This document shows, piece after piece, positions 1-64,000 of a stretch of DNA of 64,000 nt. Source of the stretch: Sulfobacillus thermosulfidooxidans DSM 9293 (lineage in GTDB: Bacteria > Bacillota > Sulfobacillia > Sulfobacillales > Sulfobacillaceae); NCBI RefSeq assembly GCF_900176145.1, contig NZ_FWWY01000001.1:1535819-1599818 (forward strand). Reading direction: 5' to 3'. Position 1 is the first letter of the stretch; each line of letters begins with the position of its first letter. A program made the translations under genes and the position numbers. The notes under the pieces are model-generated. The model was not told the origin of the DNA, ran no database searches, and saw only the letters and a program-made list of their open reading frames with translations.

Positions 1-1436
1 TTCAAGGCGTTATACGCTTTAAGCGCGCGTGTACGCGCCTGGTCATGGCGAACAATCCGGTGGGGATAATTTTCTCCTAAGTACACTCCAAAGGATTCTA
101 GTACGTCGCCAGGAGCTTGCCAGGGCGCGTGGAGCAGGGATAATGGCAAGTTTGCTAACTCCGGAAGCCAGGACTTGATATATTGTCCATTGGGATCGAA
201 TTTGTGAGATTGGGTAATGGGATTTAAAATGCGAAAAAAGGGGGCATGATCAAAGCCCGTGCCGGAAATCCATTGCCACGATACACTATTATTCGCTAAG
301 TCAGCATCCACTAAATGATCGAGAAACCATTTGGCCCCCTCAGTCCAGGAGATTAAGAGATCTTTAACCAGAAAGCTCGCTACAATCATGCGAATGCGAT
401 TAGGGATAAAGCCCATGGTCTTTAGCTGCCGCATCCCGGCATCAACAATGGGATATCCCGTTTCCCCTTCTTGCCAGGCTTTTAGCGTTTTGGTGGCATG
501 ACGCCACGGAAACGCGGTAAAGTCGTTGTCAGCCGGAACATCTGTTAAAAACGGAAAATGATAGAGCAGGTAGGCCGAGAATTCGCGCCAGATGAGCTCG
601 CGAAAAAAATGCTCAACACCAGCCGGAATTTCTTGATCCGCACGGAAGAGCGGGTACAACTCGGCGAGATCGTGAAGAATCTGGCGGATACTGATCTCGC
701 CAAAATGGAGTGCTGCCGAGAGGTGTGAAGAATTTTTGGGCTGATAAATATCGCGGCTATCATGATACTGCTCAAGACCGTGCGCGACAAACGCGTGCCA
801 TATTTTTTGTTGCGCGATTTCTCCCGGTTTCCAATAAGAGACCAGCTGAGGGGATACCGCTTGTGCCATCTCCTCATGCCATGACGCTAAGCGTTCACTG
901 GGAATCACACCAAAGCCTCTTAGAGCCGTCGGAGCCGGCACAAGCGGGGGAATACCCTGTTCCCTTAACAAAGACCGGATTTGGCTAAAAAAAGGGGTAA
1001 AGAGGTGATAGGGGGTTTTTTGTTGCGTCATGACCTCTTGAAATGGGGTTAGATAATTTGCTGGATAAATGCGGTAATGAATTCCCCGCTTTAATAAAAG
1101 ATGTTTTAATGCGTCATCTTGGGCTTTTTCTCCCGGGAAAATTCCTTCACTCCAAGCGACATAATCGACCCCAATACTGCTAGCCAAATCGGCGATGGTC
1201 CGTGCATAAGGCCCACGGCGCAAGATTAATGAGACCCCGAGATCGTTAAAGGCTGAGGACAGTGCGGAAAGACTTTGCATCAGCCACCAGTCACTCGCCG
1301 TCGGGTGATTTAGCGGGGTCAAAGAATCGTCAAACACATAGAGAGGAATGACTTGACCGTGTCTGGCATCGTACAGAGCGGGGTTATCCGCTAAACGTAA
1401 ATCCCGCCGGAATAGGACAATAATGGGTTTCGACGT
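1..1436 (-). CDS. phr: Deoxyribodipyrimidine photolyase / cryptochrome family (3' end beyond window)
   Basis: The minus strand reads without interruption for 478 codons from position 1436 to the window edge. The N-terminus has the photolyase alpha/beta signature FRRDLRLADNPAL. The C-terminal FAD domain shows WRHATKTLKAWQEGETGYPIV, DAGMRQL, GFIPNRIRMIVASFLVKDL and NNSVSWQWISGTGFD, the residues that cradle FAD and the DNA lesion. The enzyme uses blue light to split cyclobutane pyrimidine dimers in cytoplasmic DNA. Only the last few residues are missing. The frame has no ATG, GTG or TTG between its upstream stop and the conserved N-terminus. The best-placed start is ACG at 1434-1436, eight bases behind AAAGGAG. 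This is either a rare start codon, a point mutation or a sequencing error. The family is certain; the start is not. Confidence 0.9.
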
Positions 1437-1867
1437 AAAGACGACTCCTTTCGCGCTTTACGAGATGACTCGACAGAAAGTGAAAAAGCCTTTCTGATCT
1501 ATTTAAGAGTATAGCGAATTTTGGACACCGATTTGGCGCTTCGGGGCCAGTTTGTTGACCGAAAAACATCACAAACGCTGGCCATTCTTTAAATCCTCGG
1601 TAAACATGGGGTAAAGACGGGGAAAGACATCGGGAAGAGAAAAGACATCCAAGGAACCTGTGCCAGTGCTGGTCATCGATGAGGCAGTCCAAAAAGACGA
1701 TGAGGGAAATCACACCGGTTGCAAAATGTTTTGCATCCAAATCACTTCTTGTCAGCGTAGACTTTACCGAAAGACAACATAGGATGTTCACCACTGAAGA
1801 GGTATGAATTGTAAGCGGTATGTTTCGAACTAGATCTTGATGGATTGACCAATCAAAGGAGAGATAT
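1437..1867. other. Divergent intergenic region between photolyase and secreted propeller gene
   Basis: About 430 bases separate the two divergent genes. The minus-strand reading frame across it has no recognisable domain and overlaps the photolyase start in another frame, so I treat it as non-coding. No convincing sigma-70 hexamer pair or hairpin stands out. Confidence 0.5.
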
Positions 1868-2995
1868 ATGATGCACAAAGGGATTTTGGCTTTACTCGCC
1901 TCGACCAGCATGTTGATGGCTGCCCCGGTTTTAGCAGCAAGTCCAGCTCACGGAAATCCGACAACAGGGGACATTAATCACCTTCATCATATTCGTGTGA
2001 TTGCGAGTACCGTCGCGCCCAATGGCGATCAGAATCCGTATGGATTAACGTTTGACAGTTTTAAAGGGAGCTCTAGTGCGCCTAATCCCTATTACGGGGA
2101 CCTGCTCGTTTCCGACTTTTCCAATGCCCAAGGAGTTAATGGAGAAGGCAGCAGTATTGTAGCGATTAACCCCACAACCGGCAAAACTGCTCTCTTTTCA
2201 CAAGAGGCCCAATATGGGCCTGTAGCACTTGCCGTGAGCCCTAAAGGGCCACTATGGATTGCGGACTTTGGAGGATTATACCCCACCCAGCAAAATGATG
2301 CCGTTCTGGCTCCGAATGGCAAAACCTTTCCCAATGGGGGGGGCGTCATTACCAACCCAGATCTCGATGGGCCGTGGGGACAAGTGTTTGTACCCAATAA
2401 AACGGCTGCCGCATTTTTGGTGACCAACGTATTAAACGGAACCATTGAAGCCATGTACGGTTTCGCCCCACCCGATTTTAATGTGGATACTAAGTTTCTC
2501 ACCATTGGCCAAGGGCTGGCGCACACCGGGACGAATGCTAATAACGCTGTGGGACCGCAAGGCATGGTCTATGATCCCGCGACAGGCGAAGTGTATGTGA
2601 CTGATGGGGCGGACAACTCGATTCGGGCCTTTAAGTGGGAAGGACCCAACACTCCCGATCAAGGACAGGGTCAATTAATTTACCAAGGTGGCCCTTTACG
2701 CCAACCGGCGGGAATCACCCTCGACCCCATCAATGGAGACTTACTGGTTGTCAACCAACAAAACAACAATTTGGTTGAAATTCGCTTGCCCAAGACCATA
2801 GAAACCAAAAACCATAAAGAAATCACGATAAAAGCTCACCCTGTGGCGGTGAAACGACTGGATAAGACAGCAGTAAACCCTGAGACGGGTGCTGGCTCAG
2901 CGCTCTTTGGTGTCTATGCGACAAAATCGGCATCAGGGCATTTGGTGGTATACTTCACGGACGACAACACCAATACGCTCGATATGTTGTACTAA
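1868..2995 (+). CDS. Secreted NHL/SMP-30-like beta-propeller protein
   Basis: A 375-residue protein with a clear signal peptide: MMHKG, then a hydrophobic stretch ending in PVLAAS, with probable cleavage near residue 24. The mature part has repeated propeller blades with strings such as YGDLLVSDF, GPLWIADFGG, GEVYVTDGADNSIRAF and GDLLVVNQQNNNLVEI, typical of NHL/SMP-30 folds. It lacks haem or catalytic motifs that I recognise, so the ligand is unknown. The protein is presumably outside the cytoplasmic membrane. A Shine-Dalgarno AAGGAGA lies six to ten bases before ATG 1868; ATG 1871 is an equal alternative. The gene ends tail-to-tail with the next gene, sharing four bases, with a terminator just past its stop. 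Confidence 0.75.
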   Translation: MMHKGILALLASTSMLMAAPVLAASPAHGNPTTGDINHLHHIRVIASTVAPNGDQNPYGLTFDSFKGSSSAPNPYYGDLLVSDFSNAQGVNGEGSSIVAINPTTGKTALFSQEAQYGPVALAVSPKGPLWIADFGGLYPTQQNDAVLAPNGKTFPNGGGVITNPDLDGPWGQVFVPNKTAAAFLVTNVLNGTIEAMYGFAPPDFNVDTKFLTIGQGLAHTGTNANNAVGPQGMVYDPATGEVYVTDGADNSIRAFKWEGPNTPDQGQGQLIYQGGPLRQPAGITLDPINGDLLVVNQQNNNLVEIRLPKTIETKNHKEITIKAHPVAVKRLDKTAVNPETGAGSALFGVYATKSASGHLVVYFTDDNTNTLDMLY

Positions 2996-3570
2996 CTGAC
3001 TACCCGTTTCCGACCGGAAGGACGCCCTTCCGGTTTTTTTACGTCCCACCAATATACCGGATAGGGCTTATGGCGAATATACCTGTTATAAAAGAGGGCA
3101 AAGGCTGCGACAGTGACAGCGCCAGCGAGCACGGGCGTCAAAAGGAACACCCACGACGCATGATTTAACATGACAATGATGGGATCAGAACTTGCCGGCG
3201 CATGGCTAAATCGTAAGACCGTCATCAAGAAAATCGAGGTGCCCACTGCCAGTCCCAAGGCAACAGGGGCGGTACCCAAAATGCGAAGCGCAACAAGACC
3301 GACTAAAGAGGATAGGACATGTCCCCCGATAATGTTTTTAGGCTGGGCAATCGGGGAACGCCAGTACTCAAAAGATACCATGGCCGATGCTGCAAAAGGT
3401 GGGATAAACCATAAAAAATTAGTCATGTGGCTGCCATAACGCAATAACATGACGACGACAAACCCTCCGATGAATCCCGATATACCTTCAGCCAGAGATG
3501 GTGGACTCGGGTGGTGATTGTGCCCAGGAGGTTCCCAAAATAACGTATGATCGCCTTTTTCCAATATCAT
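2992..3570 (-). CDS. HPP-family integral membrane protein
   Basis: A 192-residue protein with four to five hydrophobic helices. The stretch SPIAQPKNIIGGHVLSSLVG matches the conserved SPLAQPRNVIGGH segment of HPP-family proteins, some of which carry nitrite or other small anions in chloroplasts and cyanobacteria. The family's name-giving HPPAGA motif is changed here to HAPASSDP, so transport function is uncertain. ATG 3570 sits directly behind GGAGG with three bases between; TTG 3564 has better spacing, and the longest ORF (from 3582) has no ribosome site. The 3' end overlaps the neighbouring terminator hairpin. Confidence 0.75.
   Translation of the reverse strand: MILEKGDHTLFWEPPGHNHHPSPPSLAEGISGFIGGFVVVMLLRYGSHMTNFLWFIPPFAASAMVSFEYWRSPIAQPKNIIGGHVLSSLVGLVALRILGTAPVALGLAVGTSIFLMTVLRFSHAPASSDPIIVMLNHASWVFLLTPVLAGAVTVAAFALFYNRYIRHKPYPVYWWDVKKPEGRPSGRKRVVS
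3013..3040 (+). terminator. Rho-independent terminator of the propeller gene
   Basis: A nine-base-pair stem ACCGGAAGG/CCTTCCGGT with loop ACGC is followed by a run of seven T on the plus strand. It sits inside the 3' coding end of the convergent HPP gene, so the terminator also encodes that protein's basic C-terminal tail. Confidence 0.9.
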
Positions 3571-3664
3571 TGACCTCCACATTGCCCAGGATTTTTCGTC
3601 ACACTTAACCCTTAGATCTTAGCTTTTCCCAAAGCTGTCTTTAAGGGTATCATAGAACGAAAAG

Positions 3665-4360
3665 TTGCATCACAAGGATGTGAAGCCAATTCAAGCGGTT
3701 TTATTTGATCTCGATGACACGCTTTATGACCGGATCCCAGCGATTCGGACTTATGCGACAACCTATTTTTTCAGAGATTTTCATGCACTCTTGAAGCCCA
3801 TACCGCAGGAGATTTTGTCCGATGTCATCGTGGAAGCGGATGGAGGGCCTATTCGTTCAGGAAAAGAAGCGATGCATGCTTTACAACGCATGTTGCCGTG
3901 GAAAGCCACACCGCCGGATTGGCAACAGTTGATGAAGCACTGGTTCACCTATTTTCCCTTGTGTAGTCACTGGACCCCGGAGATGGAAGACACCCTTCGC
4001 ACCTTAAAACAGCGGGGATTAAAACTCGCGGTCGTGACCAATGGTCAGACGGCCGGGCAAAATCAAAAGATCGATACGTTAGGCATTCGCCCCTATCTCG
4101 ATGCGATTAGTATCTCAGGAGAGGTAGGGGTCAAGAAACCCGAGCCTGAAATTTTCCATCATGCCTTGAGTATCTTAAGGGTGGCGCCTCAAGATGCCGT
4201 GTTTGTCGGCGATAACCCGGTGATGGATATCTATGGAGCGACACGTACGGGAATGCAGGCGATTTGGCTGCGGCGTTATGACAGACCCTGGTATGGTCCT
4301 CTCCCCTCTCCTCCTCAAAAAATCTTCGCGTTATCTGATGTCCTCAAGATATTGTCTTGA
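3665..4360 (+). CDS. HAD-superfamily hydrolase (subfamily IA phosphatase)
   Basis: A 231-residue soluble protein with all four HAD motifs in order: motif I LFDLDDTLYD (nucleophile and acid Asp) near residue 14, motif II VVTNG in mid-protein, motif III Lys in KKPEPEIF, and motif IV VFVGDNPVMDIYGA. The helical cap between motifs I and II places it among subfamily IA phosphatases such as YjjG or phosphoglycolate phosphatase. It probably dephosphorylates a small metabolite; the substrate cannot be read from sequence. TTG 3665 is the only start that keeps motif I in normal position and its ribosome site is weak. Expression may be low. The gene converges on the MntP-like gene, leaving seven bases between them. 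Confidence 0.85.
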   Translation: MHHKDVKPIQAVLFDLDDTLYDRIPAIRTYATTYFFRDFHALLKPIPQEILSDVIVEADGGPIRSGKEAMHALQRMLPWKATPPDWQQLMKHWFTYFPLCSHWTPEMEDTLRTLKQRGLKLAVVTNGQTAGQNQKIDTLGIRPYLDAISISGEVGVKKPEPEIFHHALSILRVAPQDAVFVGDNPVMDIYGATRTGMQAIWLRRYDRPWYGPLPSPPQKIFALSDVLKILS

Positions 4361-4367
4361 GGGGACC

Positions 4368-4907
4368 TCAGGCCATTTGCTGGATGAGAAGAAGGCTGCC
4401 CACGGCAAAGAGAGATAGGGGAATAAGCTGGCTTATGATTTTGGGCGATGACCATTTGTGTGCCAAGGAACCGGTGATGAAGCCTAACAGCGCAGAAGAA
4501 AAAGACGTCAGGCTAAAAAGAATAAACCACGAAATCAGATGGATCTGGACAAAGCCGATGGCTAAACCCACCAGGGCCTCATCCAGGCTAACGAAGAGGC
4601 CCAAAACAATCCAGAGAAAAGAACCTACGGGGCGCTCGGTCCATGAATTAATCTCGTCATCGTCACCTGCGAACCACAAATATATGCTGAGTCCGATCAG
4701 GCTTATAGGACTGATAAAGGGGGCCCACGCTTTGATAAAAGGCGATATAGTGTAAGCGAACCATAACCCCATCCCTAACATGCTGATTTCAAAGGCCACT
4801 AGGACAGGAATAAGAGTCATAGCGCGTCGTGGCTGACTTTTGGCTACCAAGGCGCTTAGTAAAAAGATGTCGAGGGCAAAGGGGATCGTCAACCACTTCA
4901 TAAGCAT
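4368..4907 (-). CDS. MntP/DUF204-like six-helix membrane protein
   Basis: A 179-residue protein with six predicted membrane segments arranged as two related halves. The first half opens with FALDIFLLSAL and the second with LFVSLDEALVGLAIG. The paired acidic residues in helices 1 and 4 (Asp and Asp-Glu) resemble MntP, the manganese efflux pump, whose helices carry conserved Asp residues. The length also fits that family. A manganese or cation exporter is therefore likely, but distant relatives such as CadD/LysE-type exporters cannot be excluded. The gene lies 16 bases downstream of a small hypothetical gene on the same strand and may share its transcript. Confidence 0.6.
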   Translation of the reverse strand: MLMKWLTIPFALDIFLLSALVAKSQPRRAMTLIPVLVAFEISMLGMGLWFAYTISPFIKAWAPFISPISLIGLSIYLWFAGDDDEINSWTERPVGSFLWIVLGLFVSLDEALVGLAIGFVQIHLISWFILFSLTSFSSALLGFITGSLAHKWSSPKIISQLIPLSLFAVGSLLLIQQMA

Positions 4908-4923
4908 GGGGGCACCGCCTTAT

Positions 4924-5301
4924 TCATTGTGAATTTCGGCTCCACGGGGGCGTCGACTGGAAAATTTGATCTCGCGTTTTACCGAGTTGCAGCTGTCTAA
5001 TAACCCATAAAATGCGGTGTTCAAGAAATTCCTTGCGATCTTTCAGCGTCCAATCGAGCGACATCGGAATTTGTCTAATCCACTCGGCAATCTGCTGAGC
5101 CTCTTTAGGTTGAACGCTTGCAATATCGGGGCCGTCGCCTAAAACGAGACGATTGAGTGTGGCCTCGGCATGGAGATTTTGAAGATCTTGAACATCGAAA
5201 TGAAAAGCCTTGGCGACTTTGGGTCCTAAAACAATTTCTTCGACCCCGGGCTCATCAAGTAACTGATGTAACTGAAGATATAAGGCTAGCGCGTTACTCA
5301 T
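4924..5301 (-). CDS. Hypothetical protein (125 aa)
   Basis: I do not recognise a family. The ORF could extend to 5406, but ATG 5301 has GGAGG six to seven bases upstream and starts a compact, mostly helical protein (MSNALALYLQLHQLL...). It has no signal peptide or membrane segment. The extension is basic and looks non-coding. It is the first gene of a probable two-gene transcript with the MntP-like gene. Confidence 0.55.
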   Translation of the reverse strand: MSNALALYLQLHQLLDEPGVEEIVLGPKVAKAFHFDVQDLQNLHAEATLNRLVLGDGPDIASVQPKEAQQIAEWIRQIPMSLDWTLKDRKEFLEHRILWVIRQLQLGKTRDQIFQSTPPWSRNSQ

Positions 5302-5542
5302 GGTGTGCCTCCATCGTTTAAAGCTCCGGACTTGCCATGTCATCAGGGATGTTTTGGAATTTCTCCTCTTGCTCTTGATAATTAAGGGGATTGGCAAAAA
5401 AGTCAACCAAATGTCCTCTGGCGTTTTGGGCTACCACGTAAAAACACCATAAATATGCACTAGCTGAAGAAATGATTCCCTGTGACCTATGGCTCTAGCA
5501 TGACGTTATAGGAATAGAGTGGATAGAAAGGGAATTTTAATC

Positions 5543-5848
5543 ATGCTTGCACAAGGAACCATCACCCCCATGGGGATCTGTCAACAATGCGTATTGATTA
5601 GACCTGGAGTATTTTATGTAGTGACCGATCATGAACCGGTCGTGTTGTGCTATCTAGACGCTGCCGAAGCCTTATTGACCGAGGACATCAAAGACTTAGG
5701 ACAGCCATGGCACGAGTGGATTATGTTTTATGGGTCAGCACTCGAAAAGATCTTTGAATTGTGGCCATCTTGGATGGGGACCTTGGAACACGAAAGGCAT
5801 ATGATCATACCAGATATCAACAAAAAAATGCGACGCGGGCGGAATTGA
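5543..5848 (+). CDS. Hypothetical protein, partner of HypE-like ATPase
   Basis: A 101-residue protein starting at ATG 5543 behind AAAGGGAA; a GTG at 5519 is possible. It has a short N-terminal segment with the pair CQQC near residue 14, then CYLDAAEALL and an acidic-aromatic middle, and it ends in a basic tail. I recognise no family. Only one base separates its stop from the next start, so the two are almost certainly translated together. The partner is a HypE/PurM-like enzyme, which suggests a dedicated helper or substrate protein; this is inference from gene order. Confidence 0.6.
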   Translation: MLAQGTITPMGICQQCVLIRPGVFYVVTDHEPVVLCYLDAAEALLTEDIKDLGQPWHEWIMFYGSALEKIFELWPSWMGTLEHERHMIIPDINKKMRRGRN

Positions 5849-5849
5849 G

Positions 5850-6956
5850 ATGGAAGATTTTCCGATTGGAAAGATTTCCCCAAGTTTATTTCACGACATC
5901 ATTTATCCTGCGTTAGGAAATCCCAATCCTAAAATTTTAGTGGGACCGAATACGGGGATGGATATGGCCATCGTCCGGGTCGGTCAAGAGGACGTGTTGG
6001 TGACCAGTACCGATCCGGTTGTGATTCGTCCCGAGCTTGGCTGGCGTGATAGCTCTTGGTTTGCTGTTCAAGTCGTGGCATCAGATGTGGCTGTTTCCGG
6101 AATTATGCCACAGGTCATGACCTTTTCACTCGTTCTGCCAGCATCGTTGGCTGTAGCCGATCTTAAAGACTTATGGCAGGCGTTATCAGATGCCTGCCAT
6201 AAGGAGCATATACAAATTGCCAATGTGCGCTTAATGTACTCGGATTATGCGACATTTCCCGTTGTCGGGGCAGCCACAGCCATTGCTCAGGGCCATCAGA
6301 GCCACTATATCACGCCAGCTGATGCGTCATTAGGTGATGAAGTGTTGTGTACCAAAGGTGCCGCCATCCAGGCCACAGCGATATTAGCCCGGCTATTTTC
6401 AACAGAACTCCGCACGTTTTTAAGCGCTGAAGAAACCTTTGAGGCCCAATCCCTGTTTGAACAGATTGGCGTGTTGCAAGATGTTCGTATTTTGTTGCGT
6501 CATAATTTGGTGAAAAAGGGCGTGAGTACTATGCATGACGCGACGGAAGGCGGGATTTTAGGGGCCGTTTATGAAATCGCGGTGGCTTCTGATTTGGGAG
6601 TGGAACTCGACGCCGATAACATTTTTGTGTATCCGGTGACCAAAAAAATTTTTGATCATTACTACATCGATCCTTTGAGTGTGATTAGCGAAGGAACATT
6701 AGTCATGACAGCCCGATCGACTTTTGTCCCCATAATTCAACAAGTGCTAGAAGAAGAGGGAATTTTGTGCCAGTCAATAGGACGCATGACGGATAAAGCC
6801 CATGGACGCTGGATTACGCAAAATAACATGCGCAAACCCCTTTATCATCCGGGATCTGATCCCTACTGGAGACTCATGAGCACATTACGTCAAAAGTCTC
6901 TTCATGTAAAAAGTCGAGGGGAAATCGGCCATACAGATTTTCACAATGAGACATGA
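5850..6956 (+). CDS. AIR-synthase-related (HypE/PurM/SelD fold) ATP-dependent enzyme
   Basis: A 368-residue protein with the PurM-type two-domain layout. The N-terminal half has GPNTGMDMAIVRVG, LVTSTDPVV and VVASDVAVSG, the ATP-binding segments. The C-terminal half has the diagnostic MHDATEGGILGAVYEIAVAS, as in HypE and SelD. True HypE ends in a PRIC tail whose Cys takes the carbamoyl group for [NiFe] hydrogenase maturation. This protein ends IGHTDFHNET with no Cys, so it cannot do that chemistry. No hydrogenase genes are nearby. It likely phosphorylates or cyclises an unknown carboxylate, amide or thio-compound, perhaps on the product of the preceding gene. Confidence 0.75.
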   Translation: MEDFPIGKISPSLFHDIIYPALGNPNPKILVGPNTGMDMAIVRVGQEDVLVTSTDPVVIRPELGWRDSSWFAVQVVASDVAVSGIMPQVMTFSLVLPASLAVADLKDLWQALSDACHKEHIQIANVRLMYSDYATFPVVGAATAIAQGHQSHYITPADASLGDEVLCTKGAAIQATAILARLFSTELRTFLSAEETFEAQSLFEQIGVLQDVRILLRHNLVKKGVSTMHDATEGGILGAVYEIAVASDLGVELDADNIFVYPVTKKIFDHYYIDPLSVISEGTLVMTARSTFVPIIQQVLEEEGILCQSIGRMTDKAHGRWITQNNMRKPLYHPGSDPYWRLMSTLRQKSLHVKSRGEIGHTDFHNET

Positions 6957-7013
6957 TTTTCATCATTTTTTAAGAAAGCTTCAGTACAACAAAGAAAAGA
7001 GGAGGAATGGTCC

Positions 7014-7226
7014 ATGGGAGGTCCGGACGAGTTCGAAAGATTAGTTTGGCGTTATCAATTGGCATTAGACCGGTTCAATCAGGCCGATAGCGATCATTTC
7101 GACCAGGTTAACCAGGAATTGTCTCAAACCTTAGATGCGTTAAATCAGTATATTATCCAATGTAAACGACAACTCGGCTTTCCGGTTCACTCGACAACCC
7201 ATCCTCAAGTGGCTCGTGTATCTTAA
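7014..7226 (+). CDS. Small helical hypothetical protein (70 aa)
   Basis: A strong ribosome site (GAGGAGG) precedes ATG 7014. The 70 residues form an amphipathic helical hairpin rich in Gln, Asp and Asn (RYQLALDRFNQADSDHFDQV) with a single Cys. The general look is like small Firmicutes DUF2508-type proteins, but the match is too weak to name. A long perfect hairpin follows its stop. Confidence 0.55.
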   Translation: MGGPDEFERLVWRYQLALDRFNQADSDHFDQVNQELSQTLDALNQYIIQCKRQLGFPVHSTTHPQVARVS

Positions 7227-7243
7227 ACCCGTCGTGATCTTTG

Positions 7244-7280
7244 ACGAAATTCCGGTCCCGTCAGTGGACCGGAATTTCGT
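7244..7280. repeat. 15-bp perfect inverted repeat without T-tract
   Basis: Arms ACGAAATTCCGGTCC and GGACCGGAATTTCGT are exact complements around a seven-base loop (CGTCAGT). No T-run follows on either strand. It ends 24 bases before the next start codon, so it could be a weak terminator, an mRNA-stabilising end or an operator. Confidence 0.7.
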
Positions 7281-7304
7281 AGTGTTCAAATGGGAGGACA
7301 ATTA

Positions 7305-8522
7305 ATGGGACAACAACTGACGAGACAAGATGAGTCAGCTGTCGAACACGCGTCATCGTCGCGCGTAGGCTTATCACAAATGGCTTTATTGATGTTTGTT
7401 GTTGTCTTGTCTCGGGCGTTTTTCCAAGAGATTGGCACCTTAGCGTATATTTATTTACCTCATGCCTGGGTGGATGCTCCACAAGGGGAAATTCCCCCGC
7501 ATGGGGGACTATGGTTTCAAAGTCTTGTAGGATTTTGGGCACATTGGGACGGCTACTGGTATTTATCGATTGCGCAATATGGATATCAAGGGCGTCCTAC
7601 CGCGACCGCGTTTTTTCCCCTTTATCCTTGGCTTCTTCATCTTTTTGGAGCCACCATATGGGCTGGAATTGCGCTCAGTTTGTTCTTCTTTGCCAGTTCT
7701 AGCCTTTTTCTGTTCTTGTGGGCCCAAAAAGAGTGGGATGTTCATGTTGCCTGGATGGCCGTGGTTGTCTATGCTTTTTTCCCCACAGCGTATTATCTCA
7801 GTGCCGTGTATACGGAGTCGCTCTACATGACTTGGGTTTTCCTCACCCTCTATCTCGTCCAAGCCAGGCATTATCGGCTCGCCTTTATCACGACGGCTTT
7901 GGCGACCTTGACCAGTATTTATGGTCTGTTATTAGCCGCTTTGCTCTTTGTGCGGATTTGGCAGCGTGAAAAAGATTTTTGGCGGGCTGTCGGGTACAGT
8001 TTAGGACCGGTGGTGGGCTTAGGGATCTATATGGTTTTTCTGACGTGGCGTTTTCATGATCCCTTAATATTTCAGTCGGTGCAATCGAACTGGGGGCGGC
8101 ACTTTGCATGGCCTTGGGTGACATTAAGTCAAGCGGTACACGACGCCTGGCTTCATCATCAGGCTTTATGGAATTTTCCGCAGTTATTTGCTTCTGGTCC
8201 AGCACATGGTTTTGATATTAATTTTTATGATGCCCTATTCATGATGTTTAGCCTCATCATGGTGATCATATATGGTCGTTATCTGCCGCTATATTTGTGG
8301 GCCTATCTTGTTCCAGCCCTCTGTGTGACCTTGTTCTTTCCTTCAGCCAAACAACCTCTCATGTCGTTTCCCCGCTTAATCTTTGAAGATTTTCCTATTC
8401 TTTTAGCGACGGCCATTGGTTTGACACGTCAATCATTTTGGAGAACAGGGTACTGGGTGGGATCGTTGTATTTAGGAGCTCTCTTAACCGCCTTATTCGC
8501 GACAGCCCATTGGGTGGCTTAA
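7305..8522 (+). CDS. PIG-V-like GT-C glycosyltransferase (mannosyltransferase family)
   Basis: A 405-residue polytopic membrane protein with about ten helices. The first outer loop has the layout FWAHWDGYWYLSIAQYGY, matching the WDxxWY motif of bacterial PIG-V/COG5542 enzymes. TAFFPLYPWLL and YTESLY follow, also conserved in that family. These GT-C enzymes transfer a sugar from a polyprenyl-phosphate donor on the outer face of the membrane, usually for cell-wall glycans or glycoproteins. ATG 7305 lies seven bases behind GGGAGG; the in-frame ATG at 7290 has no ribosome site. No other glycan genes lie nearby, so the acceptor is unknown. Confidence 0.75.
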   Translation: MGQQLTRQDESAVEHASSSRVGLSQMALLMFVVVLSRAFFQEIGTLAYIYLPHAWVDAPQGEIPPHGGLWFQSLVGFWAHWDGYWYLSIAQYGYQGRPTATAFFPLYPWLLHLFGATIWAGIALSLFFFASSSLFLFLWAQKEWDVHVAWMAVVVYAFFPTAYYLSAVYTESLYMTWVFLTLYLVQARHYRLAFITTALATLTSIYGLLLAALLFVRIWQREKDFWRAVGYSLGPVVGLGIYMVFLTWRFHDPLIFQSVQSNWGRHFAWPWVTLSQAVHDAWLHHQALWNFPQLFASGPAHGFDINFYDALFMMFSLIMVIIYGRYLPLYLWAYLVPALCVTLFFPSAKQPLMSFPRLIFEDFPILLATAIGLTRQSFWRTGYWVGSLYLGALLTALFATAHWVA

Positions 8523-8545
8523 CTTGATATCTATAAAGTACAATA

Positions 8546-8573
8546 TTGACTATACAACTAGTAAAGTTATAAC
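8546..8573 (+). promoter_or_regulatory. Sigma-70-type promoter for the sulfocyanin-like gene
   Basis: TTGACT (8546-8551), a 16-base spacer and TATAAC (8568-8573) lie about 100 bases before the lipoprotein start, in an AT-rich gap. Confidence 0.55.
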
Positions 8574-8676
8574 GATCTGATTTAATATTTTTTGTCAAAA
8601 GATAAATAGAGTATCATCATTCCGTCCTATTTGTGCTAATGTATATTTGTATTTTTTAGAAAGGAGGAATGAAGGC

Positions 8677-9198
8677 ATGCCAAAAGCCGGTAAATGGGCT
8701 GGGGTAACAGCTTTGGGTGTGCTTGGATTGGCTTTAGCGGGTTGCGGCACACAAAGCATCAATGCCTCGCAATGGATGATTGTCCATCCGGCAACCAAAA
8801 CGGTCGATTTAAAGATTGAAAGCACCTACTCGAGTGCCAAGCAGGCGAATGTATTTGACGGCTTCACACAAGGGCAGCTCGTGATCACCATCCCGTTAGG
8901 CTACCACGTTAATATGGACTTTATTAATAATGGACCGATTCCGGAGTCCATTGGGGTCTATCACGATCATCATTTAGCCTTTCCGGGCGCAGGCGAACCG
9001 TATTCTCAAGTTGCCATTTCGCCGAGCGCTGGCTTGTTGCCGGGACAAAGCCAATCCTATACCTTTACGGCATCGAAGCTCGGGACATTTATTTTAGGCG
9101 ATATGCTTAATGGCGATCCGAATAATACGCCTACGAGCGATTTGTGGGATATTGTCAAGGTTGTTCCCTCCGGAACCCCTTCGATGTCTACGTCTTAA
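8677..9198 (+). CDS. Sulfocyanin-like lipoprotein lacking copper ligands
   Basis: A 173-residue lipoprotein. The N-terminus ends in the lipobox LALAGC, so the mature protein is lipid-anchored outside the membrane. The body resembles sulfocyanin: FDGFTQGQLVITIPLGYHV and NMDFINNGPIPESIGVY match the NFNGxxxGQLxIxVPxGW and PHNxxIV segments of that blue-copper family. The normal His of PHN is Glu here, and the C-terminal CGIPGHA copper loop is replaced by GDMLNGDPNN. The lipobox Cys is the only cysteine. It therefore should not bind type-1 copper and may be a scaffold or binding protein. AAGGAGG lies nine bases before ATG 8677. It lies directly upstream of the oxidase operon. Confidence 0.7.
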   Translation: MPKAGKWAGVTALGVLGLALAGCGTQSINASQWMIVHPATKTVDLKIESTYSSAKQANVFDGFTQGQLVITIPLGYHVNMDFINNGPIPESIGVYHDHHLAFPGAGEPYSQVAISPSAGLLPGQSQSYTFTASKLGTFILGDMLNGDPNNTPTSDLWDIVKVVPSGTPSMSTS

Positions 9199-9314
9199 GA
9201 ATCATTCGAAATTGATGTGTCGATTAAAGATATGGGATGAACCCATGATAAGCATTGCTGTTAGTCCATTATTGTTAGTCAGGACAACTATTAAGAATTA
9301 TCATCAAATATAAC

Positions 9315-9343
9315 TTGACAGCACTCTTTAACTAGATTAATTT
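9315..9343 (+). promoter_or_regulatory. Strong sigma-70-type promoter upstream of oxidase operon
   Basis: TTGACA (9315-9320), exactly 17 bases, then TAATTT (9338-9343). If used, the oxidase operon would have a leader of about 300 bases before GTG 9656. Confidence 0.6.
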
Positions 9344-9387
9344 GATGAGTAATCGGGGATTTCCCGATAGGTATTAAACGTCCACAG

Positions 9388-9412
9388 TTCGTGCAAGTGA
9401 TTCGTGCAAGTG
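9388..9412 (+). repeat. Tandem 12-bp direct repeat in oxidase leader
   Basis: TTCGTGCAAGTG occurs at 9388-9399 and again at 9401-9412, with one base between. The 13-base period downstream of the putative promoter suggests a regulator site or an RNA element. The remaining leader to 9655 holds no gene I can support; near 9570 there is the AT-rich palindrome-like AGCTATATATAGTT. Confidence 0.55.
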
Positions 9413-9655
9413 TTTGGAAAGGGAACAGGTCCTGGGCTTATGCGAGGTCAATAATCCCTGCCGCCAACCGAGACTAATCTGCCCCGGCACGACGACAGCA
9501 CAACATCTTAGTGATTGCTATCCCCCGCAAAACCCGAGCGCGTTGGTATGACTCCAAGACGCCTCGTCAGCTATATATAGTTAAAATATTCTGACTATGT
9601 TCCCGATTCCTCACCAATGCACGTTATGAATAACTGATTGGAAGGAGGAACTTGG

Positions 9656-10303
9656 GTGAACAAATTACCAAATGAGCCCCCGGTTGAACCGGAAATTCCT
9701 GAAGAGCAACAATGGAGTCGCCGCCAGTTCCTCGTCGGCAGTGCCGCCTTAGGGGTGGCGGGCGCAGTGACCCTCTTTGGGCGCCAAGCGCTCGTGGATG
9801 CCGCGCGCGGTCTCTTTGGATCGCCGGTGAGTTCCGGGACGGTCCACCTCTACGCGTACGACTACTATTACATCCCCAATTACATGACCTGGCGCGTTGG
9901 CGACCAGATGGACATTATCTTCCAAAATCAAAGTCACACCCACTGGCATGAATGGACCATGGGCCGCCATGTGAATGAGGCCTATTTCCAAGCCTTTGGC
10001 AATCTCTCGGCGGACGCCTGGGCCGTCGACTTTTGGGATGGGGTCCATGTGACCTTGAGTGATCCCTATAACATCGATAACTTTGTGCCCAACAAAGCGA
10101 TTGTGACCTATGACGGGCCTAAGGCGCTCTTTAACATCCAAACGGGCGGCGACTTTAGCCCGACGTTGAAACCCGGCGGCAGCATCCATATTTCCTTTAC
10201 CGTGCCCAATAAACCCGGGATTTGGGATTATGGTTGCTTTGTCCAACAGTACATTCACTACCGTACGGGTATGCGCGGGAAAGTCATGATTTTGCCGGCC
10301 TGA
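9656..10303 (+). CDS. Tat-exported cupredoxin of the terminal oxidase operon
   Basis: A 215-residue protein with a twin-arginine signal (WSRRQFLVGSAALGVAGAV), so it is exported folded. The mature domain is a cupredoxin with a C-terminal copper loop YGCFVQQYIHYRTGM, giving Cys, His and Met. The fourth ligand is probably a His in SHTHWHEW. This arrangement fits a blue copper electron carrier or a detached quinol-oxidase-type subunit. GTG 9656 sits eight bases behind AAGGAGG. It opens a tight run with subunits II, I and III, so it most likely delivers electrons to this oxidase. Confidence 0.75.
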   Translation: MNKLPNEPPVEPEIPEEQQWSRRQFLVGSAALGVAGAVTLFGRQALVDAARGLFGSPVSSGTVHLYAYDYYYIPNYMTWRVGDQMDIIFQNQSHTHWHEWTMGRHVNEAYFQAFGNLSADAWAVDFWDGVHVTLSDPYNIDNFVPNKAIVTYDGPKALFNIQTGGDFSPTLKPGGSIHISFTVPNKPGIWDYGCFVQQYIHYRTGMRGKVMILPA

Positions 10304-10327
10304 GGCTGAGAAAGGAGCACGCCCATC

Positions 10328-11146
10328 ATGGGAGAGAATGTCTTATTTACGATTTTATGGGTCGTCTTTAGTGTGTTGGGAGAGATTGGGGACCGGGTCC
10401 TGATTCATCACAACCCGATGTATTATATTGTCTCCAACCAAGGGGAATTGGCGCTGCAGGCGTTTAATTTCATCTTGGTGGTCCTCACCCCGATTTTTGT
10501 CTTTGTCGTCTTGTTCTTGCTTTTTACCATGGTGCGTTTTCACACCAAGCGGGGGGAAATGCCGCCCGCGAACCGCCGGTTCGCGGTGGACAACAAAGCG
10601 TTTGTGGTGATGTGGGTCGGGGGCAGTATTGTCATCAACTTGCTCTTTTTCCTCCATCCCACGACCTCCGCGATGGAGCAGATGTTTGCCTTGGATGAAC
10701 CTGCAGCCAACACCCACGACTTGATTGTCGATGTCACCGCCCGGCAGTGGGAATGGATCTTTAGCTATCCGCAATATGGGCTGACGCAGACGGTCAATGC
10801 CAACGGGCAAGACCTGTTGGAACTGCCGGTCAACAAGCCCGTGGAATTTGTCTTGCGCTCGTATGACCCCTATCACACCTACGACCAATATGCCGATGTG
10901 ATTCACAGTTTCTGGATTCCGGCCTTTGGCATTAAAGAGGATGTGATTCCCGGGGAAACCCGTTATGAGTACCTGACCCCGACCAAGATTACGTCCTTCA
11001 GCGTGAATCCGATGGTGCGGGTGCAATGTGCTGAAGTGTGTGGACCGGGTCATCCGTGGATGGAAGCGCCCTTGAAAGTGGTGTCGCAAGCGCAATTCGC
11101 GCAGTGGATTCAATACGAAAAATCGTTAGCCAATGGGGCGGGATAA
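10328..11146 (+). CDS. coxB: Haem-copper oxidase subunit II with complete CuA site
   Basis: A 272-residue protein with two N-terminal membrane helices followed by an extracytoplasmic cupredoxin domain. The CuA ligands are all present: His in DVIHSFWIPAFG, then CAEVCGPGHPWM, giving two Cys, Glu, His and Met. The aromatic QWEWIFSYP segment, on the electron-entry path, is also present. It accepts electrons from a soluble donor, so the complex is a cytochrome c or copper-protein oxidase, not a quinol oxidase. An AAAGGAG site lies before ATG 10328. It is 25 bases after the cupredoxin gene. Confidence 0.92.
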   Translation: MGENVLFTILWVVFSVLGEIGDRVLIHHNPMYYIVSNQGELALQAFNFILVVLTPIFVFVVLFLLFTMVRFHTKRGEMPPANRRFAVDNKAFVVMWVGGSIVINLLFFLHPTTSAMEQMFALDEPAANTHDLIVDVTARQWEWIFSYPQYGLTQTVNANGQDLLELPVNKPVEFVLRSYDPYHTYDQYADVIHSFWIPAFGIKEDVIPGETRYEYLTPTKITSFSVNPMVRVQCAEVCGPGHPWMEAPLKVVSQAQFAQWIQYEKSLANGAG

Positions 11147-11199
11147 CGCCGCCTTGAACGACCGACGACGATGAGGGAGATTTTGAAGGAGGGATAATC

Positions 11200-13146
11200 G
11201 TGGCACAAGCTGTAATGACGCCCGAACACAAACCGCTCCAGCACCCGAAGAAGGCCATGATGCCTCCGGTGCTGCGGGGATTTTTATGGGCCGCTATTGG
11301 ATTTCTCTTGGTCAACACGTTTGTGATTGCCGTCGATCCGTTTCGGGGGCATCCCTTTGTGACGGGTCCCTCGGTGACGTTGGGGTGGGTTGGGGCCGTG
11401 ATAGGATGGCTCTTAGGCATCGGCGTCTATGACGCCGTCTTATTGCCGCTTATGGGCTTTGAAACCCGCTGGGTGGAAAAAGAAAAAGGCTGGCGGCGCT
11501 ACTGGGAAATTGCCACGGACCACAAGGTCATTGGTCTTCAGTATATGATGTTTGCTGTTGGTGGCTTCTTGATAGCGGGAGCCATTGCGATGCTCATGCG
11601 CTATGAACTGATGACCCCGTACCTGACGATTTTTCATTATCCCAGCAATTACCTCACGGCGGTGGGGATTCACGGCACCTTGATGATGTTTTCCTTCGCC
11701 ACCGTGTTCATGATTGGGGGCTTAGGTAACTATTTTGTGCCCCTCATGATTGGGGCCCGTGAAACGGTCCTATCGAAACTCTCAGGCATTGGCGTGTGGT
11801 TGGTCCCCGCCGGGATCTTGACCGTGCTCTTTAGTCCCATTTTGGGAGAATGGTCGACCGGCTGGCGCGGCTATGAGCCCTTAGCCGGACAAGATGCCAA
11901 TGGCATTATCTTCTACTACTTGGGGGTCTTGGCTTTAACGATGTCCTCACTCATCGTGGCCTTGAACCTGGTGGCGACGGTGATGTTCCGGCGGGCTCCG
12001 GGCATGACCTGGGGACGTTTGCCCCTCTTCGTTTGGGGTCAAGTCACGGTCAACTTGCTGATGCTGATTTGGTTCCCGGAAATTCAAACAACCTTCGTAA
12101 TGGGGCTGTTAGATAAAATCGTGCCGCTTAACTTCTTTACGGCGACGGGGAGTCCCTTAACCTACTTGATGCTCTTCTGGTTATTTGGCCATCCCGAAGT
12201 GTACATCATTGCCGTCCCCGCCTTCGCCCTATGGAATGAAATTATTCCGGTCATGGCGCAAAAATCGCTGTTTGGCCGACAATGGGCCGTGATTGGCTTG
12301 GTGTTCGTGATGATGCTCTCGGGTCTAGTGTGGGCGCACCACATGTTCACCAACTTGCGCAATAGCGAGATCTTGCCGTTCTCGTTCTTTACGGAGATGA
12401 TTTCCATTCCCACCGGGTTTGCCTACATGTCGGCGGTGGGGACCTTGTGGAAGTCGAAAATTCGGCTGACCACCCCGGTCATCTGGATCTTGATGAGCAT
12501 GTTCAACTTCCTCATCGGAGGACTCACGGGCGTGTTTTTGGCGGACCCGATTGTCAACTTGCAGCTTCATGACACCTTCTGGGTGGTCGGGCACTTCCAC
12601 TACACCATTATCGGATCGATGGTCTTCAGTGGCTTTGGGGCGATGTATTACTGGTTGCCGAAACTCTCGGGCCGCATGTACAACGAGACCTGGGGGAAGA
12701 CGTTGGCGATTATCACCTTCTTTGCCTTCAACCTCACCTTCAGCCAGTTCTTCCTCTTAGGATTACACGGGATGAACCGCTGGGTGCCGGCCTATCCGGC
12801 CTACCTCCAACCGATGAACTTTGAGGTGTCGATCTTTGCCTTCATCTTGGGGGCCTCGTTTGTGGCCAATATCATCTACATTGGGTACTGCTGGGCCAAT
12901 GGGCAAAAAGCGGGAGAGAATCCGTGGAATGCCAAAACGCCGGAATGGTTCACCTCGTCGCCTGCACCCCGCTACAACTTCCCGGTGCAGCCAGAAATTG
13001 TGGCCAGCCTCTATATGTATGGGGAAGGAACCAAAGTTCCGGTGGTAACCACGGCGTATGATGAGCTGGCTGCCACCAGCCGGGCCTCGACGGATCCCCA
13101 CTATGATTGGCATGATTACATGCCTACACCACCACACAACAAATAG
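11200..13146 (+). CDS. coxA: Haem-copper oxidase subunit I (A-type)
   Basis: A 648-residue catalytic subunit. Low-spin haem ligands are His158 (GIHGTLMMF) and His467 (GHFHYT). The high-spin haem ligand is His465. CuB is held by His331, His380 and His381, and HPEVY supplies the cross-linked Tyr335 and the proton-channel Glu333. This assigns it to A-type oxidases that reduce O2 and pump protons. Two extra helices precede the usual twelve. The loop after GGLGNYFVPLMIGA reads RETVLSKL where most family members have RDMAFPR, so the D-channel entrance is unusual. GTG 11200 lies behind AAGGAGGG. It is the third gene of the operon. Confidence 0.95.
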   Translation: MAQAVMTPEHKPLQHPKKAMMPPVLRGFLWAAIGFLLVNTFVIAVDPFRGHPFVTGPSVTLGWVGAVIGWLLGIGVYDAVLLPLMGFETRWVEKEKGWRRYWEIATDHKVIGLQYMMFAVGGFLIAGAIAMLMRYELMTPYLTIFHYPSNYLTAVGIHGTLMMFSFATVFMIGGLGNYFVPLMIGARETVLSKLSGIGVWLVPAGILTVLFSPILGEWSTGWRGYEPLAGQDANGIIFYYLGVLALTMSSLIVALNLVATVMFRRAPGMTWGRLPLFVWGQVTVNLLMLIWFPEIQTTFVMGLLDKIVPLNFFTATGSPLTYLMLFWLFGHPEVYIIAVPAFALWNEIIPVMAQKSLFGRQWAVIGLVFVMMLSGLVWAHHMFTNLRNSEILPFSFFTEMISIPTGFAYMSAVGTLWKSKIRLTTPVIWILMSMFNFLIGGLTGVFLADPIVNLQLHDTFWVVGHFHYTIIGSMVFSGFGAMYYWLPKLSGRMYNETWGKTLAIITFFAFNLTFSQFFLLGLHGMNRWVPAYPAYLQPMNFEVSIFAFILGASFVANIIYIGYCWANGQKAGENPWNAKTPEWFTSSPAPRYNFPVQPEIVASLYMYGEGTKVPVVTTAYDELAATSRASTDPHYDWHDYMPTPPHNK

Positions 13147-13158
13147 GGGGGAACAACG

Positions 13159-13737
13159 ATGGTGAATAAACCCGAAATGCCTGTCGAGCGCCGCAGTGAG
13201 GCGATTACCCCGCATAATTACCGGGCGGTCCGCTTTAGTATGCTGGTCTTTATTGCTACCCAAATTGTGCCGTTCGTCGTCTTGTTTGAGGCGAAGTATC
13301 TCTATGACGGCACGTATGTGGCACCGCAAGCCAACCAAGGCTTTGGCGTGGTGGTCGCCGCGTTGATGGCTTTGAGTGCGTTGGTGGCCTGGCAAGCGGT
13401 CAAGGCCGGCCGTCACTTTCAAGACCGGGATCTGGTGGGAACCCGCCTCAAAATCGCGGCAGGGTTAGGGCTGCTCGCGATGTTAGGGGTGGTGTACCAG
13501 TGGGGAATGCGGTATGTGTCGCCCCAATCCCGCTTTGGGGAGATGTATTATATCATTCTCGGGGCCGATCTCGTGTATGCGGTTGTCGGTCTGATTATGC
13601 TCGGGATTAGCATTATTCGCAATGTCCGCCAGAACATGGCCCCCGAACGGTTTTGGACGGCGGAAGCCAGTGTCTACTTCTGGATTTATGTGGCCCTAGC
13701 GTGGATTGCGAGCTGGCTCGCCGTCTACATTATTTGA
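13159..13737 (+). CDS. coxC: Haem-copper oxidase subunit III
   Basis: A 192-residue membrane protein with five helices. The order of helices and the end FWTAEASVYFWIYVALAWIASWLAVYII match subunit III, which stabilises the catalytic core and the proton-uptake path. It begins 12 bases after subunit I, behind GGGGGGAA. No enzyme activity of its own is expected. Confidence 0.8.
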   Translation: MVNKPEMPVERRSEAITPHNYRAVRFSMLVFIATQIVPFVVLFEAKYLYDGTYVAPQANQGFGVVVAALMALSALVAWQAVKAGRHFQDRDLVGTRLKIAAGLGLLAMLGVVYQWGMRYVSPQSRFGEMYYIILGADLVYAVVGLIMLGISIIRNVRQNMAPERFWTAEASVYFWIYVALAWIASWLAVYII

Positions 13738-13755
13738 GGACAGGAGAGGATAGAT

Positions 13756-13986
13756 ATGGGAGGCGGATTTTGGCCGACACTGCCCCTGAAAATGCCCTAT
13801 AGCGAAGGCGTCCCGCATTGGTGGGATCCCGCCTGGTGGATTTTTCAGATTGTGGTCATGTCGATCTTATTGCTCACCCTGCGCAAAGTCGCGATGAGTA
13901 TTGATCAGGCCGAGAAAGTAGAAAAAGAGCAAAGAGTATCCCGAAGACGCTCACCAGGAACTCCTCCGCCCAATATACCGGGTTAA
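13756..13986 (+). CDS. Small membrane protein of the oxidase operon
   Basis: A 76-residue protein with one membrane helix (WIFQIVVMSILLLTL) preceded by a Trp-rich, Gly-Pro-rich head and followed by a charged tail. It is the last gene before the operon terminator, 18 bases after subunit III, and probably is an accessory (subunit IV-like) polypeptide. No sequence family is recognised. Confidence 0.65.
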   Translation: MGGGFWPTLPLKMPYSEGVPHWWDPAWWIFQIVVMSILLLTLRKVAMSIDQAEKVEKEQRVSRRRSPGTPPPNIPG

Positions 13987-14028
13987 AGAGGAATCAGAAC
14001 AACAAACTAATTATCAAGCATAATACAA

Positions 14029-14061
14029 CGAAAGACGAGGGCCCGTTTTCCTCGTCTTTCG
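14029..14061. terminator. Hairpin terminator between oxidase operon and usp gene
   Basis: Twelve-base arms CGAAAGACGAGG and CCTCGTCTTTCG pair perfectly around GCCCGTTTT. The T-tract is weak on both strands. The genes on both sides converge here, so it may serve both. Confidence 0.75.
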
Positions 14062-14086
14062 TCCATTTACCCCAGTGATTCGTTCT

Positions 14087-14503
14087 TTATCGCACAACCA
14101 ATACCGGCCGCACAGTATGGTCCAGAAGCTGGCGACTGACGCTCCCCAGAACGAGCCTATCGAAACCGTGATAGCCATGACTTCCTACCACAATAACATC
14201 GGCTCCATAACGTTCAGCCACCTCGGCAATCGTCGTTGAGGCATGACCTTCGACGACCACTAACTCCACATCATGGGAATTGCCAAACAAATCGTGAATC
14301 TGCCTCTCCACATTACGCTGTTCATTCTGATCCAAATCTTCAAAACCCGAAGGGACGAGGGCCTGTGGTGGATATGCCATGACCTCCCGAACATAAAGGG
14401 CAATCACTTTGGCCTCAGGAAATCCGGTCTTTAGATGTTGGACCATTTTTCCGGCCGCATATGCACTTTCTGAGCCATCAGTTGCCCATAAAATGATCTG
14501 CAT
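14087..14503 (-). CDS. Universal stress protein (UspA family)
   Basis: A 138-residue single-domain protein. The N-terminus ILWATDGSESA has the conserved nucleotide-binding Asp. The C-terminus GSHGYHGFDRLVLGSVS matches the G-2x-G-9x-G-S ATP motif of Usp proteins, so it likely binds ATP and forms dimers in the cytoplasm. It gives stress protection of unknown mechanism. GGGGAGGGGG precedes ATG 14503. Confidence 0.92.
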   Translation of the reverse strand: MQIILWATDGSESAYAAGKMVQHLKTGFPEAKVIALYVREVMAYPPQALVPSGFEDLDQNEQRNVERQIHDLFGNSHDVELVVVEGHASTTIAEVAERYGADVIVVGSHGYHGFDRLVLGSVSRQLLDHTVRPVLVVR

Positions 14504-14620
14504 GTTTTACCCCCTCCCCCGTTCCGAAGGTCTGCATTGTCTACCAGTCCCTTCGGTATCGGAACTGGATGGTTCCGACACTTTGATTATGGATCCGGAG
14601 TCTTAAGAGAGGTTAGGGAC

Positions 14621-14646
14621 AATTGGTCCAAAGCTGTGGACCAATT
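14621..14646. repeat. Inverted repeat downstream of peptidase gene
   Basis: AATTGGTCC and GGACCAATT form a nine-base stem with loop AAAGCTGT. The right arm overlaps a second palindrome (CCAATTGG). There is no T-tract. It lies between the usp start and the 3' end of the peptidase gene. Confidence 0.6.
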
Positions 14647-14680
14647 GGACCATTCCCGCCCGTCGGGCAAGGGAAAAACG

Positions 14681-15433
14681 TCATTGTGGGGATGTAGAGG
14701 TTACCGCAAATGTGGTGGCATTAATGAGAGCAGGAGCAGCCCGAATGACCCCATCAATGCGCAGATCAATAGGGGTAGATTGTTGGACTGTTACCGTTTG
14801 GCCTTGTTGCGTCTTGGCCGTAGCATAAAACAGTTCGATGTTTTGAAAACGCGGAAAGGTGGCAAATTGGTTGTTGATGAGGGGGTCTTCAACAATCCAT
14901 TCGGCGGAGCGAGGATTTAAGGAATATTGCACATCATAAGTTTGCCGGTAACTACCGGCTTGCAAGTCTAACGCCCATTCTTGAGATTTGACATGATAAA
15001 TGGCCACATGCACCGCTTCTCCACTCGGTAAGTTTTGGGCAATCGGTTTTAAGGGTTCGGGAAGACCTTCGATCCACAAAATCGTTTCTGTTCCCGTTGC
15101 CGTATCCTTTGTTAAGGTTCCCGCTTGTAATAGGCGCTGTTGAGGAGCGCCGCCGAGTCCCACCCAAACCGCTAAAGAGCCCGGCGAGGTGAGTTTGGGA
15201 ATGCGCCAGCTGGCCTCAATCGATTGATACGTCCCATGATTGCTGACATATCCTGCCCAATTGCGACTGATTTCTAAAGGGCCCTCTGGAGGGCTTTGGA
15301 CGGAAAACGGTTCAGGGAGAGGTAATGTGACAGGATGCGAATGGATGGGCAGACCAGGCCATGAATCTAAGGGATTGGCATTAATCGTCAAGAGACCAAA
15401 GCCTATCGCCACAATCCAGTACATGGGCCGCAT
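14681..15433 (-). CDS. Secreted G1-family (eqolisin) glutamic peptidase
   Basis: A 250-residue protein with an N-terminal hydrophobic export segment. Family landmarks are NWAGYV near residue 58, AVWVGLGG, then LLQAG with the catalytic Gln103, and SAEWIVEDP with the catalytic Glu182. These match Gln53 and Glu136 of scytalidoglutamic peptidase. Such enzymes cut proteins at very acid pH and resist pepstatin. In this organism it would digest proteins outside the cell. The eqolisin fold was first known in fungi and is sparse in bacteria, where acidophiles are among the carriers. GGAGG lies upstream of ATG 15433. A separate transcript is likely. Confidence 0.85.
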   Translation of the reverse strand: MRPMYWIVAIGFGLLTINANPLDSWPGLPIHSHPVTLPLPEPFSVQSPPEGPLEISRNWAGYVSNHGTYQSIEASWRIPKLTSPGSLAVWVGLGGAPQQRLLQAGTLTKDTATGTETILWIEGLPEPLKPIAQNLPSGEAVHVAIYHVKSQEWALDLQAGSYRQTYDVQYSLNPRSAEWIVEDPLINNQFATFPRFQNIELFYATAKTQQGQTVTVQQSTPIDLRIDGVIRAAPALINATTFAVTSTSPQ

Positions 15434-15670
15434 AAAAAGGTTATCCCTCCCTCCAAAACTTGTTCCAGGACACGTGAAAATCGCATAACTCGTTACTCAA
15501 ATTGTAGCGTTGTTTTGTGGAGGTGCAACTCGCGTGCCAGCTGAAAATGTCTATAATAAATGGTATTCTCTATTTCTATGTACAATTCTTGGAAACTCCC
15601 AAGACATCTTACTCGCCGAGCCTCTTCTTGGGTCTCCCCAAAAACCCCTGAAAAAAGGAGCGTAGCCAAC

Positions 15671-16072
15671 ATGATGACCTTTGAGGAATTGGAAAAATAT
15701 CCAGCTATCAAGTTGCATTACGGCTATAAAGTGGTAAAAATGACAGATAATCCCACCGAGTATCTGCCTGTGTCTCCTTCATCTGGTTCGACGGTTCGAT
15801 ATCATCTGAATTCATGGAATCTACAAGCAGGGGATATGGGACCCTTTCTTGTTCAAGGTGATTTTGACACCGCAAAACGCATAGCACGTACCATACCTGA
15901 GGTCACGATTTTGTTTGTGGCGTATGTCCCCGCAGCCTCCTCAACAGCAGCGACTGGGCTATGGACGACACACAATGGGGAAAAAATCGAGGCGCCTGTG
16001 CCATCCGGTGGTCTTTTAGCTCGCGCGATTCTGCCGTTAATCAATGTTTTGGACTCTTTTGAACGGCCCTGA
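15671..16072 (+). CDS. Hypothetical protein (133 aa)
   Basis: ATG 15671 (or 15674) follows AAAGGAG; the longer ORF upstream has no ribosome site and unusual composition. The protein is soluble-looking, starting MMTFEELEKYPAIKLHYGYKVV, and has no motif I recognise. The C-terminus includes a small, hydrophobic Ala-rich part. It converges with the next hydrolase gene. Confidence 0.5.
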   Translation: MMTFEELEKYPAIKLHYGYKVVKMTDNPTEYLPVSPSSGSTVRYHLNSWNLQAGDMGPFLVQGDFDTAKRIARTIPEVTILFVAYVPAASSTAATGLWTTHNGEKIEAPVPSGGLLARAILPLINVLDSFERP

Positions 16073-16090
16073 AGCCAGGCCAAAAGGGTT

Positions 16091-16960
16091 TTAGGATAAC
16101 GTGCCCATTGGACGACGTTTTAAGGATTCGGCACGAAGTTGGCGCGCCATCCAAGCCACCGACTTTTGAAAAACAAAATCAGGTTGATCGGCAATTAAGC
16201 TATGGGCGCTTGCGTTATGGTAGTGCAGTTCAAGGTCATGATGCGGTTTTAAGAGGGCCTCTGTATCATCATTGCGGGTTACCGCATCGTCGGTGCTTAA
16301 CAAAGTCAAAAGCGGTAAATGCGGAAGCGGTCTTTGTTTAGCCTCTTTTTGTGCCTTCCATAAATTAACAAGAAAGCCTAATGTGTAAAAACGATTAACA
16401 TTTCTGTCCTCCATAATGATTCGACTAATGTCGGGATGAATGGAGACACCTTGGACAGGCAGGGGACGAAGAGGTCTGAGTTTTGGTAGGAGCGGATGAA
16501 CAAGGTGTGTCATGACATAGTAAACCCAGGTAGGCAGTGTTAGCTGCAATCCAAAGGAGGGCGCAATTAAAATGGCCCCGAGTACATCCGGAAGTTCTTC
16601 TTGGCATGCCAAATACGCCATGAGTGCCCCGTAACTTTCCCCGCCAATAAAAATTGGGGCGGAATAATGTTGATGTAAATGCGCATAAATGCGCTGGATG
16701 TCATTGACATGTTGGCTAAAATGACGGAGGTGTCCTCTTGTGCCCTGAGAGCGCCCGTGCCCTTCTAAATCGGGCAGAATGACACGTATGCCTTCTTGAG
16801 CCCATTTTAAAGCGATGGGCAAATAATATTCACTATGAACCAGAGAAGCATGAATGAAAATTAATTGCGCTCTGTACTTTTCAGGACTCACCCGGCGAAT
16901 GAAAAGAGGCGTTTGTCCGTCCGACAAAAACTCGGCATCCATGGTAATTGCGTGCGTCAT
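16091..16960 (-). CDS. Alpha/beta hydrolase, monoacylglycerol-lipase-like
   Basis: A 289-residue serine hydrolase. LPDLEGHGRSQGTRGH matches the oxyanion-region signature of monoacylglycerol lipases. The nucleophile elbow is GESYG (Ser109), the acid Asp is probably in LSTDDAVTR, and the His is in SAHSLI. No signal peptide is seen, so it acts in the cytoplasm or at the inner membrane face, on lipid or small esters. ATG 16960 sits five bases behind AAGGA; an upstream in-frame ATG (16978) is less likely. It is transcribed away from the interrupted hydrolase at 17147. Confidence 0.85.
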   Translation of the reverse strand: MTHAITMDAEFLSDGQTPLFIRRVSPEKYRAQLIFIHASLVHSEYYLPIALKWAQEGIRVILPDLEGHGRSQGTRGHLRHFSQHVNDIQRIYAHLHQHYSAPIFIGGESYGALMAYLACQEELPDVLGAILIAPSFGLQLTLPTWVYYVMTHLVHPLLPKLRPLRPLPVQGVSIHPDISRIIMEDRNVNRFYTLGFLVNLWKAQKEAKQRPLPHLPLLTLLSTDDAVTRNDDTEALLKPHHDLELHYHNASAHSLIADQPDFVFQKSVAWMARQLRAESLKRRPMGTLS

Positions 16961-17285
16961 AGGTATCCTTTCCATCATCTTCTTAGACTATAGACGGTTC
17001 GCCGTGCCTTTAACATAGTCCATAAATAGGATTTTCCATTTTAATCGGATTTACGCCCTTTCAGAAGGAATTCCCCAAATGTCTTGCGAATACTCAAAGT
17101 ATAGTTTTCGCGAAAAAAAATAGACAACAGAAAGAAGAGAACCTGAATGGGCGTGAAACCCTTGATTTTAATGCTTCATGGCATGAGTACGGGCCCAGAG
17201 CATCTAAAAAATTTCTTTGGGGAGCCTGATGAGTTTGATACCGAATATATGGCTTTGCCCATTTTGCGAGAGGGCCCGGATTTCA

Positions 17286-17291
17286 TCAGAT
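17286..17291. repeat. Left target-site duplication (TCAGAT)
   Basis: TCAGAT directly precedes the left terminal repeat. The same six bases follow the right terminal repeat at 19148-19153. Confidence 0.9.
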
Positions 17292-19147
17292 CAGGTTTTC
17301 CGCACCTAAATTTTTCCATTTAGTATTAATTATAGACGGAATGTTCTCGCAAAGGATTTGGCGGTCGCGTGTCGAATATTCTCTTTATGAAACTTGTCGA
17401 GTTGCCCAGTCGGGTTGTCGGCGCCGCGCCCGTAATTCGCGGGATCGCGGATGCTATCGGATTCGTGGATCTCTTAAATACCTTATTGGTTTGGGATGCG
17501 CAGCAATGTCGGACATCGCCGGGTGAACGCATTTTGGCGATGGTGCTCGACATTTTGACGGGCAAATCCCCTCTGTATCGCGTCCCGGATCGTCTCGCAG
17601 AAACGGATGTGCCCTTGTTGCTCGGGCGCGGCCGTACGGCCGCGGATTTTACCGATGATGCGCTGGGGCGGGCGTTGGATAAACTGTTTCAGGCCGGGCC
17701 CGCCGCGGTGTTTACGGCGGTAGCCGCGCAGGCTTATGCTCGAGAAGCGATTGAACTGCGTTCGGGGCATTGGGACAGTACCTCCCGATCGTTGCAGGGG
17801 GCCTATCGGTCCGCCGAAGACGACACAGAGCCCTGCGACCCCACGGCGGTCGACGATGCCGCCGTCCCTCCCCGTGCGATGCCCCGGCGCGGCCATTCGA
17901 AAGATCGGCGCCCCGATCTCAAACAAGTGCTCTTAACGGTGTTTGTGAATGGGGAAGGGGTCTTGCGCTTTGGGTCGGTGGCCTCGGGCAATACCTCGGA
18001 CAAAACCCTCAATCGCCGGATGATTGAGGAGTTAGTGGCCGCCTTTTCGCCCCAAGAGCTTCACGATGTGATCTATGTCGCCGACTCGTCCTTAGTCACG
18101 AAGCCCAATCTCGCCGGCCTGCGTCAGGCCAACCTCCGCTTCATCTCGCGGTGTCCTTCGACATTTGCCGTGGCGCAGACCGCGAAAGAGACGGCGTGGG
18201 CTCAAGATGCCTGGACCTTCCTCGGGTCGGTCGCCGCCCGCCGCGACGCGGCGGAGTATTGGGCCTCCGAGCAACAGGCTATGATCGATGACGTGCCCTA
18301 TCGGCTGGTCGTCTACCGATCTTCCCGGCTGGAGACCCACAAAGAAAAAACCCTGGATCAGCAAATCGCCAACGCCCGCAAAGCCTTGGCCGACGCCGCC
18401 CACGTCCTGTCCCAGACGCTCTATGACTGTCGCGAGGACGCCGCTCAGGCGGCCCGCCAGTGGCAAGCCCGCCGCGAAACTGCGTGGTTTGCGGTGGAGA
18501 CGACCCTCCATGAAGAAGTGCAGCGCCTCCCCCGTAGCCGCCGGGGCCGACCGCCGAAAACGGAGGAACCCCAGACCAAAATCGGGTGGCGCGTCACGGC
18601 CACCATCGGCGCGGTGAACGCCGCCCAACGGCAACGCGAATGGGAACGCCAGGCCACCTTCGTGTTGATCACCCCGTTAGATCGCCGCGACTGGGACGCG
18701 CGTGCCCTCTTGCAGGAATATAAAGGGCAAGTGCACTGTGAACGCCATTTCCACTTTTTGAAAGATCCGTTGTTTGTGGATGCCTTGTTTGTGAAAAAGC
18801 CCGAACGGGTGGAAGCGTTAGGCTATGTGCTCCTGATGGCGTGCTTGTTATATAGTGTGATGGAGCGGCGCGCGCGCCGCAGTGCCGTGTCCATTCCCTC
18901 GCCGGCGCGGCGGGTGCTCACGCACCCGACGGGCCACGAAATCATCCGACACCTCCATTCCGTCCAGGTGATTCCGTTGCCGTCAGGGGCGCGGCAAGTC
19001 GCCGTACCGCAACGCTTTCAGGCGACATTTTTGGCCATTTTGGAGGCCTTAGCGTTACCCGAGACCGTGTATACGGAGCCCCCCAACCCTCCGAAACGGG
19101 AATAAAAAAAATGCCCAAACCACGTACCAAAGGGTGCGAAATACGTG
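17292..19147 (+). mobile_element. 1856-bp insertion sequence, IS1634-like (IS4 superfamily)
   Basis: The left end CAGGTTTTCCGCACC and the complement of the right end CACGTATTTCGCACC agree at 12 of 15 positions. The element is flanked by the 6-base duplication TCAGAT, which fits IS1634-type target duplications. It carries one transposase gene filling most of its length and is visibly richer in G+C than the host DNA around it. Exact duplication and open transposase suggest recent arrival. Orientation is the same as the interrupted hydrolase. Confidence 0.92.
17369..19105 (+). CDS. DDE transposase, IS1634-like
   Basis: A 578-residue transposase. The N-terminal domain (residues about 1-110: VIRGIADAIGFVDLLN, then GERILAMVLDIL) is of the DUF4277 type found in IS1634-like enzymes. 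Catalytic candidates are the Asp of HWDSTS, the Asp of YVADSSL and the Glu in YKGQVHCERHFHFLKDP, in the Y-x-R/x-E style of IS4-superfamily proteins. The frame is open from end to end, so the enzyme is likely active. GTG 17369 is the longest start; ATG 17387 is an alternative. It cuts and pastes its own element. Confidence 0.9.
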   Translation: MSNILFMKLVELPSRVVGAAPVIRGIADAIGFVDLLNTLLVWDAQQCRTSPGERILAMVLDILTGKSPLYRVPDRLAETDVPLLLGRGRTAADFTDDALGRALDKLFQAGPAAVFTAVAAQAYAREAIELRSGHWDSTSRSLQGAYRSAEDDTEPCDPTAVDDAAVPPRAMPRRGHSKDRRPDLKQVLLTVFVNGEGVLRFGSVASGNTSDKTLNRRMIEELVAAFSPQELHDVIYVADSSLVTKPNLAGLRQANLRFISRCPSTFAVAQTAKETAWAQDAWTFLGSVAARRDAAEYWASEQQAMIDDVPYRLVVYRSSRLETHKEKTLDQQIANARKALADAAHVLSQTLYDCREDAAQAARQWQARRETAWFAVETTLHEEVQRLPRSRRGRPPKTEEPQTKIGWRVTATIGAVNAAQRQREWERQATFVLITPLDRRDWDARALLQEYKGQVHCERHFHFLKDPLFVDALFVKKPERVEALGYVLLMACLLYSVMERRARRSAVSIPSPARRVLTHPTGHEIIRHLHSVQVIPLPSGARQVAVPQRFQATFLAILEALALPETVYTEPPNPPKRE

Positions 19148-19153
19148 TCAGAT
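19148..19153. repeat. Right target-site duplication (TCAGAT)
   Basis: Exact copy of the six bases at 17286-17291, directly after the right end of the element. Confidence 0.9.
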
Positions 19154-19807
19154 CCTTAGCCCAACGTGATATTTTTCGTGATTTATATGCGGCTGTATTT
19201 TTGGAAAGCTTGAAGGAAATCACCAACCGGATTGCCCACGAAAAGGCCCAACGGCCTATGGGATTATTTGGTTTTTCGATTGGAGCCTACATTGCCCTAT
19301 GGGCGGGACTGGTGGATCATCCTGACCGGATTCAGGCCATTGTTGCTGTCGGCGGTGTGCCATCCTTTGACTATCTCCGCTTTTATTATCCAGACTATGA
19401 TTTTTCCACCCCGCATGCTGTTCGGTTGATGGAGGAAACGGATTTAAGTCGGCAGCCGATCACTATCAAGGGACAACACGTACTTATCCAACATGGGCTT
19501 TCCGATCCGGTGGCGCAAATCGATTGGATTAAACCGTGGGCCCAATCGCTAGCGGAAAAGTATCCCGAGCACGTGTCGTGGACTCCGTATGCTTCTTTGC
19601 AACACCGGTTGTGGGCAGAAAGTTCAGGCGAAGAAGAGGATGTTCTTGCCTTACGAAACCGGACTCTCAAATGGTTTACCGAGGCTTTGGGACCTGCTGC
19701 CTCCCAGGGATAACAGAGTTCATTGCGCTTGGTGACTGGGAGATGAAGGCAAATTTGACGAGAAGGGCTTAACAGGCGCAAGAAATTTGGTCCATCTCAA
19801 GGTGGTC

Positions 19808-19843
19808 AAAAAAGACAGAAGGCGCAATGGTATTGCGCCTTCT
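19808..19843 (-). terminator. Terminator of the zinc-ribbon gene
   Basis: Arms AGAAGGCGCAAT and ATTGCGCCTTCT pair around three bases. Read on the minus strand the hairpin is followed by GTCTTTTTT. Confidence 0.85.
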
Positions 19844-19849
19844 TAAGTT

Positions 19850-20017
19850 TCATGCATCTTTCCCTTGAGAGACCACGGTGACTTGCATTTCCCCACCATG
19901 TTGAATACGGTCGGACGCGCAACGGGGGCAGACCGTGGCGGTAGATCCCGCCGGCAATAAAAAGACTTGATCACAATCGAAGCATTTGTATTCACTTAAT
20001 TTAACGGTATCGCTCAT
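19850..20017 (-). CDS. Small zinc-ribbon protein (55 aa)
   Basis: A short gene easily missed by ORF callers. The protein begins MSDTVKLSEYKCFDCDQVF and has a second pair in VCPRCAS, giving C-x2-C and C-x2-C for one zinc or iron, as in rubredoxin-like zinc ribbons. A basic-acidic tail ends QGKDA. GGGAGG is upstream; either ATG 20017 or TTG 20020 is the start. Its own terminator follows. Function unknown; such small ribbons often bind nucleic acid or a partner protein. Confidence 0.75.
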   Translation of the reverse strand: MSDTVKLSEYKCFDCDQVFLLPAGSTATVCPRCASDRIQHGGEMQVTVVSQGKDA

Positions 20018-20219
20018 CAATCATGAAGCCTCCCTTGCGGTATCAATCCGGTTAAAATCGTTGGGGTTAAGCAGTAAGGGTAATGTAAGATCGTGCCGTT
20101 AGTATTTTAACAAATTGGTAGATAATGTGATAGAGATGTAAGAATATTAGATGCATGTCTTCGCTTTGTGTAAGAACAAGGCGTGATTATTTTGTTGGTA
20201 GGAAGGAGATACGAGATTC

Positions 20220-21032
20220 TTAGAAACGCGAACCCCGTATCTGCTCAGAATGGTGAGGCTGCTGAAAGAAAAATAATCCTGGGTAAGGCGTGACAGGTAA
20301 TTTATTCAGCAATTCTTTCGTATGCCAAATGAGGCCGATCACAGTGCTGATGGCTGCAATGATGGCCATCCAAGAGTTTTGTGCAAACAGACTATAGGTA
20401 ATGCATATCGTCGGTATCAGATATAAGAAAACGACTAATCCTGTCCATATTCCTAAGGGCAGCGAGGACCGTAGAGATAGGGTAAAGAAAAACGACACAC
20501 TGATAAGCGAAAACAGGACAATGGACAAGGCCGAATAGACGACCGGATGATGGCTGACACCTGCTAACATGGCAAGCCCAATGCTGAATCCTGAAACGAG
20601 ACTGGGTCCCATCACGGCAAAAGCCGTCGAGGCTTTGGCGTCCCAATGTGGGGCAATATAAGACAGACTCCAAGTTACGGAGCGAAAATGAGAGAGCAAA
20701 CCTAAGGACGAGACGATTATCGCTAAAATGGTAAGTTGCCAACTGCCTTGGGGCTCTAAAGCGTCGGTAAATCCCATCAGGCCTAATAAGGTCATGTAGA
20801 GATCGGTAAAGAGCGGACGGGCTCCAATTTGTCCGGGTTGTGAATTTTTCATCCAACGCCAGACTAACATTCCCCCCATGGCCAAGGCAAAACTGACGAT
20901 TTCCGCATGGATGAGGGTTGGCCAAAGAGTCTGGGTTAACGGAAGATTCATGGCTAAGGCAATGGGCATCATGATGCCCCCGGAAATCCCTAACAGCGCC
21001 GTAAACAAAAATGGTGGCAACGCGGGCCGCAT
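20220..21032 (-). CDS. Polytopic membrane protein of unknown function
   Basis: A 270-residue protein with eight to nine hydrophobic helices (for example FLFTALLGISGGIMMPIALAM and AMLAGVSHHPVVYSALSIVLF). No transporter signature is recognised. ATG 21032 follows GGGAGGGG by five bases; the longer ORF starting at 21077 would run through a palindrome and is rejected. It is divergent from a LysR regulator, which makes it the likely regulated target. Confidence 0.65.
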   Translation of the reverse strand: MRPALPPFLFTALLGISGGIMMPIALAMNLPLTQTLWPTLIHAEIVSFALAMGGMLVWRWMKNSQPGQIGARPLFTDLYMTLLGLMGFTDALEPQGSWQLTILAIIVSSLGLLSHFRSVTWSLSYIAPHWDAKASTAFAVMGPSLVSGFSIGLAMLAGVSHHPVVYSALSIVLFSLISVSFFFTLSLRSSLPLGIWTGLVVFLYLIPTICITYSLFAQNSWMAIIAAISTVIGLIWHTKELLNKLPVTPYPGLFFFQQPHHSEQIRGSRF

Positions 21033-21051
21033 AATACCCCTCCCATAAGAA

Positions 21052-21074
21052 ATTTGCGAATCGGTTTCGCAAAT
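21052..21074. promoter_or_regulatory. 9-bp inverted repeat, probable operator of the LysR/membrane-protein pair
   Basis: ATTTGCGAA and TTCGCAAAT are exact complements around TCGGT, 20 bases upstream of the membrane-protein start. A similar half-site TTCGCGAAA lies near 21090. The place fits a LysR-type binding site, but a leader-RNA hairpin is also possible. Confidence 0.55.
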
Positions 21075-21277
21075 CATTAAAACTGACTACTTCGCGAAAA
21101 CGTCATCACAATGTACAATAGGTGAAAAGGACTAGATAAATAGTATAAATTGTTCACAATATTCGTATCTATGATTATGTATGATACAAGAAATCAGAAC
21201 GGGATAAAAGCCTTTCTATTTCAGGAAAATTGATGGCGGTTAGGATAATCCATGATATTGGGCAGGAGGTTTTGGGG

Positions 21278-22186
21278 TTGAACGAACAAGTCTGGACCAC
21301 CTTTAAAATCGTCGCGGAGATCGGTTCGATTTCCCAAGCGGCCCGGACGCTCAACCTGTCACAGTCAGCAGTTAGCCAACAAATACAAATGCTGGAACAA
21401 GCCTATGCGACCACGTTGTTTGTGCGGACGAGTCAAGGAGTGCATCTTACCGAAACCGGGGAAGTCTTATACCGGTATGTGACCTCTTTGCTGCGGTTAA
21501 TCCATGAATCCCAAGGGGCCATTAAAGAACTCAGTGACAGCCGGCCTCAAACTTTGGCCATTGGCGCCAGCTTAACGATTGCCGAGTACTTGCTACCCGG
21601 AATTTTGGCAGAATATGCGAAAAACCTCATGAATGCGCAATGGACAGTATCTATGGCCAATTCTCGGATGATTTTTGAACAGGTATTAAGCCATACCATT
21701 GATATTGGACTGATCGAAGCTCCATTCTCCGATCCGCATGTGGTGGTGCGGCCATTTTTCGATGATCATCCAACGCTAGTGGTCCCGCGCGGTCACCGGT
21801 GGTTTGGGCAGGATGAAGTGTCCCTGGATGAATTTCTTCAAGAGCCGTTCATTTTACGGGAACCGGGGTCAGGAACGCGCATGGCCTTGGAGGAAGGTCT
21901 CGATCATTTAGGCATCGATGTAAAACAACTCAATGTACGTCTTGTATTAGGGACTACCCATGCGATTAAGCAGATGATGCTCAAAGGCTTTGGCGTTAGT
22001 GTTTTGTCTCCTCTGACCTTAAACGAGGGTGAAGAACAACTATTTCACTGTTTGCGGGTCAAAGGCTTAAATCTCTATCGTAATTTTTCTGTTGTGTATC
22101 AAAGGGATTTAATGACCCGAACGGGAGAACGCTTTATCCATGCGGTCATGACCGTTCCCAATGGATTTGCCAATGCAAAACATTAA
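21278..22186 (+). CDS. LysR-family transcriptional regulator
   Basis: A 302-residue regulator. The N-terminal winged helix-turn-helix reads TFKIVAEIGSISQAARTLNLSQSAVSQQIQMLE, here seen in parts, followed by TTLFVRTSQGVHLTETGE. The C-terminal part is the two-lobed effector domain. TTG 21278 lies eight bases behind AGGAGG and gives the normal LysR length; ATG 21233 would add 15 residues. It is divergent from the membrane protein at 20220 and probably controls it. The effector is unknown. Confidence 0.9.
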   Translation: MNEQVWTTFKIVAEIGSISQAARTLNLSQSAVSQQIQMLEQAYATTLFVRTSQGVHLTETGEVLYRYVTSLLRLIHESQGAIKELSDSRPQTLAIGASLTIAEYLLPGILAEYAKNLMNAQWTVSMANSRMIFEQVLSHTIDIGLIEAPFSDPHVVVRPFFDDHPTLVVPRGHRWFGQDEVSLDEFLQEPFILREPGSGTRMALEEGLDHLGIDVKQLNVRLVLGTTHAIKQMMLKGFGVSVLSPLTLNEGEEQLFHCLRVKGLNLYRNFSVVYQRDLMTRTGERFIHAVMTVPNGFANAKH

Positions 22187-22312
22187 ATCCTAAAATCCTT
22201 GTGAGTCTGTGCCGTGTTTTTCACGAGGCAGGATAAAAATTTTCTAAACCTGTCGCCATTCCCCTTGCTTGTCCCGTAAAATAACGGGTGTGACAAAGGG
22301 GGAGGCTGTGAG

Positions 22313-22930
22313 ATGAACACCACAGGGAAAACAATTAGTGTGATCGGTGGCGGGCTTATCGCCATTGGACTTCTTTATACGGGCATTTCGTTTCTTCTGC
22401 CTCCCATTCTGCCAGCACCATCATCTCCCAGTCAAACCGTTTCCACAATTCGTCATCACCATATTGATAAAACTCACCGCGTATCGTCCAAGACCACGTC
22501 GTCAGCGACTACAGGTCCAAACGGCATGACAGCCCTAAGCTACAATCCCGCCATCAAGCAAACGGCATTGAATCTGGCAAAAGAGTTAGGTATCCACTTG
22601 CTCTTGCCCAGTCAAGCGTATCCTGGAACTACTCTAGTAGAGAGTTATGTTGATGATTCTGTCCTCAATTTGGAATTTAATAATATGGTGGCGATGGAGT
22701 CGAAAAATCCCATTATGTCTTCATACAAGCCGGGTGCCTCTGTGAATGTGACTTTGGCAAATGGCGTCCCAGCTGAGTGGCTCCTAATTTATGGTGTAGG
22801 TGGGGGAGCGTATCGTCTATTGTTTGAAGAAGACGGAACCTACGTACGGTTGCAGCTCTTTCACGGTTATATTCCTGCAGGCCTTCAAAATGCTGAAGAG
22901 ATTGCCGATCAATTTATGCCTGTCTCCTAG
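22313..22930 (+). CDS. Membrane-anchored hypothetical protein
   Basis: A 205-residue protein with one N-terminal helix (VIGGGLIAIGLLYTGISFLL), a Ser/Thr/His-rich linker and a C-terminal folded part from about residue 70. The C-terminal part has alternating strands (SVLNLEFNNMVAMES, VNVTLANGVPAEWLLIYG). The outer domain probably faces the outside. GGGAGG precedes ATG 22313. I recognise no family. Confidence 0.6.
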   Translation: MNTTGKTISVIGGGLIAIGLLYTGISFLLPPILPAPSSPSQTVSTIRHHHIDKTHRVSSKTTSSATTGPNGMTALSYNPAIKQTALNLAKELGIHLLLPSQAYPGTTLVESYVDDSVLNLEFNNMVAMESKNPIMSSYKPGASVNVTLANGVPAEWLLIYGVGGGAYRLLFEEDGTYVRLQLFHGYIPAGLQNAEEIADQFMPVS

Positions 22931-23178
22931 AAATCTTCTCAAATCGATACACTTTTGCGATTTTCGCGTATTCGTATTGCGTGATTAATCAGTTGGTTTG
23001 CGGTGTTGTCGTCACGTTTGTCAAATCGTATTGTGTGATGGATCACCGCATCCATAATGGGGAATTCTGTGCTACGTGGAGCGTAGCAGCTAGCAGTCAT
23101 GTACACTATAATTGGGTAGTTGTGGATGGCCTAATAGGCAGTTATGTTCGAGCGCTTATGTTCGAAAGGAAGTTTATT

Positions 23179-23655
23179 ATGGGTAGGATGATAGTAGAAC
23201 CTATGAATAGACTTGTGGCATCGAAAATATCCAGTTGGAAATATAGTGAACCCTATGATTTCTACAACATGAATGATGATGCGGGAATGGATGAATTGCT
23301 GAACGGGACTTACTTTAAGGTTCACGAAGACGAAATGCTGGTAGGATATTGTTGCTTTGGGAAATCGGCTATAGTGCCAATAGGATTGCAGTTCGGTGCC
23401 TATCCTGAAAATGGGACTGTCGATGTTGGGTTAGGGATGAGACCTGACTTAACAGGTCAGGGGAGAGGTTACGTTTTTGTCAGTTCAATTTTGGAATTTG
23501 CTATGGCTGAGTATAATTCCAACCACTTTCGATTGACTGTTGCGCAATTCAATAAGCGAGCTATTGCTTTGTATGAGAAGCTTGGGTTCAATCCCATTAT
23601 GGTTTTTCCCATGGGTGATGTCGAATTTTTAACAATGGAAAGAAGAATTTGTTAA
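23179..23655 (+). CDS. GNAT-family acetyltransferase
   Basis: A 158-residue protein. The acetyl-CoA-binding motif is seen in VGLGMRPDLTGQGRGYVF, followed by the typical helix and the C-terminal signature AQFNKRAIALYEKLGFNP. ATG 23179 is preceded by AAAGGAAG; the upstream ORF extension is rich in Val and Cys and not typical. It transfers an acetyl group to an unknown amine. Base composition and codon choice look more AT-rich than its neighbours, so transfer from elsewhere is possible. Confidence 0.8.
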   Translation: MGRMIVEPMNRLVASKISSWKYSEPYDFYNMNDDAGMDELLNGTYFKVHEDEMLVGYCCFGKSAIVPIGLQFGAYPENGTVDVGLGMRPDLTGQGRGYVFVSSILEFAMAEYNSNHFRLTVAQFNKRAIALYEKLGFNPIMVFPMGDVEFLTMERRIC

Positions 23656-23900
23656 CCAGATTTCTGTCACTATTTCTGTCACTAAAGAGGACATTAGCGT
23701 CCTATCCCGCACATCCGCACAATCACTTTTGACAGGTTGAGCGGCTACACATGATTCCGATCAATAGGAAAACGACTCGGTTCATTCGGCGAGCCATAAC
23801 GGTCGATCAATCGTGAAATACAAAGACCCCGATTTCTTACGGAATTTTCATTAGCCATCATCAAAATCAGTGTCATCACTTGCAATGAGGGAAAGAGAAG

Positions 23901-23925
23901 TATAGACTACAATATGTAGTTTATA
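23901..23925. promoter_or_regulatory. BlaI/MecI-type operator before lipoprotein gene
   Basis: A near-perfect dyad with core ACTACAATATGTAGT (23906-23920), framed by TATA on both sides. Eleven of twelve base pairs match around the centre. TACA...TGTA is the known core recognised by BlaI/MecI/CopY repressors, and a blaI-like gene is encoded 2 kb downstream. It lies 15 bases before the start codon, overlapping the expected promoter or transcription start. Confidence 0.75.
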
Positions 23926-23939
23926 CAAGGAGGACCTTT

Positions 23940-24860
23940 ATGAAAAGAACATTTGTGATGATTGCTGCGGGATTGACCGTGGCTTTGGCGGGATGTGGTA
24001 CCAGTCAAGCGGCAAAGTCGACGCCATCTTCGATGACGAAAACATCTCCCTCATCTTCGTCGATGTCTAGTACCTCGCCATCTTCATCTATGTCGTCATC
24101 GGGATCGACCACTCAGGCTGTCGCAGAAATACAAACTAATAAAACAGCGCAAATGGTCGAGGCTGGTAATACGGCAACATTTGTTTTAACGGCGACCACA
24201 GCGAGCGGGAAACCGGCCAAAGATTTACCCGTCACATTTTATATTGGACCGATGGTGCCCTTGAGTGGCAAAGGTGTGAGTACCTGGTATACATCAGGAA
24301 CGTCTCAAGCTGCCAAATATATCGCGAGTTATTCAAAAACAACCAATAGTCAAGGACAAGCGACTATCACATTAACAGCCCAACCGACGAAAAGTATGGA
24401 AATGGTCGGAGTCAAAATTGGAAGCTTCAGTACTTTTAACCCCACAGCTATGAAAGGCGCGGGATTATTAGATGCTTGGTGGACGACTTCCGCAACCTCC
24501 CCGACAGCACCCATCGGTGATTATGTCGAGGTCACACCGTTTGCTAAGGTGATAAAGCCCGGCCAGAAAGAGACCTTAACGATAACGGCTATGAGTCCCC
24601 AAGGACCTATTTCCGGGGCTAAGGTCGATATCATTCCCAAAACTCCATCCGCATCGTCCTCGATGGGTGGAAACTCGTCAATGGGCGGCGGCATGAGTTC
24701 TTCGGGTGGCATTACGATGACGACGAATTCGCAAGGACAAGTGAGCTACACGGTGACAGCACCTTCGACGTCGATGGCAAGTCTTCCCGTTCGTATTGTG
24801 GTATCGAACAATATGGAGCGGGTCGCCGGAGGAATGAATGCAGACGTGGTGGCGCAATAA
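23940..24860 (+). CDS. Lipoprotein with Ser-rich linker and Ig-like domains
   Basis: A 306-residue lipoprotein. The signal ends in the lipobox VALAGC at residue 19, and a Ser/Thr/Met-rich linker follows (residues about 25-60). Two Ig-like domains come next: the first near QMVEAGNTATFVLTATTASG, the second near VIKPGQKETLTITAMSPQG, interrupted by a Met/Gly/Ser loop. Such domains resemble Big-1 type repeats. It is therefore anchored outside the membrane. AAGGAGG precedes ATG 23940, and a BlaI-type operator sits just before. A terminator follows, so it is a single-gene transcript. Confidence 0.75.
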   Translation: MKRTFVMIAAGLTVALAGCGTSQAAKSTPSSMTKTSPSSSSMSSTSPSSSMSSSGSTTQAVAEIQTNKTAQMVEAGNTATFVLTATTASGKPAKDLPVTFYIGPMVPLSGKGVSTWYTSGTSQAAKYIASYSKTTNSQGQATITLTAQPTKSMEMVGVKIGSFSTFNPTAMKGAGLLDAWWTTSATSPTAPIGDYVEVTPFAKVIKPGQKETLTITAMSPQGPISGAKVDIIPKTPSASSSMGGNSSMGGGMSSSGGITMTTNSQGQVSYTVTAPSTSMASLPVRIVVSNNMERVAGGMNADVVAQ

Positions 24861-24873
24861 TGAAGTCCCATGG

Positions 24874-24917
24874 CAACGCTTTGAGACAATTTTCTTCTCG
24901 GAGCGTTGTCGTTTTTT
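24874..24917 (+). terminator. Terminator of the lipoprotein gene
   Basis: CAACGCTTTGAGA pairs with TCTCGGAGCGTTG, two of the pairs being G-U, and a GTTTTTT tail follows. Confidence 0.8.
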
Positions 24918-24922
24918 AGGAT

Positions 24923-25801
24923 TTAGTGACAGAATAAACTTAATGAGGTAATCGCTAGCACTGCAGAGGTGGCGAAAGGAATCAGGGCAGCAGAAAAAAG
25001 AGTCCGCGCTTCGGGCGACAAGGGCACAGTCTCGGAATTGATCAAGGCATTAATACGAGCCTGCCAGACACTATTCCATGCAGTTTCTCCGGAAAATTGG
25101 GAATGGGGCTGTTCTCGTAATGCATGAATTGTTGTGACCATCGCTTGCATTAAATGATCAGCCGTGTGTTGCCAGACAATAGCAAATTGATCGGCGCGAA
25201 TTTCACGGGCAGTCAGATAAAACCGATAAACCGATTCCAAGGGTAGCCAGGGAAACGCCCGTAAAATCACCAAGAAGATTTGCTGCAAGGCATAATCATG
25301 AGAGCGCACGTGATGGACTTCATGAGCTAAGATCGCCGTTAATGAGGGAGCATCAAGGATTTGATGAAGGCGCCTGGAAATTACTATGGTGGGATGAACA
25401 ACGCCATAGGTAAAGGCATCGGGACTTTCCCATAATCCCATTCGAACAGCAATTTTTTGGTTAGCGAAAAATGCTGGCAAATCGCTTAAGGGAAATGGAG
25501 CAAGTTGGGGCGCTATCCGCTCGATGGTTTGACGACTGTTTTTGACGATGGCGTAAGTGGCATATCCCAGACGAAGAAAATAAGCGAGCGACAATAGGAT
25601 GAAGACGACGAAAAGAACGGTTAGTCCACTAGGGGATGTGTCAGGTTTTTGCATCATGCTCCATGCCATGTGGCGGTAAGTGATAACAGCGGCTAGGATG
25701 AGAAGCAAGCCGGGTAAAAGAGCTAGTCCCAAAAGAGCGGTCGCCCATGTATATGCGGATTGCGAGACTTTACTGATGAGATTTTTCTTGGGTTCTTGCA
25801 C
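24923..25801 (-). CDS. M56-family membrane metallopeptidase (BlaR1/MecR1-like, no sensor domain)
   Basis: A 292-residue membrane protein with about four helices. HEVHH is the zinc-binding HExxH motif and REIRADQFA supplies the downstream Glu-x-x-Ala-Asp of M56 peptidases. BlaR1 and MecR1 use this domain to cut the partner repressor after a beta-lactam binds an outer penicillin-binding domain; that sensor domain is absent here. GTG 25801 is chosen because GGAGG, inside the upstream gene, is nine bases ahead; overlap with blaI is 32 bases. It likely senses some membrane or envelope event and inactivates BlaI. Confidence 0.85.
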   Translation of the reverse strand: MQEPKKNLISKVSQSAYTWATALLGLALLPGLLLILAAVITYRHMAWSMMQKPDTSPSGLTVLFVVFILLSLAYFLRLGYATYAIVKNSRQTIERIAPQLAPFPLSDLPAFFANQKIAVRMGLWESPDAFTYGVVHPTIVISRRLHQILDAPSLTAILAHEVHHVRSHDYALQQIFLVILRAFPWLPLESVYRFYLTAREIRADQFAIVWQHTADHLMQAMVTTIHALREQPHSQFSGETAWNSVWQARINALINSETVPLSPEARTLFSAALIPFATSAVLAITSLSLFCH

Positions 25802-26156
25802 GGACAATAGCCTCCAATTTAGCCAGAGCATCAGGATCGAGCTCATCAATGGCATCAACAAAGTGCACTAATCCGGACTCGCCAAATTCGGAAATCAAGG
25901 TTTCCACCGATTCCATCGCCCGGGCTTTGAGCACACTTTCGGCCGGTGCAATTTTGTAGACATAATGACGAACGCTGCCGCCACGCACCAATATTTTTTG
26001 GGAAACCAAACGGTTCATGACCGTTGCCACTGTGTTAATCGACACCGGTCGTTTTTGTGATACTGCCTGGTGCACACTTTTGACCGTCGACTCTCCTTGA
26101 GTCCTAATAATTTGAAGAATTTGATTGCGCAAATGATTTTTTGGAGCCAATGGCAT
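25770..26156 (-). CDS. BlaI/MecI/CopY-family transcriptional repressor
   Basis: A 128-residue protein with the winged helix characteristic of the family: ILQIIRTQGESTVKSVHQAV, then SINTVATVMNRLVSQKILVRGG. The C-terminal dimer helices end ALAKLEAIVRARTQEKSHQ. It binds TACA...TGTA dyads as a dimer and is removed by its M56 partner. ATG 26156 follows GAGGG; an in-frame TTG at 26189 is less likely. The gene is divergent from lspA, with about 70 bases between, so both could share control. Confidence 0.9.
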   Translation of the reverse strand: MPLAPKNHLRNQILQIIRTQGESTVKSVHQAVSQKRPVSINTVATVMNRLVSQKILVRGGSVRHYVYKIAPAESVLKARAMESVETLISEFGESGLVHFVDAIDELDPDALAKLEAIVRARTQEKSHQ

Positions 26157-26226
26157 ACAACCCTCGCAATGTCGGTAAAGTTCCTCCAAGTCTTATATTA
26201 TTGTAACATTTCTTAGGAGGTAATTT

Positions 26227-26679
26227 ATGAGGTCGGTTCACAATGTTACGCGCTGGGCTATCATTTCAGGGCTGGTTATTTATGGACTCATAATGCGCTT
26301 GGCATGGCATTACTATCCGAGAATTGGACAGCCTGGCATTATTCTCAATCACGGTATCGCCTTTGGGCTATTTTCTCGCCTACCCCAAATTGGCGTGATT
26401 ATGGCAACGGCAGCTGTCATTGGGATTCTTCTGATGATGCTGTGGCGTATGCCATCTGTGCGCTTGCCAGTTTCCTGGATTTTGGCTGGGGCTATAGGTA
26501 ACTGGACCGACCGTATATTGTGGGGCGGTGTTGTCGATTATTGGCAGCTTAGGCCCTATCCTTATATTTTTAACTTGGCCGATTTGGTCATTCGATTCGG
26601 CTTTATCTGGCTCGTCATTCGAGTTTATAGGCAATTTCGAACAGAAGAATCACTTTGGCAATCACGTTCTAAAGTATGA
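26227..26679 (+). CDS. lspA: Lipoprotein signal peptidase (signal peptidase II)
   Basis: A 150-residue protein with four helices. NHGIAFGL matches the conserved N-x-G-x-A-F motif. GAIGNWTDRILWGGVVDYW and FNLADLVIRFG give the two catalytic aspartates, about Asp104 and Asp119. It removes signal peptides from diacylglyceryl-modified prolipoproteins. AGGAGGT precedes ATG 26227. It is divergent from the BlaI/M56 pair and next to a lipoprotein gene with a BlaI-type operator, suggesting common regulation. It is short for the family, with a slightly changed first motif. Confidence 0.88.
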   Translation: MRSVHNVTRWAIISGLVIYGLIMRLAWHYYPRIGQPGIILNHGIAFGLFSRLPQIGVIMATAAVIGILLMMLWRMPSVRLPVSWILAGAIGNWTDRILWGGVVDYWQLRPYPYIFNLADLVIRFGFIWLVIRVYRQFRTEESLWQSRSKV

Positions 26680-27312
26680 TAACGCACAATATACTGATCA
26701 CATAATTGGCTATAATGAAGCCGTAGGGTAGTGTCGTCTGTATTTAGCATTCGCCACCGCCAAAACTCCAAAACCAGGCGCGTATATACAAAGCGAATCG
26801 TCCGCATCCATTGTTTGAACATGGTTACCCTCTTTTACTTTTCAACTGATAATCCACAAATATTGCCGATTTAAACGCTCTGCGAAATGGTTTTTATTCA
26901 TCATAAAACTGTGATTTATTATTGGCCGTAATTGCCAAAAAGTCTATAAATCTGCCGGGAATTTTGCCAAATTTGCCAAAGAATCGATCGCATAATTTCC
27001 TAATCTTCGTCAACAACGATCTTTTTTATGTTCGACAAGGCTAGATTTTTGACGAAAGATGACAAAAATTAGATAAAATCGCCAGCTGTCAATTTGAGAA
27101 ATCACGGGGATCTTGTCCGTCATTGTCTATGAGACAAAAATGAGACACACGAGAGTGCAGCTTGTGATACCATCACGTTAGCTGGCCGGCTAAAGTTTTT
27201 CCGATCAATGCTTCCCAATAAATTGCTTCATAATATAAATTGCTGCAATAATCTTGCGTAATTTGCCAAGATTCCTCTTGCCATATGCTTCAAGGACCTT
27301 CATAGTAATACA
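26680..27312. other. AT-rich intergenic region upstream of thiC
   Basis: About 630 bases with no gene I can support. It has several copies of short words such as TTGCCAAA and AATTGC. It ends in the TPP riboswitch. Confidence 0.5.
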
Positions 27313-27400
27313 TAACGGGAGCTCGGCTAACCGGGCTGAGAGGGTGGATTGGCCACCGACCGTCAACCTGATCTGGGTAATGCCAGCGGAGGGAACAGAT
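27313..27400 (+). promoter_or_regulatory. TPP riboswitch (THI element)
   Basis: The conserved blocks of the thi-box appear in order: CGGGAGCTCGG, then GGCTGAGAGGG, then ACCGTCAACCTGATCTGG and TAATGCCAGCGGAGGGAA. It lies about 100 bases before thiC and would reduce expression when thiamine pyrophosphate is abundant. The short spacing and lack of a clear terminator suggest control of translation or an undetected terminator. Confidence 0.92.
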
Positions 27401-27456
27401 TTTGATCCTTTTAGCCCATCCATTCATAAACTTTCCCTACTGCCTGGCATATGTGA

Positions 27457-29247
<1,791 letters not shown>

Positions 29248-29270
29248 GATTGGGATAACTCTCATCTCAT

Positions 29271-29305
29271 AAAAAAGATCCGTGGTATGATCACGGATCT
29301 TTTTT
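29271..29305. terminator. Terminator of thiC
   Basis: A perfect stem AAAAAAGATCCGTG/CACGGATCTTTTTT with loop GTATGAT, giving T-runs on both strands. Confidence 0.92.
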
Positions 29306-29395
29306 GATCTGTCGTCCGAGGATTTCTTCTAAGGGATGCGTTCTGATAGGCTTTATGATTTCGCACCCATCATCCGAAGAGTCTATGAAATGAGG

Positions 29396-29734
29396 TTATA
29401 CGCCGACGATTTGATAGCCTTGTTCAACAAGACGAATGAGTGCTTCGCCAGCGGGTTCCATCGTAATGCCTTTAGCTCCCACACGCTCGGTCACGCCATA
29501 TTGATCAGCGTTGAAGGGACAAGCGGCCATAGGAACACTGCCGTCGGTTAAGGCCTTCAGAGCCTGTTCAATTTGCTCGTCAGCTTGTCCAGCGAGTTGA
29601 ACGCCAGGACCAAAGAAGTAAACTTGAATATCTTGCCCACGATTAGCCTTGAGACGGCCGGCGAGGACGATATTAGCGAGGGCCTTGTCCCGTAAATCGG
29701 GCCCAGCGGTAATCCAAAATGCAATTTTTGCCAT
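29396..29734 (-). CDS. DsrE-family protein
   Basis: A 112-residue protein with the DsrE/F fold features: KIAFWITAGPDLRDKALANIV, then VQVYFFGPGVQLA-like strand, and PMAACPFNADQYG with a Cys typical of the family's sulfur-binding site. DsrE proteins carry sulfur atoms in sulfur oxidation or tRNA thiolation. Its presence fits a sulfur-oxidising acidophile. AGGAGG lies before ATG 29734. The neighbouring HxlR regulator lies 167 bases upstream on the same strand. Confidence 0.8.
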   Translation of the reverse strand: MAKIAFWITAGPDLRDKALANIVLAGRLKANRGQDIQVYFFGPGVQLAGQADEQIEQALKALTDGSVPMAACPFNADQYGVTERVGAKGITMEPAGEALIRLVEQGYQIVGV

Positions 29735-29847
29735 GATAAACCTCCTTGGATAGAGTTACAACTTGTGATTTGACGAAAATTCAAAGCGCTAAATCATTGG
29801 GATGATGAAAATTTCATTATGCGCTTGCCATTACTATACAATAACAA

Positions 29848-29886
29848 GTAAAACAAAACAAGGGCAGAACGCAATCCGTTCTGCCC
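29848..29886 (-). terminator. Terminator of the hxlR-like gene
   Basis: GGGCAGAACG pairs with CGTTCTGCCC over a five-base loop. On the minus strand it is followed by TTGTTTTGTTTT. Confidence 0.8.
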
Positions 29887-29900
29887 AGCAATGGGGGAGC

Positions 29901-30242
29901 TCATGATGACGAGGACGAGGACGCGTTGTCATCCAGAGGCAAATATTTTTCCCCGAATGTTTTAAGCGCGTCTAAAATGGGCATTAAAGCCAGTCCCTTG
30001 GGGGTTAAGGCATATTCTACCCGGGGCGGCTTTTCAACAAAGCGGGTGCGACTAATCACGCCTTCACGGGTGAGCATTTTTAATCGCTGGCTAAGAATTC
30101 TTGGATTAATTCCCGCTTGTTGCAATTCCGTGAAGCGCTTTTGTCCCGTGGCTAAATCCCGTAAAATCATAATGATATAGACATCTGCAAATAGCATGGC
30201 TGTCCTTTGAATAGGACAGGTAACATCACGCCACGATTCCAT
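29901..30242 (-). CDS. HxlR-family transcriptional regulator
   Basis: A 113-residue winged-helix protein. It has the HxlR signature: CPIQRTAMLFAD with the conserved Cys near residue 8, then KRFTELQQAGINPRILSQRLK, and KPPRVEYALTPKG. ATG 30242 follows GAGGTGAGG; the longer ORF to 30350 is probably not translated. HxlR proteins often sense thiol or aldehyde stress via the Cys. It may regulate the downstream DsrE gene. The C-terminus ends in seven serines and aspartates. Confidence 0.85.
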   Translation of the reverse strand: MESWRDVTCPIQRTAMLFADVYIIMILRDLATGQKRFTELQQAGINPRILSQRLKMLTREGVISRTRFVEKPPRVEYALTPKGLALMPILDALKTFGEKYLPLDDNASSSSSS

Positions 30243-30851
30243 CGCCCTCACCTCAATAATCGACAAAAATATTTCTATGCTCACTATACACCATTCCCCC
30301 TTAAGCTTATGCTTTCTTGGAGAGTGGCTGACAATCCCCGTTATTTTCATTTTTTTGTAGTTTATAGGTGATTTGGGTGGATATCGTGCAGGAATTTTGT
30401 TAATAAATGGCGAATAATTATCAAAAGAGCAACTTTACTCATCGAAATCCGCGCGTCTTTCGTGATGCTATTCAAGCATTTGTATCGTGAATGAAATCAC
30501 AAGATATCGATTGAGGATTGACGAGTTCGCCAAACATCTATAAAAGCCGTAAACATCAATAGAACGCAAACACATAGAACAAATTAACAAATTAAGGAAG
30601 TTTCTCGAATGATGACACAAATTCTCACGGAACAAGGATGGTATTTCACGTGATTAGCTTTCAAACCTTCATAAAAGGTATTAGGGGATGGGGAGAGGAT
30701 CTCTTCTTAATCTCTACATCTTCTTACCGAAAAGAGCTCATGACACTCAGCATAAGCTGACCTGTTGGAGTATGACTCTTTTTCAACGGCTGTTGTTCTC
30801 CCCTAAGACATCTTATTATCGAAATGGTTTGAAAGAAGGCTAGGTGCTTCC
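30243..30851. other. Intergenic region before STAND ATPase
   Basis: About 600 bases, AT-rich and with no gene I can support. No clear hairpin or riboswitch. It separates divergent genes and presumably holds two promoters. Confidence 0.4.
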
Positions 30852-32891
30852 ATGACATGGTTAGCGGATACAGCGTTTGAAGAATCGGAACGTTTCGTGG
30901 GTCGGACCAGTGAATTGCAACAGTTTCAGGCCTGGCTTCATGATTCTCGACCCCTTACCCAACTCTGGGATGTGCACGGCATTGCGGGGATGGGCAAGTC
31001 GACTTTATTATGGCAATGGATGGCAAATGCACGCCGTCAACAAGTGCCGTCAGTGTGGATGGACGGCCGTTCTTGCCCTAAGCAACCGGTGCAATTTCTT
31101 GACCACCTCTTTGACATCACGGAAAATGTCCTGCCGATTAGCCCGCGCAAAAAAAATTCGTGGCCTGAACGATTTCTTTGGGTTATCGATAATTTTGATG
31201 ATCTTGAGTCGCTTGAAGCCTGGTTGCGAGAAGACCTTATTGCGCGGCTGCCAGAACAGGGAGGTCTTCTCGTTTTTGCCTCCCGCCGGGGACTGTCTGC
31301 ACATTGGCATGTTCATCCCATTTGGGCTTCTCGGCTGCGAAAACTCCCCTTGAAGCCGTGGACGCTGTATGAAGCCCGCACATACTTTCACCGACTGGGA
31401 TTAAAAATGACGGAGGAGTTGCAGCAGGTGCTTCGCCCATTACATGGTCATCCTTTGTCCATGGCAGTGGCCGGAGAATATTTTACGCGCCGAGGCACCG
31501 TCATGAATAAGCGGGACTATTCCTTTTTGGAAACCATTACCGCCGAATTATTGCGCGAAGTGACCGATTCCCAGCTTCATCCCTTTTTAGATATTTTAAC
31601 GGTGTTACCGTCTGCCAACCAAGATATGATAACGGCCATTGCCGAGCCATTGGCGATCAGCACGCAACAATATCGGGATTTAAGCCGGCTATCCTTTGTC
31701 CGGCTGGTGCCTTCGGGACTGGCTCTTCATGATGTGGTACGTTCTCAGCTTTTAGCATCGATGCAAGAACATCATCCGATGACACTCAAACAGTTGCGCT
31801 TAAAAGCCTTGGATTATTTAGGCACTTTATATCGCCAGAGTCAGTCAGGCAGCGAAAAAAATCATCTTGGCTATCTGTTACTGGAGATTACCGCACAATC
31901 TTTGCCGATTTCGAGTCCTTACGCCAATATTGCGGCGATTGACGAGATTGTGCGCGAAAACCAGTTAAAGGAGGGTGACCTGGAGTGCCTTCATACCATG
32001 ATCGAGCATTGGGGACGCCAAAGTTTGGACATGCCCAGTTTAGCTGTGGCCCATGCCTTTTTAGATGATATCGCCCGCAATATCGATGATGGGATTCGGA
32101 TATTCCGGGCACCTAGTGGGGAGCCAGTAGCCTTTTTTGCGAGCCTGCCCCTGTACCAAAAGACTGTAGACCTTATCGAGCGCTATGTGCCTGGCAGTGT
32201 TGCCCGGTATTTTCCTCATGATACAGAGTTTCCTCGTGATAGGGACCAGGTGGACACGTTTTTTGGTGTCCTTGTGGGCGTGAAACCCGATGATCCCCGC
32301 TACCACCCGCATGATTTGTTAGGGATTTTAATTCGGGATGGGCTATCCCACCTCGGGCGCGGACTTCGCGGTGTGATTGGGGTTAGTGAACCCAATTTTA
32401 AAGAGTTACTGGAACTCTTAGGCTTTATGGCCCATCCCATTGATGCGGAGCAGGGCATTTATGCTTTTACTTTAGACATGCGCCAGCGTGATTTTTTGCT
32501 GTGGGTGGGTTCTATTGTGCAAGCTTTGAACCGACCAGCTATCCGGATGCAGTATCCCGTCGATGAAAATTTGCTGCGGCGGGTTTTAAAGGCGTTACAC
32601 GATCCCGGGGCTTTTAAAAAAACGGCGATTGCTGATATTTTAGGGTGTCAACCCGAAGAAGCCCGCTACATCCTGCAATCTTTGCTGACCAAAGCGCCGG
32701 TTCCGCCTCTCACGGAAAATGAACAAAATTTGTTGCGGTTAACCTTTGTCGAACGCATCGGCAATGCGGACTCTATTGCCTTAGCTCTACATTTGTCGCG
32801 GCCAACCTATTACCGCATGTTGAAACAAAGTCTGGTAAACTTATGCACCGTTTTGCAATCTGGCGACTTTTTGTCAGCCACTTTAGAGTAA
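30852..32891 (+). CDS. STAND-type ATPase with C-terminal helix-turn-helix
   Basis: A 679-residue protein. The N-terminal ATPase has FVGRTSELQQF, Walker A GIAGMGKST (43-51) and Walker B FLWVIDNFDD (108-117), plus the sensor FASRR. This is the AAA_16/NB-ARC style of STAND NTPases. The middle is helical, and the end SIALALHLSRPTYYRMLKQSL looks like a helix-turn-helix. Such proteins act as switchable regulators or stress and defence sensors. No repeats of TPR type are obvious. It is followed, after 130 bases, by a membrane-anchored PQQ-type propeller on the same strand. Confidence 0.75.
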   Translation: MTWLADTAFEESERFVGRTSELQQFQAWLHDSRPLTQLWDVHGIAGMGKSTLLWQWMANARRQQVPSVWMDGRSCPKQPVQFLDHLFDITENVLPISPRKKNSWPERFLWVIDNFDDLESLEAWLREDLIARLPEQGGLLVFASRRGLSAHWHVHPIWASRLRKLPLKPWTLYEARTYFHRLGLKMTEELQQVLRPLHGHPLSMAVAGEYFTRRGTVMNKRDYSFLETITAELLREVTDSQLHPFLDILTVLPSANQDMITAIAEPLAISTQQYRDLSRLSFVRLVPSGLALHDVVRSQLLASMQEHHPMTLKQLRLKALDYLGTLYRQSQSGSEKNHLGYLLLEITAQSLPISSPYANIAAIDEIVRENQLKEGDLECLHTMIEHWGRQSLDMPSLAVAHAFLDDIARNIDDGIRIFRAPSGEPVAFFASLPLYQKTVDLIERYVPGSVARYFPHDTEFPRDRDQVDTFFGVLVGVKPDDPRYHPHDLLGILIRDGLSHLGRGLRGVIGVSEPNFKELLELLGFMAHPIDAEQGIYAFTLDMRQRDFLLWVGSIVQALNRPAIRMQYPVDENLLRRVLKALHDPGAFKKTAIADILGCQPEEARYILQSLLTKAPVPPLTENEQNLLRLTFVERIGNADSIALALHLSRPTYYRMLKQSLVNLCTVLQSGDFLSATLE

Positions 32892-33025
32892 AGCGAAGTC
32901 TAACCGTATACTTACTCGGATTACATCCTGTCGTTTTCAGCTAGACTTCAGGCTCGGAATCTTTCTCCTCTTTTATAATGAGTATTAACCATTATGAGAA
33001 AGATTATGAAAGGATCTTGTAGCGG

Positions 33026-34333
33026 ATGAAATGGCATTGGCCTGCCCTTGTCTTAGGACTTGCAGCAATTGGAACGTTAGGTACATTCGGTATTACCCAT
33101 TCGGAAAATATGTGGCCGCAAGTGGCTGACCAGCAAATTGGAGCATCGGAGTGGAATATGTTTGGAACGGGACCATCGCATGATGCGGTCATTGAAAATG
33201 GGCCGAACCAGAATCTCAGCGTGAAATGGACGCGTCAATTTTCACAGCCACTCATGCAGCCAAGTGTTGTCCGTGGTGTGGTTTACGTTGGGGGAATTGG
33301 GAACAAGCCCGCTGTCTATGCTATCGACGCCAAAACGGGTAAGACCTTGTGGAAAACCGATGTCAATAATCAAGTCATGACCACTCCGGTCGTGCATGAT
33401 GGAATTGTTTTTGTGGGATCAGGCAATCATAATTTTCCAATATCTCACGTGCCCCAATATGGTGTACAGATTATTCGAGGTAATGGTCCCAGTGCCATTT
33501 ATGCTCTAGATGCACGAACGGGCGCCATCTTATGGAAACATGAAACACAAGGCGAGGATATGCCCACTTTTGTGTACGCGAATCACTTAGTGTATGTGGC
33601 CAATGGATCCGATGAATTATTAGCTTTAAGCCCGCTGACAGGGCAAACCGTATGGAAACTGTCTTTGCCTTCTTATGTCAGCATGTCCTCCCCGACTATC
33701 GTGGGCAATATGATGTATTTTGGGGGAACGCATCCCGCCGCCATATATGCCATTAACCTCCAAACGCATCAAGTGCAATGGATGCACACCTTACCCCATC
33801 CTTTAGGAGGATCCGACGATGTGCCACCGGCGGCGGCCGATGGCATGATCTATTTCGATTATGTCCAACAAGTGCATAATGAGCCACATGAAGTGGTTTA
33901 CGCGCTTAATGCGCAAAATGGCCATACGGTGTGGACCGTTGATGAAGGAGCGGGAACAATTCCAGTGGGACCCAATGGGGGACCACGAGATGAGACCGGA
34001 ATTCCCACGATTTATGGAAACAGGTTATATGTCAGTAGTCCTTTAACGGATTCTTTTTACGCGTTTAATTTACAAACAGGTGCATTAGATTTTAGTGTGC
34101 ACTTTAAGAGCCAAATGACCCAGGGCCCTGTCATCTATCAAGGCGTATGCTATGTGGGCGATGTGCACGGAAACTTTTATGCCATTAACGCCACAACCGG
34201 AAAAATTCAAGGAAAACTCCACTTTCAAGGGGCCTTTATGCCCTCCACGCCGGTGTTAGTGGGGCAAACCCTTTTCATTGGCGATAAAGCGGGTCAATTT
34301 ATGGCGATTCCGTTATCGGAATTTGCATCATAA
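33026..34333 (+). CDS. PQQ-type beta-propeller protein, membrane anchored or secreted
   Basis: A 435-residue protein with an N-terminal hydrophobic segment. The body is a series of PQQ-enzyme repeats: AVYAIDAKTGKTLWKTDV, AIYALDARTGAILWKHE, ELLALSPLTGQTVWKL, VVYALNAQNGHTVWTV and NFYAINATTGKIQG. These are the W-motif blades shared by BamB and quinoprotein dehydrogenases. I cannot see the catalytic Asp/Cys-Cys set of a dehydrogenase, so a binding or scaffold role is safer. AAAGGA precedes ATG 33026. It probably acts outside the membrane. Confidence 0.8.
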   Translation: MKWHWPALVLGLAAIGTLGTFGITHSENMWPQVADQQIGASEWNMFGTGPSHDAVIENGPNQNLSVKWTRQFSQPLMQPSVVRGVVYVGGIGNKPAVYAIDAKTGKTLWKTDVNNQVMTTPVVHDGIVFVGSGNHNFPISHVPQYGVQIIRGNGPSAIYALDARTGAILWKHETQGEDMPTFVYANHLVYVANGSDELLALSPLTGQTVWKLSLPSYVSMSSPTIVGNMMYFGGTHPAAIYAINLQTHQVQWMHTLPHPLGGSDDVPPAAADGMIYFDYVQQVHNEPHEVVYALNAQNGHTVWTVDEGAGTIPVGPNGGPRDETGIPTIYGNRLYVSSPLTDSFYAFNLQTGALDFSVHFKSQMTQGPVIYQGVCYVGDVHGNFYAINATTGKIQGKLHFQGAFMPSTPVLVGQTLFIGDKAGQFMAIPLSEFAS

Positions 34334-34370
34334 GACATATTCGAGACTTACCGCGTGGTCGCGAACCATG

Positions 34371-34961
34371 CTAGGGCTGGGAATCCAAGTAAGCTCGAAA
34401 TAATTGGTAGTCACGCCCCATAACAGGATTTAGACGTAGCGCCATGTCAAAGAGACGGGGCTGTCCACTTTCACGGCACCGCAAAACGGTCCCGTTCATC
34501 TTAATGGTGCGCGTGGGTAACTCCAGAATAAAATCGACCGTTGTTCCTTCCGTAAACGCCATCGGCACTTGACATCTGAGTCCATCCACCGAAACATCCT
34601 CTGTTTCGGTGGTAATTTTTCTCCATTTCAACGGTCCCTGGGGGATAAGCATGGGAATGTGGAGATGATATCGCCGGGTGCGGCGATTTTCCACCGCTTG
34701 GGGCTGGTCTTGCATGGCGGCGACAATCATCGGAGAGGGGCCAAGATCAACACGTTCAACAATCCCTTGTTGTTGCCAATGCGTGGCATACCATTGCCAC
34801 TGCAAGAATATTGGCGTTTGTGGGGGCGGCAGTCTTAGCCCTGTCACGGGAGTTTGAATTTCCAAATAGACTTGTTCTTTCAACCGGAATTTCACTGTGA
34901 CGTTAATGCGTTGATCGGCATAGAAAAATTGGGCAATATCATTAACCGATAAGGTACTCAC
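34371..34961 (-). CDS. PilZ-domain c-di-GMP receptor (YcgR-like)
   Basis: A 196-residue protein. The N-terminal beta domain resembles the YcgR N-domain (residues 1-95). The PilZ part has RRTRRYHLHIPM (the RxxxR motif) and TEDVSVDGLRCQV (the D/NxSxxG motif), which together bind cyclic di-GMP. YcgR-like proteins act on flagella or secretion. Here it responds to the GGDEF and EAL enzymes further along. Its ribosome site (GGAGAG) precedes ATG 34961. Confidence 0.88.
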   Translation of the reverse strand: MSTLSVNDIAQFFYADQRINVTVKFRLKEQVYLEIQTPVTGLRLPPPQTPIFLQWQWYATHWQQQGIVERVDLGPSPMIVAAMQDQPQAVENRRTRRYHLHIPMLIPQGPLKWRKITTETEDVSVDGLRCQVPMAFTEGTTVDFILELPTRTIKMNGTVLRCRESGQPRLFDMALRLNPVMGRDYQLFRAYLDSQP

Positions 34962-35113
34962 GGTGATTCTCTCCTTAATATCGACAATAAGGGCAATATT
35001 ATGATGGCAACAAGACCAATATCTTTATGTCTTATCCTAAATCACAGCTTTTGTTTCTGTCTTGATTTTCTTCAGAATTTTAAACCAAAAATTGTTGATT
35101 TGGCCGGAACAGG

Positions 35114-36859
35114 TCATGAATAGTGGTGCCATAAGACCGCCATTTTTGCTGTGGCCACAGGATTTTGGGATCCGGCACTGTGGTTTTTCAAGCGAATCAG
35201 AATGGAATCATCGAGCCAATCGAGTTGAGTTTCAATATGACCTTGTCCCTGGTTTTGGACAACCATAAGACCAGGAAAGGCCGGAAGAAAGTGAGTATGT
35301 AAATAAAGAATGAGAGGATTAATGACGGGCCCGATCAGTGCCTGGTGAAATCCCACAATTTCTATAGTCCATTCCCCTTCATGCCAGATTAAGATCGGGA
35401 AATCCGCGTCTTGTTGACTTTCACCCGTAAAAGTGGGGGCGCTGGAGGAATAGACATATCCCCTAAGACCGGTGAAAAGAGAAATTTGTTTGGGCTGTCC
35501 CTCAGGTGTTCTCCAAAAATCATTGTGTTTGATTAATAACGGGATGATAGCCTGAGGCGGTTCGATCGGATATTGGTCAAGAGACCACATAATCAGGGGG
35601 ACCTTGGCGAGATGATCTTGCAAAATTTCTGGACTGTTAATGGGGTAACTTTGCTGGGTGGGCCATAACGTCACATGATAGCCTGTTCCCTGAGCATTGA
35701 CATAGGTGGTAGCGGAGACCGTAATGGATGACGGTAAGGGAATTTGCCGGGGTCCCCATAAGGGGAGTGTCGTGCGTTTGGCCACCTCGTGAAGTGCCTG
35801 CCCAATGAGCTGATGAGACGATAGATAAAGGCTGATGGGAGCGAGGTGGGAAAATTGCCAGTGTTCTCCCCCGTCACGGGTTACATATACGGCTTCTAGA
35901 TGGGAACTGGACAGGGGGACGAAAATTTGACCAGACTGTGTTGTGGAGAAATGGATAATGGGACTTTGATGTCCGGACCAAAAAGACGGTGGTAGAGGGA
36001 TTTTTTGTTGAGACCATATCCGACCACCATCATGGGTTTGATAAACGAAAAGTTCGGGAAACACGGCACTCAGTTCGGCAATAAATCCCGTTTGAGAATT
36101 GGTAAAGAGCATGGATGCGTTACCTGTTTGGTTAGGAAAGGCGAGAAAGGACGTTTGAGTCGTGGTCCACTGCGACATCTTTTCCAAAGTCCACCGACGA
36201 CCATTATCGGAGGAATGAAAGAGATAGAACATTTCATTGTCTGTGGCAATGCTTCCCGCAGCCAAAAACCATTCATGATGGCCGACTTTTGCGAGAACGC
36301 TTTGGGGAGTCTTCATCAAGTGCATGACACTATCTGTCGGCGTCGCTAACGACCTGGTGTGCCAACTGTTGATAATCCGTTTGGTGAGTCCCCTATCTGA
36401 ATTCTTGAGGATGACTGTTAGCGTTAAGAGATCACCTTGTTGGGTCATTATCTCTTTAGATTCACTAACACGGGACCCTAAATATGTTACCGGCGTCTTG
36501 AGTTGGTAAGGGGAAGCCATGTTTTCGGAATTGATGGGAAACCATGCGGCTAAAGAAGATGGGGGTGAGCTGGTTAATATCACTTCACCCGATTTTCCTT
36601 GATAAATTCTTTTAACAGGTGAGGATAATCCTGTTTGTAACGACCATGCACGCGGAATAACGAAGGTTGTTCCTCTCCATGAATGTTGGCGCATACGTGG
36701 CTTGGACTGTTGTGTTGGTGAGAGTACCCTGTGAGATGGGATAAGCTTTACAGGGCCATAGGTCGAATTGGCAGCGAGATGCCCTGAACCTGAAAAGCCA
36801 CAGCCAGATAACGCTATGCACAGGCCGATCCATCCGAACTGCCTATGCCGCCGTTGCAT
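35114..36859 (-). CDS. Large lipoprotein with BNR/Asp-box repeats
   Basis: A 581-residue lipoprotein. The N-terminus MQRRHRQFGWIGLCIALSGC is a lipoprotein signal with Cys20. At least three Asp-box motifs are seen: SSDNGRRWTL, THDGGRIWSQ and TRDGGEHWQF, so the protein forms a sialidase-type or YCF48-like propeller. No glycosidase active residues are evident. ATG 36859 follows GGAGGG; the frame extends upstream but without a ribosome site. It may bind glycans or proteins in the envelope. Confidence 0.75.
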   Translation of the reverse strand: MQRRHRQFGWIGLCIALSGCGFSGSGHLAANSTYGPVKLIPSHRVLSPTQQSKPRMRQHSWRGTTFVIPRAWSLQTGLSSPVKRIYQGKSGEVILTSSPPSSLAAWFPINSENMASPYQLKTPVTYLGSRVSESKEIMTQQGDLLTLTVILKNSDRGLTKRIINSWHTRSLATPTDSVMHLMKTPQSVLAKVGHHEWFLAAGSIATDNEMFYLFHSSDNGRRWTLEKMSQWTTTQTSFLAFPNQTGNASMLFTNSQTGFIAELSAVFPELFVYQTHDGGRIWSQQKIPLPPSFWSGHQSPIIHFSTTQSGQIFVPLSSSHLEAVYVTRDGGEHWQFSHLAPISLYLSSHQLIGQALHEVAKRTTLPLWGPRQIPLPSSITVSATTYVNAQGTGYHVTLWPTQQSYPINSPEILQDHLAKVPLIMWSLDQYPIEPPQAIIPLLIKHNDFWRTPEGQPKQISLFTGLRGYVYSSSAPTFTGESQQDADFPILIWHEGEWTIEIVGFHQALIGPVINPLILYLHTHFLPAFPGLMVVQNQGQGHIETQLDWLDDSILIRLKNHSAGSQNPVATAKMAVLWHHYS

Positions 36860-37192
36860 TGTGGCTTTTCCCTCCAACAACCCGATCGTCATGCTAAGAT
36901 TTGTGTGGCACGTCAAACATAACAGAGAGATGTTCGTCATTTACATCGTATAAGAGTATGTTACTGGTTTAGAGCATGCAGGGAAAGAGCATTTTGTCAA
37001 ATAGCCAAGAATATTTTGGATTTATGTCATAAACCGTGAAAATGCTGGTGAGAAGCCAAACAAAAGGAAAATATTTCATGCCATGAGCCATGATGAGGCA
37101 AAGCATCCCAGTGCGTTTCCAAGCTATCTGGTAGCATGTAGAAGAGAAAGGCAAGAGAAAGAAGCCGGGCAGGTTAGAAAGAAATCAAAGAA
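36860..37192. other. Divergent intergenic region lipoprotein/P450
   Basis: About 330 bases, nothing recognisable beyond AT-rich patches near 36940-36980 that could hold promoters. Confidence 0.35.
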
Positions 37193-38494
37193 ATGGGGCA
37201 TTCGAGTACGAATCAGCTTCCACGCACCAATATTACACGTCTTTTGGCGTTCCACCGAGATCCTTTGGGATTGCTGTCGAATCTCGCCCAAAGTGACCTC
37301 CCATTGACGCATTTTCGTATGGGTCCTTGGCCCTTTGTGTTGGCCGCAGGAGAAGAGGCGGTCTATCAAATCCTGGTTCGACACGGCAAGGAACTCGAGA
37401 AAGGTCCAGGCATGGATCAAAAAAATCCTTTAATCGGCCGTGGTCCTTTAATTGCTGAAGGAACACTGTGGCGGCAAGAAAGACGGGCGGTGCAACCAGT
37501 CTTTGATCACCAATATTTTGAACATTATGCGCACCAAATTGTTCAGATCGTAACCGATTATGCCAAGATTTTTTCCGACGGTCCTAAGCAAGTCATGATG
37601 GATAACGAGATGTTGGTTTTGACACTAAAAATTGTTGTGAGCACATTATTAGATGGTGAGCAAGATCTCGAGCTATTACGCCAAATTTCTACTGATGTTC
37701 AAGCCGTCATGACCTATTTTTTCCGCCGCTCGCGTAGTGCTATTCGTATACCGTATAATTGGCGATATCTGGGACCCAGGTCTTATCACCGGGCTGCACA
37801 AGAATTGACCCGGTGGATCAAGCAACTGCTCATGGAACATCCCAAGACTTTGATGGTTAGGCGACTTCAGGACGACCTGGCAACGGATGACGATGCAGTG
37901 ATACAGTCAGCTCTCACCGTGGTCATGGCAGGACACGAGACGACTGGTCATGCGTTGGCTTGGACCTTTGGACTTTTAGCGCAAAATCCCGGGGTACAAA
38001 AGACCTTGCAGGATGAGTTAGAGACGGTGCTAGGAAGAAGAGTCCCCACAATTCATGATCTGGATGCACTACCTTTTCTGCAGTCTGTTATTCGAGAAGC
38101 CCTTCGCCTCTATCCTCCGGTGTGGCTTATCAGCCGGAAAAATCCGCAACCTTTAACGGTTCTTGGACACACTTATCGCCCTGGGACGTTCTTTTTGGTT
38201 AGCCCTTATGTCACCCATCATCTACCTGGACTCTACCCTGAACCCGATAGCTTTAACCCCGCACGGTGGCTAAATCAGGGCCGAATTGATCATCTCATGT
38301 CATATCTCCCATTTGGCCATGGCCCTAGGCGGTGTGTGGGACGCGATTTAGCTCTTATGGAAATGGCTTTAGTGGTGGCTGTCATGGTGCAAAGATATTC
38401 GGTATCCATGCCCAAAGACTTTATCATGCGTCCCTTACCTAAATTAAGTTTGGTTCCGGCTCACGGCATGCCCTTAGTGATTTCACCACGGTAG
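37193..38494 (+). CDS. Cytochrome P450
   Basis: A 433-residue P450. The I-helix oxygen-binding motif is AGHETT (246-251), the K-helix ExxR is EALR near 302, and the haem loop FGHGPRRCVG carries the thiolate Cys381. There is no fused reductase and no membrane anchor, so it needs a separate ferredoxin or flavodoxin, not seen nearby. It hydroxylates an unknown substrate, possibly fatty acid or terpene, since the motifs resemble CYP102-type P450s. The ribosome site before ATG 37193 is weak. Confidence 0.92.
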   Translation: MGHSSTNQLPRTNITRLLAFHRDPLGLLSNLAQSDLPLTHFRMGPWPFVLAAGEEAVYQILVRHGKELEKGPGMDQKNPLIGRGPLIAEGTLWRQERRAVQPVFDHQYFEHYAHQIVQIVTDYAKIFSDGPKQVMMDNEMLVLTLKIVVSTLLDGEQDLELLRQISTDVQAVMTYFFRRSRSAIRIPYNWRYLGPRSYHRAAQELTRWIKQLLMEHPKTLMVRRLQDDLATDDDAVIQSALTVVMAGHETTGHALAWTFGLLAQNPGVQKTLQDELETVLGRRVPTIHDLDALPFLQSVIREALRLYPPVWLISRKNPQPLTVLGHTYRPGTFFLVSPYVTHHLPGLYPEPDSFNPARWLNQGRIDHLMSYLPFGHGPRRCVGRDLALMEMALVVAVMVQRYSVSMPKDFIMRPLPKLSLVPAHGMPLVISPR

Positions 38495-38624
38495 GTCCAT
38501 CCAAAAAATGGATAAAAAAGAAGGTTCTGCAGGGTTTTCCCATTGCGAGGGACAACGCCCGGGTGCTATAATCACCAAGTTATGAAGCATCGGCACTTGA
38601 CAGTAATGAATAGGAGGTGATTGT

Positions 38625-39497
38625 ATGTGGGAAGATTACTTGGAGCAGGCTACCGCAAGCATTGCCAATAAATATCATCGCCGCCGTGCCCAGGCAAAAA
38701 TCCGGCAGCAATTACTTTCTATTTGGGCTGAATTGACCCATACCGGAATGGAATCACCACGGGCAATGGTAGAGGCCATGGAGATGTTGGGTGATCCGAG
38801 ACATTTGGCGGAAAAACTAGCCACGCCGCTACGCCAACAGCGAGGATGGCTCTGGTTGGTTTCGTTTGCCCAGTTAATGGCGGGGTTGGGACTGCTTCTG
38901 GTCTCGTTTCGCACCGCATCTTTAGCGGATATGGCTGTGGGACGTGTTTTGACGTTGTGGGGATTTGCGACGACGGGATTTAACACGTACCACCACAAAG
39001 AGCTGTGGGCGAACTTGAAAATTGCTTTACGGAATTGGCGGCTATCACTAACCTGGGTCACATGGGGCCAAAAGGCCCGCATTATTGCGGTGTCAGCGAT
39101 AAGTGGGATCTTGGCGGCGGTACTATGCAGTTTACCGTGGGAGTTTGTGCCGAATACCGTATTTCACCCGGTGATGGTATCCGATTTCTTGGGGCTTTTT
39201 TCGTTTGCTTTGGCCGCTTGGGGACCCTATTATGTATTTCGCCGCTCGATTGCGATGGCTTTTCGCGATATTACCTGGCAAATTTGGGCCGCTTTAACTT
39301 CAACTGTGACCTATACCACGTTAGTGGTGGTCAATGGCCAATTTGTTCCTCCGCCGTTCTTCAATTGGCAACCAGAACTTTTCATTTTGGGAAGTTTCGT
39401 GTCGTTCTTTGCTGCGCTAAGGGTCTATGCCTTTTTCCTCGCCCTCAAAGAGCGCATTGAACCGTGGAGCGACGATGAAATTCGTCCAGCAATTTAA
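38625..39497 (+). CDS. HAAS/DUF1700-like membrane protein
   Basis: A 290-residue protein. Residues 1-70 form a helical cytoplasmic head (YLEQATASIANKYHRRRAQ, then GMESPRAMVEAMEMLGDPRHLAEKL), which fits the HAAS-type signalling domain common in Firmicutes. Six to seven membrane helices follow. AGGAGG lies before ATG 38625. HAAS proteins are usually partnered with PadR regulators; none is adjacent here. Function uncertain. Confidence 0.65.
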   Translation: MWEDYLEQATASIANKYHRRRAQAKIRQQLLSIWAELTHTGMESPRAMVEAMEMLGDPRHLAEKLATPLRQQRGWLWLVSFAQLMAGLGLLLVSFRTASLADMAVGRVLTLWGFATTGFNTYHHKELWANLKIALRNWRLSLTWVTWGQKARIIAVSAISGILAAVLCSLPWEFVPNTVFHPVMVSDFLGLFSFALAAWGPYYVFRRSIAMAFRDITWQIWAALTSTVTYTTLVVVNGQFVPPPFFNWQPELFILGSFVSFFAALRVYAFFLALKERIEPWSDDEIRPAI

Positions 39498-39510
39498 CGG
39501 AGAATGTTCA

Positions 39511-39548
39511 CAAGAGCGAATGGTCCGGTTCCATCGCTCTTGCTTTTT
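39511..39548 (+). terminator. Terminator of the HAAS-like gene
   Basis: CAAGAGCGA(A)TGG pairs with CCATCGCTCTTG across TCCGGTT, followed by CTTTTT. Confidence 0.88.
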
Positions 39549-39662
39549 GTCTTGTCAGCTCCGTGTGAATGATGCGGCGTTAGGCTCGTCTTACCCAGGT
39601 TTTCTCGCGATTTAGGAATATGATAGGATGACTTATGACATGGCTGGAGGCGTGTGGATTTT

Positions 39663-40535
39663 ATGGCTCAGGTTGCCGTAATTGGCGGAGGACCGGGAGG
39701 AGTCTCGTGTGCCATTTGGTTAAAACGCCTGGGATTAGAACCGGTTTTGTATGAGCGGGGGCATATTGGAGGACAACTTCATGACATTTCTTTGCCTATT
39801 CCGGATTTGCCTGGAGAACCTCTGATTACCGCGCGCGAGCTCATCGAACGGCTTAAGCATCATCTAAAAACCTGGGAAATTCCCGTCTTTGAAGGACAAG
39901 AAGTTATCGCTTACCGTGATGATCAAATTCTGGTATTAAAGAGTGGGCAAGAAGTCTACTATCCCCATATTGCCTATGCCCCGGGGCTTAGGATTCGGGA
40001 ACTTGATATTCCCGGGCGAGAGTGGATTACCCAGCAATCCACCTCAGAAATTCTTAATATGAACACCGATCTGCCCATTCTCATAGTCGGAGGAGGAGAC
40101 CGCGCTTTTGAGGCAGCGATTCGTTTAGCTCAAGCTAAACGTCCTGTCATTCTCATTCACCGGCGCGATCATTTTCGGGCACGTCCAGATTTCCAGGCCA
40201 AGGTGCAACAACTTCACATTCCCATTTATGTGCACACCCATTTACAATCAATTGAGTCCGTGCCGGGTGCCCTGATTGCTCATGTTGAGCAAAATGGTCA
40301 TGACCTCTCATTTCCGGTGTCCGTGGTTATGGTGCGTATTGGCATGGAACCCGATATTCAGCCCGGGTTATGCCCTTTACCGATATCCGATGTCGTGCCG
40401 CTATGGCCACGAGCCCATGTCCGCTGTTTAGGAGATGCAGTCAGTCCAGTGCCGTTTCGCTCGATTGTAAGTGCCTATGCCTCGGGGATGATGGCAGCGA
40501 AAGAACTGGTCATGAATCTTCGCCATCATGCATAA
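39663..40535 (+). CDS. Thioredoxin-reductase-like FAD oxidoreductase without CxxC
   Basis: A 290-residue flavoprotein. The FAD Rossmann motif is VIGGGPGG at the N-terminus; the NAD(P) motif ILIVGGGDRAFEAA lies near residue 140. The layout and size match thioredoxin reductase, but the disulfide Cys pair is absent. It may work as a ferredoxin/flavodoxin reductase of the YumC-type, or on another electron acceptor. ATG 39663 gives the usual short lead before the first strand; GTG 39654 is an alternative close behind GGAGG. Confidence 0.8.
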   Translation: MAQVAVIGGGPGGVSCAIWLKRLGLEPVLYERGHIGGQLHDISLPIPDLPGEPLITARELIERLKHHLKTWEIPVFEGQEVIAYRDDQILVLKSGQEVYYPHIAYAPGLRIRELDIPGREWITQQSTSEILNMNTDLPILIVGGGDRAFEAAIRLAQAKRPVILIHRRDHFRARPDFQAKVQQLHIPIYVHTHLQSIESVPGALIAHVEQNGHDLSFPVSVVMVRIGMEPDIQPGLCPLPISDVVPLWPRAHVRCLGDAVSPVPFRSIVSAYASGMMAAKELVMNLRHHA

Positions 40536-40570
40536 TTTGTTGATAAAGATGGCCAAGGGAGGGACATGCC

Positions 40571-41104
40571 ATGGTGCCAGATATTATTGCCCCAGGTCTT
40601 GATGTGCTATTTGTCGGCTATAATCCCGGAGTGGCCTCAGACAGTCAAAGTCATCATTTTGCAGGACCCGGTAACTTGTTTTGGGCGTTATTAGTGGATA
40701 GCCAATTCACCCCTTATCGCTTGCGCCCGGAGAATGATCGGGACTTGTTGTTGTTTCGTCTCGGCATAACTAATATTGTGGACCGGATGACGCCCTCTTC
40801 CACCGATTTGTCCTTGCAGGAAATGAGCCAGGGAGCTCAAGGTCTTGCCGAGAAAATTCGTCAATTTCAACCCAAAATAGTTTGTTTTTTAGGGAAAGAT
40901 ATTTTCCGGGCTTTTATGGGCTATAAGCGTTCAATGCCGGTGTCTTGGGGCTATGTTATGGCTGACAATAGGGACGGGCCAGGATTTTTTGTGGCTCCCA
41001 ACCCGTCACGCCGATCGACGATCCCTTATGGATTACGCTTATATTACTTTCGATCTCTAGCTAATATTGTGAGGTACGGGGTGCATCCCCATATAATGCC
41101 GTGA
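40571..41104 (+). CDS. mug: Mismatch-specific uracil-DNA glycosylase (Mug/TDG)
   Basis: A 177-residue protein. DVLFVGYNPG is the active-site GxNPG motif with the catalytic Asn, and HHFAGPGNLFWALL follows. NPSRRS replaces the usual NPSG-R strand loop. It removes uracil or thymine paired with G. The 3' end overlaps the convergent symporter gene by 44 bases. AGGGAGGG lies before ATG 40571. Confidence 0.88.
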   Translation: MVPDIIAPGLDVLFVGYNPGVASDSQSHHFAGPGNLFWALLVDSQFTPYRLRPENDRDLLLFRLGITNIVDRMTPSSTDLSLQEMSQGAQGLAEKIRQFQPKIVCFLGKDIFRAFMGYKRSMPVSWGYVMADNRDGPGFFVAPNPSRRSTIPYGLRLYYFRSLANIVRYGVHPHIMP

Positions 41105-42536
41105 AATGTTGGATTTCAGCGCTCTGGGGATGATAGGTCAAACGGCTTACGACCCAAAAGACGACGGTGTTGAGGACTAAAGCCATAAACCCGGCATTCA
41201 TGCCCCAGATAATGCTGTGATGGGAGAGCAATAAAGACCCGTCAACAACCCATCCCACGATCATCCCCCAAAATGCTCCATATTTTGTGGCGCCGCGCCA
41301 GAATAAGCCTCCAATCACAATAGCCGGGAAAAGTTGGGCGATAAAGTCGTAAGCCACCAATAAAATCGCCACTAACAAAGACGGAGTGGCTAAAGCCAGA
41401 AACAACGCCAACGCGGTGAGCGGGAATACGAGCATTTTGGTCAAGCGATAGATTTGCTGTTCCGTGCGAAAGGTCAAATCACCCCATACATTTTTGGCGA
41501 TGAGTGAAGCCGAGGTCATGATAATCGGCCCGGCCGGAACTAATGCCGCAAAAATAGCGGCCACAACAAAGAAGGCAAAAAACGGTGTGGGAAAGAGACG
41601 ACGGGCTAAGATCAGGACCACATCATTGCCATTTTGATGACGACCTAAAACAATGAGGGCGCCAAACCCGATGATGATGACGGCAACCTTTACCAGTTGG
41701 TATAAAGGCATAAATACGGCTTGAATCTTTAACGCTCGCGGACTTTTGGCGGTATACGCCACACCAAACCATTGGGGCCACATCCATTGTCCCAATCCGG
41801 TCATGATCACCGTGGTCACCAGCCACAAGAGCCCGGCGTTATGCGTTTTGCCGGGTAATATCATCACCTGGCCTAATTGGGTTCCAAACGCTTTAAACAT
41901 CGGCTCAAACCCATGAAAGTCTTTATAGGGAAAGACAATAAAGAGCGTACCTAATGCCACAATCATGAAAATGTCTTTAATCACCGATTGCCAGGCATTA
42001 CCGCGGATGCCGCCAACATAGACGGCAAGGGCTAAAATGAAAAATCCTATGATGTCCGATACACTCACCGATAACCGGCTACGGCTAATCACATGAAAAA
42101 TCGCACCGAGACCTGTGATATTTAAGTCAATATACGCAATCATAATTATAGCGGTGGTCAAGGCTACAAAACTGCCTAGGGTCTTGGACTGGTAACGGCC
42201 GGCAACGAAGTCTGCCTGGGTTACGTACCGAAACCTGCGACCTAAGATCCAAATTAAAGGCAAAATCATAAATCCTAAAGCGTAGGCCACATCATTCAGC
42301 GCCACATTGTAAAATACGGGTCCTCCTTTAACGTAAGCGTACCCAGCAAGTCCCTGAAAGGTAAAGGCCGTGTAAATTTCGGTGCCCAGTAAAAACCAAA
42401 TCAACCATGGCCCCATATTGCGACGATGAACCAGCCAACCTGCTAAGGACGCTTGTGACTCTTTGGCGCCTGTCACCATGCCGAGAATGGTTAGCAGAAT
42501 GACTGCCACGGCGGCGCTAACAATGACAGTCTCCAT
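41061..42536 (-). CDS. Sodium:solute symporter family (SSS) permease
   Basis: A 491-residue membrane protein with about thirteen helices. MGPWLIWFLLGTEIYTAFTF, DFVAGRYQSKTLGSFVALTT and GNAWQSVIKDIFMIV match the SSS family. A DUF3311 protein follows upstream on the same strand, a pairing common for SSS carriers of organic acids. It likely imports a carboxylate with Na+ or H+. The start may be ATG 42536 or TTG 42542, the latter closer to AAAGGAG. It overlaps the mug gene tail-to-tail. Confidence 0.85.
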   Translation of the reverse strand: METVIVSAAVAVILLTILGMVTGAKESQASLAGWLVHRRNMGPWLIWFLLGTEIYTAFTFQGLAGYAYVKGGPVFYNVALNDVAYALGFMILPLIWILGRRFRYVTQADFVAGRYQSKTLGSFVALTTAIIMIAYIDLNITGLGAIFHVISRSRLSVSVSDIIGFFILALAVYVGGIRGNAWQSVIKDIFMIVALGTLFIVFPYKDFHGFEPMFKAFGTQLGQVMILPGKTHNAGLLWLVTTVIMTGLGQWMWPQWFGVAYTAKSPRALKIQAVFMPLYQLVKVAVIIIGFGALIVLGRHQNGNDVVLILARRLFPTPFFAFFVVAAIFAALVPAGPIIMTSASLIAKNVWGDLTFRTEQQIYRLTKMLVFPLTALALFLALATPSLLVAILLVAYDFIAQLFPAIVIGGLFWRGATKYGAFWGMIVGWVVDGSLLLSHHSIIWGMNAGFMALVLNTVVFWVVSRLTYHPQSAEIQHFTALYGDAPRTSQY

Positions 42537-42591
42537 GGACAATGCTTCTCCTTTCCCCTACAAACTCTTTAGAGGGATGATCACGGGGTGT

Positions 42592-42798
42592 TTAATGACG
42601 GTTCTGGGCGCGATCGATGAGATAAAGCGTTCCCAAGATGACTGGTGTTAATAGGGGCACCAACGTATACCAAAATAGGATGGCAGGCATTCCCAGAATA
42701 TAGGGATAAACCCGGTTAAAATAAACAATGGGACCGAGTAAATATAAGGATGCCACCAGAAACAAGCCAATAAGCCAACTGAGAAATTGTACACGCAT
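42592..42798 (-). CDS. DUF3311-family small membrane protein
   Basis: A 68-residue protein with two helices. YFNRVYPYILGMPAILFWYTL matches the DUF3311 pattern (FNRxxPxILGxPF). DUF3311 genes lie next to SSS symporters and are thought to be small subunits. Only 50 bases separate them, so they are co-transcribed. Confidence 0.85.
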   Translation of the reverse strand: MRVQFLSWLIGLFLVASLYLLGPIVYFNRVYPYILGMPAILFWYTLVPLLTPVILGTLYLIDRAQNRH

Positions 42799-42845
42799 CG
42801 ACTATCCCCCCGGTGATTAGGGTATGAGGGGCATCCTGATTGTTG

Positions 42846-43850
42846 CTAGGAAATGATATGGGACAAGAGAATAAATCCCTGGGAAGTTTGGAAAATGATA
42901 CCCCGAGGGCTTTGACTAAATAGGCCGGTACTTTGCGGCAAGGGATGAAGATTATCACGGACAAGGGTGACGAGTTGTCCCGACGGGTCGAGATTGTTAA
43001 TGACCAAATGTCCTGATGAGATCCCAATTTGGGGTTTAAGTCCGGTTTGCCAGCGGTACCACAAAACCCTATTCGGGGTTTTGACAATGAGCAGGTACGC
43101 CGGTAACGCCGTAGGCCGCCTGAGCAAGAGGGCAATATTATGACCATAAGATAAGGAATCGACGAGTTCGGGCCATCGTGTGGCCCGAACCGTGGCAATG
43201 GGCGTGGCATGACCCGTGATGAGCGAGACTTGTTCTAACTGACCCTGATCATCCACGACGAAAGCTTGACCATGGAAAATAAAAGGATGATAGCCAAAAC
43301 TCAAGGCGGATGATAAAGACAGCGTACGAAGTGGGGTATGGATTTGCCACTGCTTTCCGACGTGAACCACATAATCCAAGACGTTATGAGATGTAAAATA
43401 CCCGGCCACCGCATGGGGAATCAGATTTTGCGTGTGATTGGCATGAAGGACAGTAATGCCTTGGGGTGTGCTCCATGCAAGAATTTGGCCATTGGGAGCA
43501 TAAATTAACTGGCCCACAGGATCAGTTGGTGCATTATTCAAGGGCAGCACCTGATTATTGACAATCCACCGAGCCTGTCCGTCATGCAGAATATAGGTAA
43601 GCTGCGAATGCTGTGTGATGGGTAAATACCAATCCGTCCCCTTTAAATGGTGCGGGGGAAGAGAAAATGTCTCAGTTTGGTCTGATAGCGGCGATGTTAG
43701 AGACATGGCCTGGTTGTGATGAGGGCGAATCAAGGGGTTGGGGGTTGCCCAGCTTGTGACGGGAACCACAGAATTCTGATGAATCACTGCAGCAACGATC
43801 ATTATGGCAATCGCAATAACACCAAACCCTATCCACCACCAACGTTTCAC
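42846..43850 (-). CDS. Membrane-anchored hypothetical protein
   Basis: A 334-residue protein with one N-terminal helix and a beta-rich outer part with short repeated strands (QLIYAPNGQILAWSTPQGIT, GQAFVVDDQGQLEQVSLITG), which looks like a degenerate beta-propeller. GTG 43850 follows GAGGAGG by six bases; the longer TTG start at 43865 would overlap the macro-domain stop. Family not recognised. Confidence 0.6.
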   Translation of the reverse strand: MKRWWWIGFGVIAIAIMIVAAVIHQNSVVPVTSWATPNPLIRPHHNQAMSLTSPLSDQTETFSLPPHHLKGTDWYLPITQHSQLTYILHDGQARWIVNNQVLPLNNAPTDPVGQLIYAPNGQILAWSTPQGITVLHANHTQNLIPHAVAGYFTSHNVLDYVVHVGKQWQIHTPLRTLSLSSALSFGYHPFIFHGQAFVVDDQGQLEQVSLITGHATPIATVRATRWPELVDSLSYGHNIALLLRRPTALPAYLLIVKTPNRVLWYRWQTGLKPQIGISSGHLVINNLDPSGQLVTLVRDNLHPLPQSTGLFSQSPRGIIFQTSQGFILLSHIIS

Positions 43851-43861
43851 AAAGAGCCTCC

Positions 43862-44410
43862 TCAATCACGGTGAACTTGTTGATCATAGGTTACCACAGC
43901 TTGGTGCATTGCGGCAGCCGCCTTGTCAGGAGGGATGCGCCCTACTCCGGTGCCATATGCGGGAACACTCACGCGAAGAATACGGGGATGTTGATAGACC
44001 ACTTTGAGCAAGGCCAAGGTGGCAAGATAAATGGGTTCTTCGGATTGAAGGACCATAGGATAGGGCATAGTGGGGACCAAAATCACCCAACTAGGCAGGC
44101 TATAGCCACTCGGAATGACCGCTGCTTGCCCAACGGGCATAAACCCATGATATAATTCCGCGATAAACTTGCGGGCAATCTGGTCGATACCTGGCAAGCG
44201 TTGGGCAATCGCCCTATCGAGTCCGCCTCCCATCCCCATATGACTGTCTGATGCCGTGGACCACGCATCCACATCGGATCGCAATACGGTAGATTGATTA
44301 ATTTCAAAGCGGTCATCAGAATCAAAATATTTATGCCAAGCAGTTACCATTTTTGGATCCGGAGCGCATAACACAAACTTCTTATGTTTATTATTGCCAG
44401 AAACGGTCAT
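43862..44410 (-). CDS. Macro-domain protein (ADP-ribose binding family)
   Basis: A 182-residue protein. STASDSHMGMGGGLDRAIAQRLPG matches the macro-domain loop that binds ADP-ribose (normally NAAN...GGGVDGAI), and VPAYGTGVGRIPP is the second loop. The first-loop Asn are changed to Ser and Asp, so hydrolytic activity is uncertain. It is directly upstream of the membrane-anchored protein. Phage-tail-associated macro proteins also have this pattern, but no phage genes are near. Confidence 0.75.
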   Translation of the reverse strand: MTVSGNNKHKKFVLCAPDPKMVTAWHKYFDSDDRFEINQSTVLRSDVDAWSTASDSHMGMGGGLDRAIAQRLPGIDQIARKFIAELYHGFMPVGQAAVIPSGYSLPSWVILVPTMPYPMVLQSEEPIYLATLALLKVVYQHPRILRVSVPAYGTGVGRIPPDKAAAAMHQAVVTYDQQVHRD

Positions 44411-44722
44411 GACTCTCTCCTATTCAACCCCTGTAGTACACACCATTATCTATGTGAACGTTATGACCTTTGTGATGTCGATGAGATGGATAGAATTACA
44501 ATCCCATAATTCATAGCGCTTGACAATGCAAAAAGAGAGAGTTTACCAACTCTCTCTTTTTATGGAATCCGATCCCTCAACCAATTCCGTGGCACGGCCA
44601 CAATCCATTTCCGTGCGTTCCATTATTTATAATATACTGAGTCAAACTATAAAGTCAAGTTTGGCCAACAGAAAAAGATAATCAGTGTCAATTGATAACG
44701 GATAGCGCAAAGCTCAAAAATC
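44411..44722. other. Intergenic region with terminator
   Basis: About 310 bases between the macro-domain start and the 3' end of the EAL gene. It holds the terminator at 44530 and AT-rich DNA, with no gene I can support. Confidence 0.5.
44530..44561. terminator. Terminator downstream of the EAL gene
   Basis: Perfect arms AAAAAGAGAGAGTT and AACTCTCTCTTTTT around TACC, giving T-tracts on both strands. The EAL gene is the nearest gene reading toward it. Confidence 0.88.
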
Positions 44723-45988
44723 TTAATAGGGTTGAGGAAGTAACAAACTCATCAAATACGCTAATCCCTTGAGAATTTGCAGTCTCCCATCACTCCATTT
44801 ATAAGGTCCCATATAATCAGCTCCCAGCACACCCCAGGTGGGTTTGCCGATAGGGAATAACGCTACCGATTCCGGAAAACTGAGGACATGCATAATGGGG
44901 CCATGCATGTCTTCAGGGACATCGGTTTTCTTTTGTAAGACAACGGGCCCATTTTGTTGAAAAGCTTTAATCGCTAAAGAAGGAGAGTCCCAGGGAATCA
45001 CATCTTGATACGAATGGCCCAAACTAAATATGGGCAGAAGACCTTCATCCGTGGCACGTAAAACGGTCATGGCTGTCGGCTGCAAAATTTTAAAGGCGGT
45101 GGCCATCATCGTCATCATTTGCTCTTTGGGTGTTAAGTCGGTTTCTACTAGATGTTCCATCATGAGTGCCCAGTGGGTACGAAAGGGATCCAGTCCACTT
45201 AAGGTCAAACTCGAGGATTCAAGAATTTCTTGTTGACGCTGTTGAATCGCCGTAATGATTTCTTTTGATGGGGACATCACCTGGTCCCAAGTGACAGGCT
45301 TGGCAAAATAAAATCCCTGGCCGATTTCCACGCCCAGATCTATGCAGGTTAATAGTTCGTCATGCGTCTCAATGCCTTCCGCAATCAACTGGAATCCTAA
45401 GAACCGGGCCATATGACTGACGGAGGCGATTAAATTGCGTTTGACGGGATACATGTGACACTGGGCAATAAGAGAACGATCCAATTTGACGAAGTTGGGC
45501 CGGACCGCCACGAGTTTTTCTAAGCCCGAGTAACCAGTGCCAAAATCATCGAGAGCAATCGTGCCACCATGGTGACGAAAACGTTCCACAACCTGATTGA
45601 CGACGTGCCCGACCCAATTGCCACGCTCCGTAATTTCAATGATTAAGGATCCGCTCGGACAAGATTGGATGATTTCGTGAATTTCAGAATCCATTAAAGA
45701 GTCTGGGTGTAGATTCACAAATAAGGGGGTGAGTACGTCGTGAACTTGGATGAATTGCGCAATCTTGCGGACAATGATGCGGTCAATATCTACGGCTAAA
45801 CCTTGGGTAGAGGCTTGCTGAAAAAACGCTTCAACAGCAATGGGCTGGTTGTGTTCATCAAGAGGTCGCGTTAAAACTTCGTAACCCATCACATGACCAC
45901 TAGATAACGATATGAGCGGCTGAAATACGAGATAGAACCGTGAATCTTGAATCCATTGAGCGATATTCGGTAACGCTGTTGGCATCAT
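44723..45988 (-). CDS. EAL-domain c-di-GMP phosphodiesterase with C-terminal GAF-like domain
   Basis: A 421-residue protein. Residues 10-245 form the EAL domain: FQPLISLSSGHVMGYEVLTRP (EVL in place of EAL), FVNLHPDSL, IIEITERG, ALDDFGTGYSGLEKL, FVKLDRSL, IAEGIET and GQGFYFAKP. The metal and catalytic residues are kept, so it should cleave c-di-GMP to pGpG. The rest looks like a GAF sensor domain (TVLRATDEGLLPIF onward). It lowers c-di-GMP in response to an unknown signal. ATG 45988 or 45985 is the start. Confidence 0.88.
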   Translation of the reverse strand: MMPTALPNIAQWIQDSRFYLVFQPLISLSSGHVMGYEVLTRPLDEHNQPIAVEAFFQQASTQGLAVDIDRIIVRKIAQFIQVHDVLTPLFVNLHPDSLMDSEIHEIIQSCPSGSLIIEITERGNWVGHVVNQVVERFRHHGGTIALDDFGTGYSGLEKLVAVRPNFVKLDRSLIAQCHMYPVKRNLIASVSHMARFLGFQLIAEGIETHDELLTCIDLGVEIGQGFYFAKPVTWDQVMSPSKEIITAIQQRQQEILESSSLTLSGLDPFRTHWALMMEHLVETDLTPKEQMMTMMATAFKILQPTAMTVLRATDEGLLPIFSLGHSYQDVIPWDSPSLAIKAFQQNGPVVLQKKTDVPEDMHGPIMHVLSFPESVALFPIGKPTWGVLGADYMGPYKWSDGRLQILKGLAYLMSLLLPQPY

Positions 45989-46081
45989 ATCTGCAGCTGA
46001 CGTAGCCTGTCTCTCCTCGCCGAAAATGTACTAGGTCCATTGTGCCGGATCCATGTCGTTTTTGTCCATTTTTTGTCGAGT

Positions 46082-46119
46082 TTTGGAAAAAGAAAATCCC
46101 CGGAAAAAATTCCGGGGAT
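46082..46119 (-). terminator. Terminator of the YhgE/Pip gene
   Basis: ATCCCCGGAA/TTCCGGGGAT stem; on the minus strand it ends in TTTTCTTTTT. Confidence 0.88.
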
Positions 46120-46134
46120 CACAAACCGAAACGA

Positions 46135-48210
46135 TTAGAGGGATAACGACGTAGAGGAAGATGGTTGTTGTTGGCCATCAATACTTTCCCCAGGCGCCAA
46201 AGGGGGAGCATCGAAAGCGAGACGTCCTGGCACAAATCGCATAATGGCCCATGTTGCAAGAAAGGTCAGTGTCAGCCGGATAATATCGGGCATAAGGACT
46301 GTGCTGTAACTTCCGGATAAGGCATAGCGCATGACATGAATTGCCCAGGTCATCGGTAAATAAGGGTGAATGACCGCAAAAAAGTGTGGCGACAATTCAA
46401 TGGGATACGTGCCGGCAGAACCCGAGAGTTGGATGACAAGTAAAACAATCGCAAATAAGCGGCCCCCATCTCCGAATTTTTCTACGAGCAGGCGCATAAT
46501 GGCCCACCAGGTCAATCCTACGAGCGTCATGATACCCCAAAAAGTGAGGGCATATCGGGGACTTAACGGTAATAGCCATAAAATCCCCGTGGTCAAAATG
46601 ACAATTTGGGCGAAGGCTAATCCTAACGAAACCCACTGACGCGTCCGCAGCCCTTTTTTGTCGCCCCCAGGCACTAATACCGTTACCACTAACGCGCCCA
46701 CCCACAGGGATAAGGCGAGAAAGTAGGGGGATAAACCGGTGCCATAATTGCCGGTCCCGCCAATATTGGTCATGTGAGTTTGAATGGGTTGACTGGCCCA
46801 GTTCAAAGGCTTTTTGGTTTGCTGTAAACCCTGCGCTAATGTCGATAAGTTATGGCTAATCGAAGGTATTGGGCTCATGAATTGGTTCACCGCTTGCGTG
46901 TATTGATCAAGATGGGATCCTAACGATGCGAGCGAATGATTCATGAGCACTGCCCCGTCGGTCAATTGGGCTAGCGAGCTTTGTAGTTGTTGGCTACCAG
47001 AACTGAGTTTCTGATTAGCCTGGGATAGCATTTGAGATCCTTGGGACAACGCCGCCGTCGCCGTGCTTAACGAAGTAGCCCCTTGCGTGAGAGTCGCTGT
47101 ACTTTGCTTGAGGGCATGGCTGGCGTCAGAGAGTTGTTGAGATTGACCGGCCAATGTGTTGAGCCCTTGACTTAACTGGCTGTTTTGTGTGGCTAAAGTT
47201 GTAGATAGTTGGGTGATTTGGGTCGAAGAGGCGCTTAACTGATTTAAAATAGCCGCCAACTCGCTGAGGTCGGCGGGATTGTTTGGGGCTTCTTGGGCTA
47301 AACGTTGAGCTTTGGCAATCAACGCGTGTTGTTGATCTAACGCCTGGGATAAACCCAAGGTGCCCTGCGACAATTTACTGCTATCACTTGCCAAGGTTGT
47401 GCTGCCTTGAGCCAGTTGGTTAAACTGACCGAAAAACGTATCGAGACCTTCTTGTTCCTGCATTAATCCCGTACTTAACTGATGAGTGTGTTGAGCAACA
47501 TTTGCCAAATGTTGGCTAAACTGCTCCGACTGCGTCGCGATGTGATGCATGCCTTGAGACAGTTTGACGAATCCGGTAGAAAGGGCGTGGCTACCTTGTG
47601 CCAGTTGCTGGCTGGCTGTGGTGAGTTGGGTTGCCGCCTGAGTTAAGGCTTGACCTCCTTCATTGATCCCTTGGACATGCTGGGCTAATTGGTGTGTGCC
47701 TTCATGGAGTTTTATTGCCCCGTGCTGTAAGAGGGTCATCGCTTGTAGTTCTTGATGAGCAATTTTCGTTTGAATTTGGCTGGTAACGTCTTGGGTAATG
47801 GAATCGGCTTCTCGGGTCATTAAGATACCGGTGAGATAGTTCGTACCAGGATCAACCGCATAGTCCAAGCTCGGGGCCTTATCCGTCAGCAGATCCCGGC
47901 TGTAATTGGGTGGAATCGTGATAATCATATCGACTTTGCCGGATTGCAATAGATTGTTCGCTTCTTTAACCTGAGAACCCGACAAAATATCAGTATGCCA
48001 ATTTTTAGGCAGACTCTTTATCAATTGCTGTCCTTCATGATGCCCTTTATAACCCTGGTCTTGGTTAATGATCGCTAAGGGTAAATCATTAAGGTGGCCA
48101 TAGGGATTCCAAAATGCACTTAAGTACGAGCCGCTGTACAACAGAGGAACGACAGCGACCGCAGCTAAAGCGAGCCATCCTTTCATCGTGTGTAATAATG
48201 GCGAACGCAA
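46135..48210 (-). CDS. YhgE/Pip-family membrane protein
   Basis: A 691-residue protein. It has one N-terminal helix, then an extracytoplasmic part containing LPLAIINQDQGY, typical of YhgE/Pip and ABC-2-like proteins. A long helical middle (residues about 190-470) repeats LxxG units such as LSQG and LTQA, like the coiled-coil arm of phage infection protein. Five helices end the protein. Relatives are phage receptors and ESX-secretion-linked proteins. TTG 48210 is seven bases behind AGGAGG. It has its own promoter and a TetR-type operator. Confidence 0.82.
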   Translation of the reverse strand: MRSPLLHTMKGWLALAAVAVVPLLYSGSYLSAFWNPYGHLNDLPLAIINQDQGYKGHHEGQQLIKSLPKNWHTDILSGSQVKEANNLLQSGKVDMIITIPPNYSRDLLTDKAPSLDYAVDPGTNYLTGILMTREADSITQDVTSQIQTKIAHQELQAMTLLQHGAIKLHEGTHQLAQHVQGINEGGQALTQAATQLTTASQQLAQGSHALSTGFVKLSQGMHHIATQSEQFSQHLANVAQHTHQLSTGLMQEQEGLDTFFGQFNQLAQGSTTLASDSSKLSQGTLGLSQALDQQHALIAKAQRLAQEAPNNPADLSELAAILNQLSASSTQITQLSTTLATQNSQLSQGLNTLAGQSQQLSDASHALKQSTATLTQGATSLSTATAALSQGSQMLSQANQKLSSGSQQLQSSLAQLTDGAVLMNHSLASLGSHLDQYTQAVNQFMSPIPSISHNLSTLAQGLQQTKKPLNWASQPIQTHMTNIGGTGNYGTGLSPYFLALSLWVGALVVTVLVPGGDKKGLRTRQWVSLGLAFAQIVILTTGILWLLPLSPRYALTFWGIMTLVGLTWWAIMRLLVEKFGDGGRLFAIVLLVIQLSGSAGTYPIELSPHFFAVIHPYLPMTWAIHVMRYALSGSYSTVLMPDIIRLTLTFLATWAIMRFVPGRLAFDAPPLAPGESIDGQQQPSSSTSLSL

Positions 48211-48230
48211 CGGGATACCTCCTCTCAATC

Positions 48231-48250
48231 TATACTGACTAGTCAGTATA
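48231..48250. promoter_or_regulatory. Perfect 20-bp palindromic operator (TetR type)
   Basis: TATACTGACTAGTCAGTATA is an exact palindrome, 21 bases upstream of the YhgE/Pip start, overlapping the promoter -10 by three bases. The upstream TetR gene is the obvious binding candidate. Confidence 0.88.
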
Positions 48251-48276
48251 ATAAGAGGCAAAAGAAGTCCGGTCAA
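48248..48276 (-). promoter_or_regulatory. Promoter for the YhgE/Pip gene
   Basis: On the minus strand TTGACC (48276-48271), 17 bases, then TATTAT (48253-48248). The -35 box overlaps the last codons of the tetR gene. The operator covers the transcription start. Confidence 0.8.
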
Positions 48277-48803
48277 GTGAATCGTGAGACAATAACATGA
48301 GCAATTTGATACAGGCTGTCTTTGTCTTGCGAACCGCTTTTTAGCGCATGCAAGGTGGGAACGGCAATCGCGCCAAACAAGGCGTAGGCGAGCCATTCCT
48401 TATGGCGATAGGGTTCTGGAATAAAGGCTGCCACGGGTTCGAGTAATTGGTCAAGAAATTCTCCGACTAATTTTTCCCGTTCGTGATCCCGCCACGCCTC
48501 ACTCAAAAATAGACCGAGAAAATCTTTTTCATCCCAAAAAAAGTCAATCCAGCGACATAACATGTTTTCCAATGACCCATTTTCCTTGAGGACCGATTCG
48601 GTGATTTGCCTTAAGCGCTGGGCACGAGATTCGAATAATGCGATCCACATAGCTTCTTTCGAGGCAAAATGATAATAAACCGAGCCTTTGGCAACATGAG
48701 AGCGCTGAGCAATACTGTCAACGGTGGCACGGTCATAGCCCATATCAGCAAATTCCTGCAAGGCTGCAGATAAAATGGCATCGCGTGCATTAGGTTTCGC
48801 CAA
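48273..48803 (-). CDS. TetR-family transcriptional repressor
   Basis: A 176-residue regulator. The helix-turn-helix is FADMGYDRATVDSIAQRSHV followed by AKGSVYYHFASKEAMW, the TetR signature. The C-terminal ligand domain is helical. TTG 48803 is nine bases behind AAGGAG; the ATG at 48830 would add ten residues upstream of the ribosome site. It most likely represses the downstream membrane protein by binding the palindrome at 48231. The ligand is unknown. Confidence 0.9.
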   Translation of the reverse strand: MAKPNARDAILSAALQEFADMGYDRATVDSIAQRSHVAKGSVYYHFASKEAMWIALFESRAQRLRQITESVLKENGSLENMLCRWIDFFWDEKDFLGLFLSEAWRDHEREKLVGEFLDQLLEPVAAFIPEPYRHKEWLAYALFGAIAVPTLHALKSGSQDKDSLYQIAHVIVSRFT

Positions 48804-48858
48804 TATATTCACATCTCCTTGCCGTATCATATTCTATTTGAACATAACCCTAACCTGT

Positions 48859-49641
48859 TTAAGATGATTGGGCAAGCTGGTTTGAGTGAATAACGCGGTA
48901 GAGCGCTAAAAAAGAGAGGGTCCAAAAGATGCCCGTAAAGCTGACAACGAGGTAATTAATAAGTTGTCCAGCCATTCCCCATGTGTGGGTCGCCCATAAA
49001 ATGAAGGTGATCAACAGAAGTTGCCCAGCGACTGCGGTCGCCACCACCTCGAAGGTCAAGAGCGCATACCGTCTTATATAAGCCATAGATTGCATGAGGA
49101 CCTTAATCCAGGGAAGTTTCGTCAAAAACAAAAGATTCATCATCCATAAGAGCCAAGCGCCTAAAATGAGTGCGATAACGCTCCCGATAATCGCTAAGAC
49201 TATGAGAGTCTGAGAGAGGGTCATGGCCGAATGAAGTGCCAGATAAATAAGTCCAGTAATGAGGGCCCAGGTTATTAAGGCTATAATGCTCGACAGAATA
49301 AAGCCATATCCCCGCATGAAATACCGGATCCCGTTCTTGAGAAATGTCAGAACGTGAAGCGAGTTTCCCATGATGGCTTCGGCTAAAGTGCCATAGAATG
49401 CGGCCAGGTAATAGGGGAAAAGAAAGAGAACAAAGACAATGACGGTGGCGATCAATTCCGGGGACATTGAAGACGTGTCGGGTCCTGAACCTAGCATGTT
49501 TGCGAGTGCGTTGACGCTCAAGGCGGCCACAATCATAGCCGTTACCACGATGAACACGAATTGCCATAAATAAATCCAAAAAATTTGGGGATGTTTCCGT
49601 AGACTGTTCCAGCTAAGACGATAAATTGTGGGGTACACCAT
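48859..49641 (-). CDS. Polytopic membrane protein of unknown function
   Basis: A 260-residue protein with six hydrophobic helices. The pattern resembles DUF7847/GlpQ-membrane-domain proteins (YRLSWNSLRKHPQIFWIYLW at the start), but no motif is decisive. It is upstream of tetR on the same strand. Confidence 0.6.
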   Translation of the reverse strand: MVYPTIYRLSWNSLRKHPQIFWIYLWQFVFIVVTAMIVAALSVNALANMLGSGPDTSSMSPELIATVIVFVLFLFPYYLAAFYGTLAEAIMGNSLHVLTFLKNGIRYFMRGYGFILSSIIALITWALITGLIYLALHSAMTLSQTLIVLAIIGSVIALILGAWLLWMMNLLFLTKLPWIKVLMQSMAYIRRYALLTFEVVATAVAGQLLLITFILWATHTWGMAGQLINYLVVSFTGIFWTLSFLALYRVIHSNQLAQSS

Positions 49642-49902
49642 ATCCCTCGATTCGTGATTTTTCTTGTTTCATGGTATCAGGAAGTTCGGTGATAATCAGG
49701 GATTTTCGCAAGTCAGTTTATGAAATCTTACGCTTGGTTATCCAGATTGCTCAAGGACTTATTGAATTACGAAAAACTTGAATCATGGAAGGCAGGATGA
49801 GAGGGAGAGGGCAGCACCCAGGCAAATTCGCCTAACACAATCTGAGCGTTCAGGAGTTTGTGATACCATTAATAGAGAACGGATTTGGTAAGGAGGATGG
49901 GT

Positions 49903-50991
49903 ATGCATCGATTGGCCAAGGCTAAAGAGCGCCTCGGCAAAGAGAATGCCGTAATGTTCTTGTCTCCCGGCGATGATTTTCGCTATCTCTTGTCATGGTC
50001 TCCGTTAGGCGACGAACGCTTAACATTTCTCGGGGTATCTGGCGATGAGGTGGCCTTAGTGATTGCGTCGGTGAATGCACAAGAGGCACGGGAGCATGTG
50101 GGAGCGGCTATTTCGGTCTATGCGTTCACAGACCAGGAAGGGCCAGAAGCAACCTTGCAAAAAGTCTTTGGGGAGATTGCTTCGAGAGCACAAACCATTT
50201 ATATCTCCGATGATGCCCGCTTCGACCATGTCGAGCAACTGCGACATGCCCTGCAGTTGCAAAAGCCGTTGTTGACCGCTTCTCAACTGATGGCTCCTTG
50301 GCGTATGGCGAAAGATCCGGATGAAATCGAAAAGTTAAAAGCATGCCAAGCCATTAATGATCAAGCCATGTTAGCCGGATTGGCGGCCATTCGCGTGGGG
50401 ATGACGGAGATGGAATTGCAAGATATTATTCGCCGGGCGTTTATGGCCAATGGTGCCGATCGGGATGCATTTATTATCGTGGCGGCTGGTTCTCATAGCG
50501 CTCTGCCTCATCACACTCCCGATCAAACGGTAATTGCGGAAGGGCCGGTTTTGCTAGACATCGGGTGCTTTAAAGATGGCTATGCGTCAGATATGACCCG
50601 GGTGGCTTATGTCGGCACGCCGTCTGAGGATTTTGTTCATGTCCACCGTATTGTGAATCAGGCTGTAGAAGCGGGAATTGCGAAGGCTCGCGCCTTTGCC
50701 GAAGCCCAAAGTATTGATCATGCGGCCCGGCGCGTTATAGAAGATGCGGGCTACGGAACATATTTTGTTCATCGGTTAGGACACGGTATTGGACTGTCTG
50801 TTCACGAACCCCCTTCGATTATGGCAGGCAATCCGATTAAGGTGCCGCTTTACTCGGCGTTTTCCATTGAGCCGGGCATTTATCTGCCCAAACGCTTTGG
50901 GGTGCGCTTGGAAGAAGTCGTTATTGCATATCCCGATCATGCCGAGGTTTTATCCGCTGTTCCACGTGATATCTACCAGGTGAAAAGATAA
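49903..50991 (+). CDS. M24-family Xaa-Pro peptidase
   Basis: A 362-residue aminopeptidase P/prolidase-type enzyme. The metal ligands are in LLDIGCFKDGYASDMTR (two Asp), GHGIGLSVHE (His), SIEPGIY (Glu) and VRLEEVV (Glu). The N-terminal creatinase-like domain spans about 1-125. It removes N-terminal residues from proline-containing peptides. ATG 49903 follows AAGGAGG by six bases. It starts a plus-strand run that continues into bcp. Confidence 0.9.
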   Translation: MHRLAKAKERLGKENAVMFLSPGDDFRYLLSWSPLGDERLTFLGVSGDEVALVIASVNAQEAREHVGAAISVYAFTDQEGPEATLQKVFGEIASRAQTIYISDDARFDHVEQLRHALQLQKPLLTASQLMAPWRMAKDPDEIEKLKACQAINDQAMLAGLAAIRVGMTEMELQDIIRRAFMANGADRDAFIIVAAGSHSALPHHTPDQTVIAEGPVLLDIGCFKDGYASDMTRVAYVGTPSEDFVHVHRIVNQAVEAGIAKARAFAEAQSIDHAARRVIEDAGYGTYFVHRLGHGIGLSVHEPPSIMAGNPIKVPLYSAFSIEPGIYLPKRFGVRLEEVVIAYPDHAEVLSAVPRDIYQVKR

Positions 50992-51070
50992 CGGCATGGC
51001 AGTGCCGGATAATTTGTGATATGACGATGTAATCGGTCAGAGGAAGACCAGGAATAGGAGATGATGAGTA

Positions 51071-51568
51071 GTGGCCGCAAAAACCGAAGCATATACTCAA
51101 GATAACATGGTAGGCCAAGTGGCTCCAGATTTCACATTAGACGGCACGAATGGTACGGTGCATTTGTCAGAACTCCGTGGACAAGTGGTGGTATTGTATT
51201 TCTATCCGCGGGATAACACGCCTGGGTGCACGACCGAAGCCTGTGATTTTCGTGACATGATCCACGAATTTACGCAAGTGAACGCGATCGTACTCGGCGT
51301 CAGCACCGATTCGTTGACCAGCCATGAAAAATTTACGGCCAAATACCAACTTCCCTTTAACTTGTTGTCGGATCCCAATGCTGAAGTGGCTAATCTTTAT
51401 GGGGTCTATAAACAAAAGAACATGTATGGAAAAATTTCGTATGGCATTGAGCGCTCGACCTTTATCATTGACCAAGATGGGATTATCCGTTATGTCTTTC
51501 GCAAGGTCAAGGTGCCAGGGCATGTGGAGCAAGTGAAAGAGTTGGTGAATAGTTTAACGCGTGAGTAA
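51071..51568 (+). CDS. bcp: Peroxiredoxin, Bcp/PrxQ family
   Basis: A 165-residue thiol peroxidase. The peroxidatic and resolving Cys are C53 and C58 in PGCTTEACDF, the Bcp spacing. It reduces hydrogen and alkyl peroxides using thioredoxin. The N-terminal domain starts VGQVAPDFTLDGTNG. GTG 51071 follows AGGAG at slightly long spacing. The end overlaps the nth start by eight bases. Confidence 0.93.
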   Translation: MAAKTEAYTQDNMVGQVAPDFTLDGTNGTVHLSELRGQVVVLYFYPRDNTPGCTTEACDFRDMIHEFTQVNAIVLGVSTDSLTSHEKFTAKYQLPFNLLSDPNAEVANLYGVYKQKNMYGKISYGIERSTFIIDQDGIIRYVFRKVKVPGHVEQVKELVNSLTRE

Positions 51569-52226
51569 TCAGTCCAGTCCCAAATTACAGATCGAAACCA
51601 TTTTACGGATCTTTTCTGAACTTTATCCGAATCCCACGACGGAATTGATCCACGATGGACCGTGGCAACTTCTTGTTGCCACCATATTGTCCGCGCAGTG
51701 TACCGACAAGCGGGTCAATATGATTACTCCGCGTATTTTTGCCCGGTTTCCTGCTCCAGAAGATTTGGCTAAGGCAAGTCCAACAGAAGTCGAAATGGTC
51801 ATTAAAGATTGCGGGCTTTTTCATAATAAAGCCCGCAATCTCATCGCCACGGCGAAACGGATTGTGGAAGACTATAGCGGCCAGGTCCCTTCTGACCGGG
51901 AGGCATTGATGACCTTGCCCGGGGTCGGGCGTAAAACTGCTAATGTCGTTTTAGCAAACTGTTTTGGCGTTGATGCTATTGCTGTGGATACCCATGTGTT
52001 TCGGTTAGCTCACCGTTTAGGGTGGTCTCAGGCTAAAGATGTTCAGGGGACGGAAGAAGATTTGATGCGGGTCATCCCGCAAAAGCTATGGGCCAAAGCC
52101 CACCACTGGTTGATATTTCATGGACGGCGCGTTTGTTCAGCGAAACATCCGGATTGTGAGAAGTGTCCCATTCAAGGTCTATGTCCCCAAATCGGGGTTT
52201 CTCGAGTGAAAAAGGAGTCGAGTTGA
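51561..52226 (+). CDS. nth: Endonuclease III
   Basis: A 221-residue DNA glycosylase/AP lyase. The helix-hairpin-helix LPGVGRKTANVVL holds the catalytic Lys, and VDTHVFR holds the Asp. The C-terminal [4Fe-4S] ligands are CSAKHPDCEKCPIQGLC (C-x6-C-x2-C-x5-C). It excises oxidised pyrimidines. GTG 51561 starts inside bcp, so translation is coupled. Confidence 0.95.
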   Translation: MSNQSSPKLQIETILRIFSELYPNPTTELIHDGPWQLLVATILSAQCTDKRVNMITPRIFARFPAPEDLAKASPTEVEMVIKDCGLFHNKARNLIATAKRIVEDYSGQVPSDREALMTLPGVGRKTANVVLANCFGVDAIAVDTHVFRLAHRLGWSQAKDVQGTEEDLMRVIPQKLWAKAHHWLIFHGRRVCSAKHPDCEKCPIQGLCPQIGVSRVKKESS

Positions 52227-52227
52227 T

Positions 52228-52575
52228 ATGCTAGCGCTGGTTTCTGATTTGTTTTTTGCCGATCGTATTATTCGGATTGGGCAGACGGTGAATGAAGACG
52301 TGCATGTTTATCATTCACAAGAGGAATTTAAAAGCGCAGTCATGAAGGACCATCCTTCCGTAGCCATTGTGGAATTGCCTCTATTAGATGACTCTGACCT
52401 CACATGGATTGCAAAAATTCCCCATGTGGCCGGTTATGGTCCGCATGTCGACCGTGATCGATTTGCCAAAGCCCGGGCCTATGGAATCCACCCGTTATGG
52501 GCAAACTCCGCCTTAATCCAAAAGCTCGGCCCCTGGTTACTTTCCCTGCGAAATAATGAGGCGGGATTTCAATAG
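52228..52575 (+). CDS. Receiver-like hypothetical protein (115 aa)
   Basis: The fold looks like a response-regulator receiver: LALVSDLFFADRIIRIG, VAIVELPLLDDSDL and a final HPLWANSALIQKLGPWLL. The phospho-acceptor is uncertain, since the expected Asp position is Glu in VELP. It may be a degenerate receiver. It starts one base after nth. Confidence 0.5.
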   Translation: MLALVSDLFFADRIIRIGQTVNEDVHVYHSQEEFKSAVMKDHPSVAIVELPLLDDSDLTWIAKIPHVAGYGPHVDRDRFAKARAYGIHPLWANSALIQKLGPWLLSLRNNEAGFQ

Positions 52576-52633
52576 CCGTGCTGAGTGAGAGGTAAAGAGG
52601 AATCAGGGCAATGGATGAAGGGGCGGATGGATC

Positions 52634-53503
52634 ATGCGTGCCGTGGTATTTGGAGGCGGCGGAATTCTTGGGGTTGCGGCTATTGGGATTTTACAAGCAT
52701 TAGAAGAGATGCACTTACGTCCCGATATAATCGTTGGCACCTCATCTGGAGCCATTATCGGCGCCTTATATGCCTTGGGATGGAATGCTCAGGACTTACG
52801 TGATTTGGCTTTGCGAGTTCGGCGCAAAGACATGATTTGGAATTGGCGGCGAATGGGTCGGACATTATTAACCCGCCATACGTTAGCCGAATCCATCTTG
52901 GATCCGGAACCTTTTTGGAGTAAATTGCGCCAATACGTGGGACACCAGACTTTTGCTGATGCTAAAATTCCTCTGTACGTTGTAACCACGTCACTGACAC
53001 ACCGGACGAGTGTGGTTTTTGGATCGACCATACCCCCGGGCTTTCATGAACTTCCCCATGTCTTTTGGGTAGACGGTAAAGAACAAGAAATTTTTTCTGT
53101 GATTCGCGCGTCTTCTGCGATTCCTGGCTTCTTTCCACCGGAGCGTATTGCCGATATGATATTAGTAGACGGGGGCATGACTGATGACTTTCCGTTGGAC
53201 GTGGCGCAAGCGGCCGGCGCGACCCATGCTTTGGGGCTCTGGATTGATGAACCCGTGCGCTGGCAGGTACCGAGTCCCAGCCCACATCTTTTGCAGGTGC
53301 TAAACGAAAGTGTCGCCGCCACGATTCATCATATGACGCTTTTGAAGAAGAATACCGTGACAATCCCTTACATCTTGATTCGGCTCGAAATGGATCACCA
53401 CGCCGACATGGCACGGATTCCTCATATTATTCGTACAGGCTATGAACAAACCATCGCACGGCAGCATGAAATCTTAACGGAATTTGGTGGCCATCACCCA
53501 TGA
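52634..53503 (+). CDS. Patatin-like phospholipase
   Basis: A 289-residue lipid hydrolase. GGGGILGVAAIG is the oxyanion loop, GTSSGA holds the catalytic Ser, and DGGMTDDFPLD the catalytic Asp. It has a Ser-Asp dyad. It has no signal peptide, so it acts inside the cell, probably on phospholipids. It overlaps the GGDEF start by four bases (ATGA). Confidence 0.9.
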   Translation: MRAVVFGGGGILGVAAIGILQALEEMHLRPDIIVGTSSGAIIGALYALGWNAQDLRDLALRVRRKDMIWNWRRMGRTLLTRHTLAESILDPEPFWSKLRQYVGHQTFADAKIPLYVVTTSLTHRTSVVFGSTIPPGFHELPHVFWVDGKEQEIFSVIRASSAIPGFFPPERIADMILVDGGMTDDFPLDVAQAAGATHALGLWIDEPVRWQVPSPSPHLLQVLNESVAATIHHMTLLKKNTVTIPYILIRLEMDHHADMARIPHIIRTGYEQTIARQHEILTEFGGHHP

Positions 53504-54531
53504 AAAGCCATGACGATAGCGGCGGAATTCCTGCCGGGAAGGGATTGTCCATCATGGAAGATCGCGATCTTCAATTTGCGTTGACGACACTGATTCGAGA
53601 ATCGCGTCATTGGGCATCGGTTCATCGTGGATTGGAATTATTTTACCGGGCAAGGGATTTGTTGAAGGAACACTATCATGTCGATAGCGGCTATTTTGTC
53701 TACAAGAAAACGGCAGGATGGGGAACGAAAAGCGAGCAACAATTTCGTGTCTATGCGCCGTGGGGAATACTGCCGGGCTGTGAAAAAGTCTTGCAGAAAG
53801 AAGTCGACAGGCAGCTTCTTATGAGTCCCAATCCCTTGCAGCATGTCAGTGAAGATTGGCTGAATATTCTTGACGTGCCGCATCCAGTACAAAAAAGGTG
53901 GCAAACTTGGGGCGTCCAAACAGGGGGCTCATGGCTGCTTTATATTGGTCAAGATCCAGTCGGTCTCATGGTACTGCGCCGGCGGATTCTCAAAACGGAT
54001 GATGGGTTATTGATGAGTTTAGTTGCCCGGCAAGTGTCATTGGTGATGGAATTATTGCGGTACCGACGCGCGGCAGAAGAAGCCAGCCAACAAGATCCGT
54101 TGACTGGCGTTTTCAACCGACGGGGCGCTATGATGCGTATTGAGACTTTAGTGCGGGTGCGTCAAGCTCATGATCACTGGGTTTTTGTTATTTTTGATGT
54201 TAACCATTTTAAAGAGATTAACGATCAGCGGGGCCATCCCCAAGGCGATCGGGTTTTAAAGAACGTGGCTCAGATTCTGTCATCGGATCTGCGCGAAGGA
54301 GATATTTGTGGGCGCTGGGGTGGCGACGAGTTTGTGGTTCTGTTAAAAAGCCCGGAGGCTCTAGCACCGGAGATTGTTTCCCGGCTGAAAACCAAGGTGG
54401 CTACGACACTGCGTAATGTGTCGGTGAGCGCGGGATGGGCCATTTGGGGGATAGATGGGACGAGCTTCGATGACGTTTATCATGTAGCAGATCGCCGGTT
54501 ATACCAAGATAAAAAGATATCTTCTTCATAA
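53500..54531 (+). CDS. GGDEF-domain diguanylate cyclase with GAF-like sensor
   Basis: A 343-residue protein. Residues 1-195 look like a GAF-type sensor. The cyclase begins QQDPLTGVFNRRGA, then VIFDVNHFKEINDQRGHPQG, and GRWGGDEF with all active residues near 273. The upstream RxxD (REGD, five residues before GGDEF) is the product-inhibition I-site. It makes c-di-GMP from GTP. Translation is coupled to patatin by a four-base overlap. Confidence 0.9.
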   Translation: MKSHDDSGGIPAGKGLSIMEDRDLQFALTTLIRESRHWASVHRGLELFYRARDLLKEHYHVDSGYFVYKKTAGWGTKSEQQFRVYAPWGILPGCEKVLQKEVDRQLLMSPNPLQHVSEDWLNILDVPHPVQKRWQTWGVQTGGSWLLYIGQDPVGLMVLRRRILKTDDGLLMSLVARQVSLVMELLRYRRAAEEASQQDPLTGVFNRRGAMMRIETLVRVRQAHDHWVFVIFDVNHFKEINDQRGHPQGDRVLKNVAQILSSDLREGDICGRWGGDEFVVLLKSPEALAPEIVSRLKTKVATTLRNVSVSAGWAIWGIDGTSFDDVYHVADRRLYQDKKISSS

Positions 54532-54556
54532 AAATATGGGATAGGAGTGGTGCGTC

Positions 54557-55339
54557 ATGAAGACACCGCACGCTGTGATTGTGGGAATGGGACAATTAGG
54601 AAGAACGTTAGGCGAAGGACTCTTAATGCAGGGAATCACTGTGACGCCCGTTTTGCGTTCAACAGCCATTGATTCCTCACTCAACCCAGAAACGGTCATT
54701 GTGGCCACCGGGGAAGACGACTTGGCGGGGGCTTTGGAACGGCTTCCCCAAAGTTGGAAAAGCCAGCCTTCCATTGTCTTATTGCAAAATGAATTGTTGC
54801 CGCCACAATGGGAAAATCATGGTGTGTCCCAGCCCACCATTTTTGTGGTGTGGTTTGAACGAAAACCCGGGAAATTAATTACTCCGCTCTTGCCATCCAT
54901 TGTCTTTGGTCCTCAACAAGACATTATTCAATCGGCCATGGATCATTTAGGGATTCCCTGTGAGATTGCTGCTGGTGAAGACGATATTTTGACACAATTG
55001 GTCATTAAGAATGCCTATATTTGGACCACAAATATTTCAAGTCTTTTTGTAGGGCCGTTAACAACGGGCGTGTTACATGATGAGCATGCCTCATTAGTGG
55101 ATAGTTTGATAAAGGAAACTGTTGCAGTCCAGGAAGCGATTATCGGCCGCTCATTCGATTTTGAAAAAATTGTATCACGGGTGAATCAAGCATTGCTGTC
55201 GGATCCGCTGCATAATGCGGGGGGACGGAGTGCTAAAAGACGTCTGGAACGTTTCTTAGCGCATGCGCACAATGCGGGTATTTCGGTTCCGCAGGCGCAA
55301 TTGATTGCAGAACGTCAAGGAATTACGCCGCGGGCTTAA
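54557..55339 (+). CDS. Rossmann-fold reductase, ketopantoate-reductase-like
   Basis: A 260-residue protein. The N-terminal GMGQLG is a Rossmann nucleotide motif. The C-terminal half KNAYIWTTNISSLF and LIKETVAVQEAI resembles PanE/ApbA proteins, with a possible catalytic Lys in VIKNAY. The second Gly is altered relative to the normal GxGxxG and the N-terminal part is short, so the substrate may differ. Ends the run starting at bcp. Confidence 0.6.
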   Translation: MKTPHAVIVGMGQLGRTLGEGLLMQGITVTPVLRSTAIDSSLNPETVIVATGEDDLAGALERLPQSWKSQPSIVLLQNELLPPQWENHGVSQPTIFVVWFERKPGKLITPLLPSIVFGPQQDIIQSAMDHLGIPCEIAAGEDDILTQLVIKNAYIWTTNISSLFVGPLTTGVLHDEHASLVDSLIKETVAVQEAIIGRSFDFEKIVSRVNQALLSDPLHNAGGRSAKRRLERFLAHAHNAGISVPQAQLIAERQGITPRA

Positions 55340-55415
55340 TTCCAGCGATTTTAGGCAGTTTTCGGCATTGGCATCCCATTTCTCATAAATTTTTTGCGTT
55401 TTACGGCGATCTCCA

Positions 55416-55445
55416 TTGACATCCATGCGAAGACTTGCATATAGT
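55416..55445 (+). promoter_or_regulatory. Promoter for the M-box transcript
   Basis: TTGACA (55416-55421), 18 bases, then TATAGT (55440-55445). The M-box begins about 15-20 bases downstream. Confidence 0.75.
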
Positions 55446-55462
55446 TAGATTGCAAATGAAAT

Positions 55463-55640
55463 AAAGTCCTCGTTAGGCGAGGCGTCTACATCAACACAGG
55501 CCACTGCTCCGAACCGTCCAAAGACGCTAAGGAGTAGAACAGAGGTTGCCGGATTAAGGCTTCTTCCAAGGTGGCTGAATCTTATCAAGGTTCTCACGTG
55601 ATGTAGTGCCGAAGCTCCACCAGGGGGATTACGGTGATTT
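55463..55640 (+). promoter_or_regulatory. M-box (ykoK leader) magnesium riboswitch
   Basis: The diagnostic blocks are in order: TCCTCGTTAGGCGAGGC near 55468, ACACAGGCCACTGC near 55494, CCGTCCAAAGACGC near 55513, GTTGCCGGATTAAGGC (55545-55560), then AGTGCCGAAGCTCC near 55605. These match the Mg2+-sensing M-box. It is followed by a terminator, so high Mg2+ would stop transcription. It leads to an NRAMP-related transporter, the known context in clostridia. Confidence 0.92.
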
Positions 55641-55650
55641 ATGACCATGT

Positions 55651-55680
55651 CCTCTTGCTGGGCTGCAAGAGGATTATTTT
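55651..55680 (+). terminator. Riboswitch-controlled terminator
   Basis: CCTCTTGC pairs with GCAAGAGG around TGGGCT, followed by ATTATTTT. It sits directly after the M-box and is the expected Mg2+-dependent terminator. Confidence 0.85.
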
Positions 55681-55712
55681 ATGTGGCGCAACGGAAAAGG
55701 AGGGTGCATTGG

Positions 55713-55799
55713 GTGAGTACAGACCCAGGAGGCCATAGTAGTTTCTTGCGTTCACGAAAATCAAACATTGTTCTGTGCTCTTCCGAGGGCTGTCCTTAG
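55713..55799 (+). CDS. Putative 28-residue leader peptide
   Basis: GTG 55713 is nine bases behind AAGGAGG. The frame reads VSTDPGGHSSF..., has Arg and Ser codons in the middle, and ends LCSSEGCP before TAG. It lies between the M-box terminator and the transporter gene. Its last codons run through the first arm of the hairpin pair at 55780, so its translation could control the SD of the next gene. Too short for confident call by composition. Confidence 0.5.
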   Translation: MSTDPGGHSSFLRSRKSNIVLCSSEGCP

Positions 55800-55836
55800 C
55801 TGTTGCTATGACCCCCTCGGAAGATGCCGAGGGGGG
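55780..55836 (+). promoter_or_regulatory. Mutually exclusive hairpins masking the transporter SD
   Basis: Segment 1 CTTCCGAGGG (55780-55789) pairs exactly with segment 2 CCCTCGGAAG (55814-55823). Segment 2, as CCCCCTCGG (55812-55820), also pairs exactly with segment 3 CCGAGGGGG (55827-55835), whose G-run is the SD for ATG 55844. The pairings exclude each other, so 1:2 frees the SD and 2:3 hides it. Confidence 0.65.
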
Positions 55837-55843
55837 ATTTACG

Positions 55844-57190
55844 ATGTCGAAAAAGAATGTGTCTGCAGCCACCCCGGTCTTCGATGATGCACGAATCCGT
55901 GCAGAGGACCAGGCACGTGTGGCTGCTCTACGCCAATCTCCGAGTTGGACCAAACGGTTACTCCTATTATTAACGTTGGTTGGCCCCGGTATTCTGGTGA
56001 TGATTGCGGACAATGATGCCGGTGGTGTGATTACTTACGCCCAAACTGGGGCGACCTATGGCATTGGATTTTTCATCCCGGCCTTAGTTGTCGGCGGCCT
56101 TATTGCTTATGTCGTCCAAGAAATGACGGTACGACTTGGTGCGGTCACCCACCGTGGTCATGCGGAAATGATTTGGGGACGGTATGGCGCATTTTGGGGT
56201 TGGTTTTCCCTTGTGGATTTAGTCATCGCTAATGTCCTCACGCTGATCACGGAATTCATCGGGATTACCGTAGGGATGTCGGTTTTTGGTGTGCCGCCAC
56301 TCTTTAGTGCATTAGGTGGACTCATTTTAGATGCGGCGATTTTGTTGGTCTTGCGGTACCGGACATGGGAACGCGTGTCCTTATGGATTGCAGCAGGGAA
56401 TTTAATCTTTATTCCCTTAGCGTTGATGGCGCATCCAAATTGGGGAAAGGTCGTAGGAGCCTTTAGTCATTGGCAAGTTCCCGGGGGTTTTACCGCAGCC
56501 TTTCTGTTTGTGGTGCTCGCCAATTTTGGGACGACGATAGCACCCTGGATGTTGTTTTTCCAACAGTCTTCTGTCGTTGATAAAGGATTAACGGTTCAAG
56601 ATATTCGCCATGGCCAATTTGATACGGCACTGGGAGCCTTTGCCATGGTGGTGGTGGCGGTGGCGCTGGTCGTCTTAACCGGAACAATTGCTTATGGTCA
56701 CCCTGGAGCTGCGAATTACAACATCCAACAAATTATGCAAATGATTGGGCAACATCTGGGCCGTGTGGGTCAAGACCTCTTTGCTTTAGGTTTAGTCGAG
56801 GCGGGTACTATTGCAGCAATTGCCTTGACGGCAAGCACCTCGTGGGCCATGGGGGAAGCATTTCATTGGCCCAAGAGCATTAATCTTCCGGTTCGTCAGG
56901 CATGGCGGTTTTATGTCCCGGGCCTGTTAAGCGCGGGAATTGCCGCAGCAATTGTTTTGATACCGAATGCGCCACTGGGATTTTTGAATTTGACGGTTCA
57001 AGTTGTGGCCTCGATCTTTATGCCCGCGGCGCTGCTGTTTCTCTTGTTACTCCTCAATGACCGGGAGATTATGGGCGATTATGTCAATCGCAAGTGGCAA
57101 AACCTTTCGGCCTACGCCATTGTGGGATTGCTTGTCGTTCTCAATGGGCTGTACGGAGTGTCTGTCGTGTTTCCCCACCTGTTTCAATAA
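55844..57190 (+). CDS. NRAMP-related Mg2+ transporter (NRMT-like)
   Basis: A 448-residue transporter with eleven helices. TM1 reads GPGILVMIADNDAGGVITYAQ; classical NRAMP has DPGN here. TM6 reads TTIAPWMLFFQQ, where classical NRAMP has MPH, so the metal-binding Met is Ala. Both changes match the NRMT Mg2+ transporters of the SLC11 family. With the M-box leader this supports Mg2+ uptake. ATG 55844 lies seven bases behind GGGGGG and is preferred to the longer ORF start at 55775. A small membrane-protein gene follows before the terminator. Confidence 0.88.
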   Translation: MSKKNVSAATPVFDDARIRAEDQARVAALRQSPSWTKRLLLLLTLVGPGILVMIADNDAGGVITYAQTGATYGIGFFIPALVVGGLIAYVVQEMTVRLGAVTHRGHAEMIWGRYGAFWGWFSLVDLVIANVLTLITEFIGITVGMSVFGVPPLFSALGGLILDAAILLVLRYRTWERVSLWIAAGNLIFIPLALMAHPNWGKVVGAFSHWQVPGGFTAAFLFVVLANFGTTIAPWMLFFQQSSVVDKGLTVQDIRHGQFDTALGAFAMVVVAVALVVLTGTIAYGHPGAANYNIQQIMQMIGQHLGRVGQDLFALGLVEAGTIAAIALTASTSWAMGEAFHWPKSINLPVRQAWRFYVPGLLSAGIAAAIVLIPNAPLGFLNLTVQVVASIFMPAALLFLLLLLNDREIMGDYVNRKWQNLSAYAIVGLLVVLNGLYGVSVVFPHLFQ

Positions 57191-57217
57191 AGTCGATTAA
57201 AGAGTTTGTCAGACCAC

Positions 57218-57244
57218 GATGACAGGGATGACAGGGATGACAGG
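57218..57244 (+). repeat. Three tandem copies of a 9-bp repeat
   Basis: GATGACAGG occurs three times in a row, followed by the partial copy GATGAT. In frame it would encode D-D-R units, but no supported gene covers it. Confidence 0.8.
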
Positions 57245-57331
57245 GATGATGCCTTTTACAAAGGATTTCCGTCTCGTAGTCAGATAGGGAAAAAGAGAAC
57301 AAGTAAGAAAGCCAGGAAGGAGGAGGTGCCA

Positions 57332-57508
57332 ATGAGCGACAAGAAGACGCCATTACAAGTGGTCCCTCCCATTGAGACCGAGCAACCGGTGAAATTGACC
57401 CGAATTGTTCCGAAAGGTTCGATTCGGTTGGTCTTTTGGGGGTTGCGGATTTATATTGTGGTGATGTTGATTTTGGTTATAATTGGCTTTAGCCGCGGAC
57501 TGCATTAA
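57332..57508 (+). CDS. Small single-helix membrane protein (58 aa)
   Basis: ATG 57332 follows GGAGGAGG. The protein has a polar N-terminus (MSDKKTPLQVVPP) and one helix (LRIYIVVMLILVIIGFSRGLH). It sits between the transporter and the operon terminator, so it is co-transcribed with the transporter. Small partners are known for Mg2+ transporters (MgtS in E. coli); that analogy is inference. Confidence 0.7.
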   Translation: MSDKKTPLQVVPPIETEQPVKLTRIVPKGSIRLVFWGLRIYIVVMLILVIIGFSRGLH

Positions 57509-57573
57509 GGGGCCCAACATGGCCAAAGAAGGGGAGAAATAACCATGGATAGTGAATATCCGCCATTATGATG

Positions 57574-57611
57574 CCTGGTCGAGAGAAATAAAAACTCGAC
57601 CAGGTTTTTTT
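57574..57611 (+). terminator. Terminator of the M-box operon
   Basis: CCTGGTCGAG pairs with CTCGACCAGG over AGAAATAAAAA, then seven T. Confidence 0.92.
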
Positions 57612-57731
57612 GTTGTGAGAAAATCAAACAGGTAATCATTAACACGCTCAACACCAAAGAATCTCACCAAGATATCAAAAAAACGTTATATTAAATGAGA
57701 ACGAATGTCATTATCCATTATGGAGATTTAT

Positions 57732-58955
57732 ATGGAACTTCAACGATCAACGATTGGCCATGGAATGCCGAAAACAACGTGGCAATGGCTAAGGCTTTTG
57801 GGGCCAGGAATTATTGTAATGCTGGCAGATACTGATGCGGGAAGTGTGGTGACCGCGGCCCAGTCGGGAGCGCAGTTTGGAGCGTCCTTGCTCATCCCGG
57901 ATCTTTTATTGATCGGGGTATTGTACCTTGTTCAAGAAATGACAGTCCGGCTGGGATTGATTACGGGACAAGGGCATGGAGAATTAATCGAAAAGTATTT
58001 TGGCCGCAAATGGGCCACTTTGTCGGTTTTGACGTTATTTTTGAGTGCAGTTGGTGCTCTAGTCACCGAGTACGCGGGCATTGCCACCGTTGGTCAACTT
58101 TTAGGCGCGAGTAAATTCTGGTTTGTCCCTTTGGTGGCTTTGGCCTTGATGAGTGCGGCTTTTTTGGGAAAATACCGGCGCGCGGAGCGTTTTGGTATTA
58201 TTTTGGGTTTATTAGAATTGGCTTTTATTCCTGCGGCGTTCTTTGGTTTATTCAAGGGGATCGGCAACGTTCAAAGCATTTGGATTTTACCCTTTGGGCA
58301 TGAAGATTTTGCGTGGATGGTTGCGGCCAATGTGGGAGCTGTTGTGATGCCCTGGATGATTTTCTTTCAGCAGCAAGCCGTATCCGATAGTGGTTTGACC
58401 CCCGGACAGTTAAAAATTGCCCGACGGGATACACTTCTTGGGGCGGTGCTTACCCAAGCCGTGATGATTGCGGTAATGTTCACCGCAGCCGAAGCATTTC
58501 CCCACCATCATACGTTAACCTCAATTGCCTCGCTTGCCCAAACCCTGGTTCCTTTATTAGGTCACAGTGCGATTATCATCTTCGGGGCAGGACTTTTCGG
58601 AGCCAGTACCGTGGCGGCCCTCGTGGTCTCATTGGCGGGGGCTTGGGGAATGGCTGAAGTCTTTGGCTGGAAACACAGTCTAAACAGTGATTTTAAAGAG
58701 ACACCCCAATTTCATATCGTGTATGCCCTCTCACATGTGATTGCCGTCCTTTTCGTCTTGGTCGCCATTCAATTCGTGTCATTAAGTATCGATGTCGAAA
58801 TTATGAATGCCATGTTATTGCCGATAGTCTTGGGATTTTTGATTGCTTTGGAATATCGGGCTTTGCCGCACCATTGGAAAATGAGCCATCGCCGCCGGGT
58901 GCTTGTCATTATTACGAGTATTGTTACGATATTGCTGGGTTTATTAACCCTTTAA
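57732..58955 (+). CDS. Second NRAMP-related transporter
   Basis: A 407-residue paralogue of the first. TM1 has LADTDAGSVVTAAQSGAQ and TM6 has VVMPWMIFFQQQAV. It therefore keeps the Met of classical NRAMP metal sites in TM6 but shares the D-x-D-A-G TM1. Its metal may differ from that of the first transporter. There is no M-box in front. ATG 57732 follows GGAG; the longer start at 57705 lacks an SD. Confidence 0.85.
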   Translation: MELQRSTIGHGMPKTTWQWLRLLGPGIIVMLADTDAGSVVTAAQSGAQFGASLLIPDLLLIGVLYLVQEMTVRLGLITGQGHGELIEKYFGRKWATLSVLTLFLSAVGALVTEYAGIATVGQLLGASKFWFVPLVALALMSAAFLGKYRRAERFGIILGLLELAFIPAAFFGLFKGIGNVQSIWILPFGHEDFAWMVAANVGAVVMPWMIFFQQQAVSDSGLTPGQLKIARRDTLLGAVLTQAVMIAVMFTAAEAFPHHHTLTSIASLAQTLVPLLGHSAIIIFGAGLFGASTVAALVVSLAGAWGMAEVFGWKHSLNSDFKETPQFHIVYALSHVIAVLFVLVAIQFVSLSIDVEIMNAMLLPIVLGFLIALEYRALPHHWKMSHRRRVLVIITSIVTILLGLLTL

Positions 58956-59165
58956 TCGTTATGGTAACTAAACGTCGGCTTTACTGCGAATTAAAGTTTG
59001 AACCGTAAATCTGAAGTGGTGTAGGCAAAAAGGAAAATTAAGAGTTCGTGATTTCTGAATATTGTGTAACAGTTTGGGAATTGTGACCATAGCCTAGGGA
59101 TAGAAATATTGGCCATGGGGATACTAACAACAACCAATTCGAGACCGGATGCACGAGGAGATACC

Positions 59166-59396
59166 ATGGACAAGAAGCGCAATGGACTGACCAAAAATCT
59201 CTTATGGATTAGCGAAACCACCGGCTTATCAGCACAAGCGGCGATTCACGCTTTGGCTTTGGAAAAAGAGGCCGAGGAACAAGCCGAGTCGCATAAAAGG
59301 CATGACGATGACGAAACTCAAGACGAAGTGCAAGATGTTAAACAACAAAGAGAACATCCTGAAATGGATATGAATGACGAATCTGACCCAACCTAA
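59166..59396 (+). CDS. Small acidic hypothetical protein (76 aa)
   Basis: ATG 59166 follows GAGGAG. The N-terminal half is helical (LLWISETTGLSAQAAIHALAL), the C-terminal half is Asp/Glu/Gln-rich and probably disordered. Family unknown. Confidence 0.55.
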   Translation: MDKKRNGLTKNLLWISETTGLSAQAAIHALALEKEAEEQAESHKRHDDDETQDEVQDVKQQREHPEMDMNDESDPT

Positions 59397-59945
59397 CAGC
59401 CACGCTTTCATCAACTGAGCGTTAACCATGTTTAACTTGATGTCAGGCAGACAATGCATGGCTTGACGCGACTAGATATTAGCGCCCCTCGTTCCAGATG
59501 ATTATTCCCATCTATGCAAAGAATCCCTGGGTCAAGCGCCCATGGCCTTCCATTATCTTATATGAGACACAAGAACAAGACCTTGTCGTCTAGAACTGTG
59601 GAGCCCCGCCGTTTTTCTCAGTGCGGTTGGCCAAAGAGACAAGCGAAGTCCACGGATTAAGCGATTCGGACAGAATGTTTATCGGCTATCTACTAGAAAT
59701 CAGATACGTGGTTGGACACATCGTGATCATGATTATGTCGCTCATTTACCGCCTTGAAACGGATGGGCTAATGATTACCCGTTTGTCCCGAACTCAAAGC
59801 CTGGGGCTTTCCTATGACGTGGAGCATGAGAACTATCTTGAAAAATTATCGAGCAGAGTCAGCATGGTGAGGGTTTCTTGGCTGGAATACCTGTCCTACC
59901 TCGGACATAGCATGAAGGGAAGTCAGTCTGGATGGACGAGGTGGC
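59397..59945. other. Intergenic region upstream of ylbJ
   Basis: About 550 bases. One plus-strand frame (59621-60058) is open but overlaps ylbJ by over 100 bases and has no recognisable domain. No hairpin or riboswitch is evident. Confidence 0.45.
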
Positions 59946-61202
59946 GTGATGGATCAAGAACCCAAGCGAGTCGCAACGGTGATTACCGGGTTTACCATGT
60001 TGCTCCTAACGATTGCATTAATTGTGTTTTCGGAACATGGATATCATGCGACGGTTGATGCCCTGAAGCTCTTTTTCGAAGTGGTGTTTCCGTCCCTCCT
60101 GCCCTTCTTTATCTTATCAGACGTTTTGCTGTCCACGGGCATGGTTCATTATTTGGGCGTCTATTTTGAACCCTTGATGCGGCCGTTGTTTAATGTGCCA
60201 GGGGTTGGATCATTTGTTTTTTCGATGGGGCTGGCCGCGGGGTATCCTATGGATGCCGTACTGACGGCAAAATTTCGTCGACAAGAATTATGCACCAAAG
60301 TTGAAGGGGAGCGGTTATTAGCATTTAGTAATAGTGCGGACCCTTTATTCTTGTTTGGGGCGGTAGCTGTGGGATTATTTGGTCAGCCCGATTTAGGAGC
60401 GGTGCTGGCATTAGCCCATTATACGTCGGTGATCATGGTGGGTTTGACGTATCGGTTTTATGGACGCCGTCACGACAAGCCCATTTCCGAGGAGGGGATT
60501 GTTCTTAGGGGAATTCATAAACGGGCCCTAGATGCGATGATACGGGGACGGAAAGAAGACGGGAGACCCTATGGCCAAGTCATTAACGAAGCCATCTCCG
60601 AATCGATGAGTACGTTGTTTATGATTATGAGTTTTATGGTGCTCTTTGCAGTCCTTTTACGTGTTTTAACACAAAGTGGACTGATGGTTATTTTGACCAC
60701 ACCCTTCCAAGCGCTGTTTCATCTTTTAGGGCTGTCCCCTAATCTAGTTCCAGCAGCCGTTCAAGGATTTTTTGAAATCGATTTAGGATCGGCTGCGGCA
60801 GCCCATGCACAGGCCCCGTTGCTGCAACAACTTATTTTGGTATCAGCTATTGTGGCCTGGTCAGGGTTGTCGGTTCATGGGCAAGTTGCGTCGGTTTTGG
60901 CAGATACCGATATTTCCATGAAACCGTATTTTTTTGCCCGGTTTCTTCATGCCGTCTACGCAGGGATTATGACGATGGTCTTTTTTAAGCCCGTTGAAGC
61001 GACGTTGGGACAGTTTACCCTTCCGGCATTTGCCGATCGAGATTTTCTTATTATGGCCCCCACTGCTCCTACCATGATAGATGCCTTTCATGTCACTATT
61101 TTGGTTATGATGGTGACGCTATCGAGTCTTTTGCTGGGTGTGATCATGGTTAGCTTGCTGCGTTTTCTTCGGTTAAAATGGTTAACCATGCGTTTTCATT
61201 AA
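59946..61202 (+). CDS. ylbJ: Sporulation integral membrane protein YlbJ
   Basis: A 418-residue membrane protein with nucleoside-recognition (Gate) motifs: FPSLLPFFILSDVLLSTG, then GSFVFSMGLAAGYPMDAVLTAKF and LAFSNSADPLFLFGAVAVGLFG. This is the YlbJ pattern, needed for spore cortex formation in Bacillus. It marks the host as a spore-former. GTG 59946 or ATG 59949 is the start, behind GAGGTGG. Confidence 0.88.
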   Translation: MMDQEPKRVATVITGFTMLLLTIALIVFSEHGYHATVDALKLFFEVVFPSLLPFFILSDVLLSTGMVHYLGVYFEPLMRPLFNVPGVGSFVFSMGLAAGYPMDAVLTAKFRRQELCTKVEGERLLAFSNSADPLFLFGAVAVGLFGQPDLGAVLALAHYTSVIMVGLTYRFYGRRHDKPISEEGIVLRGIHKRALDAMIRGRKEDGRPYGQVINEAISESMSTLFMIMSFMVLFAVLLRVLTQSGLMVILTTPFQALFHLLGLSPNLVPAAVQGFFEIDLGSAAAAHAQAPLLQQLILVSAIVAWSGLSVHGQVASVLADTDISMKPYFFARFLHAVYAGIMTMVFFKPVEATLGQFTLPAFADRDFLIMAPTAPTMIDAFHVTILVMMVTLSSLLLGVIMVSLLRFLRLKWLTMRFH

Positions 61203-61663
61203 AATTGGGCCTATGAACTCTTAATTGAGTCGCGCCATGGTTGCAAAGTGCATATCGTTGCAGTCTTTTCTATGGATCATTTTTCGGCTTATACAAAAAA
61301 AGATGGGGTGCCGTTCTCCATATTGGAAGAAGGCCTAAACGTCAAGACACTAATCCCAGGGGTTGTCAGTTAGTGTGTTGGGTGGTGAAAACATTATGAC
61401 GAGGTCGTTATTCGAGGAAATTTTGTTAGGCCTTTAGATCTAATATCTAAGAATCGGGCGACCTAAGGGTCCCGCAAATGGAAGAGGCTGATGAACATCC
61501 TATACAGGGGTTGATCGGGATGGTCATTGTCTCTTTTTTATGGGTTGGAGCGGTTGCCGTATAGAAGACCTATCTCTTTGAAATGTGACCGCTTGCCGCG
61601 TTTTACAGTCACCTCTTTTTGAACCCTGAATATGGTAGACCAGGGCAAAGGGGGCAGATTGAA
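61203..61663. other. Intergenic region downstream of ylbJ
   Basis: About 460 bases. The only candidate gene inside is the tiny ORF at 61478. No other feature can be supported. Confidence 0.4.
61478..61564 (+). CDS. Putative 28-residue single-helix membrane peptide
   Basis: AAGGG lies eight bases before ATG 61478. The peptide starts MEEADEHPIQG, then has one helix (LIGMVIVSFLWVGAVAV) and stops at TAG. After the stop the frame continues KTYLFEM. The MEE-P-G-helix layout recalls small oxidase subunit IIa peptides, but this is a weak resemblance. It may not be real. Confidence 0.25.
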   Translation: MEEADEHPIQGLIGMVIVSFLWVGAVAV

Positions 61664-61957
61664 ATGGTCAATGAAATTGGGTTGACGGTCGCAGCAATCG
61701 CTATGCTGGCGGTCAGTTTAGATTTTCACGGTCAATCATTTAGCCCCGGTCTCGTTTTTCGTATTGTGGCTCTTGCTGGAGAAATTCTTTATTTTACACG
61801 GATACTCCCTATCTTTGGAGCAATATTGTTTTTACTAGGTGCGGTCATAACCGTTGGCTTATGGTTTCAAAATTCTTCACAACACCCTACACAAAGTCGC
61901 CTTATCGATGTGATCGAACTCGTCGCCTGGGTGTGGATGGCTTTAGCTATTCATTAA
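61664..61957 (+). CDS. Small membrane protein (97 aa)
   Basis: AAGGGGG precedes ATG 61664. Three helices are likely (IGLTVAAIAMLAVSL, LVFRIVALAGEILYF, IFGAILFLLGAVITVGL). No family is recognised. Confidence 0.5.
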   Translation: MVNEIGLTVAAIAMLAVSLDFHGQSFSPGLVFRIVALAGEILYFTRILPIFGAILFLLGAVITVGLWFQNSSQHPTQSRLIDVIELVAWVWMALAIH

Positions 61958-62175
61958 ACACGCTATTGCGGATTTTGTTGAGGCCAGCCCCAATCAACTC
62001 GAAATGCGCTCGTCTGACGGATAAGCGAAAGGACTGTGAGTGGAGTCTTTGGAGTTATATGACAGAGCCATAAATATGGCGTTCAGGGCATTTCTAGCTA
62101 ACTGCCTGCAGTTTTTGACGAATCTTCGTGAGGGTCGTTTCACCATGGCGTAAATAGGCATTTATCCCAATCCAT

Positions 62176-63048
62176 GTGTTGAACGTCATTATTCTGGGAA
62201 GTCCCGAGGTTGATCGATTAGAAGCACACATACGGAATATTGACCATTTGCGTTTTTTGCTATCATACAGGCAGAAGCCAATGGTGGTGACATGCTTGTT
62301 TGATTTAACGACGCAATTAGGAATTCCTTTTTCGTGGACGGGACATTTGGACGATCCGCTTTATCCATTAATTGATGCGGGATATGATCATCATGTGGCC
62401 CGAAGTTTGGAAGAATTGCGGCCATTTTTAGAAGATCCGGATGCCAAGGGACCTTTATATGTCTATCATGTTTATGAAGGTGTTCATCTGAAAAGTGAGC
62501 AAGCGGAATTTCGCCGTCTGGGGTTTGGGGTAGATGTGACCATGTTGTGGCCTGGCTGTTTAACCCGGGAATGGAGTAAGACGGCTGGACACATTCATAC
62601 GGGCATTCACCGTTCGGACCTGTTTGGAGAATTGGTGGAAGTGGTTCATGGAGAGGCCTTGTTTTTGCTTCAAGCCGCGAGTCACGACCGGATTTCAGAA
62701 ATCTTGCTGATTTCAGCCACAAAAGGCGACTGGGTCGTGATACCACCGGGTTATAGTCATGTGACCATGAATATTGGGCAAGATGTTTTGGCCTTGACCT
62801 TTGTCCATGCGCAAGATATCTATTTGGATTATGAAGATCTTGCACGTCACCGCGGCGCCGGATTATGGATTGGACCGGAAGGATACCGGCTCAATCCAAG
62901 TTATGCCGAAATTGGCGTGATTCGTGAACTCCGTGCGCGCGATCTGATCAAGAATCCCGTGGGTGCCCCATTATATCAATTAATTGGTCAACAACCGGAT
63001 AAGTTTCGTTTTCTTATTGATCCCCAAGTGCCATCGCCGTGGGTGTAA
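62176..63048 (+). CDS. Cupin-type phosphoglucose isomerase
   Basis: A 290-residue protein. TREWSKTAGHIHTG, ELVEVVHGEALFLLQ and VIPPGYSHVTMN are the metal-binding cupin motifs of the archaeal-type glucose-6-phosphate isomerase (His, His, Glu, His). It would turn glucose-6-phosphate into fructose-6-phosphate. The domain lies at about residues 90-270; the N-terminal 80 residues are extra. GTG 62176 or the following TTG is the start, without a clear SD. Confidence 0.8.
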   Translation: MLNVIILGSPEVDRLEAHIRNIDHLRFLLSYRQKPMVVTCLFDLTTQLGIPFSWTGHLDDPLYPLIDAGYDHHVARSLEELRPFLEDPDAKGPLYVYHVYEGVHLKSEQAEFRRLGFGVDVTMLWPGCLTREWSKTAGHIHTGIHRSDLFGELVEVVHGEALFLLQAASHDRISEILLISATKGDWVVIPPGYSHVTMNIGQDVLALTFVHAQDIYLDYEDLARHRGAGLWIGPEGYRLNPSYAEIGVIRELRARDLIKNPVGAPLYQLIGQQPDKFRFLIDPQVPSPWV

Positions 63049-63054
63049 GTCGAT

Positions 63055-63384
63055 TTAGGGGATAAGGGTGAGATCACGAGCTTGATACTGGCTTAAAATA
63101 TCGGTAAAAGAGGGTTCTGCGACATCCACGCAGACGACAACGCCGCCTTTTTCTAAAATTCGGGTGTATTTTTCGGCCCATGGGCGCGGAAGACCTAAAC
63201 GGCGGATATGGTGTTGCACGTCTAAAAACGGATAGGGGCCAACATCTTTGGTTAAAGGGCCCATAACCAGCACTCTTTCATTGGGTTGACGTAACAGGAC
63301 GGATACCATACCTGAGTGACGAATTTTTTCGATACAGGATAGCAGGGTTTGGGAGTTATTGAACCATCCAAAAATTCTTGGCAT
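63055..63384 (-). CDS. YflT-like general stress protein (109 aa)
   Basis: ATG 63384 lies behind GGAGGTGG. The layout (MPRIFGWFNNSQTLLSCIEK, then LEKGGVVVCVDV) resembles heat-induced stress proteins of the YflT/GsiB-like type, but the match is weak. It is minus strand, following the next gene. Confidence 0.45.
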   Translation of the reverse strand: MPRIFGWFNNSQTLLSCIEKIRHSGMVSVLLRQPNERVLVMGPLTKDVGPYPFLDVQHHIRRLGLPRPWAEKYTRILEKGGVVVCVDVAEPSFTDILSQYQARDLTLIP

Positions 63385-63445
63385 CAAACCACCTCCATGC
63401 CTAGTATCTACTCTCCGCGTTTTTCCATGATGGTAATTGAGTCCA

Positions 63446-63482
63446 GAAGAAAACTCCGCGGTCCCAAAAGGGAGCGCGGAGT
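63446..63482 (-). terminator. Terminator downstream of the 93-residue gene
   Basis: ACTCCGCG pairs with CGCGGAGT, with inner GTCCC/GGGA; on the minus strand TTTTCTT follows. Confidence 0.8.
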
Positions 63483-63496
63483 GTGGAATGGGACTG

Positions 63497-63778
63497 TTAG
63501 TGCCTGACATCTTGTTCGGTGTCAAAGGTGTTGTGCCCGACAGTCCGCATAAAAAGATGGGCCAGTTGGGGTTTTTCGTTGTCTTCCGCTACGCTCCATG
63601 CTTGGTAGGCTAGCCAGTCATCGGGTTTTTGCCACTCATTTTGTTCTTGAGTGACGCGCTCACCCAAATCGACGAGCCATGAGTCCAGATGGTCAGCTTG
63701 CTGATTGGCGTAACGGTCTTGAACGTAACTCCACACCGTATCCAACGTGGTTGGAATCTCGATGTCGTGATTCTTCAT
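63497..63778 (-). CDS. Hypothetical protein (93 aa)
   Basis: GGAGGTGG precedes ATG 63778. The protein is Trp/Gln/Asp-rich and soluble (TLDTVWSYVQDRYANQQADH). No family recognised. A terminator follows. Confidence 0.6.
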   Translation of the reverse strand: MKNHDIEIPTTLDTVWSYVQDRYANQQADHLDSWLVDLGERVTQEQNEWQKPDDWLAYQAWSVAEDNEKPQLAHLFMRTVGHNTFDTEQDVRH

Positions 63779-63858
63779 AGTGTGCCCACCTCCATCAGTA
63801 GCCTTTCTTGATCGACCAAACTTATGCGTTTTATGGCATAGAAAAGTTTTAGGAAGCC

Positions 63859-64000
63859 TTAGAAATATTTAGCGAACCAATGGACCACTGATTTTGTCCT
63901 ATTAGAAACCCACTGCGTGAGACTTAGCCACAATTGTTGCCAAAAGTTTAGGGGCACACTCTGCACTTTATGAGAAATAATCGGCGGATCTAAAATCGGC
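63859..64000 (-). CDS. 3' end of an unknown gene (continues beyond window)
   Basis: The minus strand has an open frame of 46 codons, ending HWFAKYF and a TAA. The composition is protein-like (Trp-rich, with NFWQQLWLSL). It may be the C-terminus of a real protein, but only this part is visible. Confidence 0.4.
   Translation of the reverse strand, partial: PILDPPIISHKVQSVPLNFWQQLWLSLTQWVSNRTKSVVHWFAKYF

Follow-up and report, generated by a model that had tools for sequence, protein, structure and literature searches.

Organization of the locus

The window, a stretch of 64,000 nucleotides of Sulfobacillus thermosulfidooxidans DSM 9293, harbors an NRAMP-family transporter gene that is preceded, from 5' to 3', by a promoter-like site, an M-box Mg2+ riboswitch, a terminator-like hairpin and a short leader ORF (Table 1). 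The M-box was identified by a covariance model and exceeds the gathering score of RF00380, which is 44, while the promoter-like site is a consensus match of which one was found against 0.7 expected in shuffled sequence. An initial annotation, made from the letters of the window, had described a 28-codon ORF with a good Shine-Dalgarno (SD) sequence after the M-box terminator, and this description is exact (SD AAGGAGGG, GTG at 55713, TAG at 55797-55799); a purine-rich SD is also kept at the same position in relatives.

The transporter is probably an Nramp-related Mg2+ transporter (NrmT), as membership of the Nramp family, M-box control and a score far below the NCBIfam cut-off for MntH are found together, as judged from profile scores. 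Proteins of Sulfobacillus thermotolerans and S. benefaciens are among its named relatives. A second NRAMP gene follows at 57705-58955, upstream of which lie an 8-codon ORF with an SD (MDSEYPPL, 57545-57571) and, just 3' of it, a terminator-like hairpin with seven T (57574-57611); the ORF is not conserved, the sister genome having MERMSAVMMPGREK instead. Between the two NRAMP genes, about four copies of the short tandem repeat GATGACAGG (57216-57250) lie at the start of a 100-codon ORF, and elsewhere in the window a TPP riboswitch was located at 27305-27412 (58.6 bits).

Table 1. Features of the M-box/NRAMP locus, in positions of the window
Feature	Position	Strand	Basis or remark
Promoter-like site TTGACA-18-TATAGT	55416..55445	+	11/12 consensus matches; consensus match only
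M-box Mg2+ riboswitch aptamer	55462..55633	+	RF00380, 138.1 bits, E 4.8e-31
M-box terminator-like hairpin with U-rich tail	55649..55684	+	10-pair stem 55649-55674, then TATTTTATGT
Leader Shine-Dalgarno AAGGAGGG	55697..55704	+	read from sequence
Segment 0, leader start region	55709..55723	+	pairs with ORF end in minimum-energy fold
Leader ORF, GTG start, 28 codons and TAG	55713..55799	+	peptide MSTDPGGHSSFLRSRKSNIVLCSSEGCP, begins MSTDPGGHS
N-terminal codons 2-9, STDPGGHS, proposed Mg2+-sensitive stretch	55716..55739	+	conservation; Mg2+ role inferred
Out-of-frame (-1) UAG	55736..55738	+	conserved in class leaders
Segment 1, antisequestor arm, inside leader ORF	55780..55789	+	CTTCCGAGGG; 10 bp with 55814-55823
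Segment 2, anti-SD, partner of 1 or 3	55812..55823	+	complementarity
Segment 3 with transporter Shine-Dalgarno GGGGGG (55831-55836)	55827..55836	+	9 bp with 55812-55820
NRAMP-family transporter	55844..57190	+	Pfam Nramp 3e-61

Conservation of the leader peptide within the class

M-box loci were located in 154 genomes of the class Sulfobacillia and the sequence downstream of them was read. Nearly every M-box/NRAMP locus of the class carries a leader ORF, preceded by an SD, roughly 24-48 codons long and situated 3' of the terminator; at one such locus (L032) its N-terminus is atypical. No DPGG leader was found at the M-boxes of the class that precede MgtE- or CorA-like genes, and one M-box before a cation-ATPase-like gene, named by sequence alone, is followed by the related leader MDPGDSSQS (L033).

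Asp4, Pro5 and Gly7 are invariant in all 22 aligned leaders, and the codons behind them vary synonymously, four proline and three glycine codons being in use. Pairwise codon differences in frame 0 comprise 306 synonymous and 235 nonsynonymous ones, against 21:491 in the +1 and 153:346 in the -1 frame, counts that are descriptive only because the pairs are related and not independent. Since the synonymous excess is confined to frame 0, the leader frame is, to judge by its codons, under protein-level selection, and there can be little doubt that the leader is conserved and translated. Conservation is limited to about nine N-terminal residues, the remaining sequence and the length being variable, and this acidic-proline N-terminus had been overlooked in the initial annotation.

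A second conserved element of the same stretch is a stop codon in the -1 frame: UAG or UAA occurs at codons 5-11 in 42 of 46 class leaders, a UAR in the +1 frame at those codons in none of the 46, and a UAR at the equivalent place of NRAMP genes in none of 38, with the reservation that the loci are related to each other and the counts across them are not independent. Its context is nearly always xxT-ARx (CAT-AGT, GAT-AGT, CAT-AAA). A programmed -1 frameshift at GAC-CCN was considered and rejected, as leaders with GAT-CCT and leaders lacking proline retain the stop and no common slippery site is present; the -1 frame was likewise discarded as a second translated ORF, a start codon being absent from it in several loci. 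A 9-codon TTG ORF of the window (MGEYRPRRP) was set aside because the TTG is not conserved.

A probable three-segment switch between leader and transporter

The three segments that the initial annotation had drawn up are exact, 1:2 with 10 bp, 2:3 with 9 bp (CCCCCTCGG at 55812-55820 with CCGAGGGGG at 55827-55835) and the transporter SD inside segment 3, so that the 2:3 helix covers the SD of the transporter ATG at 55844. Its placing of segment 1 in the last leader codons also holds generally, segment 1 lying wholly within the leader ORF at 30 of 30 curated loci and ending 0-31 nt before the stop codon. The reading frame across segment 1 is frame 0, 1 and 2 in 7, 12 and 11 of these loci; a location in the ORF in all three frames is what a need for ribosomes to cross segment 1 would predict, and what a functional end of the peptide would not.

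The score of the triple complementarity (1:2 together with 2:3) beats dinucleotide shuffles with p = 0.005 in the window and with a Fisher-combined p of 7e-8 over 15 genera, each represented by one median value and some of them individually not significant. Because MAFFT, applied to the switch region, put segment 3 one base off in some rows, the pair counts were taken from 21 sequences in a hand-curated register, which itself leans towards the tested structure: 87% of the cells are paired for 1:2 and 93% for 2:3, against at most 70% in a slid register, and compensatory changes affect 5 pairs of 1:2 and 6 of the 9 pairs of 2:3. At four loci (L021, L036, L038, L029) a T to C change in segment 2 is accompanied by A to G changes in both partners. 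Pairing with own segments is better than with foreign ones for 2:3 (p 0.003) and not significantly so for 1:2 (p 0.19), the 1:2 sequences being too constant and alike. The covariation that the initial annotation had called for is thus seen as compensatory changes in both helices and, in the own-versus-foreign comparison, for 2:3 and not for 1:2; its central comparative expectation, that relatives share the leader ORF and the complementarity, is borne out.

Predicted folding with a ribosome on the leader

A further helix, which the initial annotation lacked, joins the start of the leader to the end of the ORF: in the predicted fold, the main 0:1 helix pairs 55715-55723 with 55772-55780 and extends beyond. 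In an own-versus-foreign test, 0:1 pairing is better within than between genera (p 0.003). When no ribosome is placed on the window RNA, 0:1 and 2:3 are predicted and the SD is hidden; a mask over the first leader codons yields 1:2 (0.95), and a mask at the leader stop yields 2:3 (0.89). Over the 30 loci, the mean predicted probability of 1:2 prior to transcription of segment 3 is 0.82 if a ribosome occupies the leader start, 0.65 if it stands at codon 6 and 0.41 on ribosome-free RNA. For a ribosome at the stop it is about 0, which mostly reflects the design of the model, as the mask then lies over segment 1 or 2.

These predictions agree with the original notion that a ribosome finishing the leader would cover segment 1 and leave the SD hidden. 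The accompanying proposal that either a stall or a lack of translation would free segment 1 is in keeping with the predictions for an early ribosome (mean 0.82) and doubtful for the untranslated leader (0.41), because a ribosome-free leader start is predicted to pair with the ORF end at equilibrium. As this further helix is predicted to keep the SD of an untranslated leader hidden, the ON state probably needs a ribosome that is held or lost early in the leader.

Equilibrium SD accessibility across loci shows no change in the expected direction with ribosome position: once segment 3 is present, the SD is hidden in nearly every case wherever the ribosome stands, so that any switch must be kinetic. 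Equilibrium accessibility was therefore abandoned as proof of switching, for which it gives no robust support across loci. At about 12 of the 30 loci the stop lies at most 5 nt before segment 2, so that a terminating ribosome would block segment 2 as well, which keeps alive the alternative of translational coupling weighed below. The complementarity and the masking predictions speak for a switch set by ribosome position, and equilibrium folding does not; overall such a switch is probable.

Acidic-proline leaders beyond the class

A sample of the phylum outside the class, 398 genomes, yielded 101 M-box loci, in 67 of which a short ORF with an SD lies ahead of the main gene; acidic residues together with proline within codons 2-8 characterize the leader at 41 of the 101, and 10 of the 101 main genes show the same. 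As in the class, these loci are related and their counts not independent. SAM and TPP riboswitches, subjected to the same treatment, gave a short ORF at 8 of 54 loci and acidic residues with proline at none (41/101 against 0/54, p 6e-10), a control expressed per locus because it contains only 8 short ORFs. In 48 distinct leaders, codons 2-8 hold 92 acidic residues where 38 were expected on shuffling each peptide, the maximum over 5000 shuffles being 58, and codon 2 is acidic in 38 of them, 5 being expected. MDPDPGSS, MDADPDD, MDADPEPQ, MDGDPSP, MDDPDADL and MESDDDY may serve as examples. Nor does the architecture of the window stand alone, as such leaders follow many M-boxes of Bacillota and Salmonella mgtQ works by nearly the same logic (PMC8092293).

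Ten of the downstream genes were tested and comprise three MgtE, three CorA, two P-type ATPases, one protein with a PRC-barrel domain only and one ABC permease. What follows the leaders varies between a hidden SD, a terminator (for instance at L034, L094, L117 and L125) and an overlap with the next gene, into which some leader ORFs extend 47-92 nt; readthrough of the overlap and terminator leaders could also repress. At one locus with an M-box and the leader MDADPEPQ (L071) the gene downstream encodes an ABC-type permease, L060 looks alike, and at L002 an M-box without a leader is followed by a permease-like membrane protein; it is possible, from sequence, that all three are uncharacterised Mg2+ ABC importers. 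Eight further M-boxes (L093, L102, L103, L108, L109, L115, L121, L124) are followed directly, with no leader, by one protein family whose members start like VARATNLALTMIMAALLIAFAYFAY.

M-box and leader also occur together in Alicyclobacillus, Sulfoacidibacillus and Ferroacidibacillus. At the gathering score no M-box was found at the NRAMP loci of Acidithiobacillus, several of which carry leaders nonetheless (MDSHPRWP..., MDSDPSCF..., MDSYPGRP...), some being followed by a stable hairpin, which at L284 has a T-rich tail. In a further bacterial group, leaders beginning MRSEPDSS... precede NRAMP genes where the M-box is absent. The NRAMP leader loci without an M-box are, in two sets, L283, L284, L288, L290, L294 and L300, and L287, L296-L299, L301, L303, L306, L309, L312 and L315. 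It is an even question whether the leaders with an acidic-proline start form one large class of ribosome-based Mg2+ sensors in Bacillota and some other lineages, usually 3' of an M-box and also without one, with at least three outputs (SD sequestor, terminator and start-codon overlap).

Comparison with known systems

Translational attenuators of the erm type consist of a leader peptide and alternative hairpins, the SD being freed by a ribosome that is held early. In contrast with the locus described here, their stall is induced by an antibiotic, and they control a resistance gene rather than a Mg2+ transporter.

Closer in kind are the Mg2+ leaders of Enterobacteria. E. coli MgtL has EPDP at codons 2-5, where, according to earlier work cited in PMC11282234, ribosomes drop off at low Mg2+ so that mgtA is expressed, and proline codons and EF-P matter for mgtL (PMC6460261). 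In MgtQ, Asp2 and Glu5 release the hidden RBS of mgtB (PMC8092293), while for corL, which has a conserved N-terminus with a single proline, translation runs inversely to corA, and the ON fold has been suggested to be favoured by a small subunit that stalls on the start (PMC11552253). The window shares with this kind of leader a short ORF that has an SD and lies 5' of a putative Mg2+ transporter gene, and conserved acidic and proline first codons, the window peptide having only one acidic residue. Salmonella mgtQ shares early acidic codons, a short ORF, mutually exclusive stem-loops and a sequestered RBS of a Mg2+ transporter that is freed by inefficient translation (PMC8092293), as would be the case here; however, mgtQ has 8 codons, lies between mgtC and mgtB, serves a P-type ATPase and lacks an M-box, whereas the Sulfobacillus leader has 28 codons, follows an M-box, precedes an NRAMP gene and belongs to Bacillota. 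With mgtL and corL it has in common a uORF within the 5' leader RNA of a transporter for Mg2+, an acidic or proline N-terminus and alternative RNA folds, and the EPDP of MgtL shares Asp4-Pro5 with it, two other leaders beginning MDPDP and VDPDP (L079/L112). Their uORF translation was measured to be inverse to transporter expression, a relation that may hold in Sulfobacillus; their output is Rho-dependent termination without an M-box and not an SD-sequestering hairpin, and the likeness of the peptides is one of kind.

The initial annotation knew of no described case of such an arrangement downstream of an M-box. A uORF platform after an M-box was, however, reported in 2026 for pe20 of M. tuberculosis, with downstream short ORFs and three-way pairing of anti-anti-SD, anti-SD and SD (PMC12810186), and what remains of the claim is a different anatomy. 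In pe20 the anti-anti-SD sits at the end of the aptamer, conservation of the first uORF is poor and it is a conserved uORF that is regulated, whereas the Sulfobacillus antisequestor lies about 150 nt past the aptamer and beyond an intrinsic terminator, in the last part of a leader whose start is conserved; in the window no anti-anti-SD was found at the aptamer's 3' end, segment 1 beginning 147 nt after it. In Clostridium acetobutylicum an M-box likewise precedes NrmT, and the passages found on it mention no leader ORF (PMC4072509). A search confined to open-access papers, subscription papers lying outside it, turned up no account of leaders with an acidic-proline start behind Bacillota M-boxes, and the acidic, proline-containing leaders after many Bacillota M-boxes are apparently undescribed so far.

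Proposed mechanism and alternatives

On balance we favour, by a modest lean, a second Mg2+ gate that depends on ribosome position and acts in series with the M-box. The M-box would stop transcription first, at high Mg2+, and the transcripts that pass it would meet a gate reading the travel of ribosomes along the leader ORF. At low cytosolic Mg2+, ribosomes would pause or drop off within about nine codons at ...Asp-Pro-Gly-Gly..., a step modelled on MgtL and MgtQ. A ribosome at the leader start is then predicted from folding to block the pairing of segment 0 with the ORF end, and the free segment 1 would take segment 2 before segment 3 is made, leaving the SD exposed (ON). With sufficient Mg2+, ribosomes are predicted to read on to the stop, a short way 3' of segment 1, and to cover that segment, whereupon 2:3 would form and hide the transporter SD (OFF). 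A leader that is not translated would be expected to adopt 0:1 and 2:3 at equilibrium and be OFF as well, and the M-box terminator and the leader gate would act in the same direction. Of the initial idea of a second gate in series, the translated leader and the conserved exclusive hairpins stand, and the logic needs amending for the translation-free state.

Both the Mg2+ signal and the direction of the switch are what we infer from these comparisons; Mg2+-dependent pausing or abortion is the signal to which we incline, if only somewhat, and the conserved Asp-Pro N-terminus is its likely sensor. The window peptide, with one early acidic residue and one proline, is weaker than EPDP, and in a study of EttA a clear effect on the test protein took at least DPEE (PMC11282234).

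The same switch may instead answer another signal of slow translation, such as charged tRNA-Pro or tRNA-Gly, EF-P, ATP or pH, and thereby provide the Mg2+ operon with a second, independent input, as is the case with mgtP and mgtM in Salmonella; this we consider unlikely, if worth attention. The conserved Pro and Gly-Gly stretch of the leader, the tandem attenuators with different signals in mgtCBR (PMC3641672) and the action of EF-P on mgtL (PMC6460261) are in keeping with it, but the window peptide has a single proline, the feature common throughout the phylum is the acidic residues (92 against 38 expected), and the genes tested downstream are mostly Mg2+ transporters. Translational coupling, in which the ribosome at the leader stop opens 2:3 or slides to the transporter SD and so activates the transporter, is improbable as well: the stop is 0-5 nt from segment 2 in about 12 of 30 loci, and in several loci the SD is predicted to become more accessible when the mask is placed on the stop, yet the conserved 1:2 complementarity and the conserved acidic start would go unexplained, and in the window the ribosome footprint ends just before segment 2. 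For a pure RNA platform, in which segments 1-3 would give the M-box a translational output or act as an RNA thermoswitch and the ORF would be incidental, the M. tuberculosis platform offers a precedent (PMC12810186), but such a reading is very improbable in view of the frame-specific synonymous variation, of a segment 1 that is always inside the ORF and in three frames, and of leaders that occur also without an M-box. That the leader product works as a small protein, on the transporter or at another site, in the manner of MgtR or MgtU, is scarcely credible, for although Mg2+ transporters of Salmonella are regulated by small proteins (PMC8092293) and the N-terminus is conserved, this conservation spans about nine residues, the rest, the length and the segment-1 frame vary, and the peptide has no NCBIfam match.

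Implications

Control at the leader level would escape M-box reporters whose fusion point lies upstream of the leader, and the leaders are a large set of natural peptides with which to ask what nascent chains destabilise ribosomes when Mg2+ is low. Ribosomal Mg2+ sensing was worked out in Enterobacteria, and the same kind of leader is now found behind the M-box of Bacillota and, with no M-box, before the Mg2+-type NRAMP genes of Acidithiobacillus and another group. If the favoured Mg2+ gate is real, ribosome-based Mg2+ sensing would be widespread, being of ancient origin or having been invented more than once, and M-box operons would read Mg2+ twice, in series, by unrelated means.
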